NCBI GenBank assembly: GCA_022448165.1
Contig: JAKVAS010000001.1
Span: 1 to 40,912, forward strand
Source: Crocinitomicaceae bacterium
GTDB lineage: Bacteria > Bacteroidota > Bacteroidia > Flavobacteriales_D > Crocinitomicaceae
Length of the DNA stretch: 40,912 nt
Direction: 5' to 3'
Shown one piece after another: positions 1 to 40,912 of this stretch; positions within the stretch are counted from its first letter, which is position 1, and every line of letters starts with the position of its first letter. The translations under genes were made by a program, and so were the position numbers. Below the pieces are notes generated by a model. The model had not been told where the DNA came from, ran no database searches, and worked only from the letters and a program-made list of their open reading frames with translations.

Positions 1-1198
1 CAATTGTTTCTTGTTCTAAATCGGTTCTTTTAACCAAATCGGCTACAGATTGGTCTAAAACACTTTTTGCTGTATCGCAACCAATAGCCTTTAATTCGTC
101 TATAATCCAAGACTCGATTTCATCTGCAAACTCTTCTAAATCAACATCTTCAATATCTACTTCTCCTTCTCTATATACATCCAACTCGTATCCTGTAAGA
201 CGTCCACCCAACTTAATATTGTGACCTCCTTTACCAATTGCCAATGATACTTGATCCGGCTTAAGATACACCTTCGCTCTACTTTCTTCTTCATCAATTT
301 CAATAGATGAAATCTTTGCTGGTGAAAGCGCACGCTGTATAAACAACTGTGCATTCGAAGTATAATTAATTACGTCAATATTTTCGTTTCTCAACTCACG
401 AACAATCCCGTGAATTCTTGAACCTTTCATCCCAACACAAGCTCCTACAGGATCTACACGGTCATCATATGACTCAACAGCTACTTTCGCTCTTTCCCCT
501 GGTTCACGAACAATTCGTTTAATTGTAATCAGTCCATCAAACACTTCAGGAACCTCCAACTCAAACAACCTTTCTAAAAATTCTGGTGCCGTTCTAGAAA
601 GAATAATGACAGGACTACTATTACGCATATCCACCTTTGCCACAACAGCCCTAATCGACTCTCCCTTCTTAAAGTAGTCCGATGGAATTTGCTCAGATTT
701 AGGAAGAATCAACTCATTACCCTCGTCATCAATAACCATGATTTCCTTCTTCCAAACTTGGTAAACCTCTCCCGTAATGATCTCACCAATACGCTCCTTG
801 TACAACTTGTATAAATGGTCTTTCTCTAGCTCCATAATTCGAGAAATCAAATTCTGACGCAATGAAAGAATGTTTCTTCTTCCAAAGTCCATAAATTTAA
901 ATTCCTCCGTTACTTCTTCACCTATTTCGAAATCTGGCTCAATTTTAATTGCATCAGAATACGCAATTTCCATATTGACATCTTCCACTTCTCCATCATC
1001 CACAATTTCTTTATTCAAAAAGATTTGAACATCACCTTTATCGATATTTACAATTACATCAATATGCTCATCTGTATCAAACTTTTTCTTCAACATTGCA
1101 CGAAACACGTCTTCTAAGACATGTTGCATCGTTTGCTTATCAATGTTCTTTAATTCTTTAAATTCCGAAAACGAATCAATTAGTTCTAAACTATCCAT
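1..1198 (-). CDS. nusA: Transcription termination/antitermination factor NusA (3' end cut by window)
   Basis: NusA binds RNA polymerase and nascent RNA in the cytoplasm and modulates pausing, intrinsic termination and antitermination. I translated this frame from the sequence: it opens MDSLELIDSFSEFKELK and stays open to base 1, giving 399 codons, so only the last residues are missing. Visible parts are the N-terminal RNAP-binding domain, an S1 domain (about residues 130-200, around EIITGEVYQVWKKE) and two KH domains. KH1 carries DPVGACVGMKGSRIHGI and KH2 carries LAIGKGGHNIKLGGRL, both with the GxxG RNA-binding loop. It lies 26 bases downstream of rimP, the conserved rimP-nusA-infB order, so infB probably follows outside the window. 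The leader before rimP holds a terminator-like hairpin that could serve autoregulation. Identification is secure. Confidence 0.96.
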   Translation of the reverse strand, partial: MDSLELIDSFSEFKELKNIDKQTMQHVLEDVFRAMLKKKFDTDEHIDVIVNIDKGDVQIFLNKEIVDDGEVEDVNMEIAYSDAIKIEPDFEIGEEVTEEFKFMDFGRRNILSLRQNLISRIMELEKDHLYKLYKERIGEIITGEVYQVWKKEIMVIDDEGNELILPKSEQIPSDYFKKGESIRAVVAKVDMRNSSPVIILSRTAPEFLERLFELEVPEVFDGLITIKRIVREPGERAKVAVESYDDRVDPVGACVGMKGSRIHGIVRELRNENIDVINYTSNAQLFIQRALSPAKISSIEIDEEESRAKVYLKPDQVSLAIGKGGHNIKLGGRLTGYELDVYREGEVDIEDVDLEEFADEIESWIIDELKAIGCDTAKSVLDQSVADLVKRTDLEQETI

Positions 1199-1224
1199 CT
1201 TTCTTAATTTTTATCTCTTTTCAA

Positions 1225-1701
1225 TTACTTAAACGAAAGCACAACTTTCGCTTCTTTTATTTGTCCCATCTTAAGGATGTGATCCTCAACAATTGTTTCT
1301 TTCTTTTTCTTTCCTTCAATACGCTCTTTACGAGTAGTCTGAAGAGTAATCTCCTCAGGCGTAGCCGCAATTAAAGGCCCGTCCAAGGACCCACCTTCCT
1401 TCAACTTCACCTTAATTACTCGTCCAATATTCTTTGTGTACTGAGGAAAAACTCGCAACCCTTTATCCAACCCTGCAGAAGAAACACTAATTTCAAAATC
1501 CTGTTCCTCTCTATCTAAATTGTGCTCCACGTTTCTCGAAATCGACATACAATCCATTACGGAAACATTACCTTCATATTTATCCAATTCAACATGAATA
1601 ATGTTTGCTGAATTGATATGTAAGTTTACGACAAACAAGCCATTATCGAGTTCCTCGATTCGCTCATTTATCAACCCTGTTACTTTCTTTTTACTAATCA
1701 T
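1225..1701 (-). CDS. rimP: Ribosome maturation factor RimP
   Basis: RimP assists maturation of the 30S ribosomal subunit in the cytoplasm. The 158-aa product matches the family's usual length and its two-part layout: an N-terminal alpha/beta domain containing the conserved block ISVSSAGLDKGLR (family form VSSPGLdRPL), then a C-terminal SH3-like barrel from about residue 90 (IGRVIKVKLKEGG, GPLIAATPEEITLQ). It is the first gene of the transcript that continues into nusA. A promoter with TATATTTG and an upstream TTG lies about 60 bases before the start. A hairpin plus T5 tract ends only 7 bases before the ATG, which is unusual and suggests premature-termination control. Confidence 0.95.
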   Translation of the reverse strand: MISKKKVTGLINERIEELDNGLFVVNLHINSANIIHVELDKYEGNVSVMDCMSISRNVEHNLDREEQDFEISVSSAGLDKGLRVFPQYTKNIGRVIKVKLKEGGSLDGPLIAATPEEITLQTTRKERIEGKKKKETIVEDHILKMGQIKEAKVVLSFK

Positions 1702-1708
1702 CGGTTAC

Positions 1709-1734
1709 AAAAAGAGGGGACCTTACGTCCCCTC
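1709..1734 (-). terminator. Terminator-like hairpin (candidate attenuator) in the rimP-nusA leader
   Basis: On the minus strand GAGGGGAC and GTCCCCTC form a perfect 8-bp stem with a 5-base loop, followed at once by TTTTT and then seven bases before the rimP ATG. It has intrinsic-terminator form yet stands between promoter and first codon, so it cannot be the end of another gene on that strand: the nearest upstream gene points the other way. Inference: it controls read-through into rimP-nusA. Confidence 0.75.
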
Positions 1735-1764
1735 ATTCGCTTAATTCTACATGTGAATGTGGTG

Positions 1765-1793
1765 CAAATATAATCATTTTCTTTTTAACACAA
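1765..1793 (-). promoter_or_regulatory. Bacteroidota-type promoter of rimP-nusA
   Basis: The minus strand reads TTG (1793-1791), 18 bases, then TATATTTG (1772-1765), an exact match to TAnnTTTG at the usual spacing. Transcription would start near 1758, giving a leader of about 57 bases that contains the hairpin at 1709-1734. Confidence 0.7.
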
Positions 1794-1853
1794 AAAAATA
1801 GATGTATTTATCTTTTCCAAACCCACCAACAGCAATATACTAGAAATAGGGTA

Positions 1854-1885
1854 TTGCTAATAGCCGCCCAACCAAAGTACATTTG
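1854..1885 (+). promoter_or_regulatory. Promoter of the thioredoxin-ApbE-DUF4266-DUF3570-CotH cluster
   Basis: TTG at 1854-1856 and TACATTTG at 1878-1885 are separated by 21 bases, matching TTG-N17-23-TAnnTTTG. The ATG at 1931 lies 45 bases downstream. The box favours 1931 over the earlier in-frame codon at 1883, which would lie inside the promoter. Confidence 0.65.
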
Positions 1886-1930
1886 CAGACGCCTATTCTC
1901 AGTTATTATAAAACCTTATACCCATTTAAA

Positions 1931-2338
1931 ATGAAAAACATTCTGTTTTTACTTTTCTTAACCCTTCATTTGGGACTTCGATCTCAAAGCGATTCTTTAA
2001 GTTTCAATTCCAAAACACAAATTATTCTCTTTTCAGGATCGGACTGGTGCCGACCATGCATGAAAATGAAGCGTGAATTAATAGACACCGATCAATTCAA
2101 AGCATTAACAGGTAACACCAACTTTGTAATTGCCGATTTCCCACAAAACAATAAGCTAATTAGTTCTAAACAACTCAATCAAAACGAAAACCTCGCTAGT
2201 GCCTACAACCAAACTGGTTCCTTCCCAAAAATGGTAATCATAGACGCTTCTGGTAAAGTTCTGGGAGAAAAAATTGGTTACAATTCAAACCAGCACTCCG
2301 AATATCTTTTGTTCATAAAACAAACACTTGAGCAATGA
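1931..2338 (+). CDS. Exported thioredoxin-like protein of the ApbE cluster
   Basis: Small thioredoxin-fold protein expected to work on thiols outside the cytoplasmic membrane. From the ATG at 1931 it has a hydrophobic signal peptide (MKNILFLLFLTLHLGL, then SQS), then the redox motif SGSDWCRPCMKMK with a CxxC pair and the conserved SFPKMVIIDASGK region carrying the cis-Pro strand. An earlier in-frame codon at 1883 would add 16 residues before the signal peptide and lies inside the promoter, so I reject it. The stop overlaps the next start by ATGA, which implies translational coupling with ApbE. Known family context: thioredoxin, ApbE, DUF4266 and DUF3570 genes occur together in several phyla. 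The partner substrate is unknown; the cysteine-rich end of the DUF4266 protein is a plausible target (inference). Confidence 0.85.
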   Translation: MKNILFLLFLTLHLGLRSQSDSLSFNSKTQIILFSGSDWCRPCMKMKRELIDTDQFKALTGNTNFVIADFPQNNKLISSKQLNQNENLASAYNQTGSFPKMVIIDASGKVLGEKIGYNSNQHSEYLLFIKQTLEQ

Positions 2339-3318
2339 AGTTCCTTTTATTCCTTAACCTTCTCATTGTCCACCTTTCATATAACAATGCATTCTCCGCT
2401 GTTATCAACACAAGACATCAGCTACTTGGGGTTAACTTCGATATTTCCGTTGTTCATTCCGACACTTCCTACGCATGGCAATGCGTAAACAAAGCAGTCA
2501 ACAAAGTGAAAATGATCGAATCCATTATATCTTCATGGGACCAAACTTCCCAAACATCTGCAATAAACAAAAATGCTGGTTTAGATTGGACCCGTGTAAA
2601 CTCTGAATTATTTTCACTAATTAATCGATCCAAAAATGTATGCGAATTGACACAAGGGGCCTTCGACATAACCATTGGGCCAATATTAAATTGCTGGAAG
2701 TTCGATGGGTCCATGACAACAATTCCAGATTCTGATAAAATTGACCAATCCATGTTAAAAATAGGAAGTGAAAACATACTTCTTGACCATGAAAATCAAT
2801 GTGTATTATTGTCCGAAAAAGGCATGAAAATTGGATTTGGTGCAATTGGGAAAGGCTTTATAGCAGAGGAAATAAAACAGTTCCTTATGAAGTTAGAAAT
2901 AACTTCCGGATTGATAGGTGCGGGTGGTGATTTAGTCTTTTGGGGAGAGCACCCATTAACAAATTCCTGGAACATCTCGGTAGCAAATCCAAATGGCGGC
3001 ACACCAATTTGTTCATTAAACCTAAAAAACACAGCAGTGGTTACATCAGGTGATTATGAAAAATTTGTTACAATTGACAACGTCAAATATTCACATATTA
3101 TTGATCCTAGAACCGGACATCCCGCCTCTGGCCTAAAAAGCGTAACAATCATATGTCCAAACGCAGAACTTGCCGATGCCTTAGCTACAGCAGTATTTGT
3201 GCTAGGAGAATCAAAAGGAATCCAACTAATAAATAGCCTCTCTGGTATTGAAGCGATAATAATCAATCTTAACGACTCTATTCTAACCTCATCAGGTATA
3301 GAACCAAATTACTTTTAA
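2335..3318 (+). CDS. apbE: FAD:protein FMN transferase (ApbE family)
   Basis: ApbE proteins transfer FMN from FAD to a Ser/Thr of a target protein outside the cytoplasmic membrane, with Mg2+. This 327-aa protein has an N-terminal signal peptide without a lipobox Cys (MKFLLFLNLLIVHLSYNNAFS) and the family's core blocks: ELTQGAFDITIGPI, GFGAIGKGFIAEEI, GAGGDLVFWG, VVTSGDYEKF, YSHIIDPRTGHPASG, and NAELADALATAVFVLG near the C-terminus. These cover FAD and metal binding, so the enzyme looks active. Its start overlaps the thioredoxin stop, and 11 bases separate it from the DUF4266 gene. No Nqr or Rnf subunit is nearby, so the FMN acceptor is probably encoded in this cluster; the DUF4266 lipoprotein is the best candidate (inference). 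Confidence 0.93.
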   Translation: MKFLLFLNLLIVHLSYNNAFSAVINTRHQLLGVNFDISVVHSDTSYAWQCVNKAVNKVKMIESIISSWDQTSQTSAINKNAGLDWTRVNSELFSLINRSKNVCELTQGAFDITIGPILNCWKFDGSMTTIPDSDKIDQSMLKIGSENILLDHENQCVLLSEKGMKIGFGAIGKGFIAEEIKQFLMKLEITSGLIGAGGDLVFWGEHPLTNSWNISVANPNGGTPICSLNLKNTAVVTSGDYEKFVTIDNVKYSHIIDPRTGHPASGLKSVTIICPNAELADALATAVFVLGESKGIQLINSLSGIEAIIINLNDSILTSSGIEPNYF

Positions 3319-3329
3319 CTCTAAAACAT

Positions 3330-3542
3330 ATGAAATCAAAAATATTATTGATGTCGATTTTAGCGACGTCAATCACATCTTGCACACCCGTAAAAAATTA
3401 TCAAAAAATGCATCTAAACGATAAGGATATGGTGTTAAAACCATCCGACCTCGAAACATTTGAATCTAGTTTCGAAATGTATAGAGAAGGTGCCGCCGGA
3501 ACTACCGGAGGGAGCACTGGTGGAGGATGTGGATGTAACTAA
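3330..3542 (+). CDS. DUF4266-family small lipoprotein ending GGGCGCN
   Basis: A 70-aa protein. The N-terminus MKSKILLMSILATSITSC is a lipoprotein signal with the lipidated Cys at residue 18. The mature part has a middle segment DKDMVLKPSDLETFESSFEMY and an unusual tail, EGAAGTTGGSTGGGCGCN, rich in Gly with Cys67 and Cys69. This matches the DUF4266 family, whose members share the GGGCGCN end and are encoded beside ApbE and DUF3570. The stretch E53-G-A-A-G-T-T59 loosely resembles ApbE acceptor sites (D-G-x-S/T-G-A-T), so Thr58 or Thr59 may carry FMN, and the CGC end may be a redox or metal site. Both ideas are inference; no function is established to my knowledge. Confidence 0.85.
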   Translation: MKSKILLMSILATSITSCTPVKNYQKMHLNDKDMVLKPSDLETFESSFEMYREGAAGTTGGSTGGGCGCN

Positions 3543-3559
3543 AAATTAAGCAAATAACT

Positions 3560-4993
3560 ATGAAAAACCACTTTATACTTCCGATTCTCCTATTTGTAAC
3601 AACAACAATTATTGGACAAACTTCAACGTCTTCAAGTGAAACGGCAACTTCAAAAAAGCCAATTAAAGTAAATATACTTTACAGTTACTACGAACAAGAT
3701 GGGAACCACTCTCCAGTTACAGGAGGGATTGGAACAGAACACCTTTCAAATAATGACACAAAAATAACAGTAAACATCCCTTTGAAAGAAACCACAGTGT
3801 CTGTTGAGGGAGGAGCCGACTACTTTACATCTGCTTCAACATTAAATGTTAACAAATATGTTTCTTCCGCAAGCACAGGAACAAGTAATGTGTCAGGTTC
3901 AGACACACGAGTATATGGAAAATTAATACTCTCCAACAACCAACTACAAAAAAAACAAAAGGGTAGTATCTTCTTTGGAATTTCAGATGAATACGATGTA
4001 TTATCATTTTCCGGTGGAGCAAAATGGCAAAAGGAACGAAAAAAGAACCAGTTATTAACAATCTCTTCAAGTATATATATAGATCGATGGTTACTAATTT
4101 ATCCTGGTGAATTCATGAATGGCGTTTATTCAGGCACAAGTACCGGATACTATGGATCCGATAGCTATACTTCAGGATCAGGAGTAACTTCTGGTTCCGA
4201 AGACGATGACGATGACGATGACGATGATGGCAGTGGTAGTGGTAGTGGTAGTGGTAGTGGTAGTGGACTAATCATATCAGACTTAACCAAAAGCGGGTCC
4301 AGTTATGGAGAAACACACAACACCTCAAGCGATGACGCGTCCAATTACCAAAAAGACTTAAGAACTACAATAAATCTATCGGTATCTATTAACCAGCCCA
4401 TCAACAAAAGAATGAACAATGCAATTACCGCTGAAGCAATATTGCAAAACGGCCTATTATCTACTCCTTTTCATAGAGTATATTTCAATGATGGCATCAC
4501 CAACGAAACTCTAAAACTTGTTAAGGTTGAAAATCTTCCTCGGCAAAAACTGCGGCTTGCTATTGGATATCGGTTCAATTGGTTTTTTAGCAAAAGAACT
4601 CTATTAAAAACTAACACTCGTATTTATACAGACACCTGGGGCATTTTAGCCAGCACCTCTTGGATAGAGGTACCTATAAAGGTCAACAACTTCTTAACCC
4701 TCTACCCATTCTACCGTTTTCATACTCAAACTAAATCAAAATACTTCGAAGCCTATGGAGAACATGATAATTCATCCACTTATTTCACATCTGATTTTGA
4801 CATCTCACAATTGACTAGCAATAAGTTTGGTCTGGGAGTCAGTTTGCATCCAATATATGGAATCATCAACTCGAAACTAACTAAAAACAGAAGCTTGATG
4901 GTTAAGAGTATTGATATACGTTATTTTAATTATCTAAGATCTGATTCATTTAATGCCCATGGTGTAAGTCTCTGGGTTAATATTGAAATTTAA
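3560..4993 (+). CDS. DUF3570-family predicted outer-membrane barrel protein
   Basis: A 477-aa exported protein with signal peptide MKNHFILPILLFVTTTIIGQ. The rest alternates short amphipathic strands (for example QLLTISSSIYIDRW, LRLAIGYRFNWFF, FLTLYPFYRFHTQ, KSIDIRYFNYLRS) and ends in an aromatic/aliphatic strand, as in outer-membrane beta-barrels. This agrees with DUF3570, which is linked to ApbE and DUF4266. Near residues 215-236 it carries nine Asp followed by six Gly-Ser pairs, encoded by two adjacent hexanucleotide repeats. The acidic loop may bind Ca2+ or sit in an exposed loop of variable length. It probably houses or presents the modified DUF4266 lipoprotein at the outer membrane (inference). 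Confidence 0.82.
   Translation: MKNHFILPILLFVTTTIIGQTSTSSSETATSKKPIKVNILYSYYEQDGNHSPVTGGIGTEHLSNNDTKITVNIPLKETTVSVEGGADYFTSASTLNVNKYVSSASTGTSNVSGSDTRVYGKLILSNNQLQKKQKGSIFFGISDEYDVLSFSGGAKWQKERKKNQLLTISSSIYIDRWLLIYPGEFMNGVYSGTSTGYYGSDSYTSGSGVTSGSEDDDDDDDDDGSGSGSGSGSGSGLIISDLTKSGSSYGETHNTSSDDASNYQKDLRTTINLSVSINQPINKRMNNAITAEAILQNGLLSTPFHRVYFNDGITNETLKLVKVENLPRQKLRLAIGYRFNWFFSKRTLLKTNTRIYTDTWGILASTSWIEVPIKVNNFLTLYPFYRFHTQTKSKYFEAYGEHDNSSTYFTSDFDISQLTSNKFGLGVSLHPIYGIINSKLTKNRSLMVKSIDIRYFNYLRSDSFNAHGVSLWVNIEI
4202..4266 (+). repeat. Two adjacent in-frame hexanucleotide microsatellites
   Basis: GACGAT repeats (encoding nine Asp) run directly into GGCAGT plus five GGTAGT units (encoding Gly-Ser pairs). 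The six-base unit means gain or loss of copies alters loop length without breaking the DUF3570 reading frame. Confidence 0.95.
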
Positions 4994-4997
4994 TATA

Positions 4998-6536
4998 ATG
5001 AAGAAATTTCTATGGATAGCCTGTCTCTTTAACTTGACTGTTTATGGTCAACAAAGTAATGGAAGCAATCTATTTAATGATGAATTTGTACATGAATTAA
5101 AAATAACTTTTGCTGATTCGAATTTTTGGGAACTACTTACCAATGACTACAATGAATTTTTACAAACTGGCTCCGTTACATATCGCCATGCCTCCATCGA
5201 ATTTGATGGCGATATCGTGAATAATGTTGGTATAAAACAACGTGGTCAGTATTCAAATTTTGGTTTTCCTGGATTAAAAAAACCATTTAAAATTGACCTA
5301 GACCGTTTTGTAAACAATCAAAGTCTAGACGGAATAGACAAGTTCAACCTTGCAAATTTCGCTCTAGACCCCAGTTTTATTAGAGATAAAGTTGCCTATG
5401 ACTTCCATCATTTAATCGGAAATATTGCCCCTAGAGCCTCTTATGCTCAAGTATATATTAATGAGCAATATTGGGGGCTCTATTTATTAGTAGAACAAAT
5501 CGAGTCATCATTTTTGTTAAGAAATTTTAACTCTAAAGAAGGATCTCTTTTTAAAGCGCAGAATGACACAGATTTAGATTGGAGAGGATTTGATCCAACT
5601 CTGTACCCAGAAATAAAACTAAAATCAGGGGAACAGACTTGGAGTAGTCTACTAGAATTAATGAATACTTTCAACAATCAGTATTCCGACTTCTTGTTCT
5701 CAGAAAAGCTCAACAATCTTATAGACTTAGACAATTATTTTAGCGTACTCACATTAGATGTATTCATCAACAATTGGGACTCATATTATGATAACGGTCG
5801 AAACTTCTATTTATATCATGACCCAACTTCGGGACTATTCAAGTGGATCCCCTGGGACTACAACTTATCGTTTTCCAATAATTATGCATCAATTCTTCCT
5901 CAAGACGGATCCAATGACAACCACAAGCCTCTGATCAAGGCGATTATAAAGAATGAATGTCTTAAAACAAAATACCTCGAAACATTCTGCCCCCTAATAC
6001 AAAGCACACTAACTAAAGAAAATACTGATCAGATAATCAACAAGAATGTTGATTTGATCAAAGACCTAATATCAGGTGACCCAAACAAGTTTTATTCTAA
6101 AAGCCTATTTAACACAAACATTACTGATGCCGTATTTGTAGAAAAAATATTCAATGATGATACGAGCATAGTCAGGATCCCGGGGATCAAAACACTTATC
6201 ACCGAACGAATTAATCAAATTTCAAAGGAACTATGGCAACAAAACATTGACTGCACTAGTCCTTATTCTTGCGAAACCTGTTTTAGTTTTCGTCTTTTCC
6301 CAAACCCAGCTAGAGACGTACTTCACTTGGAGTATACATCCCAAGAAGCTAACGAAGTATTACAATTACAAATCATCGATGAATTTGGTCGAATCATAAC
6401 ACAATCTCACCTTACTCCAACCCAATCCAAAATTGAAATTCAGCTAAACGACTTCCCTTCTGGAGTATACCAAATAAGAATAACAAATTCTAATGGAATA
6501 AGTCGCAGACAAAAACTAGTTATTACCCATGGATAG
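4998..6536 (+). CDS. Secreted CotH-family protein with T9SS sorting domain
   Basis: CotH proteins are atypical, secreted protein kinases, first known from Bacillus spore coats; many members have no known substrate. The product (about 512 aa from the ATG at 4998) has a signal peptide (MKKFLWIACLFNLTVYGQ) and CotH features: GIKQRGQYSNFGFPGLKKPFK, LANFALDPSFIRDKVAYDFH, YWGLYLLVEQIESSFL, NWDSYYDNGRNFYLYHD and the acidic motif FKWIPWDYNLSF, probably metal or nucleotide binding. The last 85 residues form a T9SS type A sorting domain (LFPNPARDVLHLEY, PSGVYQIRI). A TTG start at 4983 is possible, but the ATG lies 4 bases after the DUF3570 stop and precedes a proper signal peptide. Its place in the ApbE cluster is unusual. 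Confidence 0.87.
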   Translation: MKKFLWIACLFNLTVYGQQSNGSNLFNDEFVHELKITFADSNFWELLTNDYNEFLQTGSVTYRHASIEFDGDIVNNVGIKQRGQYSNFGFPGLKKPFKIDLDRFVNNQSLDGIDKFNLANFALDPSFIRDKVAYDFHHLIGNIAPRASYAQVYINEQYWGLYLLVEQIESSFLLRNFNSKEGSLFKAQNDTDLDWRGFDPTLYPEIKLKSGEQTWSSLLELMNTFNNQYSDFLFSEKLNNLIDLDNYFSVLTLDVFINNWDSYYDNGRNFYLYHDPTSGLFKWIPWDYNLSFSNNYASILPQDGSNDNHKPLIKAIIKNECLKTKYLETFCPLIQSTLTKENTDQIINKNVDLIKDLISGDPNKFYSKSLFNTNITDAVFVEKIFNDDTSIVRIPGIKTLITERINQISKELWQQNIDCTSPYSCETCFSFRLFPNPARDVLHLEYTSQEANEVLQLQIIDEFGRIITQSHLTPTQSKIEIQLNDFPSGVYQIRITNSNGISRRQKLVITHG

Positions 6537-6568
6537 TAATCTAATTTCTTTTTCAGACCTTTGTGGTT

Positions 6569-7162
6569 ATGTTAGTAGAAGTAAATGATAAAATTGTTTC
6601 CACCCAAGTTTTTGAAAAAAAGTTTGTTTGTGATTTAAACGCTTGCAAAGGCGCGTGCTGCATTGAGGGGGATTCAGGTGCCCCCCTCTCATTCGAGGAA
6701 GTCTCAATTTTAGAAGATGATCTTGATCAAATCAAGCCCTACATGCGTTCGGAAGGAGTCGAAGCAATTGAAAATCAAGGCGTTTTCTATATTGATCAAG
6801 ATAATGAACCGGTTACAACTTTAGTGAACGAGGCAGAGTGTGCGTTTGTATATTTCGATGAACAAGGAATTACAAAATGTGCAATAGAACAAGCTAACAA
6901 AGACGGGAAAACTAATTTTAAAAAACCCGTTTCATGTCACTTATACCCTATTCGAATTAAAAAATTCAACGACTTCACTGCATTGAGCTATAGTGAATGG
7001 GACATATGCTCTCCAGCCTGCGCTTGTGGCGATAAATTAGACGTTCCTGTTTATAGATTCTTAAAAGAGCCATTAATTCGTGCGTATGGAGAAGACTTTT
7101 TCTCAGAATTAGAAACAGTTGATCGAGAAATCAAATTACAAAAGGAACAAGACGATCTCTAG
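6569..7162 (+). CDS. DUF3109-family cysteine-rich protein
   Basis: A 197-aa cytosolic protein with the DUF3109 pattern. It has an N-terminal CDLNACKGACC cysteine cluster, then ECAFVYFDEQGITKCAIEQA, then SCHLYPIR and WDICSPACACG near residues 140-165. The eight or more conserved Cys suggest a Zn or Fe-S site, as in the related YkgJ group. I chose the ATG at 6569; a GTG two codons earlier is less likely. It is a single-gene unit whose stop overlaps that of yjbQ on the other strand (shared CTAG). Its biological role is unknown. Confidence 0.85.
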   Translation: MLVEVNDKIVSTQVFEKKFVCDLNACKGACCIEGDSGAPLSFEEVSILEDDLDQIKPYMRSEGVEAIENQGVFYIDQDNEPVTTLVNEAECAFVYFDEQGITKCAIEQANKDGKTNFKKPVSCHLYPIRIKKFNDFTALSYSEWDICSPACACGDKLDVPVYRFLKEPLIRAYGEDFFSELETVDREIKLQKEQDDL

Positions 7163-7563
7163 AGAATCGTTAATACCAATTTTCTACTTCCCCCATTATT
7201 CCTAAACTCACAGAGGTAGATTCCTTGCCACGATCCCAAATTCAATTTCCAATTACTAATTGGAACAAAAATCGAAGCCCCAACTAGAGATGATTTAATG
7301 TGTGCTGGCATATCGTCGGGACCTTCATAAGTATGTTTATAAAATGGCTCATCCTCACGAATGACATGATTAAATGATGTTTCTAAATCTAGTCTTACGG
7401 TTGGATCGGCGCACTCATTAATTGTTAAACCCGCCGAGGTATGTTGAATAAAGACGTGTAACACACCTGTTTCTGGAAGGTCAATGTTTGACGCTATCTG
7501 ATCGGTGATCAAATGAAACCCTCTTGGATATGGAGGCAAGATAATCTCTTTCTGATTCTTCAT
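7159..7563 (-). CDS. YjbQ/UPF0047-family protein (secondary thiamine-phosphate synthase-like)
   Basis: A 134-aa cytosolic protein from the ATG at 7563. The UPF0047 core is plain: GVLHVFIQHTSAGLTINECADP in the first half, HTYEGPDDMPAHIKSSLVGAS in the middle, and GSWQGIYLCEFRNNGGSRK near the end. The conserved His (IQHTSAG, MPAHIKSS) and acidic residues form the likely active site. Some family members have weak thiamine-phosphate synthase activity, but the physiological role is not settled. A TTG five codons upstream is a weaker start. It is monocistronic as far as I can see. Confidence 0.9.
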   Translation of the reverse strand: MKNQKEIILPPYPRGFHLITDQIASNIDLPETGVLHVFIQHTSAGLTINECADPTVRLDLETSFNHVIREDEPFYKHTYEGPDDMPAHIKSSLVGASIFVPISNWKLNLGSWQGIYLCEFRNNGGSRKLVLTIL

Positions 7564-7608
7564 TAGGTAAAAATACAACTTGCTCCTTCAAAAGCAGTCA
7601 TTTTTAAT

Positions 7609-7800
7609 TTAGCATCCATTGAAAGCCCAATGGTGTTTTTCAAAGTAGTCAGCACCAGGAACAACCAACTTCAAAGCTAATTTCTTAGTATTTATTCCCT
7701 TGTCTCTAAATGTTTCAACTCGTGTTTGAGCATAAACAGCCCTCAGAGTTCCAATGTAAAAGCAAAACGACAACATCATCTTGAGCAACAAAAGTGTCAT
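7609..7800 (-). CDS. Possible small membrane-anchored protein
   Basis: A 63-aa ORF, beginning MTLLLLKMMLSFCFYIGTLR and ending FEKHHWAFNGC, lies between the nrdA terminator and yjbQ. It has one N-terminal hydrophobic segment, then a basic and polar tail. The composition is protein-like, and no gene exists on the other strand here. I see no clear promoter, and the start sits just past the nrdA terminator, so expression is uncertain. I do not recognise a family. Confidence 0.4.
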   Translation of the reverse strand: MTLLLLKMMLSFCFYIGTLRAVYAQTRVETFRDKGINTKKLALKLVVPGADYFEKHHWAFNGC

Positions 7801-7814
7801 TATAAGGCAAAAAA

Positions 7815-7840
7815 ATCCCCCCGTAGGCAAACGGAGGGAT
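7815..7840 (-). terminator. Terminator of nrdB-nrdA
   Basis: On the minus strand ATCCCTCCGT pairs with ACGGGGGGAT around the loop TTGCCT, followed by a run of Ts. One G-T wobble pairs only on the minus strand, fitting termination of nrdA, whose stop is about 50 bases upstream. Confidence 0.8.
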
Positions 7841-7888
7841 TTTACTTATTGATTAATTATTACGGCACAATTATTAATCAAATCATTT

Positions 7889-10249
7889 TTAGCTTCCACA
7901 AGCCTCACAGTCGTCACCATTATCAATCGAACAAGCAATTGCTTCCTGTTCAGCAATAGATTTCGCTGTTGGCTCTTGAATAGCACCTTTATCAATAGTA
8001 AATTTAATCGCGTCTGTTGCGGCCTTTGTTCTCAAGTAGTACATTCCCGTTTTCAATCCTTTCTCCCATCCGTAGAAGTGCATCGAAGTCAATTTTCCAA
8101 AATTCGCATTTTCCATAAAGATGTTCAACGATTGTGATTGGCAAATAAATGCTCCACGATCCGCTGATTGTTCAATGATTGCCTTTTGTGAAATCTCCCA
8201 CGCTGTTTTGTACAGGTCTTTTAAACGCTGTGGCACTTCATTTATATTTTGAACAGAACCATTAGCAGCCATAATCTTTTGGCGTACTTCATCATCCCAT
8301 AAGCCTTCTTTTACTAAATCTCTAAGCAAATGCTTATTAACCACAATAAACTCTCCTGACAATACTCTTCTCGTATAGATATTAGACGTATATGGCTCGA
8401 AACATTCGTTATTTCCAAGAATCTGTGCAGTAGAAGCGGTTGGCATAGGTGCAACTAACAAAGAGTTACGTACCCCGTGCTCTTTAACCTCTTCTTTTAA
8501 CACATTCCATTCCCAACGACTTGATGGTTTAACACCATCCCATAAGTCGTATTGAAACTTACCTTGAGATACTGGAGACCCTTCATATGTTTCGTATGGC
8601 CCCTCTATCTTTGCTAAATCTTTAGATGCAGTCATTGCCGCATAATAGATCGTTTCAAAAATCTCTTTGTTTAATGCTCTTGCCGCAGGGTCTTCAAATG
8701 GAAGTCGCATCATAATAAATGTATCTGCCAATCCCTGAACACCCAGTCCAATTGGACGATGGCGGAAATTTGAATTACGCGCCTCCTCCACTGGGTAGTA
8801 GTTTCCATCAATAATCTTATTTAGATTGAGAGTTGCTTGGTAAGTAACCTCGAACAAACGATCATGATCAAATGTTTTTTCTTCCGTAACAAACTTAGGT
8901 AAAGCTAATGATGCTAAATTACATACCGCAATCTCATCTGGCTCTGTATACTCGATTATCTCTGTACACAAATTCGAAGACTTTATAGTACCTAAATTTT
9001 GTTGATTCGATTTCGAATTCGCCGCATCTTTATAGAGCATGTATGGCGTACCCGTTTCAATTTGTGATTCTAAAATTTTGAACCATAGATCTTGAGCTTT
9101 AATTGTCTTTCTACCTTTTCCTTCTGATTCATACTTCATGTACAAAGCTTCAAACTCTGCACTATGTACATCAGAAAGACCTGGGCATTCGTGTGGACAC
9201 ATTAATGTCCAATCTCCGTTTTCCTTTACGCGTTTCATGAACAAATCAGGAATCCATAATGCATAGAATAAATCACGTGCACGTTGCTCTTCCTTTCCAT
9301 GATTCTTCTTCATGTCTAAGAAATCAAACACATCAGCATGCCATGGCTCAATATACATTGCGAAAGACCCCTTACGCTTCCCTCCTCCTTGATCAACATA
9401 ACGCGCAGTATCATTGAAAACACGTAACATTGGTACTATACCATTTGACGTTCCATTCGTTCCTTTGATATATGTACCAGTTGCTCTAATATCATGCATT
9501 GCAAGTCCAATTCCTCCTGCAGATTGTGAAATTTGAGCACATGACTTTAACGTATCATAAATTCCCTCAATACTATCTTCCTTCATTGTTAAAAGAAAAC
9601 AAGATGACATTTGAGGCTTTGCAGTTCCTGCATTAAATAATGTTGGTGTAGCATGAGTAAACCAACCTTCAGACATTAAATTGTAAGTCTTTATCGCTGA
9701 GTCAATATCTTCTTTATGGATTCCTATAGAAACACGCATCAGCATCTGTTGCGGACGTTCTGAAATTCGTCCATGCATTTTTAGAAGATATGATCGCGTA
9801 AGTGTTTTAAATCCAAAATAATCGTATCTAAAATCTCGATCATAAATGATGCTTGAATCTATTCTCTCTTTATTCTTTTGAATGATGTCATAAACATCAT
9901 TAGCGATTAATGCCGCATTCTCTCCTGTCTTAGGATCGATATAATTATACATATCTGTAATTACATCTGAAAACGTTTTCTTAGTTTCTTTGTGAAGATT
10001 TGAAACTGCGATACGTGATGCTAACAATGCATAATCCGGATGATCAATCGTTTTTGCTGCTGCAACTTCGGCAGCTAGGTTATCTAATTGTGTTGTTGTA
10101 ACACCATCAAATAATCCTTCAATTACTTTCATTGCTACCGCTTCTGGCGATACCAAAGGATCTAAACCGTAACACATCTTAACGATGCGAGCTGTGATTT
10201 TGTCAAATTTCACAGATTCTTTTCTTCCGTCTCTTTTTACTACATACAT
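7889..10249 (-). CDS. nrdA: Ribonucleoside-diphosphate reductase, alpha subunit (class Ia)
   Basis: The large subunit of class I ribonucleotide reductase makes deoxyribonucleotides for DNA synthesis. At 786 aa it starts with an ATP-cone ([21 protein letters not shown]), the allosteric activity site. It then shows the active-site blocks [34 protein letters not shown] and [21 protein letters not shown], which supply the redox and radical Cys/Asn/Glu residues. The C-terminus [11 protein letters not shown] carries the CxxC pair that is re-reduced by thioredoxin or glutaredoxin. It lies 33 bases downstream of nrdB in one operon with a terminator after it. The gene order nrdB-nrdA is the reverse of E. 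coli. All key residues look intact. Confidence 0.97.
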
Positions 10250-10282
10250 GGGCGCGTGTGTTTTTTAGGTAATCTAATTTCT

Positions 10283-11254
10283 TTAAAAATCCTCATCTAA
10301 ACTGAAGGTTTGCGAGTCATTATTAAGCACTCCTGCTTTTTGGTACTCTCCAACACGCTTCTCAAAGAAATTTGTCTTTCCTTGAATCGAAATCATCTCC
10401 ATGAAATCAAATGGGTTAGAAACATTGAACACTTTATCATTGCCCAACTCTACCAACAACCTATCCGCAACGAATTCAATATATTGAGCCATCAAGTCAC
10501 TATTCATTCCAATTAGTTTTACCGGAAGTGCCTCAATAATGAATTCCTTTTCAATCTCTACTGCATCTAAAATGATCTTCTTGACATCCTCTTTCGGCAT
10601 TTTGTTTACAACATGGTTGTTGTATAGCAAACATGCAAAATCACAGTGAAGACCTTCATCGCGAGAAATCAACTCGTTCGAAAACGCTAATCCTGGCATC
10701 AACCCTCTCTTCTTCAACCAGAAAATAGAACAAAAAGAACCAGAAAAGAATATTCCTTCTACTGCAGCAAATGCAACTAAGCGTTCAGCAAAGCTCCCCT
10801 CTTCAATCCAACGAAGCGCCCAGTCTGCCTTTTTACGAACGCACTCCATTGTGTCAATTGCATTGAATAAATAATCTTTCTCTTTTGTTTCTTTAATATA
10901 CGTATCAATTAGCAATGAATACGTTTCTGAATGAATATTTTCAACTGCAATTTGAAAACCGTAAAAGAATTTTGCCTCAGTGTACTGAACTTCTGCCAAA
11001 AAGTTCTCTGCTAAATTTTCGTTTACGATTCCATCTGATGCAGCAAAAAATGCCAAAACATGCTTCACGAAATGGCGCTCATTATCATTTAATTTACTTT
11101 CCCAATCAATTAAGTCAGGTTGTAAATCGATCTCTTCTGCTGTCCAAAAGCTTGCCTCTGCTTTTTTGTAGAAAGACCAAATATCGTCATGCTGGATAGG
11201 AAAAAGAACAAAACGATTATTGTTTTTTTCCAAAATTGGTTCTAATTGTGCCAT
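10283..11254 (-). CDS. nrdB: Ribonucleoside-diphosphate reductase, beta subunit (class Ia)
   Basis: The small subunit houses the di-iron tyrosyl radical that drives the alpha subunit. In 323 aa the metal ligands are visible: D74 in [14 protein letters not shown]105 and H108 in [11 protein letters not shown]166 in [10 protein letters not shown], and E200 and H203 in [12 protein letters not shown]. The radical Tyr is Y112, in the expected E-x2-H-x3-Y spacing, so this is a normal class Ia R2 and not an Mn or Tyr-less variant. First gene of the nrdB-nrdA operon. Its upstream region contains a perfect hairpin (11292-11311), but I find no clear NrdR box pair. Confidence 0.97.
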
Positions 11255-11706
11255 TTATATTGTGTTAATTTTTACCGTATTCATTCCCTGTCGGAGAATT
11301 ATCATTCTCCGAATTTTGTTGCCAATAAGCTGTGTGCTTCCTCTATATTTTAGATCGCGATTTGGTAACTGACTTTCTTCACTAGAGGTGTTACAAAAAT
11401 TGTCAAAAATCTTGCTTCTTCCAACTAAAAAAGTTCACAATTCTTTAACGTTATTAACATTAGAATCTTGAAACCCTTTAACAACAACTCATTGCTGGCT
11501 TATCAACAACTACATTAAAGATATTCACAGTTTCTCTACCTTAATTAGTCGACAAATAACCCCCTTTCGTCTGATCCCCTTGAAGCATAGGATGTTCGAA
11601 ATTTGTTCTTTAAATTTACGACTGTTCTAATCGGTATTCAAGGACTTGTTTTTCTTCTTTTTAACAAAGGAATGTTAACTGTTTTTTGCCCTAACCTCAA
11701 ATTCAT
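11255..11706. other. Divergent intergenic region nrdB / comF
   Basis: 452 AT-rich bases with no convincing ORF. It contains the hairpin at 11292-11311 and three sequences resembling DnaA boxes: TTATTAACA (11451), TTATCAACA (11500) and ATATTCACA (11521). None is a perfect TTATCCACA. I see no NrdR box. Confidence 0.6.
11292..11311 (-). promoter_or_regulatory. Perfect inverted repeat in the nrdB upstream region
   Basis: CGGAGAAT and ATTCTCCG flank a 4-base loop, ending about 38 bases before the nrdB ATG. There is no T-run after it on the minus strand, so an operator or leader hairpin fits better than a terminator. Confidence 0.5.
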
Positions 11707-12423
11707 ATGAACACAGTAAAACCCTCATTGAGCCTTTTTACCCTAATTAGAGACTTAGGCCACCTTATTTTCCCGGAAAAATGCCTTAATTGTAGTTCTG
11801 AACTCTCTAGCAACGAAAAACACATCTGTTTCTTATGTAGTTCATCCCTTTCATTAACATCTTTTCATCGTTTTAATGAAGCCACGGAAATGGATAAACT
11901 ATTTTGGGGAAGAGTACCTATTCACAGTACATATGCACATCTTTTTTTCGAAAAAGGTAAATCCTCTCAAAACATCCTGTTTTCATTAAAATATCGCAAC
12001 AACAAAGCCATTGGGAATTACTTCGGAAAAGAAATAGGAAAACACTTATTAGAAATGGCTTCATTTCAAGAGGTAGATGCAATTGTTCCGGTTCCATTAC
12101 ATCCCAAAAAAGAGTTTATACGTGGGTATAATCAAAGTCGTGCTTTAGCAGAGGGAATTAGTATTTCTATGAAAATACCTATAAGGGAAAAAGTCGTAAT
12201 TCGAAAGAAGCATAGTGCTTCGCAAACAAAGCAATCACGCTTTGATCGTTGGGATAATGTTCAATCAACATTTACAATTACAAGCAATGTGAGTAAGTAT
12301 CAACACCTGTTATTAATAGACGACGTAGTAACTACAGGTTCGACTCTCGAATCAATCGCTCAAAAGATAAAGCTGGTTTCTCCAAAAACAAAGATTAGCA
12401 TAGCAACACTAGCTATTGCATAA
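11707..12423 (+). CDS. ComF-family protein (phosphoribosyltransferase fold)
   Basis: ComF/GntX proteins are cytosolic and are implicated in handling incoming DNA during natural transformation. The 238-aa product has an N-terminal zinc ribbon (EKCLNCSSEL, then HICFLCSSSL: two CxxC pairs near residues 25-50). A type I phosphoribosyltransferase domain follows, with VDAIVPVPLHPKKEFIRGYNQ and the PRPP-binding loop LLLIDDVVTTGSTLE near residue 205. Length is normal for the family. It stands alone, is read away from nrdB, and ends at a two-way terminator. Whether this organism is transformable cannot be judged from the window. Confidence 0.92.
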   Translation: MNTVKPSLSLFTLIRDLGHLIFPEKCLNCSSELSSNEKHICFLCSSSLSLTSFHRFNEATEMDKLFWGRVPIHSTYAHLFFEKGKSSQNILFSLKYRNNKAIGNYFGKEIGKHLLEMASFQEVDAIVPVPLHPKKEFIRGYNQSRALAEGISISMKIPIREKVVIRKKHSASQTKQSRFDRWDNVQSTFTITSNVSKYQHLLLIDDVVTTGSTLESIAQKIKLVSPKTKISIATLAIA

Positions 12424-12443
12424 ATTATATGCTAATGAAAAAA

Positions 12444-12465
12444 GGGAGCCAAATATTTGACTCCC
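12444..12465. terminator. Two-way terminator between comF and the subtilase gene
   Basis: GGGAG-C-CAAA-TA-TTTG-A-CTCCC folds into a stem with a single mismatch. It has an A-run on the left and lies between two converging genes, 21 bases after one stop and 23 bases from the other. Confidence 0.7.
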
Positions 12466-12487
12466 CCTTCCTATTCATTTTAGCAGA

Positions 12488-15400
12488 TTACTTTTTAATT
12501 ACTCTATTAATCTTGGTTTTATACCCATCGGTTAACATCACTACATAAACCCCTGATGATAACTGTGAGAAATCCACCATAGAATTCTTTAACTCTCCTT
12601 CTGAAAGCACTCTTCCATTAAGATCTAATACCTTATACGACAATTTTTTTGTCAAATTATGCTCTATATAAAGGTTGTCTTCTATTGGGTTTGGATACAA
12701 CTCAATCATAGAACCGACAGAATTTGAGACATTTTGTTCAGAATATTGAGACATCATACCAGATCCAATACAGAATGAAGTAACGTCACTAAAGCCAAAG
12801 CTTCCGCCTTGCGCAAGAATTACTGATGTAGACGAATTTACAAGACTATAATTACCGTTACCATATCCACAGCAAATACCATCTCCATATGTATCATTAA
12901 ATGTTAACGTGTAACACCCGTCAAATAAACATAATGGGATATTTAACAAAGAACCATCTGCCTGTGCTCCATATGTTCCACCATTCGCAACGATAGCATT
13001 TTGATCGTTTCTGATTTCCCAACTTGTTTCCTCTGGGTAATTATCTAATAAAATAGCCAAGTTAAGATCAGTACAACTTGTCTCGGCAACTCCTACACTT
13101 ACATCATCGACCGCCATATCTCCTCTCCATGTTGTTCCCGTCGTGCCATTAAACCTAAGCTTTAATGTTGACACGCCTGTATAAGCACTTAAATCTACAG
13201 ATTCAAAACTCCAAACATTCCCTTGATTACCAGACTTACTCCAAATCGTCGACCATGTATTACCATCAGTACTTGCCTCAACATGCAACTGCCCCATTGA
13301 ATTAGATCCATACATATGATAATCAAAATTAAGAGCAGGATTATCAACACCCGTCAAATCAAAACAAGGACTTGTTAGAACAGCGTTTTTCGTAGAGTAA
13401 TTTGGAGTTGATGATTCCATATAAATGTAATAGTTCCCTTCATTCGCTCCACTTGGTCCAGTATTGTTGGATGGAGTTCCACCAGTTCGAACCGTCCAGT
13501 CAAAATCATCTCCTGAATTTTGAGTCCAATCCCCAAGCGTATTTTCAAACCCTTCATAATATGGGAAGCTTGTAATTAATCCATTACAGAGAACCTGTCC
13601 GCTTACCGTAGTAAATGTCGTTGATGAACTGAACCCAGAGTTAGTTCCATCGGGACAGGTACTCATAACCTGCACTTCATATTCAGTACCAGACGCTAGT
13701 CCAGAAATAGTAAGGTTACTAGACCCACCATTCATCGTTGTCCACGCAGAAGAACCTGTAGCTCTATACCTTACAGTATAACTCGCACCAGCAACTGATC
13801 CCCAAGTAACATTTGCCGAAGAAGCTGTTATAGCATTTACAGAAATTCCCGATGGAATAATTGCTGAACATGCTGTTGAATTCTGAATACCAGTAACAAT
13901 CAATGCGTAATCTTGAGATCCTCCACTTAAAGAACCTTTATGTGTAACAGTAATCGTATATGTCCCTGATGCATTTGAAACGTCAACACGTTCGTAAGGA
14001 TCAACATTATTATCTCCTTTCGTATTCGATGTAGGACCAGTAAGTTTCCAAGGAGTATATGTCGTTCCTCCTTTACTTACACGAATATCAAGATCATTGA
14101 TAAGGGCTGGCGTCGATAAATTAACCGTTCCAGTATTCGCTACACCTGGAAGATCAGTCCATGAAATAGAAGCTATCAAATCATTCACTCCATCAGCATC
14201 AACCGTAATAGTATACGTTTGTCCCGCAGATAATGTTAACTCTTCTATTATTGATTGATTACCATGATTAGAAATCGATTTAGCAGCTAATTTAGCGTTT
14301 AGAAGACCCCAACCAAAAACCGCGTCTGGACCATTAGTTCCAGCATCATCCGCAGTGTGTAATGCCAAACCTTTTAATGTCGACGCTCTCATAAAGCTTC
14401 CATTTACATCTCTATAATGTTCTTGTAAAAGCAGCAATGTACCTGTTACATTAGGTGATGCCATTGAGGTTCCTGTTAAAGAGCCATACGCCGAATTATT
14501 TGAATCAAACGTAGAATAAACTCCACTACCATTTCCAGTGATGTCTGGTTTAATTCTAAGATCATCAGTTGGTCCTTCACTACTCGAGTTATTAATATAT
14601 ACTGATATCAAGTTTCCTGCAGCATCAATATTAGCATCATTAGCGTTTGCGACCACCATGTTGTTTTTGGCTGTGGCATGACCTGTTAATTTATCATACG
14701 AACTATTTCCACCGACTGGACTTGAGTTGGCCGAGTTATCATTCCCATCATTTCCTGCCGCAACGACCATTAAATAATAAGGCGCGTTGGACATCAACTG
14801 GTCCCAATCCCTCGAGTCCGAGATATAACCGCCAAAATAATATGCTGGTAATAGTACGTTTCCAGAATTATCCCGCACCCTATATCCATAGGAGTGATTA
14901 GACACTAGCATTCCCGCGGCGGCAGCATTTGTAGCCTCAGAAACATCAGAGTTCCAATCTGCACCAACGGCATTGGCGTATGGCGCCATTCCTTTAGCAT
15001 TTGCCTCTACTCCAGATGCAATAATCGTTCCGGTTACGTGAGCCGCATGGTAATTTAGTGAAGTTGATCCATCTCCCGCAGAAAATCGATTTGATCCTCC
15101 GGCACCATCATACTCTTGATGAGACGCTCGTGCTAATCCTCCATCCCATACATATGCGGTCATGTTATTTCCATTCAAATCAAATCCAAGCGAGCCTCCA
15201 GAATTCAAATGATTCGCTCTTGTTGACTTCGCAGCATCTACATTTGATGTTGTATAGTAAATTGGGTTACCGTCAGCGTCAACAGCCTGTAATTCGGCAT
15301 ATCCTCCTGAAGGAGTAGTAGTTACTAACGGCCAGCCTTTAATGCCAGCAATTCGAATTGCCTCCTTTTTAGATTCTTCCTCTTTTTTTCGGAAGTCCTG

Positions 15401-15538
15401 TTCCATTTCAAGAAGTTTTTGTTGATCGTAATCTTTTATGATTACTTGTTTTTCCTGTGCTGTTTGTCCGAATATCAAACTCGAGCACATTGTAATGTAG
15501 GCGATACCAAGCGCCTTTTTAGCAGAAACTAAATTCAT
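12488..15538 (-). CDS. Secreted subtilisin-like (S8) protease with Fn3, MAM-like and T9SS domains
   Basis: A large extracellular serine protease of about 1016 aa. The start at 15538 gives the signal peptide MNLVSAKKALGIAYITMCSSLIFG; upstream in-frame starts lack one. Catalytic triad motifs are present in variant form: Asp in AYVWDGGLARASH, His in NYHAAHVTGTI (HAAH instead of HGTH), and Ser in GTSMASPNVTGT, with the oxyanion Asn in VVAAGNDGN. A C-terminal P-like region, a fibronectin III domain (SVNAITASSANVTW through FTTV) and a MAM-like domain (YYEGFENTLGDW through MAVDDVSV) follow. Then comes a Cys-containing module with NDTYGDGICCGYGNG, and a T9SS sorting domain (IELYPNPIEDNLYIEH, SSGVYVVML). 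It probably degrades extracellular protein. Monocistronic. Confidence 0.93.
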   Translation of the reverse strand: MNLVSAKKALGIAYITMCSSLIFGQTAQEKQVIIKDYDQQKLLEMEQDFRKKEEESKKEAIRIAGIKGWPLVTTTPSGGYAELQAVDADGNPIYYTTSNVDAAKSTRANHLNSGGSLGFDLNGNNMTAYVWDGGLARASHQEYDGAGGSNRFSAGDGSTSLNYHAAHVTGTIIASGVEANAKGMAPYANAVGADWNSDVSEATNAAAAGMLVSNHSYGYRVRDNSGNVLLPAYYFGGYISDSRDWDQLMSNAPYYLMVVAAGNDGNDNSANSSPVGGNSSYDKLTGHATAKNNMVVANANDANIDAAGNLISVYINNSSSEGPTDDLRIKPDITGNGSGVYSTFDSNNSAYGSLTGTSMASPNVTGTLLLLQEHYRDVNGSFMRASTLKGLALHTADDAGTNGPDAVFGWGLLNAKLAAKSISNHGNQSIIEELTLSAGQTYTITVDADGVNDLIASISWTDLPGVANTGTVNLSTPALINDLDIRVSKGGTTYTPWKLTGPTSNTKGDNNVDPYERVDVSNASGTYTITVTHKGSLSGGSQDYALIVTGIQNSTACSAIIPSGISVNAITASSANVTWGSVAGASYTVRYRATGSSAWTTMNGGSSNLTISGLASGTEYEVQVMSTCPDGTNSGFSSSTTFTTVSGQVLCNGLITSFPYYEGFENTLGDWTQNSGDDFDWTVRTGGTPSNNTGPSGANEGNYYIYMESSTPNYSTKNAVLTSPCFDLTGVDNPALNFDYHMYGSNSMGQLHVEASTDGNTWSTIWSKSGNQGNVWSFESVDLSAYTGVSTLKLRFNGTTGTTWRGDMAVDDVSVGVAETSCTDLNLAILLDNYPEETSWEIRNDQNAIVANGGTYGAQADGSLLNIPLCLFDGCYTLTFNDTYGDGICCGYGNGNYSLVNSSTSVILAQGGSFGFSDVTSFCIGSGMMSQYSEQNVSNSVGSMIELYPNPIEDNLYIEHNLTKKLSYKVLDLNGRVLSEGELKNSMVDFSQLSSGVYVVMLTDGYKTKINRVIKK

Positions 15539-16309
15539 ATTATAGTGGTTATTTTTGGTTTTAGAAGATTTTAGGATCAATCTTGATATCTCCCCCTGAG
15601 CTCTTCTATATTTACTCATATAAAACAATCCTATCACCTTGGTCTTGATGAAGATTTTATAAAATTCCTTTTTGAATACTTATCACATGATTTCTAGGGC
15701 ATAGCTCCGCCCAGCTCAATAAATGGATGAGTTACAAAACACAAATAAAAAATTTGAATTTGGATATGCTCCGAGACACAAGAAAATCTATGATTAATCG
15801 ATTTCCAAATTAATATTCTCTTCTTTTTTTGGGATTACCCTGCTTCAGTGGAAACACTCCAAGCCGCACATAAACGACTGATAATTAGCAGGCAACGAGC
15901 CCCAATATAAACATTTTTATTTAAACAATATTCAAAAAAATCAAAAAACACAAAAATGAATCGTCAAAAGACAAGTTTCAATTCGTTCTTAAACCACTTA
16001 TAGAAAGCTAAAGGGTAAAATCACTTGTACTAATAACTTCATCCCCCTTTTATCCCCTATTAGAATTTTATTGCCATAAAATAAAAGCGTTTAGGTTCAT
16101 ATTCCTATCAACGAATTTACACTGACACATTGTATCTATTGATGTATTCAAAATCTCCAAAATTCTAATTCAAAAGTGACAAAGAACCTTCTTGCTGTCA
16201 GCTACAAAGAACCAACAATTATAAAGTAGTTTAAAACTCTAAACATTTGCTTATAGCATTTTGTCCATTAAGCACTTTTTCGCTAATTTGGACCTTAATT
16301 ACAAATAGT
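15539..16309. other. Long divergent intergenic region
   Basis: About 770 AT-rich bases between the subtilase and the GIN-domain gene. Frequent stops occur in all frames and I find no gene. ACAAAGAACC occurs twice (near 16180 and 16204). Just before the next gene, TTG near 16262 and TAATTTG near 16284 form a weak promoter-like pair. Confidence 0.6.
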
Positions 16310-17011
16310 ATGAGACCACAAGTTTTATTTTTCGTTCTATTGCTCACATTAATTGGCTGCCAGGCTATTGAGCCATCTCATAAAATCACATCGAAAACGC
16401 ACAAGGTTAATCCTTTTGAGAAAATTCGTGTAAGTGGAGCGATGAAAGTAGATATCAGTTTTTCTTCTAATGAAGAAGTTGTTATTGAGGCTCCTGAAAA
16501 CCTTCATAAGCACATTAATGTATCTGTTTCTTCAGGTGAATTAACGCTCGGGATGAAATCTAGCACATCTATTTACGGAGATTCAAAAATTAAAGTTCAT
16601 ATCAAAGCACCTTCTATAAACAGTGCTGTAGTAAGCGGTGCTTCATCTGTAAAATTGAACGAGAACTATAAAGGCGATTCATTCGATTTAAATTTATCAG
16701 GAGCTAGTTCATTTCGAGGAAAAATTTCCGTTTCCTCAAGCTCTATTGAAATGAGTGGTGCAGCAAGTGCTGAGATTAAAGGTAAAGCAGCAAAGGTAAA
16801 AGCAAACCTTTCTGGTGCCTCTAACCTGATCTCTCACAACTTTACGGTTGGCGCACTCGATATTGATCTATCAGGGGCAAGTAATGCGGAACTTGAAGTA
16901 AAATCTTCGTTAAGTGTCGATGCCTCAGGTGCTAGTTCTTTCGAATATAAGGGAAACCCAACCATTTTAAAGCTTGAAGAATCAGGCGCTTCCTCTATTT
17001 CAAAAAACTAA
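16310..17011 (+). CDS. GIN-domain (DUF2807) lipoprotein
   Basis: A 233-aa lipoprotein from the ATG at 16310: MRPQVLFFVLLLTLIGC places the lipid-bearing Cys at residue 18. The mature part is one head GIN domain, built of short beta turns that each carry the signature SGA[SM] (KIRVSGAMKVDI, AVVSGASSVKL, LNLSGASSFRG, DIDLSGASNAEL, VDASGASSFEYKG). This predicts a right-handed beta-helix. Such proteins are abundant in Bacteroidota; their function is not established and binding of a cell-surface polymer is only a guess. An upstream in-frame start would bury the lipoprotein signal. The pyrophosphatase gene follows after 39 bases, so the two may be cotranscribed. Confidence 0.9.
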   Translation: MRPQVLFFVLLLTLIGCQAIEPSHKITSKTHKVNPFEKIRVSGAMKVDISFSSNEEVVIEAPENLHKHINVSVSSGELTLGMKSSTSIYGDSKIKVHIKAPSINSAVVSGASSVKLNENYKGDSFDLNLSGASSFRGKISVSSSSIEMSGAASAEIKGKAAKVKANLSGASNLISHNFTVGALDIDLSGASNAELEVKSSLSVDASGASSFEYKGNPTILKLEESGASSISKN

Positions 17012-17050
17012 TGCTCGATAGATTCAAAAGATAGAACGTATTTTTACTGC

Positions 17051-17716
17051 ATGCGTAAACACACCCTGTTTTTTCTTAGTTCAATAAGTTTATTTGCTTC
17101 CTGTACTTCTAATTTTTCGGAGAAAGAGGAAACAGACCCTTTTTCAAAAGAAGCTCTAAGCGACAGTATAAACTTATTGACGGATATTCGTCCCAAACAT
17201 GAAGATGGGGATATAAATGCGATCATAGAAATTCCTTCTGGAACCATTGAAAAGTGGGAGCTAGAAAAGACTAACGGACAGGTTGAAAGAGAATTCGTTA
17301 ATGGCTTACCTAGAACCATCAATTATATCGGCTATCCTGGAAATTACGGAATGATTCCACAAACGTTATTATCCAAAGAGAATGGTGGAGATGGTGACCC
17401 TCTCGACATTCTCGTACTGGGAGCCCCCGTAAAAAGAAACAGCATTCTAAAATGTAAAATCATTGGGGTATTATATCTTCTAGACAGAGGAGAGCAAGAC
17501 GATAAACTAATTGCTGTCTCGGAAGGATCGCCTCTTTATGATATTAATAGTATTAAAGAATTGAATGAGAATTTCAAAGGTGTATCGGATATTATCCAAT
17601 TATGGTTTAGTAATTACAAAGGCCCTGGGAAAATGAAATCTAAAGGCTTTGGAGAAAAGGATGTTGCAATTAGTATATTAGAATCCTCCATAAAAGAATA
17701 TAATCTAAACCTCTAA
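17051..17716 (+). CDS. Lipoprotein-type family I inorganic pyrophosphatase
   Basis: Hydrolyses pyrophosphate to phosphate with Mg2+. The 221-aa product carries the family I signature: IIEIPSGTIEKWE, LPRTINYIGYPGNYGMIPQ, the metal-binding DGDPLDILV, DRGEQDDKLIAV and WFSNYKGP. The catalytic Asp, Lys, Arg and Tyr positions are all kept. The odd point is the N-terminus: MRKHTLFFLSSISLFASC is a lipoprotein signal with Cys at residue 18, followed by an acidic linker. The enzyme should therefore be attached to a membrane facing the periplasm, not cytosolic. It may act on pyrophosphate released outside the cytoplasm or recover phosphate (inference). It follows the GIN lipoprotein closely. Confidence 0.9.
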   Translation: MRKHTLFFLSSISLFASCTSNFSEKEETDPFSKEALSDSINLLTDIRPKHEDGDINAIIEIPSGTIEKWELEKTNGQVEREFVNGLPRTINYIGYPGNYGMIPQTLLSKENGGDGDPLDILVLGAPVKRNSILKCKIIGVLYLLDRGEQDDKLIAVSEGSPLYDINSIKELNENFKGVSDIIQLWFSNYKGPGKMKSKGFGEKDVAISILESSIKEYNLNL

Positions 17717-17944
17717 AACAACACCCGATAAAAAGCCTTATCCCCTAACAATTGGCTCAAAGAATAAAAACAGCTCTTCACTATCCCTTTTCAGGCATAG
17801 TCAAAAACTAAGGGCTCAGTAGCGCTATTTCGTTTTTGAACCACCAAGCTCCTAGGTAAAATTTATTCCGTGAAACTATAGATTAACAGATGGCTCTATC
17901 CGCATATTTATCAAACAAAGAAGGAAACACATCGATCTTCAATC

Positions 17945-19144
17945 CTACATCTTCAATATTTTTTCTAATGAAATCAATCTATTACTTTTTGTTAATTGAA
18001 GTATATATGATCCTTTTGACAAGTTGTTCAATTGCAATTGATTTGCTCCAGCAATTAAATATCCGGATTGAACGCTCTTTCCATCCACTGAAAGGATATG
18101 ATAGTCAACATCTTCACTCACCTGAACCGTCAAATGATTGTTAATCGGCATAGGATAGATTTCTAACTCAAGTATTTTTCCTTGATCTTCAGTTGCAAGA
18201 AACCCACAGTTCTCACTAAACTGAGAATCAGTAGGGAAAGAAAAATCCCATATAAGCCAATTAGCAGTGCTATAAGCAACATTATCTACTTGAATACAAG
18301 TTAGGTCTGGATTCCCATCCGCTAAAATAGACTCCATGTTTACATTATTTCCATTCGCTAAATCCAGTTCAGTTAATGCATTCGAAGAGCAATCAAGCGT
18401 GCCAAGTAACGAACAGAATGAAGCATTAATTGACACAATTGAGTTTTGCGAACAAAGTAAATCTATTAAAAGAGTATTATTCGTTACATCCAACTCTGTC
18501 AACTGATTATCAAAACAATATACTGAAACTAATTCTGCATTATTAGATAAATCCAAAGACGTGATTTCATTGCCACCACAATAAAAATTTGTCAAAGCTA
18601 CATTTTGAGACACGTCTATACTTGTCATTTCATTTGTGCCGCACCAAAGCCATTCCAATGCAGTATTATTTGAAACATCAATCGTCGTTAATTCATTCTG
18701 AGAACATGCTAACGATTCAAGTAACGTGTTTTGTGAAACATCAAGGCTAGTAATTTGATTAACTGCGCAAGACATGCCAATCAACGCAGTATTATTTGTG
18801 ATATCTAAACTTGTCAATTGATTGTTATAACATCTCAGTTGGGTCAAAGCCGTATTTGCTGATACATTTAAACTGCTAAGTTGATTATCCGAACAATTTA
18901 AACCTGTCATATTAACAAATGCTTCTATTCCATTCATATTTGATATTCCAATGTTTGAGCATTCCATATACCCGGTGTATGCCAACGCCTCAGATTCTTG
19001 TATCTCCATATCCCCATTAGTGTTAATGGAAACATTATTCAATAGAAAATTTTTAAAATTTACATCAGTAACATTGACAACTTGTCCATAAGAACTTAAT
19101 GATAATAATATTGTAGCAGCGAGTGGTAAGATTGTTTTTTTCAT
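17945..19144 (-). CDS. Secreted leucine-rich-repeat protein with T9SS sorting domain
   Basis: About 399 aa from the ATG at 19144, with signal peptide MKKTILPLAATILLSLSSYGQ. From about residue 60 to 290 it holds about eleven 21-residue repeats of the form L-x-C-x-x-N-x-(L/I)-T-x-(L/I)-D-(V/I)-(S/T)-x-N-T-x-L, predicting a short solenoid. A conserved Cys stands at the same spot in nearly every turn (LNCSDNQLSSL, LRCYNNQLTSL, LACSQNELTTI). The C-terminus is a T9SS domain (LEIYPMPINNHLTVQV, SKGSYILQL). The 63-base DNA repeats explain the internal similarity. Likely surface-bound or secreted adhesion or binding protein; no ligand can be named. Confidence 0.9.
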   Translation of the reverse strand: MKKTILPLAATILLSLSSYGQVVNVTDVNFKNFLLNNVSINTNGDMEIQESEALAYTGYMECSNIGISNMNGIEAFVNMTGLNCSDNQLSSLNVSANTALTQLRCYNNQLTSLDITNNTALIGMSCAVNQITSLDVSQNTLLESLACSQNELTTIDVSNNTALEWLWCGTNEMTSIDVSQNVALTNFYCGGNEITSLDLSNNAELVSVYCFDNQLTELDVTNNTLLIDLLCSQNSIVSINASFCSLLGTLDCSSNALTELDLANGNNVNMESILADGNPDLTCIQVDNVAYSTANWLIWDFSFPTDSQFSENCGFLATEDQGKILELEIYPMPINNHLTVQVSEDVDYHILSVDGKSVQSGYLIAGANQLQLNNLSKGSYILQLTKSNRLISLEKILKM

Positions 19145-19267
19145 GATCCAAATATGTTTATATAAAGTGTGTTTTTGAATAAATTCAATATTAATCACCC
19201 CAATTTTTATACATGTCTAAACAAATTCTAATACTTCCTGGCAAAAGCTGAAATATTAGCTTTATAC

Positions 19268-19275
19268 TATCTTTG
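19268..19275 (+). promoter_or_regulatory. TAnnTTTG box abutting the oxidoreductase start
   Basis: TATCTTTG ends 5 bases before the ATG at 19281. With transcription starting about 5-7 bases beyond the box, the message would be leaderless or nearly so. Confidence 0.5.
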
Positions 19276-19280
19276 CATTA

Positions 19281-20327
19281 ATGACTGAAAAGAAAAAAAT
19301 ACTTATTGTTGGTGCTGGAGTATCTGGAATCACGGTTTCCGTTCAATTAATACAACGAGGAATGGATGTAACCCTAATAGATAATTCTGTTAATCATTGC
19401 TCTCGTATTGCAGCAGGAATGGTTAACCCCCTTGTTTTTAGACGAATGACCAAAAGCTGGAGAGTTGACGAATTTATTCCATTTCTTAAGGATTTTTATT
19501 CTAGTCTAGAAAAAGATACCGAAACACATTTCTTCTACCCTGTTCCAATTCGACGATTATTTTCTACAGAAGATGAACGAAGACTGTGGGAGAAAAAACA
19601 ATTTCGAGACGACTTCTCCAACTACATGGAACACATTACCCCGGAAGACCTCAGTTATAGTCGAACTAAAAACCCCTTTGGTTCGGGTCGACTTAAGAAC
19701 ACCTTTTTTATTAATACAGAAGCGTTTTTAAGTGCTGGTAAACATTACGTTATGACCAATGGCGCTTTAAACTTAACTAATTTCAACTATGACCAACTTG
19801 TTGGAACAAAGTATGATGATAAAGTGTATGATGATATTATTTTCTGTGAAGGGTATTTAGGGAAAGAAAACCCATGGTTTGGTGATCTTCCATTAAATCA
19901 AACCAAAGGTGAAATGCTCACAATTGAAACAGAATCACTTCCAGAAGACGAATCTGTAAATCGAAAATGCTTCATTCTACCAATTGGAAATCACCAATTC
20001 AAAACAGGCTCGACCTATGAATGGAATACCAATACAACCCACACAACACCTGAGGCACGATTAGAAATCCTTGAAAAAGTATCCTATTTGCATGACGGGC
20101 CAGTAAAGGTTGTAAGTCAAAGTGCGGGAATACGTCCTACGACCAAAGATCGGCGCCCTTTAATTGGCACACATCCCGAACATCCCAATTACCATATATT
20201 TAATGGGTTGGGGACCAAAGGATACATGCTTGCACCATTACTCTCTTTAGAATTTACCAATTTTTTACTTGACGGAAAACAATTGGATGCAGAAGTAAGC
20301 ATCACACGATTTGACCCGTCTATATAA
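19281..20327 (+). CDS. FAD-dependent oxidoreductase (DAO/ThiO-like)
   Basis: A 348-aa soluble flavoenzyme. The N-terminal FAD-binding motif is KKILIVGAGVSGITVSVQLIQRG, with the acidic end of the second strand in VTLIDNS. SRIAAGMVNPLVFRRMTKSW follows, and the C-terminal FAD block is SAGIRPTTKDRRPLIG with NGLGTKGYMLAPLLS. This is the D-amino-acid oxidase fold, closest in style to glycine-oxidase-like and MnmC C-terminal-like proteins of Bacteroidota. The substrate cannot be read from sequence. There is no thiamine or tRNA-modification partner beside it. The gene may be expressed from a leaderless message. The bacilliredoxin gene follows after 44 bases but has its own promoter. Confidence 0.85.
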   Translation: MTEKKKILIVGAGVSGITVSVQLIQRGMDVTLIDNSVNHCSRIAAGMVNPLVFRRMTKSWRVDEFIPFLKDFYSSLEKDTETHFFYPVPIRRLFSTEDERRLWEKKQFRDDFSNYMEHITPEDLSYSRTKNPFGSGRLKNTFFINTEAFLSAGKHYVMTNGALNLTNFNYDQLVGTKYDDKVYDDIIFCEGYLGKENPWFGDLPLNQTKGEMLTIETESLPEDESVNRKCFILPIGNHQFKTGSTYEWNTNTTHTTPEARLEILEKVSYLHDGPVKVVSQSAGIRPTTKDRRPLIGTHPEHPNYHIFNGLGTKGYMLAPLLSLEFTNFLLDGKQLDAEVSITRFDPSI

Positions 20328-20339
20328 TTCGTACCTTTG
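20311..20339 (+). promoter_or_regulatory. Promoter of the bacilliredoxin gene
   Basis: TTG (20311-20313), 18 bases, then TACCTTTG (20332-20339): exact match to the Bacteroidota consensus. It lies partly inside the end of the preceding oxidoreductase gene. Confidence 0.72.
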
Positions 20340-20371
20340 TACTTAGAATTGTAAAACAAAATAATAGAGAT

Positions 20372-20785
20372 ATGTATCCACCAGAATTAGTTCAACCAAT
20401 GAAGGACGACCTTACAAGTGTTGGTTTTAACCAATGTACTACAGCTTCAGAAGTTGATGAGATGATAAAACATACAGAAGGAGCGCTTTTAATGGTAGTA
20501 AACTCTGTTTGCGGATGTGCAGCTGGAAACTTACGACCAGGAGTTAAATTATCTATTCAAAATGACATTAAACCAAATACTTTAGCAACTGTTTTTGCTG
20601 GAGTAGACGGAGAAGCAACAAATCAAGCGAGAAAATATTTCTTGCCTTACCCTCCATCTTCACCATCTGTAGCTTTATTTAAAGATGGTAAATTGGTTCA
20701 CTTCCTAGAAAGACATCATATTGAGGGAGGAACTGCGCAGATGATTGCGGACAACCTCGCTGAAGCTTACAAAGAATTTTGTTAA
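20372..20785 (+). CDS. Bacilliredoxin (BrxA/BrxB, YphP/YqiW family)
   Basis: Bacilliredoxins remove bacillithiol from oxidised proteins in the cytoplasm. The 137-aa product begins MYPPELVQPMKDDLTSVGF and carries the family's CxC motif in VNSVCGCAAGNLRPGV, near residue 50. The conserved RHHIEGGTAQMIADNL block lies near the end, and a further Cys is the last residue. Length and motifs match the family closely. Bacteroidota are known to make bacillithiol, but biosynthesis genes are not in this window. It converges with a glutathione-peroxidase-type gene across a shared terminator. Confidence 0.93.
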   Translation: MYPPELVQPMKDDLTSVGFNQCTTASEVDEMIKHTEGALLMVVNSVCGCAAGNLRPGVKLSIQNDIKPNTLATVFAGVDGEATNQARKYFLPYPPSSPSVALFKDGKLVHFLERHHIEGGTAQMIADNLAEAYKEFC

Positions 20786-20807
20786 GCACACAATTATAAA
20801 TAAAAAA

Positions 20808-20828
20808 GCCGCTCTTTAAAAGAGCGGC
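20808..20828. terminator. Two-way terminator between bacilliredoxin and peroxidase genes
   Basis: GCCGCTCTT-TAA-AAGAGCGGC is a perfect 9-bp stem with a T-run on the right and an A-run on the left, so it can end transcription on both strands. Confidence 0.92.
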
Positions 20829-20860
20829 TTTTTTTATATGACGTTGTTTCAAACCAAGTC

Positions 20861-21391
20861 TTACTTACTTAATAATTCTGTGATTTTTTCATTCATTGGC
20901 TTAACAGGAGACTTAAAGTGTGCCACCCAATTTCCATTTTCATCAATCACAAATTTCTCAAAATTCCAAGCAATACTACAATTGTCTTGTCCATTCAATT
21001 CTTTCGTTGTTAGCCATGTATAAATACTATGCTGTCCATCACCCTTTACTTTAATTTTTGATGCCATCAAAAAATCAACTCCATAATTTTTTACACAAAA
21101 AGACTTAATGTCTTTATCTGAACCAGGTTCCTGTCCTCCAAATTGATCACAAGGAAAACCAATTAAAATCACATCCTTTCCATACAATTCGTGCAATTTT
21201 TGCAATCCTTCATATTGTCCAGTAAATCCACATTCAGAGGCAGTATTAATCAAAAGCATCTTCTTTCCTTTAAATTCAGATAAGCTTCTTTCCTTTCCCT
21301 CAATATCTATAAAAGAATAATCATAAATGCTTGTTTGCGCGTTGGTATTCATAATAAGTGTAGATAATAATAAAAACAATAGGTACTTCAT
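20861..21391 (-). CDS. Exported glutathione-peroxidase-family protein
   Basis: Reduces peroxides, most likely using thioredoxin-type donors as bacterial Cys-type members do. The 176-aa product has a signal peptide (MKYLLFLLLSTLIMNTNAQ), so it acts outside the cytoplasmic membrane. Family motifs are LLINTASECGFTGQYEGLQ with the peroxidatic Cys, GFPCDQFGGQEPGS with a second Cys, and IAWNFEKFVID with the conserved Trp-Asn of the catalytic tetrad. Export is less common than the cytosolic BtuE type. TATTTTTG, a consensus promoter box, ends 4 bases before the ATG, suggesting a leaderless message. Confidence 0.92.
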   Translation of the reverse strand: MKYLLFLLLSTLIMNTNAQTSIYDYSFIDIEGKERSLSEFKGKKMLLINTASECGFTGQYEGLQKLHELYGKDVILIGFPCDQFGGQEPGSDKDIKSFCVKNYGVDFLMASKIKVKGDGQHSIYTWLTTKELNGQDNCSIAWNFEKFVIDENGNWVAHFKSPVKPMNEKITELLSK

Positions 21392-21395
21392 TTTT

Positions 21396-21403
21396 CAAAA
21401 ATA
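21396..21403 (-). promoter_or_regulatory. TAnnTTTG box abutting the peroxidase start
   Basis: The minus strand reads TATTTTTG, ending 4 bases before the ATG at 21391. This arrangement leaves almost no 5' leader. Confidence 0.45.
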
Positions 21404-21450
21404 TCGAATTTTAGTAAACGAGATAAAACTTGCTATTTAATTCTCCAAAA

Positions 21451-22680
21451 CTACGACCCTCCTCTCCCATTTCTCTTCTTTTCCTCAATCCAAATAGACA
21501 TATATCGAGAAGCTTGAAAAGATTGATGCTGAAGTATTGATCCAACCAGTGACTTTTTCCTCAAATCATTTAAATCGCAATTTTCATCTAAAAAATCCTT
21601 AAAATCTGAAAAAGCTCTCTCTTTTGAAAATCGCTTTTCAAGCAATTCAAACCCTTGTTTTTGTGCTTTTATCCATGTTGATTCCTCTCTGTACAGCTCA
21701 ATTGCTCGCTCCGCAAAACTCTCTGGTTCATCTGTCACAAATCCACCCCATAAGCCTTCCAAAATCATTCCCTCCGCTCCAACAGAAGTTGTAACCGAAG
21801 GTGTTCCACAACACATCGCTTCAATTAATTTCCCTTTTATTCCTGCACCAAATCGTATTGGTGCTAAACTTACTCTTGCTTTCTTAGTAACCTCCTTTGC
21901 ATCCTCAGCACGTCCGATCACCATGAACCTTTCTCGTTCATTCGTTAATTGATATACCTTTTCACTACAATATGCTCCATAAATCTTCAGTGAAGCCTTT
22001 GGTAATTTCTTCCGAATCAGTGGCCAAATAGTCGATTTCAAATACCTTACAGCGTCCCAGTTAGGTTCGTGTCGATAATTCCCAATAAACATGAAATCTG
22101 CACGATCATCAAAACCAACTTGATCAATTATCTTTTCATCAAAGAGAGGAACATGCAATAACTTCTCTTTAGGCAAACCATAAATACTATGTAGAAGTTC
22201 AACTTCATAATCAGAAATCATCAAGGATATATCACTGCGGTAGATTGCAGCAATTTCACGTAACTGCATTTCAGACCGATAGTTAATCAAATCTATTTCT
22301 ACTCCTTTTTTAACCGCACGATGCCTAGCATCACGTAAAAAATGTAAATCTTCCGTATTAAGAATTCTTAACGCCTTTGGACAACTTTCCATTACCCGCC
22401 AACCGAATTGCTCCTCCGTCATAAAACGATCAAAAATCACTGCTTTGGGATTCTTTTCTTCTACTAATTTATTAAACGAAGAATCGTTAAGAGAAACAAA
22501 ATCATACGTTAAATCATAAGCTGAAAGATCTTCTTGAAACTCAGAATGCTTCGCCGTTGAAACAAAAGTCACATCATTTCCACGACCAATAAAGAACTCT
22601 ATTAATTGCATCATGCGCATCCCCGCTGCAGAAGAATTCGGTTCTGGCCATACTTTTCCAACAATAAGGATGTTTTCCAT
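21451..22680 (-). CDS. GT4-like glycosyltransferase
   Basis: A 409-aa cytosolic or membrane-associated glycosyltransferase of the GT-B fold. The N-terminus ENILIVGKVWPEPNSSAAGMRM is the acceptor-side Rossmann motif. The C-terminal half has FMFIGNYRHEPNWDAVRYL, then LKIYGAYC, then VSLAPIRFGAGIKGKLIEAMCCGTPSVTTSVGAEGM, where the E-x7-E-like nucleotide-sugar region and the GAGIK loop are typical. The sugar donor and acceptor cannot be inferred. No other polysaccharide genes lie beside it, so it is an orphan. TATATTTG ends 5 bases before the ATG. Confidence 0.87.
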   Translation of the reverse strand: MENILIVGKVWPEPNSSAAGMRMMQLIEFFIGRGNDVTFVSTAKHSEFQEDLSAYDLTYDFVSLNDSSFNKLVEEKNPKAVIFDRFMTEEQFGWRVMESCPKALRILNTEDLHFLRDARHRAVKKGVEIDLINYRSEMQLREIAAIYRSDISLMISDYEVELLHSIYGLPKEKLLHVPLFDEKIIDQVGFDDRADFMFIGNYRHEPNWDAVRYLKSTIWPLIRKKLPKASLKIYGAYCSEKVYQLTNERERFMVIGRAEDAKEVTKKARVSLAPIRFGAGIKGKLIEAMCCGTPSVTTSVGAEGMILEGLWGGFVTDEPESFAERAIELYREESTWIKAQKQGFELLEKRFSKERAFSDFKDFLDENCDLNDLRKKSLVGSILQHQSFQASRYMSIWIEEKKRNGRGGS

Positions 22681-22685
22681 TCTAA

Positions 22686-22693
22686 CAAATATA
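22686..22693 (-). promoter_or_regulatory. TAnnTTTG box abutting the glycosyltransferase start
   Basis: The minus strand reads TATATTTG, 5 bases before the ATG at 22680: a third leaderless-type arrangement within 3.5 kb. Confidence 0.45.
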
Positions 22694-22751
22694 AGAATCG
22701 TTCAAAACGTAGAGTTTACAACATTAAGCCATTTAAACACTCTTACTATTT

Positions 22752-24650
22752 TCAATTAAATCGACTCTCTAAAAATTGCAGTTTAACTGTTGTCCCTTTA
22801 TTGTTTTTCGATTCTATTAAAAGTTGTCCTTCATGATGCTTCATGATGTTTGAACAAATTGACAATCCTAAGCCAATACCATGATTCACTGAAACAAACT
22901 CCTTTTGGGTAAAAGCATTAAGTAAGTTCTCAATCTGCGATTCGCAAATCCCAACCCCAGTATCTTTTATTATTATACAAGCTTTGGATGCATTTTCTTC
23001 GTACGTTATATCCAATACCATAGGTGTATCTTCCTGTCTATATTTAATGGAATTCTGAATAACATTTTGAAATAATTGTATCAATAGAATCTTATTTCCA
23101 ACTATCGTTTTAGGGAGGTCACCATAATTTATTCTTGTTCCTGAGATTTCAATCATCTCCGACAAATTCAATTCAACCACTTTAAATAATTCTTCAATAT
23201 TTTCAGGTTCAAAAGAAATTTTCACCTTTCTTGATTGAATGTAGGTCATAATATTTGTAATCAATAAAATGCTACTCTCACAACACTCTTTTATAATTCC
23301 CAATAACTCTTTACCATCTTCAGAAAGAGACTTTTCACCTTCAATCAAATGCGAACTAACATTTCGAATCGAGTGTATTGGAGCTCTAAGATCATGGGAA
23401 AGAATATGAGAAAAATTTTCTGTTGTTTGAAGATTCAATTTAAGTAAACTATTCTTTGATCTTAGAGTCTTGTTAAATTTCATATTCCTAACTGTCAGTA
23501 TTATAATTATAACTGACGTAACACTTAAAAGCACTATGAACCATTGGTTTTTCCAAATTTCATATTCTTTATCATTTATGTTTTTGTTTAACCGATCAAT
23601 AAAGCTCGACTGCATTACATCATCATGAACTTTGCTAATTGAACTATACTTATCATAATCTATTTTTTTGTAGTAAAAGGCACTATCAACATCCCCCTTT
23701 CTCTCATATATTTCAGAAAGCTGCCCATAAATATCAAAATAATTACTGTAGTCTATTTCCTTTGGAAAAAGAGCTTTCCTTCCCCATATTAGGGCATTAT
23801 CATAATCCCCTAATTTTTTATAAAAGCTCATTAATTCATAATTGACCCTCAATATTTCTTTTACGGCCTGTATTTTACTTGCTTCTTTTTCCGCATCGAA
23901 TAGAACTTTTATTCCTTCTTTGACTTTCGAATATTTAGCTAGATTAAGTTTTCCTATAATTATAGCTAACGGGTGATCATTTTCTAAACCGAATCGAATT
24001 ATTTTATTTGATAAATTGATTTGTAATTGAACATCCAAACTGTTTGCGAAATAAATTTGATAGCTGTAATACAATGCCAACTCAAATGGTAGCATTTTCG
24101 CTTCATTTTTCTTTAAATTTTCAAATAATTCTATTGCACGCTGAGGTAAGCATTTACCCCTTAAAACCTTTCCTTCGATTTTTTCTGTGTAATAGATAAT
24201 GAAGAGTTCATTAATCCAACAACTAAACTTGACACGGTCATTATCATAAATCGAATTTCCTATTTCTATCGCCTTATAGAGATAATTAATTCCAATTTGT
24301 GGCTGTTCAGTTAGAAAGCAATACTTAGTAAAGGCCTCTGTCCAGTAATAGCGAATAAGCTTATTTTCTTCACGAGGGTCAATGGCCAAAAGACATTTCC
24401 CCATTGTTTTAGTTTTTCCATAATTTCCATAAGCATTCACCATTAACAACTGTGCTCTTTTCGCATAATACGAGTCAATGTCCCCATGAAGACTTTTAAG
24501 AGTGTTGCATTGCATCAACCCCTTGTCTAAATAGCCCGCAGAAATCTTATTCTGTATATTTAGTAATGATAATTTACTCTTCTCAGTGTATCCTAAGCCA
24601 AGGGTAACTTTTATTAAGAAGAAAAAAAGAAAAGTCTGTTTTAGTATCAT
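22752..24650 (-). CDS. TPR-containing sensor histidine kinase
   Basis: About 632 aa from the ATG at 24650. A signal-like N-terminus (MILKQTFLFFFLIKVTLGLG) leads to a large extracytoplasmic part made of TPR-like helical repeats (for example DYDNALIWGRKALFP, YGQLSEIYERKGDVDSAFYYK). One membrane helix (WFIVLLSVTSVIIIILTVR) follows, then the kinase: H-box FSHILSHDLRAPIHSIRN with the phosphorylated His, N-box LFQNVIQNSIKYR, G1 IIIKDTGVGI and G2 HGIGLGLSICSNI. All catalytic boxes are intact. No response regulator gene is adjacent, so its partner is elsewhere. The signal sensed is unknown; TPR sensors often bind a protein partner. It lies alone, with a long structured gap upstream. Confidence 0.92.
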   Translation of the reverse strand: MILKQTFLFFFLIKVTLGLGYTEKSKLSLLNIQNKISAGYLDKGLMQCNTLKSLHGDIDSYYAKRAQLLMVNAYGNYGKTKTMGKCLLAIDPREENKLIRYYWTEAFTKYCFLTEQPQIGINYLYKAIEIGNSIYDNDRVKFSCWINELFIIYYTEKIEGKVLRGKCLPQRAIELFENLKKNEAKMLPFELALYYSYQIYFANSLDVQLQINLSNKIIRFGLENDHPLAIIIGKLNLAKYSKVKEGIKVLFDAEKEASKIQAVKEILRVNYELMSFYKKLGDYDNALIWGRKALFPKEIDYSNYFDIYGQLSEIYERKGDVDSAFYYKKIDYDKYSSISKVHDDVMQSSFIDRLNKNINDKEYEIWKNQWFIVLLSVTSVIIIILTVRNMKFNKTLRSKNSLLKLNLQTTENFSHILSHDLRAPIHSIRNVSSHLIEGEKSLSEDGKELLGIIKECCESSILLITNIMTYIQSRKVKISFEPENIEELFKVVELNLSEMIEISGTRINYGDLPKTIVGNKILLIQLFQNVIQNSIKYRQEDTPMVLDITYEENASKACIIIKDTGVGICESQIENLLNAFTQKEFVSVNHGIGLGLSICSNIMKHHEGQLLIESKNNKGTTVKLQFLESRFN

Positions 24651-24810
24651 TTTTATAAATCCGATTTTATACTTCAATTCTCATGAAGTAAAATTTAGGC
24701 TGTTAAACGATAACGTGGGATAGATTTAAACTAAAAAAAGTTTAAAGGCATTTTCTAATTTAACTAAAAATATCAAAGACAAACATAACATTTGTATAAT
24801 ATCAATAGTA

Positions 24811-24877
24811 AGGCAGGTTGACGAATGCCTTTTTTTAAAGGTTAGGTTTAAGAGCATTCTATCAACCTGCTAATTTT
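24811..24877 (+). ncRNA. Strong nested hairpin followed by a T-run (candidate small RNA or switch)
   Basis: GCAGGTTGA (24813-24821) pairs with TCAACCTGC (24862-24870), and inside it GAATGC (24823-24828) pairs with GCATTC (24854-24859). CCTTT and AAAGG can pair in the loop. TAATTTTTT follows. A competing short hairpin AGGCA/TGCCT plus seven Ts shares the left arm, so the two folds exclude each other. AACATTTG about 20 bases upstream could be a promoter box. Strand and function are not settled. Confidence 0.45.
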
Positions 24878-24926
24878 TTCAAAGACCTTGTATCATCTCA
24901 TTGACAATTCAAAGGTGAGTCTCCAG

Positions 24927-24945
24927 TGCGCAATCATTTTGCGCA
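24927..24945. repeat. Palindrome TGCGCAA-N5-TTGCGCA
   Basis: A perfect 7-bp inverted repeat. Its 15-base core differs at one position from the core of the palindrome in the rtcB/WYL intergenic region (32710-32730). Confidence 0.6.
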
Positions 24946-24965
24946 GTATCAAAGATGATCTCACA

Positions 24966-25206
24966 TTAAGAATTAAGATATGCTTGATCTCGTTTTTCTA
25001 TTTCAAAAAGGGGACTTCCATTTACCAACCTGATGTTGTCAAAACCATTCTCTTCAGTAATGATGGAGTCTTTGCTTTTCACACTTCCCGTATATTTGAC
25101 CCCTCCCCACTTTACTTTATTACCGTTGTGAATAGGCCATACAAAATAAACCCGTCCTGTTTCATCTCTATTTGTTAAAATATTCTCTTGTGTCTATTAT
25201 TTTCAT
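24966..25206 (-). pseudogene. Small hypothetical gene broken by a one-base frameshift
   Basis: The minus strand from 25206 reads ATG then MKIIDTREYFNK and hits TAG. One frame over, an uninterrupted run of more than 60 codons continues: RDETGRVYFVWPIHNG, then VKWGGVKYTGSV, KSKDSIITEENGFDNIRL, and ends EIEKRDQAYLNS plus stop. The second part has no ATG of its own and has clear protein-like composition. Removing one A from the AAA before TAG joins the halves into a product of about 79 aa. I do not recognise the family. It could be a recent pseudogene, a sequencing error in a short A-run, or a +1 frameshift at a stop codon. Confidence 0.6.
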
Positions 25207-25418
25207 AACTATTCGTTTTTATTAATCTATTCTGTCTGATTCACCATGAATCGGACCTTATAGAAATAGCAAGCGTCGAACCTATATTTCTTAAGCTTCA
25301 ATCAAGTACATTGACCATCTTTGCTACTATTCTCATTTAGGCGTTTCCCGCAATAAAAACTGTATGTTTCCCTCGCGCGATTGAGACAATCTTTATTGCA
25401 AAAAACACCCTTTTTAAG

Positions 25419-25492
25419 TACGGAGAGAGAGATTCGAACTCTCGAAATCTTGATCCTAAATCAAGCGCGTATACCATTTCCGCCATCTCCGC
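25419..25492 (-). tRNA. tRNA-Leu (anticodon UAG) with a short variable loop
   Basis: All arms fold: acceptor GCGGAGA/TCTCCGT, anticodon stem CTTGA/TCAAG with loop TTTAGGA (anticodon UAG), T-arm GAGAG-TTCGAAT-CTCTC, discriminator A. The D-arm (GGCGGAAATGGTATACGCG) is Leu-like. The variable region is only five bases (ATTTC), so the whole RNA is 74 nt, whereas bacterial tRNA-Leu normally has a long variable arm. CCA is not encoded. Confidence 0.85.
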
Positions 25493-25498
25493 ATTTTG

Positions 25499-25569
25499 CT
25501 GCCCAAACAGGATTCGAACCTGTAATTCAAGACTCAAAATCTTGTGTGTTGCCGTTACACTATTGGGCA
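25499..25569 (-). tRNA. tRNA-Gln (anticodon UUG)
   Basis: Acceptor TGCCCAA/TTGGGCA with the weak first pair typical of Gln, anticodon stem CAAGA/TCTTG with loop TTTTGAG (UUG), T-arm ACAGG-TTCGAAT-CCTGT, discriminator G. All arms pair. Confidence 0.93.
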
Positions 25570-25593
25570 TTGTCATAATCCTTCTTCATTATT

Positions 25594-25672
25594 GTGCCCT
25601 TAGTGAGACTCGAACGTATGAACTCCGATTTATTAGAGCGACATTCTAACCAACTGAACTACATTCCAATTT
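25594..25672 (-). pseudogene. Degenerate tRNA-like sequence (between Gln and Pro tRNAs)
   Basis: The D-arm and left anticodon side are tRNA-like (GTAGTTCAGTTGGTTAGAAT, then GTCGCTCTAATAAATCGG), and TTCGAGTC marks a T-loop. The acceptor ends do not pair (5' TGGAATG-type against 3' TAAGGGC), the T-stem fails, and the anticodon stem has a mismatch. A 9-bp inverted repeat at its 5' side seems to have replaced the acceptor strand. Probably non-functional as a tRNA. Confidence 0.65.
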
Positions 25673-25680
25673 GTAGTTCA
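25655..25680. repeat. Inverted repeat at the 5' side of the degenerate tRNA
   Basis: TGAACTACA and TGTAGTTCA form a perfect 9-bp inverted repeat with an 8-base loop. The left copy is part of the D-arm of the tRNA-like sequence; the right copy stands where the acceptor strand and flank should be. Confidence 0.8.
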
Positions 25681-25771
25681 TTCAGACAGCAGTTTTTAGA
25701 TGTTAATCCAACAATTGTCAATCACTGGCCACCTTTAATCAACCCTGAGTAAACTCAAATCGGTTATCACG

Positions 25772-25847
25772 TCGGGTAAGCAGGATTCGAACCTGCGTGC
25801 TCCTCAATCCAAATGAGGCGAGATAGACCTGACTCCTCTACTACCCG
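25772..25847 (-). tRNA. tRNA-Pro (anticodon UGG)
   Basis: Acceptor CGGGTAG/TTACCCG, D-stem GAGG/TCTC, anticodon stem CCTCA/TGAGG with loop TTTGGAT (UGG), T-arm GCAGG-TTCGAAT-CCTGC, discriminator A. Complete cloverleaf. Confidence 0.93.
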
Positions 25848-25930
25848 ATTAAAAAAGCACCAACTCTTAGGTTTCAGAACTCACGTTCAAGAGACAGTCA
25901 AACGTAAAAACCAAGCCGTAGTGCTTTTAG

Positions 25931-26013
25931 TGGAAGTGGTAGGATTCGAACCTACACGCCTCGTGAGGACCTGATTTACAGTCAAGCGAGCCAGCCAGTT
26001 GCTCAACACTTCC
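25931..26013 (-). tRNA. tRNA-Tyr (anticodon GUA)
   Basis: Acceptor GGAAGTG/CACTTCC, anticodon loop CTGTAAA (GUA), long variable arm TCCTCACGAGGCGT as expected for Tyr, T-arm GTAGG-TTCGAAT-CCTAC, discriminator A. Confidence 0.95.
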
Positions 26014-26090
26014 AGTGCTTTGAAACTTGATGAACTTGCCAAACTCATCAAGTTTCTTGGACTTTCGTCCTCCTTTCAATATCTAATCTT

Positions 26091-26180
26091 AGATGAGAAT
26101 CGAGATCATATAGAACAGATTTCCACCACAAAATAGCATCATATACAATCTGTTTCCTTAGCCATTCGGCCACCTCATCT
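26091..26180 (-). pseudogene. Degenerate class II tRNA-like sequence (between Ser-UGA and Tyr tRNAs)
   Basis: The ends pair as an acceptor (AGATGAG with CTCATCT), and GGTGGCCGAATGGCTAAGG is a Ser/Leu-like D-arm. Length (about 88-90 nt) fits a class II tRNA. The interior does not fold: no normal anticodon stem-loop or T-arm is visible. Instead AACAGATT and AATCTGTT enclose 25 bases, and ATATGAT occurs twice. It looks like a wrecked or rearranged tRNA-Ser/Leu. Confidence 0.6.
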
Positions 26181-26185
26181 TACTG

Positions 26186-26271
26186 CGGAAGGAGTGGGAA
26201 TTGAACCCACAAGGCCTCATCGGCTCGACAGTTTTCAAGACTGCTGCAATCACCTATTTGCTTGCCCTTCC
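26186..26271 (-). tRNA. tRNA-Ser (anticodon UGA)
   Basis: Acceptor GGAAGGG/TCCTTCC, anticodon stem GCAGT/ACTGT with loop CTTGAAA (UGA), long variable arm around CGAGCCGATGAGGCCTT, T-arm GTGGG-TTCAATT-CCCAC, discriminator G as usual for Ser. Confidence 0.93.
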
Positions 26272-26292
26272 ATTTTTTATCTTAACTATGAG

Positions 26293-26379
26293 CGGAGAGC
26301 AAAGGAATCGAACCTTCAACACGTTGTCGTGCGTCCACTTAGCAGGTGGGTGTAACTAACCAATATTTACCTACTCTCC
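26293..26379 (-). tRNA. tRNA-Ser (anticodon GCU)
   Basis: Acceptor GGAGAGT/GCTCTCC, anticodon stem CCCAC/GTGGA with loop CTGCTAA (GCU), variable arm CGCACGACAACGTGTT, T-arm GAAGG-TTCGATT-CCTTT, discriminator G. It is the first tRNA of the minus-strand array. Confidence 0.92.
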
Positions 26380-26505
26380 ATTTTTTGCGTAAGTCACGTT
26401 TTCAAATACCAAACAGCCATGCTAGTATTATTCATCTAACCACTTATCTTCCCGATCAATCATCAAAAGCTATCGCTTTTTCTTTAAAATTTTATGCATA
26501 AAAAA

Positions 26506-26527
26506 AGCACCTCGGACTGGAGATGCT
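26506..26527 (-). terminator. Terminator of the 41-codon small gene
   Basis: On the minus strand AGCATCTC pairs with GAGGTGCT over a 6-base loop, followed by seven Ts. It separates the small gene at 26553-26678 from the tRNA array. Confidence 0.82.
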
Positions 26528-26552
26528 TTCTAAGTTGATTGTATAGTTGCAT

Positions 26553-26678
26553 CTATACCTCAATAAGAATCTCCTTTATATCGTTATTACTCGGCTGAAG
26601 TTCATAGAATCGTAGATCTAACGATTCTTTACTTGAGCATAAATAACTTTGAATACTATGTTTTATGTTTTGTGTCAT
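26553..26678 (-). CDS. Candidate 41-aa small protein with its own promoter and terminator
   Basis: The ORF reads MTQNIKHSIQSYLC through NNDIKEILIEV. It stands between a promoter (TTG-N20-CATCTTTG, ending 22 bases before the ATG) and a strong terminator 25 bases after the stop. The frame extends upstream, but the promoter favours this ATG. The peptide is polar, with no signal or membrane segment. I know no family. The transcript could instead be a small RNA of about 190 nt. Confidence 0.5.
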   Translation of the reverse strand: MTQNIKHSIQSYLCSSKESLDLRFYELQPSNNDIKEILIEV

Positions 26679-26700
26679 ATCATTTATTCTTTCGACGGTG

Positions 26701-26731
26701 CAAAGATGGGAAGCATTTTCCGATATACCAA
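26701..26731 (-). promoter_or_regulatory. Promoter of the 41-codon small gene
   Basis: Minus strand TTG (26731-26729), 20 bases, CATCTTTG (26708-26701): one mismatch to TAnnTTTG, spacing normal. Confidence 0.55.
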
Positions 26732-26923
26732 ACAAAAAACGAACTTATTTTATTGACAGCCAATCAGTTACACAAATGTTTAGGCAGTACTATTTCGCCT
26801 CGCAAATTGCAAGTTTTTTCCATTCACCCAACTGACTGTCTCCCAATTGTTTTCCTTTCTCAACTACTTTCTTTTATGTCTTCTATTTCTATAACATTTC
26901 TCGAAAAAAAATTCAAAAAAAAA

Positions 26924-26943
26924 CGCCCAAACTAATTTGGACG
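26924..26943 (-). terminator. Terminator downstream of the 38-codon ORF
   Basis: On the minus strand CGTCCAAA-TTAG-TTTGGGCG forms an 8-bp stem (one G-T) followed by nine Ts. It may also end the RNA-repair transcript. Confidence 0.85.
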
Positions 26944-26973
26944 CTGTGTTTTATCTTTTCTAAGTATGAATTT

Positions 26974-27090
26974 CTACTTCATAATTCTATTTAAGTGGAC
27001 ACAGCATCTCCGACTTGGAAATAATTCCAGACGTAAGCCTTGAAGTTTACCTCCTCCTATTATCGCTATATATGTACTGTGTATTTTCAT
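26974..27090 (-). CDS. Candidate 38-aa peptide gene at the end of the RNA-repair operon
   Basis: A minus-strand ORF reading MKIHSTYIAIIGGGKLQGLR and then LELFPSRRCCVHLNRIMK. A promoter-like pair (TTG at 27128, GATATTTG at 27106-27099) ends 8 bases before the ATG, and a strong terminator lies about 30 bases after the stop. The peptide has a short hydrophobic stretch, a Gly-Gly-Gly turn and two adjacent Cys. It is too short to assign; chance ORF or small RNA are alternatives. Confidence 0.35.
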   Translation of the reverse strand: MKIHSTYIAIIGGGKLQGLRLELFPSRRCCVHLNRIMK

Positions 27091-27098
27091 TCTTGGTG

Positions 27099-27128
27099 CA
27101 AATATCTATGATTTATTATGGTTTCCAA
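27099..27128 (-). promoter_or_regulatory. Possible promoter inside the end of the DUF6584-like gene
   Basis: Minus strand TTG (27128-27126), 19 bases, GATATTTG (27106-27099), one mismatch to TAnnTTTG. It would drive the 38-codon ORF or a small RNA ending at 26924. Confidence 0.4.
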
Positions 27129-27597
27129 AACTACAACCTTGATTTAGAATCATTCCGCGTAAACCATTACTGTTACTGTTTCCTTCTTTCCCATGTTGAA
27201 TTCGCTTGTATGTTGGAGCTTTTCCACTGTTTTCTATGCTCTCTTTTTCCAACTCCTCTAATATCTCCCGTGAAAACTTAGGCAGTTTTGCTTTATCTCC
27301 TCTAAACTTTACATCTTTTAGAATCCTCGAAGCAGAAAAGTTCATAGATTCTCTATAGAGATCAACACTCTTAACCACGCGTATCTCATTCGAAGGATAA
27401 AACAACCAATATTTCCCTGCTGCATCTATAAAGCCAGCTTCATAGTACAATTCTCCCAACATATACCAAACATCCATTTCCTCAGGACGATTATTTAAAA
27501 CGTTCTGTAATTCAATGTCTGCTTTGAGTTTCATTCCTAAGCCAATCTTTGTGAAAATCCTTTCTAACTGATGATCAAGTTGATACTCTGATTTCAT
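27106..27597 (-). CDS. DUF6584-like protein of the RNA-repair operon
   Basis: A 163-aa cytosolic protein. Its first 75 residues look like one or two TPR-type helical pairs: LERIFTKIGLGMKLKADIEL, then RPEEMDVWYMLGELYYEAGFIDAAGKYWLFYP, which resembles the DUF6584 pattern (short repeat plus an AG-x-YW motif). The rest is charged, and the C-terminus is Asn/Gly-rich and probably disordered. Its ATG overlaps the exonuclease stop (TAATG), so the two are translationally coupled. Placing it in DUF6584 is moderately sure; the function is unknown, though a protein-interaction role is plausible. Confidence 0.6.
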   Translation of the reverse strand: MKSEYQLDHQLERIFTKIGLGMKLKADIELQNVLNNRPEEMDVWYMLGELYYEAGFIDAAGKYWLFYPSNEIRVVKSVDLYRESMNFSASRILKDVKFRGDKAKLPKFSREILEELEKESIENSGKAPTYKRIQHGKEGNSNSNGLRGMILNQGCSFGNHNKS

Positions 27598-28151
27598 TAT
27601 TTATTCCTGTTGTTCACCTTCCATTCACCGAGGTGTTTTTGGAAGACCTTTGTAATGTTTCGCGCATCGTCAATTCCTCGATGGTGCGTTCCTTCTAATT
27701 CAATTTTTTCCATCCAAAGCGCTCCTTTCATTCCGATATGTCTATTCAGGTTTTTAATTTCAGTGTATTGATGCTTCAAGCTTATGTGCTGATTCCCCCA
27801 TTCGGTATTCAATTGATGCAATTTACAATCTTTCTTGAACTGGTTTTTATCATACAATCCCCAACTGCATAGCAAATAGGGGGCTTCTAGGTTAATCCAA
27901 TCCCAAAACGCCTGAATAACCTTTGAAAAGGTTTCGGCTCCATCTACATGATGTTGTTCAATTGTAGTAAGTTCTGTACGAAACGGGGATAGTTCTGGAT
28001 TGAGTGTTGGTTTTACAAACTCACTGAACTCACTTAAAACTGTTCCCGATCCATCGCACATCAACGCACCTATTTCGATAATTTCATTTTGTTTTTTTAG
28101 TCTCTTTTGATCCCAGCACGTTGCTTCTAGATCTAATACTATATATTTCAT
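27597..28151 (-). CDS. DEDDh 3'-5' exonuclease (ERI-1/KapD-like)
   Basis: A 184-aa nuclease that removes nucleotides from 3' ends with two metal ions. Catalytic residues are visible: D7 and E9 in IVLDLEATCWD (Exo I), an Asp in the CSWGLYDKNQF block (D101, Exo II), and H157 with D162 in GTHHRGIDDARN (Exo III, DEDDh type). The lone domain, the compact size and the DLEATCWD start resemble ERI-1/KapD enzymes that act on RNA. It lies between the RlaP-like genes and the DUF6584-like gene, and its stop overlaps the next start. In an RNA-repair setting it could trim broken 3' ends before end-modification and ligation (inference). Confidence 0.9.
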   Translation of the reverse strand: MKYIVLDLEATCWDQKRLKKQNEIIEIGALMCDGSGTVLSEFSEFVKPTLNPELSPFRTELTTIEQHHVDGAETFSKVIQAFWDWINLEAPYLLCSWGLYDKNQFKKDCKLHQLNTEWGNQHISLKHQYTEIKNLNRHIGMKGALWMEKIELEGTHHRGIDDARNITKVFQKHLGEWKVNNRNK

Positions 28152-28203
28152 TTTATTCTTTTTCAGGGAGAGAACTCAAGGTTAAACTCTCTTCTTATTA
28201 TTT

Positions 28204-28404
28204 TTAATCTCTATCTGATAGTTCATCCTTAATCTCTTTCAAGGATGAACGCATATATTTTCCAAGCTCCTGTTTAATTTTAGTCCCTAATTTACCTTCA
28301 GCTCTTCTTGACCAATCACTCTTGTATCTATACGTATCTGCTTCAAACAAACCGAGGGCTAACAAACGTTGCTTTAAACCACCGTTTTTTGATAAAAACC
28401 ATCT
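28204..28404 (-). CDS. Coding-like tail in the -1 frame after the RlaP-like gene
   Basis: Downstream of and overlapping the nucleotidyltransferase stop, the minus strand stays open for about 60 codons in another frame: NGGLKQRLLALGLFEADTYR, then SDWSRRAEGKLGTKIKQELG, and ending SSLKEIKDELSDRD. It is charged, helical and protein-like, but has no suitable ATG. A run of six As at 28385-28390 lies at the crossover. A slip of one base there would join it to the nucleotidyltransferase (FYQK-NGGLKQ), giving about 410 aa. Deleting one A would instead give a 64-aa ORF from an ATG overlapping the gene end. It may be a slippage product, a separate small gene or a sequence error. Confidence 0.5.
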   Translation of the reverse strand, partial: RWFLSKNGGLKQRLLALGLFEADTYRYKSDWSRRAEGKLGTKIKQELGKYMRSSLKEIKDELSDRD

Positions 28405-29438
28405 CTAATTCCAATCAATAATTGGTTAATATTCTCCATATGTGGAAGTTCAGGAAGGTTTGATATCTCATACAAATCATTCAACTCCATTTTTAATGCT
28501 TCGGCCTCTTTTAGCAAGTCATCGTATTCGAATTTACCATCTTTAATATCCAGTAAGTACGCTCTGTCTCGACGCTTCACATTTACTTTTCCTTCCAAAG
28601 CAATTTCCTTTGCCATACGTAATAATCGAAAGGTATGCATCATGTTTTTCGAATCGTAGTTCTTTCCATGATTCATGGTTGTATTGTAACGATTTTCGTT
28701 TCGTTTAGCAACCCAATCCCAATATTCTCGATGCTTTCTGCAATATATTGAGTAACCATCTTTATTGAAGAAGAGCAAAGAAAGCACCTCTTCCCCCTTC
28801 GGAATCATACTTAAGGAAACCTCATTGGACTCACAGCTTTTCACGATTCCTTTGTACGAGATTTCAACGCTATGAAACAGATTATAGCAATCTTTCATAT
28901 GAGGAATACTACTCAAGCCGCAATTCTCTTGAAGTAAATTTGATTTCTGTAAAAAACCCACAGCTGGTATCGACTTCCCTTCATGATACACAAAACAAAA
29001 ATCAAGTACTGACTTTCGTTCTTTCTCTACAGGATTGACAATCTTCTTCTCTAATCCTCTGGCCTTCTTAATCTGTGCATAGGCGTAATTGGCAAAAGAG
29101 TTTTTACACTTTTTCGAAAGGAATATTTCCATTTTTATACGATCAAACAATGAATCTTTGTACAAGACACACTCTTCAGAAACGTTAAGTAATTCCAAAA
29201 TATTTGGATTGTTCTTTCCACAGAGTTCAATGAATTTATTGAGTTCGTAAAACACGACATCATTCGTTTCATTGTTAATTTGACTGATGTAATTCAACGA
29301 GTAATATTGATATTTCGGAAGTATAAATACACCCCGTATGTCAATATCAGAAAAGGGCGTATCTAATCCATACGCCCTGCTTCCGCTGATACATTCAAAA
29401 ATAATATGTCCTGATGCTCTTAATTCTTCAAGTGTCAT
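28374..29438 (-). CDS. RlaP-like nucleotidyltransferase (PF10127), copy 1
   Basis: A member of the DNA polymerase beta nucleotidyltransferase superfamily of the YcgL/RlaP type, linked by genome context to RtcB RNA repair. The 354-aa product has the active-site pattern GSRAYGLDTPFSDIDIRGV (GSR...DxD) at residues 18-37 and a third acidic residue expected near NDVVFYELNKF. The C-terminal half is helical and basic (YNTTMNHGKNYDSKNMMHTFRLLRMAKE), suited to RNA binding. It follows copy 2 with a 4-base ATGA overlap, so both copies are coupled. The reading frame ends QKTVV just after a run of six As, beyond which coding-like sequence continues in another frame. Predicted to add nucleotides or NMP to RNA ends (inference). 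Confidence 0.85.
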   Translation of the reverse strand: MTLEELRASGHIIFECISGSRAYGLDTPFSDIDIRGVFILPKYQYYSLNYISQINNETNDVVFYELNKFIELCGKNNPNILELLNVSEECVLYKDSLFDRIKMEIFLSKKCKNSFANYAYAQIKKARGLEKKIVNPVEKERKSVLDFCFVYHEGKSIPAVGFLQKSNLLQENCGLSSIPHMKDCYNLFHSVEISYKGIVKSCESNEVSLSMIPKGEEVLSLLFFNKDGYSIYCRKHREYWDWVAKRNENRYNTTMNHGKNYDSKNMMHTFRLLRMAKEIALEGKVNVKRRDRAYLLDIKDGKFEYDDLLKEAEALKMELNDLYEISNLPELPHMENINQLLIGIRDGFYQKTVV

Positions 29439-30181
29439 TTTACTAGTTTTAAAAACAAAGCATTGAATGCTTCTAATTCCGCCTTGCGACTTTTCACTTC
29501 TGACTTCAACCGATTATTCTCATCCACCACTTCTTTGGCTAATGCAATCAACCTCGGATTTACATCTTCTTTTCCTTTCTCTTTACACTCGCTTTTCAAT
29601 ACGATCAATTCATCTAATAGTCGTTGATCTTCCGCACTAACCAGTGCATATAGTTCTTTAAAAAGTACTGGAGGCACGATTTCCTTGTTGCGGATCCATT
29701 TTGCGCAAAGCGTTGTTCGTATTGCATAGAAGAAATTTTTCAAGGTCATTTCTTCTGATCCTAGCAATTCATCAAAGCCTTTATTCATGCTGTGATAGTG
29801 AAAAAATCCAGCTACGGGATTAAAGTTCTGAAGTGCAAGTCCCTTCAATTCTTCTAATGCGTTTCCCTTATCGATATATACAATGGGGGAAAATAGCCAT
29901 CCTAAAAAGGAAGCATTCGACTTTGCCAATAATCGAAGTGCTTTTCGAAGGTCCCATCCGGAACCATCTAGCTCATCTTCTGTCATAAATTGTATCGTAT
30001 CAGAAGATTCCCATAAGTTCAAATAATCTTCCTTTGATTGACGGTACACAAATCGGATATCATAATCCGAATCAGGAGATGCAAAACCCCAGGCTCTACT
30101 TCCAGATTCTACCGCAAATAATATTTCTATTTCTTTCTCTTTTTCTACTTCTCGTAGTTTTTCTAATATTCTTGTTTTCAT
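29435..30181 (-). CDS. RlaP-like nucleotidyltransferase (PF10127), copy 2
   Basis: A 248-aa paralogue-type nucleotidyltransferase. The catalytic signature is ILFAVESGSRAWGFASPDSDYDIRFVY at residues 20-46, with DxD at the end. Two further family blocks are GWDLRKALRLLAKSNASFLGWLFSP and FHYHSMNKGF. A coiled or helical tail (VVDENNRLKSEVKSRKAELEAF) closes the protein. It is shorter and more canonical than copy 1 and overlaps it by four bases. Two different copies in one operon suggest separate steps or end types, or a heteromer (inference). A GACACT/AGTGTC hairpin lies in the short leader upstream (about 30202-30231). Confidence 0.88.
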   Translation of the reverse strand: MKTRILEKLREVEKEKEIEILFAVESGSRAWGFASPDSDYDIRFVYRQSKEDYLNLWESSDTIQFMTEDELDGSGWDLRKALRLLAKSNASFLGWLFSPIVYIDKGNALEELKGLALQNFNPVAGFFHYHSMNKGFDELLGSEEMTLKNFFYAIRTTLCAKWIRNKEIVPPVLFKELYALVSAEDQRLLDELIVLKSECKEKGKEDVNPRLIALAKEVVDENNRLKSEVKSRKAELEAFNALFLKLVK

Positions 30182-30244
30182 AGTAGTTTCTTTTAATTAT
30201 TCGACACTATTTCCAAAGGATCAAAAAGTGTCCAGTAAAATGCT

Positions 30245-30784
30245 CTAAGCGCGAGCACATTTCAAATAACTTATCTCTATTAATTCTCCGCTCTTAAAAC
30301 ATTCAATCTTCTCTTCTAGGTTCAAATTCTCGAACGTCTTTTGGATTCGTCTTCCAAAGATCCTTACTTCATTATTTAAATAGGCCCTGTTGTAACCGTA
30401 ATAGGTAGCCCCATAATCTAATAGACAAGAAAGGCTTTCAAAATGATATAGCAGCTCTTCAGGCTCCTTATGATCATAGTAATTCGCGATCGTACTTATC
30501 CATTTTTCCACTTCAAATGTATGTCCTTTCTCCTCCATTACTTTAGCAACATGCTGAGTCTGATAAATCAAGAACTCTTCTCTACTGAAGAATCGAAAAC
30601 AAAGTGCTTCCAACTCCTGAAAAGAATCTCTCGTTTTCAAATTGACCAGTAAGATCTCCAAAACAAGTTCATTCTCCAAGGCATTTTTAATGACAAATGA
30701 ATCACTGTAAAGCCAAGCTTCAAATTCTTCCATAGAAATAATTCCGACTATCACATTGAATACGTTTTCTTTTAGTTTTTTCAT
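30245..30784 (-). CDS. Hypothetical protein of the RNA-repair operon
   Basis: A 179-aa soluble, acidic, mostly helical protein that I do not recognise. It begins MKKLKENVFNVIVGIISMEEFEAWLY, has a middle part FFSREEFLIYQTQHVAKVMEE and ends ESGELIEISYLKCARA-like (KSGELIEISYLKCARA). No catalytic motif, metal site or membrane segment is visible. It lies 27 bases after the Cys-rich small protein and 63 bases before RlaP-like copy 2, all on one strand, so it is probably cotranscribed with rtcB. The EEFEAWLYSD opening recalls some small immunity-type proteins, but I would not name it so. Confidence 0.72.
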   Translation of the reverse strand: MKKLKENVFNVIVGIISMEEFEAWLYSDSFVIKNALENELVLEILLVNLKTRDSFQELEALCFRFFSREEFLIYQTQHVAKVMEEKGHTFEVEKWISTIANYYDHKEPEELLYHFESLSCLLDYGATYYGYNRAYLNNEVRIFGRRIQKTFENLNLEEKIECFKSGELIEISYLKCARA

Positions 30785-30811
30785 AACTCATTTATTTCCG
30801 AAAGAATTAAT

Positions 30812-31183
30812 TCACCAAAGCGGAAACTTGCTTACTCTATCTCCGCAAATTCCTACATAATGTTCCCATGAACACTCAGTAATAATAATTCCCATTTCGT
30901 AACTGCATTTACCGCATACAATGGTGAAATCTTCCATATTTGAATATCCGCAACAGCCATATAATCGCTTGCCATGTGAGGTAAGTATAACATTAAGTTC
31001 TCCCTCTCTCACTAAAAAACTCAGACGCAAACGGCCTTGCATTTCAGCTTCCTCAGCATTCGCAAACCTTCCGTATGGAACTAACTGCTCTTCTTCTCTA
31101 AACTTTAAAGATTCAACCGCAATTTTCTGTAAAGGTCGATTTGTTACCTGATGGTTACATTGTTTACAATACAATCTCATCAT
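30812..31183 (-). CDS. Small Cys-rich (putative zinc-binding) protein of the RNA-repair operon
   Basis: A 123-aa cytosolic protein with two possible zinc sites: MRLYCKQCNHQV at the N-terminus (CxxC), and YGCCGYSNMEDFTIVCGKCSYEMG near residues 73-97 (CC and CxxC). Between them is a beta-rich stretch (LRLSFLVREGELNVILTSHGKR). Zinc-ribbon folds often bind nucleic acid, which would suit the context, but no family is recognised. It starts three bases after the rtcB stop, so it is almost certainly cotranslated with RtcB. Either of two adjacent ATGs could be used. Confidence 0.75.
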   Translation of the reverse strand: MMRLYCKQCNHQVTNRPLQKIAVESLKFREEEQLVPYGRFANAEEAEMQGRLRLSFLVREGELNVILTSHGKRLYGCCGYSNMEDFTIVCGKCSYEMGIIITECSWEHYVGICGDRVSKFPLW

Positions 31184-31186
31184 TCT

Positions 31187-32620
<1,434 letters not shown>

Positions 32621-32625
32621 TTAAA

Positions 32626-32651
32626 CTCCACCAACCGAATTGTTAGTGGAG
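32626..32651 (-). promoter_or_regulatory. Hairpin in the rtcB leader
   Basis: On the minus strand CTCCAC and GTGGAG pair around 14 bases, with AAC/GTT able to extend the stem. It lies 17 bases before the rtcB ATG. A promoter-like CATATTTG sits just upstream, so this would be in the mRNA leader. Confidence 0.5.
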
Positions 32652-32709
32652 CATTTTTTCAACAAATATGTTCATTGGAATAATTGAACTGTACAAATAT
32701 TGAAAAGTG

Positions 32710-32730
32710 CTACGCAATTATTTTGCGTAG
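32710..32730. promoter_or_regulatory. Palindrome in the rtcB/WYL divergent promoter region (candidate operator)
   Basis: CTACGCAA-N5-TTGCGTAG is a perfect 8-bp inverted repeat 36 bases before the WYL gene. TTATTTTG inside it is one mismatch from TAnnTTTG, so a protein bound here would cover the likely promoter of the WYL gene. A second weaker repeat, GTTCA-N10-TGAAC, lies at 32670-32689. Confidence 0.55.
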
Positions 32731-32766
32731 TAAAAAATCAAGTGTATTTTTCCACAAAAAAACTCC

Positions 32767-33813
32767 ATGGCTCAGAACAAAAACGCACTCATTCGCTATA
32801 AAACGATTGACAAGTGTCTTCAAAATCGTTTTCGAACATGGACACTTAACGAACTGATTGATGCCTGTTCTGAGGCACTTTATGAATATGAAGGTCGCGA
32901 TTTTAACGTCAGTAAACGAACTGTTCAGCTTGATATTCAACTTATGCGCAGCGATAAGTTAGGTTACAACGCTCCGATTGAAGTCTATGACAAAAAGTTC
33001 TATCGCTACGCGGATGAAGATTATAGTATTACCGATATTCCATTAAACGAAAGTGATATGAATGTTCTTTCCGAAACGGTGGAAATGCTAAAACAGTTTA
33101 AAGATTTCTCTTTGTTCAATGAACTTGGAGGAATCATAGAGCGTTTGGAGGATAAGATTTACACAGAAAAAACACATCAACCCTCCATCATTCATTTGGA
33201 TAAAAACGAGAATCTCAAAGGATTGGAACATTTGGATGTATTGTACCAAGCGATTCTGAAAAAGATGGTACTCAAACTCGAATACCAATCGTTTAAGGCC
33301 CGTAAACCTTCCATCGTCACGTTTCACCCCTTCATTCTAAAGGAATTCAATAATCGGTGGTTTTTGGTGGGAAAGAAAAAGCGAAAAGCTCCGATAATGA
33401 CACTTGCATTAGATCGAATTATTTCCATCGACTATGATTTAACAATAGACTACATAAATGAAAATTTTGATGGTGCCGAATACTACAAAAATACAGTTGG
33501 TGTTACAGTAATGGATGAAGAGCACTTAGAAAAAGTTGTAATAAAAGTGGACAGGACTAACGCTCCGTATGTACTCACAAAACCAATTCATCATTCTCAG
33601 CGTGTGGTGGAGAAAACCAACAATGGCGGAGTAATTATTGAACTAGATGTTCACCATAATTTTGAATTAGAACGTTTAATTCTTGGTTTTGGAGATACGA
33701 TGGAGGTGTTAAACCCTCCCTACATCAAACGAAGAATTAAACGAAAACTAATTTCAGCACTTGGAAACTATAATGCAACCCAGAAGAAAGAGGTGGAGGA
33801 AGGTATTGGTTGA
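32767..33813 (+). CDS. WYL-domain transcriptional regulator
   Basis: A 348-aa DNA-binding regulator, transcribed away from the rtcB operon. The N-terminal winged helix-turn-helix covers about residues 5-75 (ALIRYKTIDKCLQNRFRTWT, SKRTVQLDIQLMRSD). A helical linker leads to the WYL domain at about 145-230. Its core is YQAILKKMVLKLEYQSF followed by FHPFILKEFNNRWFLVGKKKR, where WFLVG stands for the eponymous WYL. A C-terminal WCX-like extension follows (VVIKVDRTN, LERLILGFGDTMEVL). WYL domains are thought to sense nucleic acid or nucleotide ligands, so it may respond to damaged RNA ends and control rtcB (inference). The palindrome at 32710 is the likely operator. Confidence 0.92.
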   Translation: MAQNKNALIRYKTIDKCLQNRFRTWTLNELIDACSEALYEYEGRDFNVSKRTVQLDIQLMRSDKLGYNAPIEVYDKKFYRYADEDYSITDIPLNESDMNVLSETVEMLKQFKDFSLFNELGGIIERLEDKIYTEKTHQPSIIHLDKNENLKGLEHLDVLYQAILKKMVLKLEYQSFKARKPSIVTFHPFILKEFNNRWFLVGKKKRKAPIMTLALDRIISIDYDLTIDYINENFDGAEYYKNTVGVTVMDEEHLEKVVIKVDRTNAPYVLTKPIHHSQRVVEKTNNGGVIIELDVHHNFELERLILGFGDTMEVLNPPYIKRRIKRKLISALGNYNATQKKEVEEGIG

Positions 33814-33994
33814 TTTAAGTTAACGATGATGCTTCGATCAGTAATTTAAAAAAATTATGACAGCTCTTTTATCACCAAAATGGATAATCTAACTTCTTCT
33901 TTCTAAATTAAGCTTCTATCAAATAAACCCGATAAATCCTGCCCGCTTCTGCAAGAAACCCTGCATCTTTGCGTCCAATAAAATAAAAGATCGC

Positions 33995-34678
33995 ATGAAA
34001 AATGATGTAATTACCATAGATGTTGTTTCTGATATTGCCTGCCCTTGGTGCTATGTTGGAAAACGAAGAATGGAAGCAGCCCTTGAACAATGGAAAGGTG
34101 CGCCCGTAAAAGTAAATTGGCATCCGTACCAATTAGACCCTGCTATGCAACCAGAAGGAATGGATAGAAACACCTATCTTACAAGTAAGTTTGGCAGCAT
34201 AGATCGCGCTCAAGAAATGACAGACCAATTAACAGAAGCAGGTAAAAGCGTTGGTATAGAGTTTAACTTTGGTGACAACTGGTTGGCTGTAAACACGCTT
34301 CAGATGCATAAAATGCTGAATGTTGCCCGTGAAGAGGGTTTTGACAAAGAAATGAAAGAACGCTTTTTAGCTGCATATTTTGAAGAAACTAAACATTTAA
34401 ACCAATCTGAAGAACTTTATGCTATCGCGAAGGATTTCGGGTGGAATACTGAAAAAGTTGATAAAATCATCAATGATGAAAACCTTTCCGAAGCAGTAAA
34501 AGCTGAAATAGCACATTATCAGCAGCGCGGTGTATCAGGAGTCCCTTTTTTTGTAATCAACGATAAATATGGAATCAGCGGAGCGCAGGCAAGCAACGTT
34601 TTTCTGGAAGCTCTACAATCAATAAGTACTGAATCAACGGAAACACAGGGAAGTTGTTGTGGTCCAGAAGGATGTTAA
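33995..34678 (+). CDS. DsbA-family (FrnE-like) oxidoreductase
   Basis: A 227-aa cytosolic thioredoxin-fold protein with a helical insertion. The N-terminal motif VVSDIACPWCYVGKRRME carries the CPWC active pair, typical of FrnE and related DsbA-like proteins without signal peptides. The C-terminal block GVSGVPFFVINDKYGISGAQ supplies the cis-Pro loop. An extra Cys-rich end, GSCCGPEGC, may be a second redox or metal site. A promoter-like CATCTTTG lies about 24 bases before the ATG. It belongs to its own unit, downstream of but separate from the WYL gene (181-base gap). Substrate unknown. Confidence 0.9.
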   Translation: MKNDVITIDVVSDIACPWCYVGKRRMEAALEQWKGAPVKVNWHPYQLDPAMQPEGMDRNTYLTSKFGSIDRAQEMTDQLTEAGKSVGIEFNFGDNWLAVNTLQMHKMLNVAREEGFDKEMKERFLAAYFEETKHLNQSEELYAIAKDFGWNTEKVDKIINDENLSEAVKAEIAHYQQRGVSGVPFFVINDKYGISGAQASNVFLEALQSISTESTETQGSCCGPEGC

Positions 34679-34732
34679 GCTATACCTAGTTTAAATTAAG
34701 GAGCCAATATAAGACGGGCGGATTTAACTTTG

Positions 34733-35404
34733 TTATTCCGCCCACTTTCTCAAAATATATGTAATGTCCTGTTTTACATCAGAACGAATCGCACGCTTCG
34801 TCTTTCCCCTCCCAAACTGACTATCGTAATTAGTTTCTTTGTGTCGAATATGTGCCTCTACAGCCAAATCAATCATTGATTTATCAAACTCTTTCGCTTT
34901 CGCGGTTCTTCCTACTCGCCCACTATGTTTTTCACAAGCATGTTTTGCAATAGCCAGCTCTCTATTTTTGGGACAATTCGGATAAAATGCTCTAATTGCT
35001 TTTGAAAACTCTTCAATATATATTTTATCCTGTACTTCTCTTGCCACAGCAGCCCTTTCATTTTTTAATGCCCGCTTTTCTTCGTCAGCAGAACACTCTG
35101 CTTGTGCCGCTGCAATTGCTGCCTTTTCCACATATTGTCCTTTGCGTTCAAAACGCTTTCTTCTGCGGTTCCAAGCAAACAATACTCCACAATAACTCGA
35201 ATGCTTCTTAGATCGTCTGGTTAAAGCTGCACTTCCAGACTTCAGGAACGCTAATTTCGAAAATGGAGAACAAGCAAAACATGTTCCCTTATGATTTTCC
35301 GTTTCAGCAACAAATGCTTGTCCCAGTGCTATTCGCTTGTTACAAGAAATGCACTTTAACGTTTCTTTCTTTGTTAAATATATATTTTGTACGAAAGTGT
35401 TCAT
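34733..35404 (-). CDS. DUF2293-domain protein
   Basis: A 223-aa basic protein. The N-terminus has a Cys-based ribbon (LKCISCNKRIALGQAF, then GTCFACSP), followed by a Lys/Arg-rich helical middle (RRSKKHSSYCGVLFAWNRRRKRFERKG). From about residue 130 comes the DUF2293 domain: FSKAIRAFYPNCPKNRELAIAKHACEKHSGRVGRTAKAKEFD and DLAVEAHIRHKETNYD. The high charge suggests nucleic-acid binding. DUF2293 is otherwise uncharacterised. It is monocistronic, and a set of TTGAGGCG repeats fills the gap upstream. Confidence 0.85.
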   Translation of the reverse strand: MNTFVQNIYLTKKETLKCISCNKRIALGQAFVAETENHKGTCFACSPFSKLAFLKSGSAALTRRSKKHSSYCGVLFAWNRRRKRFERKGQYVEKAAIAAAQAECSADEEKRALKNERAAVAREVQDKIYIEEFSKAIRAFYPNCPKNRELAIAKHACEKHSGRVGRTAKAKEFDKSMIDLAVEAHIRHKETNYDSQFGRGKTKRAIRSDVKQDITYILRKWAE

Positions 35405-35450
35405 TTACTTTTCAATGCATTAAATCATGTTTCTACATTTTATTAAATCT

Positions 35451-35563
35451 CGCCTCAACATTTGAGTGGCTTAATCGAAACTAAGTGAGCACAAACATTG
35501 AGGCGGTTTAAATGTATTAATTATGCATTACTTGATGTATATATGCCTCTAAATATTGAGGCG
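35451..35563. repeat. Three TTGAGGCG copies between and into neighbouring genes
   Basis: CGCCTCAA at 35451, TTGAGGCG at 35498 and TTGAGGCG at 35556, each with an ATnTTGAGGCGR context. The first two can pair as a long stem, and the last with GCCTC at 35545 forms a hairpin before a T-run. The third copy lies inside the 3' end of the LRR-thioredoxin gene. Confidence 0.65.
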
Positions 35564-37136
35564 ATTTTTTAATTCGAGCAACAGGAGATAAAAATCCATT
35601 TGTTCTGAATTTTATTTCATTGTCTTTTATTAGAAAGATAGTTGGTGCAGATTTAATACCAAATGTATTGAACACGGTTTCGTTAGGATCGCTATATATT
35701 TCGTATTTCCAAGATTTCTCTCTTGCTCGCAGCACTGCTTGATCACTATCTACGGATGAATCAACATTAATTGCAATAACCTTTAATCCGTATTCTTTTT
35801 TCAATTTTTTATATGAGACTGAATTAAACCGACTTAAAATATTCTCACAAGGCTTGCACCAACTCGGAGCATAGGTCATAACAAGTATTGGATTCCCTTC
35901 ATTTGAGCGCACCAATTCATCAAGAGTAAATTCTTTGTTCTTTGCATCTTTGACTTTAATTTGATCCAATTGTACTAAAGGCGCTTCACTCGTCAGAGGC
36001 TCAAAATTTGCCTTGGGTTCAATTTTTGCGAAAAATTCACAATCATCAGGAATATGTGACCGAACCCATTCTTCTCGCTCTATAAGCATTGGGGGATTTT
36101 CCATTAAACTAAACGACTTTAATTTCTTTAAGTTCTCAATGCTATTTGGGACACCCACTAAATCATTGCAACAAAGGTTCAAGTCAGTCAATTCCGTACA
36201 ATTTCCAATTGTTTTTGGTATGTGATATAAGTTTGTATGCCCTACTGATAAAGACTTTAGTCTTGTCCAGTTCCCAATTGTGCTTGGTAAGTAATAAATG
36301 GGACTGAAAATGATACGTACCTCTTCAAGTTGACGCAGCGCTCCGATTGTGTCAGGTAATTGCTTTAAACCCTCCTCCCACAAATTCATTTTTTTTAGTT
36401 GGCCCAACGCCCCTATTCCGTCTGGCAATCTAGTTATTTTATTTTGCTCTATAGTGAGTGACTGAAGCTGCTGTAGACCAGATATATTGTTCGGCAACAC
36501 GGAAACCTCAGTTTGAGTTAATCGAAATTCTCTCAAATTAGTTAAACTACCTATTGATTCAGGAATAGAAGTAATCGGAACCTCAGAAATTTCAAGCGTC
36601 TGGAGGTTTTTTAATTGTTGAATTTCATTCGGTAGCTGTCTAATCGGGTTTTTAGATATTACCAATTTTTCAAGCTTTTCAAGTCCCCAAATAACGGGTG
36701 GGAGTGTTTGTATCTCATTAAACATGATATTTAACACTCGCAGGTTTTTTAAATTACTTATTTCCTCTGGGATTTCTTGAATTCCATTGTTAATGAGAAT
36801 TAATTGATCCAATTGATGCAAATTGGTTATGTCTCCCGTAATCTCACGAACAGAACAGTGTGAAATCTCCAAACTCTTTAAGTTCCGCAATTCGCTTACT
36901 TGTTTTGGAAGATCGGTAATTGATTTATTACCCATTATTACTAACCTTTCGAGGTTTTGAAATTTCGCTATATTTTCCTCTAATTGCTCCTGAGAAGTAT
37001 TTTGTTGTACTTGCAATGCTTTGACATCCTGGGGACTCTTTAAAGCCTCACTGATTGAATAATATATCTTGGAATCTTGACTGAATACGTTAAACACTGC
37101 AAACATGAAACATGTAAAAATCAGTTTCTTTTTCAT
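35517..37136 (-). CDS. Exported fusion of leucine-rich repeats and a TlpA-like thioredoxin
   Basis: A 539-aa protein with a signal peptide (MKKKLIFTCFMFAVFNVFSQ). About 13 leucine-rich repeats of 23 residues fill residues 60-350 (pattern LPxxIxxLxxLxxLxLxxNxI, for example LPNEIQQLKNLQTLEIS). After a linker, residues 395-539 form a TlpA/ResA-type thioredoxin domain: QIKVKDAKNKEFTLDEL, the CxxC motif in YAPSWCKPCENIL, and SAPTIFLIKDNEI with the cis-Pro. The protein acts outside the cytoplasm as a thiol reductase whose repeats may select its partner (inference). There is no T9SS tail or lipobox, so it is probably periplasmic. Monocistronic. Confidence 0.9.
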   Translation of the reverse strand: MKKKLIFTCFMFAVFNVFSQDSKIYYSISEALKSPQDVKALQVQQNTSQEQLEENIAKFQNLERLVIMGNKSITDLPKQVSELRNLKSLEISHCSVREITGDITNLHQLDQLILINNGIQEIPEEISNLKNLRVLNIMFNEIQTLPPVIWGLEKLEKLVISKNPIRQLPNEIQQLKNLQTLEISEVPITSIPESIGSLTNLREFRLTQTEVSVLPNNISGLQQLQSLTIEQNKITRLPDGIGALGQLKKMNLWEEGLKQLPDTIGALRQLEEVRIIFSPIYYLPSTIGNWTRLKSLSVGHTNLYHIPKTIGNCTELTDLNLCCNDLVGVPNSIENLKKLKSFSLMENPPMLIEREEWVRSHIPDDCEFFAKIEPKANFEPLTSEAPLVQLDQIKVKDAKNKEFTLDELVRSNEGNPILVMTYAPSWCKPCENILSRFNSVSYKKLKKEYGLKVIAINVDSSVDSDQAVLRAREKSWKYEIYSDPNETVFNTFGIKSAPTIFLIKDNEIKFRTNGFLSPVARIKKSPQYLEAYIHQVMHN

Positions 37137-37350
37137 AGGAGTTGTTTTAGTTTTTTATGAGTAAAAGTATGTATATTGATCGAATACAACTATGTATTAA
37201 TATGGTTCAGAAAAAGCAAAAGATAATGAGGGAAAAGAGTTTCATTTAATCAAATTAAGCACTATTTTAATGTGACGCTATTATGATTAAGTCGTTAAAA
37301 ATTTATTTTCTTTTGAACCGAATCTGTATACGGATGTATTAGATCTTGAG

Positions 37351-37367
37351 GTTCATAATAAGTGAAC
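37351..37367. promoter_or_regulatory. Inverted repeat upstream of the RiPP-type operon
   Basis: GTTCA-N7-TGAAC, 24 bases before the precursor ATG. It is a possible operator; no clear TAnnTTTG box is seen nearby. Confidence 0.3.
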
Positions 37368-37391
37368 TTTATAAACATTAAAATATAAACC

Positions 37392-37682
37392 ATGTCTAGA
37401 AAAAAAGTATTGTTAATAGGTTCAGGGATTCTTATGGCCACTGCAGGAATGGCGGCCAACACTCCAATGATTGAAAATGTCGATTTGGGTAATTCATTCG
37501 ATCATAAACGTCAATCTTTCGAGGCAAACGAAATTCAAGTCACAAACGACATTTTCACACCTTCCGAGCTTAATTGTGCTTATGGTGGAGGAAATTTTTC
37601 CCAGCAAAGACCTCCCCTACAAACCAAAGCACAAAAGAGAAAGTATCGACGCAAAGCTAAAAGGGCTCAAAGGAAAAAGTAA
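37392..37682 (+). CDS. Candidate RiPP precursor of the MNIO operon
   Basis: A 96-aa protein in the precursor position, two bases before the MNIO gene. The N-terminus MSRKKVLLIGSGILMATAGMAA is a Sec-type signal peptide, as in bufferin-type precursors. An acidic-polar segment follows (residues 25-58), then SELNCAYGGGNF with the only Cys (C62) and a triple Gly, then a basic tail (residues 79-96) with twelve Lys/Arg. Known MNIO enzymes modify Cys or nearby residues, so C62 is the likely site, but most bufferin-like peptides have several Cys. No family match is recognised. An overlapping ORF in another frame is a shadow. The peptide could alternatively be an exported partner that is not modified. 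Confidence 0.75.
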   Translation: MSRKKVLLIGSGILMATAGMAANTPMIENVDLGNSFDHKRQSFEANEIQVTNDIFTPSELNCAYGGGNFSQQRPPLQTKAQKRKYRRKAKRAQRKK

Positions 37683-37684
37683 TA

Positions 37685-38485
37685 ATGAAATCACCCCTTG
37701 GTTATACGCTTAGACGAGATATTGCCGACCCGCTTTTAGCGGGTCATTTTGCTCCCGACTTTCTGGAACTTGCCCCTGAGAATTGGATCGGGTTAGGAGG
37801 TATTTGGAAACGAAAACTCGATCAATTAAATGAGCAATTTCGTTTTACGGCGCACGGCTTGTCTCTTTCGATTGGCAGTCCTGAACCAGTAAACATTGAA
37901 GGTCTAAAAGTCATTAAACAATTTTTAGATGATTACAACATCGATATTTATAGCGAGCATTTGGCATTTTCAAGTATCGATAATGCTCACATGTACGAGT
38001 CAATGCCTATTCCTTTCACGATCGAGAGTCTTAATCACATCGCCGAAAAGGTTAGGGTTGCTCAGGAAGTTTTAGAAAGATCACTAGTTCTGGAAAATGT
38101 TTGCTATTACATACTACCAGAATCTGATATGAGTGAATTGCAATACATAAAAGAGCTTCAACAAATCTCCAAATGTGGTCTATTACTAGATGTCAGTAAT
38201 GTATACGTTAATGCCAAAAACCATGGGTATTGTTCTCAAACGTTTTTCCGTGATTTTCCCTTTGAGCATGTCCATTACGTGCATGTTGGAAGCTATGACA
38301 CCAATCAGCCCTCCGTAATTTTTGACTCCCATGATCGTGCAATTGACAAAAACACACTTTATGATTTATTAAAAATCAAAGATGAAATCCCCTCAAACGT
38401 ACCCATCTGTCTTGAGCGAGAAAGTAATTTTGAACCTTTAGATGAATTGGTTAATGAGTTCAAAGGTGTTAGAAAATTGTTGTAA
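37685..38485 (+). CDS. MNIO-family (DUF692) multinuclear iron oxidase
   Basis: MNIO enzymes use two or three iron ions and O2 to modify peptides, for example converting Cys to oxazolone/thioamide or thiooxazole. The 266-aa product keeps the set of ligands expected for the TIM-barrel core: H57 (FTAHGLSLSIG), E91-H92 (YSEHLAF), E137-N138 (LENVCYY), D169 and N172 (LLDVSNVYVN), H197/H200 (VHYVHVG), D214 and H216 (FDSHDRAID), and E244 (CLERESN). All look intact, so an active oxidase is expected. Its start lies two bases after the precursor stop, and its stop overlaps the start of the DUF2063-like gene (TAATG), a compact precursor-enzyme-partner operon. Confidence 0.93.
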   Translation: MKSPLGYTLRRDIADPLLAGHFAPDFLELAPENWIGLGGIWKRKLDQLNEQFRFTAHGLSLSIGSPEPVNIEGLKVIKQFLDDYNIDIYSEHLAFSSIDNAHMYESMPIPFTIESLNHIAEKVRVAQEVLERSLVLENVCYYILPESDMSELQYIKELQQISKCGLLLDVSNVYVNAKNHGYCSQTFFRDFPFEHVHYVHVGSYDTNQPSVIFDSHDRAIDKNTLYDLLKIKDEIPSNVPICLERESNFEPLDELVNEFKGVRKLL

Positions 38486-39195
38486 TGATTTCAGAAAAAG
38501 ACCATATTTGGCAAAAACAATTTGCGCGAAATATCAGAAGAAAAACCCCCGATTCATCTGCAGTATATCAAAAGATGGTCAGGGATAATATTCAGGATAA
38601 TTTGATAAATGTATACCCCATTTTGTCTCACCTTTTAGGCGTGAAAAATTGGAATAACTTGGTTGATAATTTCATCGAAAAACACTCTTGTCAAAGTCTC
38701 GTTTTTTGGCAATTTCCAGGTGAATTGTATGACTACCTGGTCACTGGAGAATTAGCGTTGAAAAAAGAATACCCTTTTATTTTAGACTTGGCTCTTTATG
38801 AATGGAGTATTGTAGACTTATATTTTAGAAAGGATCATCCTGCCATATCGAGTGCGTTTGATGGCACCTTGAAAACGACACCTGTTTTTTCAAAGGAATT
38901 CGAAATATTTCATTTCAACTATCCTGTATTCGATAAAAACTGGAAAAACATCACTAATAAGGGAAATTACTTCTTGATGATCTACAGGAATCAAACAAGC
39001 TTTGAAGTAGAATTACAGCAATTGTCACCGTTGCTTTTCACTATTTTATCCAACTTACAAAACCCTGACATACAAAGCATAGAAGAACTATTAGATCTAA
39101 TTACATCTGAAACTAATTTTAAGATAAATGAGCAGCAGAAAGTTGATTTATTAATGTTCTTAAAAGATTTGTACTCAAAAAAACTGATTGCTTAA
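38485..39195 (+). CDS. DUF2063/BufC-like partner protein of the MNIO
   Basis: A 236-aa cytosolic protein. The N-terminal half matches the DUF2063 (HvfC/BufC) pattern: QKQFARNIRRKTPD, VYQKMVRDNIQDNLINVYPILSHLLG, and FWQFPGELYDYL near residue 80. The C-terminal half has a beta-rich domain (FEIFHFNYPVFDKNW, NYFLMIYRNQ) and a winged-helix-like end (LQQLSPLLFTILSNL, FLKDLYSKKLIA). Such partners bind the precursor and present it to the MNIO enzyme in known systems. Translational overlap with the MNIO gene supports that role. A DNA-binding label in some databases for the N-terminal domain is not supported by context. Confidence 0.85.
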   Translation: MISEKDHIWQKQFARNIRRKTPDSSAVYQKMVRDNIQDNLINVYPILSHLLGVKNWNNLVDNFIEKHSCQSLVFWQFPGELYDYLVTGELALKKEYPFILDLALYEWSIVDLYFRKDHPAISSAFDGTLKTTPVFSKEFEIFHFNYPVFDKNWKNITNKGNYFLMIYRNQTSFEVELQQLSPLLFTILSNLQNPDIQSIEELLDLITSETNFKINEQQKVDLLMFLKDLYSKKLIA

Positions 39196-39279
39196 TCCTT
39201 TGCCATTAACTGATAATCAAGTGTTTCTAACTGTCATTTTTAATTATTAAAACAAAATATCTTCTAAATAATATAGTAT

Positions 39280-40912
39280 CTAGAGCTTTACTGCTTGAGT
39301 TAAAAATGATTCGCCATTTGAAGTAACCGCTTTAATAAAATATAGGCCCTTAGCATCGCCCAATTCAACTTTTAACTCTTGATAACTTTCAAAATTGTAC
39401 TCGAAAAGAGTTTGACCAAAAGCGTTCATAACGGTAACTGACGTTTCTCCATAATACTTATCAAAATCAAGGAGTATTGTAGATTTTGTTGGATTTGGAT
39501 ATACTCGGAGTTCTTTAGACAATTCAGGATAAAGTCCTAATTCTGAAATAACGACACACTCCGACGTATCAATACAGCTACCATCTTGAACAATTACAGC
39601 GAAAGAGCTATTACTTGGTGCTGATAAAATCTGATCGTTTTCTCCTATTAAACTTGTGCCTAAATCACAATCAATCCACTGATAAGTGTAGCCACTTCCA
39701 TTCGCCTCTAAAGTAATCGAGTCTATCTGATTTATCCCTGTGATCAATGTATTATTGAGTGTCAAGTCCAAAATAACTAATGAATCAGACCCAATATTTG
39801 ATTGTAAAGTATCATAATATACGCCTGACACAACAGGACTAATCGTTTGATTTCCAAATTGATATATTAACACTCCACAATCAACAACATCTGAAAGAAG
39901 TGTTGCTCTATGTAATCGAGCGATACCATTTCTATTTACAAGACCTATATCGTCAAAGTTTCCAACTACGATTATGCGTCCATCAGACTGCATACTAGCA
40001 TTCCAAACTCGATGTGGACTCGCTGTAATCAAGAAATCTTCCTGTACATCAAATGTCGTTTCTCTTTGACCGGTATTCGATATAATAAATGCATCACGAC
40101 TATCTGGAAAAGTTCCTGAAACTAGTATTTTATCATCTCCAAGGCGCTTCAAGGATAAAACAATATTATTTGTGTAGCCTGAAAGCCCCCCGTCAATTGA
40201 ATTAAAAGAAGCATCGAGGGTACCATTTGAATTCCTGCCCTCAAGAATATATGTCAAATGCCCACCAAAAGAAGACCAAGTTCCACCAATAATATACTTT
40301 CCATTGGCTAATTCTTCAAAATCGTAAATAATATAGGAGCTTGTATTGAGGTAAAAGCTATTGTCCACGCTCCCGTTTGAATTTAATCGAACGACTGGTG
40401 AACAGCAAGAAAAACTTCCCGAAACCATTATTTTAGAATTTGATATCGCTTGAATTTCATTCGCAAACTGTCCAAATGTGACGTTATCGAATAATGGAGA
40501 AGTAAACGTTAAGTCCTTAGCTCCATCTATCTCTAAACGAGCAACATAATATTGCAAACCTCCATCTACATATTGAAAGTCACCTGCAACCAAAATTTTG
40601 CCATCGGGTTGAACATCTATTGAATTAATATTTCCATTTGTAAAAGATGGTCCATTAAATGTTAGATCGACGACTCCATTGGAATTTAGTCTTGCAATTT
40701 TATCTGCTGGAACTCCATTAACATAGCTGAACGTACCCGCTATCAATATTTGATTATTATCCAAAACATAAATATCGTTTACCACACCGGCAGGGCCAAA
40801 ATCTATATTGTTTTGAAATGCAGTGTCCAATTCACCATCAATTTCTAATCGCATCAATCGAGGGACAGACTCTCCAAAATAATGTGAAAAATTACCTCCA
40901 ACTATAATTTTA
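39280..40912 (-). CDS. Secreted delta-60 repeat protein with T9SS domain (5' end cut by window)
   Basis: The frame stays open to the right edge (upstream of the first Met it reads KIIVGGNFSHYFGESVPRL), so the N-terminus and signal peptide lie outside. The visible 540 or so residues hold six or so repeats of the delta-60 type, each with DGKILVAGxF and an IARLNSNGxxDxTF block (SIDVQPDGKILVAGDFQY, IARLNSNGVVDLTF, ELANGKYIIGGTW). These predict a beta-propeller. A PKD/Ig-like segment follows (ITLEANGSGYTYQWIDCD). The C-terminus is a T9SS sorting domain (LRVYPNPTKSTILLDF, AKGLYFIKAV). Extracellular or cell-surface; ligand unknown. Not part of the RiPP operon, which it faces. Confidence 0.9.
   Translation of the reverse strand, partial: KIIVGGNFSHYFGESVPRLMRLEIDGELDTAFQNNIDFGPAGVVNDIYVLDNNQILIAGTFSYVNGVPADKIARLNSNGVVDLTFNGPSFTNGNINSIDVQPDGKILVAGDFQYVDGGLQYYVARLEIDGAKDLTFTSPLFDNVTFGQFANEIQAISNSKIMVSGSFSCCSPVVRLNSNGSVDNSFYLNTSSYIIYDFEELANGKYIIGGTWSSFGGHLTYILEGRNSNGTLDASFNSIDGGLSGYTNNIVLSLKRLGDDKILVSGTFPDSRDAFIISNTGQRETTFDVQEDFLITASPHRVWNASMQSDGRIIVVGNFDDIGLVNRNGIARLHRATLLSDVVDCGVLIYQFGNQTISPVVSGVYYDTLQSNIGSDSLVILDLTLNNTLITGINQIDSITLEANGSGYTYQWIDCDLGTSLIGENDQILSAPSNSSFAVIVQDGSCIDTSECVVISELGLYPELSKELRVYPNPTKSTILLDFDKYYGETSVTVMNAFGQTLFEYNFESYQELKVELGDAKGLYFIKAVTSNGESFLTQAVKL

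Follow-up and report, generated by a model that had tools for sequence, protein, structure and literature searches.

Near one end of a 40,912-nucleotide stretch of DNA from a marine Crocinitomicaceae bacterium (contig JAKVAS010000001.1 of assembly GCA_022448165.1; hereafter the window), three plus-strand open reading frames of 96, 266 and 236 amino acids form a compact operon (Table 1). The stop codon of the precursor gene lies 2 bases before the ATG of the MNIO gene, and a TAATG joins the MNIO gene to its partner such that stop and start codons have one base in common. The genes on either side lie on the opposite strand and encode an LRR/AhpC-TSA protein upstream and a DUF5122/Por_Secre_tail protein downstream (Pfam). 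Open reading frames and Pfam matches at the locus place no transporter, sigma factor or methyltransferase in the operon. A preliminary description of this DNA had proposed exactly such an arrangement, a tightly packed signal-peptide-like open reading frame, MNIO enzyme and DUF2063 partner with 2-base spacing, a TAATG overlap and none of those three accessory genes. Gene coordinates, Pfam matches and iron ligands agree with it, and the spacing and overlap can be read in the sequence. There is good support for reading the locus as an MNIO RiPP operon, and its precursor is as atypical as claimed. Elsewhere in the window, a possible RNA-repair cluster occupies 28374-32608 on the minus strand: the gene for RlaP, a member of the RNA repair polymerase-beta family (28374-29438), lies close to that for the RNA ligase RtcB (31187-32608), and two open reading frames (248 and 179 amino acids) stand in between.

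Table 1 Features of the operon, in window coordinates
Feature	Position	Strand	Evidence
Conserved upstream segment, likely promoter/5′ UTR, apparently moving with the operon	37279..37389	+	blastn and MAFFT versus G015
Precursor gene, 96 aa, one Cys (C62)	37392..37682	+	ORF; homologues in G015, G003 and G123; dN/dS 0.15
Sec signal-peptide-like N terminus, aa 1-22, possible double role as recognition leader	37392..37457	+	by eye
Leader region, aa 23-54 (..DLGNS..)	37458..37553	+	same region of L004 precursor matched by EGKCG-leader profile
Conserved core motif PSELNCAYG, aa 57-65	37560..37586	+	residue invariance in four sequences
C62 codon, predicted modified residue	37575-37577	+	ELxCAY context
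Lys/Arg-rich C-terminal tail, aa 66-96	37587..37679	+	composition; fastest-evolving part
MNIO (DUF692) maturase, HvfB-like	37685..38485	+	PF05114; model matches 3bww, TglH and MbnB; nine Fe ligands
Partner, DUF2063 plus NGO1945 C-terminal domain (PME-type-1, HvfC-like)	38485..39195	+	PF09836, PF22106; model matches 3dee and TglI

The window MNIO matches PF05114 with an E value of 5.8e-73 (245.8 bits against a gathering score of 25), and its structure model (mean pLDDT 88.3, with a low-confidence loop at residues 99-105) matches 3bww, TglH and MbnB in fold comparison. We transferred the nine published Fe ligands of TglH (PMC10880893) through an alignment of the TglH chain with a profile built from 26 MNIOs. 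The corresponding window residues H57, H92, E137, D169, N172, H200, D214, H216 and E244 are identical in 40/40 aligned MNIOs, and the earlier claim of an enzyme with all expected iron ligands thus holds at 9/9 positions. Alanine variants of HvfB at the third-site residues N175, D242 and H244 are reported to be inactive (PMC13419390, preprint), and their window counterparts N172, D214 and H216 are all present. The sequence HVGSY in place of HMAGH had raised the suspicion of a lost ligand, which we rejected: the first His is the one that binds iron, and the position of the second is Gly in TglH and Phe in cpMbnB. A second MNIO was not found in the window's genome (86.5% complete).

The partner protein scores 58.9 bits against PF09836 and 35.3 bits against PF22106, above the respective cut-offs of 27.2 and 27, and its structure model (mean pLDDT 88.4) matches 3dee (NGO1945) and TglI. 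It has the combination that defines a PME-type-1 partner, a DUF2063 domain with a C-terminal RRE-like domain.

A family of CAYG precursors

The preliminary description had proposed searching Bacteroidota genomes for the precursor beside DUF692 genes; this search yielded three further genomes with a conserved P-x-E-L-x-C-A-Y core. The homologues lie directly 5′ of MNIO genes in G015 (precursor locus L003; MNIO locus L011, 89% identical to the window MNIO), G003 (precursor locus L004; MNIO locus L012) and G123 (L100), which belongs to another genus of the same family. The closest named relatives are Crocinitomicaceae MAGs. Precursor, MNIO and partner occur together at 4/4 of these CAYG loci, with precursor–MNIO gaps of 2, 2, 17 and 3 bases and an MNIO/partner overlap in each. 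A precursor profile built without G123 recovers the G123 precursor at E 2.8e-19, and the window and L004 precursors match at 42 bits (phmmer). Among 240 family genomes, 16 encode an MNIO at E ≤ 1e-40 and 6 have a precursor-profile match at E ≤ 0.01, of which 4 are counted as CAYG; the matches in G020 and G032 (E 0.004 and 0.007) were excluded as parts of open frames of 765 and 352 amino acids. In wider samples the CAYG profile matched in 3/399 genomes of the order, all known members, in 3/395 of the class, comprising its own genome and two EGKCG precursors, and in 1/395 of the phylum, its own genome only. Viral contigs held no relative of the window MNIO, and plasmids no CAYG precursor match. 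Our literature search found no mention of the motif letters together with the family name; a paper found on MNIO RiPP precursors in Bacteroidota concerns ChrH-like systems.

Alignment of the four CAYG precursors shows that P57, E59, L60, C62, A63 and Y64 are invariant, and all four share the P-x-E-L-x-C-A-Y motif followed by a Lys/Arg-rich tail. The 32 residues following CAY in the window precursor contain 13 Lys plus Arg and zero Asp or Glu, and the tails of the group carry 13-15 Lys plus Arg per 30-33 residues. The window and L003 precursors contain one Cys, and L004 and L100 contain three, two of them adjacent, which makes the modified residue less certain in those two. The 96-residue precursor is real and under purifying selection: homologues occupy the same place in three further genomes, and dN/dS between the window and L003 precursors is 0.15, calculated with our own Nei–Gojobori script. 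Small sub-region counts give 0.05 for residues 55-66 and 0.33 for residues 67-96, and residues 1-22 differ at 0 nonsynonymous and 5 synonymous sites. The enzymes are likewise constrained, with dN/dS of 0.07 for the MNIO (window versus L011) and 0.13 for the partner (window versus G015). A DUF3769 match of the precursor (E 0.013) fell below the cut-off and was discarded as noise.

Searches of the family also returned other MNIO-associated genes. A 281-residue open reading frame with no Pfam match lies 15 bases past the partner gene in G123 (L117 5992-6837) and may belong to the operon. In G104 and G105, more distant MNIOs of the same family follow a protein of 258 residues (L101 663-1439, L102 666-1442) that is rich in Cys (NGCGG...) and may represent another type of precursor. 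In G121, the gene two positions 5′ of a divergent MNIO (L105 3245-3676, minus strand) encodes a small protein whose C terminus consists of Cys repeats (CSSCSSC..).

Relation to EGKCG-type systems

EGKCG-type upstream open reading frames (at least 3 CG dipeptides) precede the MNIO at 76/101 related loci, a set that takes in duplicates, contig ends and distant MNIOs. The CAYG precursor group is homologous to these known EGKCG precursors (oxazolin/captophorin, HvfA type), as judged by profile comparison in both directions. The two EGKCG precursors found by the CAYG profile in the class sample stand in front of MNIO genes in G425 and G540 (E 4.9e-6 and 2.8e-5), and no other precursor among the 395 genomes reached the threshold. 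Because these matches cover the core as well as the leader (profile positions 12-89 and 5-88), a Lys-rich composition common to both groups may contribute to them. In reverse, a profile of 21 EGKCG leaders matches the CAYG precursors L004 (E 1.9e-6) and L100 (4.2e-4), the best of 10,000 shuffles reaching 0.52. Among 2,682 background open reading frames, only copies of CAYG precursors and a broken EGKCG-type leader present twice (L021/L096) scored equally high. With the signal peptide removed, only L004 remains significant (0.0024). The window and L003 precursors have no direct match to this profile, and the homology of the window signal peptide and leader to Buf_EGKCG/captophorin precursors runs through L004 and L100. 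An E-[LM]-x-C context surrounds the first core Cys in 15/21 EGKCG precursors, as in the CAYG group, and EGKCG repeats occur in 0/4 CAYG precursors.

The enzymes point the same way. In a 40-row tree, to be read with a warning of long branches, the four CAYG MNIOs form one side of a branch with support of 97/99 and fall within the Bacteroidota EGKCG-type MNIOs. The grouping survives removal of the window and L011 sequences (100/100) or of L100 (97/95), both reduced trees also lacking L089. Precursor homology, the shared Cys context and the single enzyme clade together indicate that the CAYG precursors apparently arose by loss of EGKCG repeats, retaining a single cysteine and acquiring a basic tail. 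The earlier suggestion of a new type of MNIO product is thus partly supported: the core is new, with its lack of repeats, single conserved ELxCAY cysteine context and basic tail, and the precursors as a whole and the enzymes belong with the EGKCG family. Homologous loci lacking the 96-residue gene, envisaged in the preliminary description, occur in another form: related loci carry a different, repeat-bearing precursor.

Curated models place the operon close to HvfABC and outside its cut-offs. Against the HvfB equivalog NF003818 (cut-off 360) the window MNIO scores 277.4, and L011, L012 and L100 score 273.7, 340.7 and 324.9, all below, whereas the EGKCG comparators L014 (388.4) and L023 (390.1) pass. 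Against the HvfC equivalog NF050145 (cut-off 142) the window partner scores 112 and the other CAYG partners 117.2, 83.8 and 86.5, again all below; one EGKCG comparator also fails (133.9) and another passes (145.3). We have therefore not filed the operon as HvfABC. Two further observations concern EGKCG-type loci. In Brumimicrobium mesophilum (L021 5470-5766; L096) an EGKCG-type leader is out of frame with a core stretch that contains Cys, apparently because the precursor is broken or the assembly is in error. HvfB-like MNIOs are also present on contigs labelled as Chlamydiae/Parachlamydiales MAGs (L034, L064), with a leader-like precursor ending in EGKCGEGTCKG located 5′ of the MNIO in L064.

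The oxazolin operon hvfABC(X) of Haemophilus influenzae shares the combination of precursor, MNIO and partner and the signal peptide of the precursor, and among NCBIfam models those for HvfB and HvfC give the window enzymes their highest scores; the window operon differs in its lack of EGKCG repeats, single Cys, basic tail and absence of an adjoining DoxX gene. Captophorins (fontiphorin, gonophorin; Buf_EGKCG) share homology of the precursor N terminus, an MNIO with a DUF2063-type partner and a small residue after Cys, but have multiple EGKCG sites, where CAYG precursors have none. Bufferins Buf1/Buf2 (BufABC) likewise combine a signal-peptide precursor, an MNIO and a PME-type-1 partner (PMC12452194); by contrast, the window precursor has no DUF2282 match (Pfam) and a single Cys where bufferins have 4, 6 or 12, and the BufB model scores the window MNIO at 198 bits versus 277 for HvfB. 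The unassigned signal-peptide precursors with 1-18 Cys of Antoine et al. (PMC12452194) resemble CAYG as small few-Cys open reading frames before MNIO genes. Methanobactin MbnBC and TglHI share the enzyme fold and iron site, and the window partner model matches TglI. Their precursors are described as lacking signal peptides (PMC12452194), unlike the window precursor with its signal-peptide-like N terminus, and the window MNIO is distant from MbnB and TglH (18-19% in fold alignment).

Location of the operon in two genomes

Positions 37279-39193 of the window are 85% identical in DNA to G015, and similarity ends on both sides. In G015 the operon lies directly downstream of ABC, HlyD and OEP genes; in the window's genome the counterparts of these genes lie on a different contig, C68, and are followed there by another gene. 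The operon thus occupies different places in the two genomes. The upstream segment is 86% identical (blastn) to the stretch directly before the G015 operon, and its identity of 92/111 (MAFFT) exceeds fourfold-site identity within the operon (100/158). Fourfold-site identity across the operon is in turn higher than the 125/358 in four other gene pairs (p 3e-9), a small comparison set drawn from two places (ABC, HlyD and OEP; DsbA). Other G015 matches in the final 20 kb of the window, where 40/81 candidates were scored, comprise four of 214-901 bases at 66-71% identity and a further two, each only about 70 bases long, at 77% and 91%. An operon 85% identical at different places, against 66-71% for the other long matches, points to an apparent recent horizontal move between lineages. 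Transposase-type genes lie just 3′ of the operon in G003, and we found no convincing repeats or element ends at the operon borders in the window. The ABC/HlyD/OEP genes before the L011 operon were considered as a dedicated exporter and rejected as a conserved part, since their counterparts in the window's genome sit on another contig. These comparisons suggest that the three genes are able to spread as a unit.

Predicted product of the CAYG operon

Our best explanation, to which we assign a probability of roughly 0.6, traces the operon to the EGKCG (oxazolin/captophorin) family and sees in it a minimal MNIO RiPP system with Sec export, in which C62 is oxidised. The MNIO/DUF2063 pair would recognise the signal peptide and leader in the cytoplasm and oxidise C62 in ELNCAY; the likeliest reaction is a four-electron oxidation (-4 Da) that yields a 5-thiooxazole. 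Sec would export the peptide, an assignment made by eye together with that of the signal-peptide-like N terminus, and signal peptidase would cut off the N terminus. The mature product, located in the periplasm or outside the cell, would be basic and have a single site. Several preprint results are consistent with this predicted chemistry and leader recognition. HvfBC and FonBC, with related precursors, form 5-thiooxazole from Cys (PMC12668002, PMC13419390), and HvfA without its signal sequence is less modified (PMC13419390). In FonBC double variants Ala alone could replace the Gly after Cys (PMC12668002), a tolerance that the window NCAY fits, as the CAYG motif has Ala after Cys; a motif with Cys-Tyr was modified once by FonBC (PMC12668002). 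Against this explanation, the same preprint reports that FonBC left a substrate with one EGKCG repeat unmodified (PMC12668002). The HvfB and HvfC scores of all four loci, below the cut-offs, and the merely indirect link between the window precursor and the EGKCG-leader profile also count against it.

The CAYG enzymes may also act differently from their relatives. All four CAYG MNIOs have E105 (3/36 others), S106 (0/36), G202 (0/36) and the C-terminal L266, residues that the other 36 enzymes lack or seldom have; G202 lies two residues past the Fe ligand H200. The window and L011 enzymes have extra changes at conserved sites, several near ligands, including S203, Y204, S215, D217 and E246. These changes, together with a very long branch, mean that CAYG chemistry may differ, and the same operon logic could produce another outcome at the CAY site, for example one involving Tyr64 or a non-thiooxazole Cys product. 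Invariance of Tyr64 in 4/4 precursors, changes next to an Fe ligand as well as within or adjoining the low-confidence loop, and the chemical variety described for the MNIO family favour such an outcome; retention of all nine ligands and the 5-thiooxazole made by the related HvfB and FonB weigh against it, and we regard it as possible but doubtful. It is improbable that the 96-residue protein is simply an exported basic protein while the enzyme pair acts elsewhere. Modification of the precursor is a prediction, and the pair includes the sole MNIO found in the genome, such that other substrates are conceivable, but the position and spacing of the gene, its homology to known substrate precursors and the conserved Cys context all argue for a substrate. 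Decay of a copper-RiPP operon, with the repeats gone and the remaining genes being lost, would account for the lack of EGKCG repeats in all four precursors and the long enzyme branches. Selection already weakens this reading, dN/dS being 0.05 for the core, 0.07 for the MNIO and 0.13 for the partner; with intact frames in four genomes and a conserved upstream segment as well, we consider it very improbable.

On the preferred reading of a single oxidised C62, a role for the CAYG peptide as a multi-copper sponge is unlikely, since it offers a single site and no EGKCG repeats, whereas members of the known family usually bind copper through many such cysteines. Its basic tail suggests that it binds a polyanionic surface. 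Going further, and only tentatively, the operon could be a horizontally moving cassette from the copper-RiPP family whose product is exported, strongly basic and equipped with a single warhead, modified at Cys62 and perhaps Tyr64. Its role would be other than metal storage; it might, for example, attach to polyanionic surfaces or act on nearby cells. Because FonBC, the homologue that has been studied, does not accept a substrate with one repeat, the CAYG peptide would constitute a small natural substrate for probing how MNIO enzymes choose a cysteine. The family itself is seemingly caught in the act of changing its product, keeping leader and enzyme pair while a multi-site copper core gives way to one cysteine and a basic tail.
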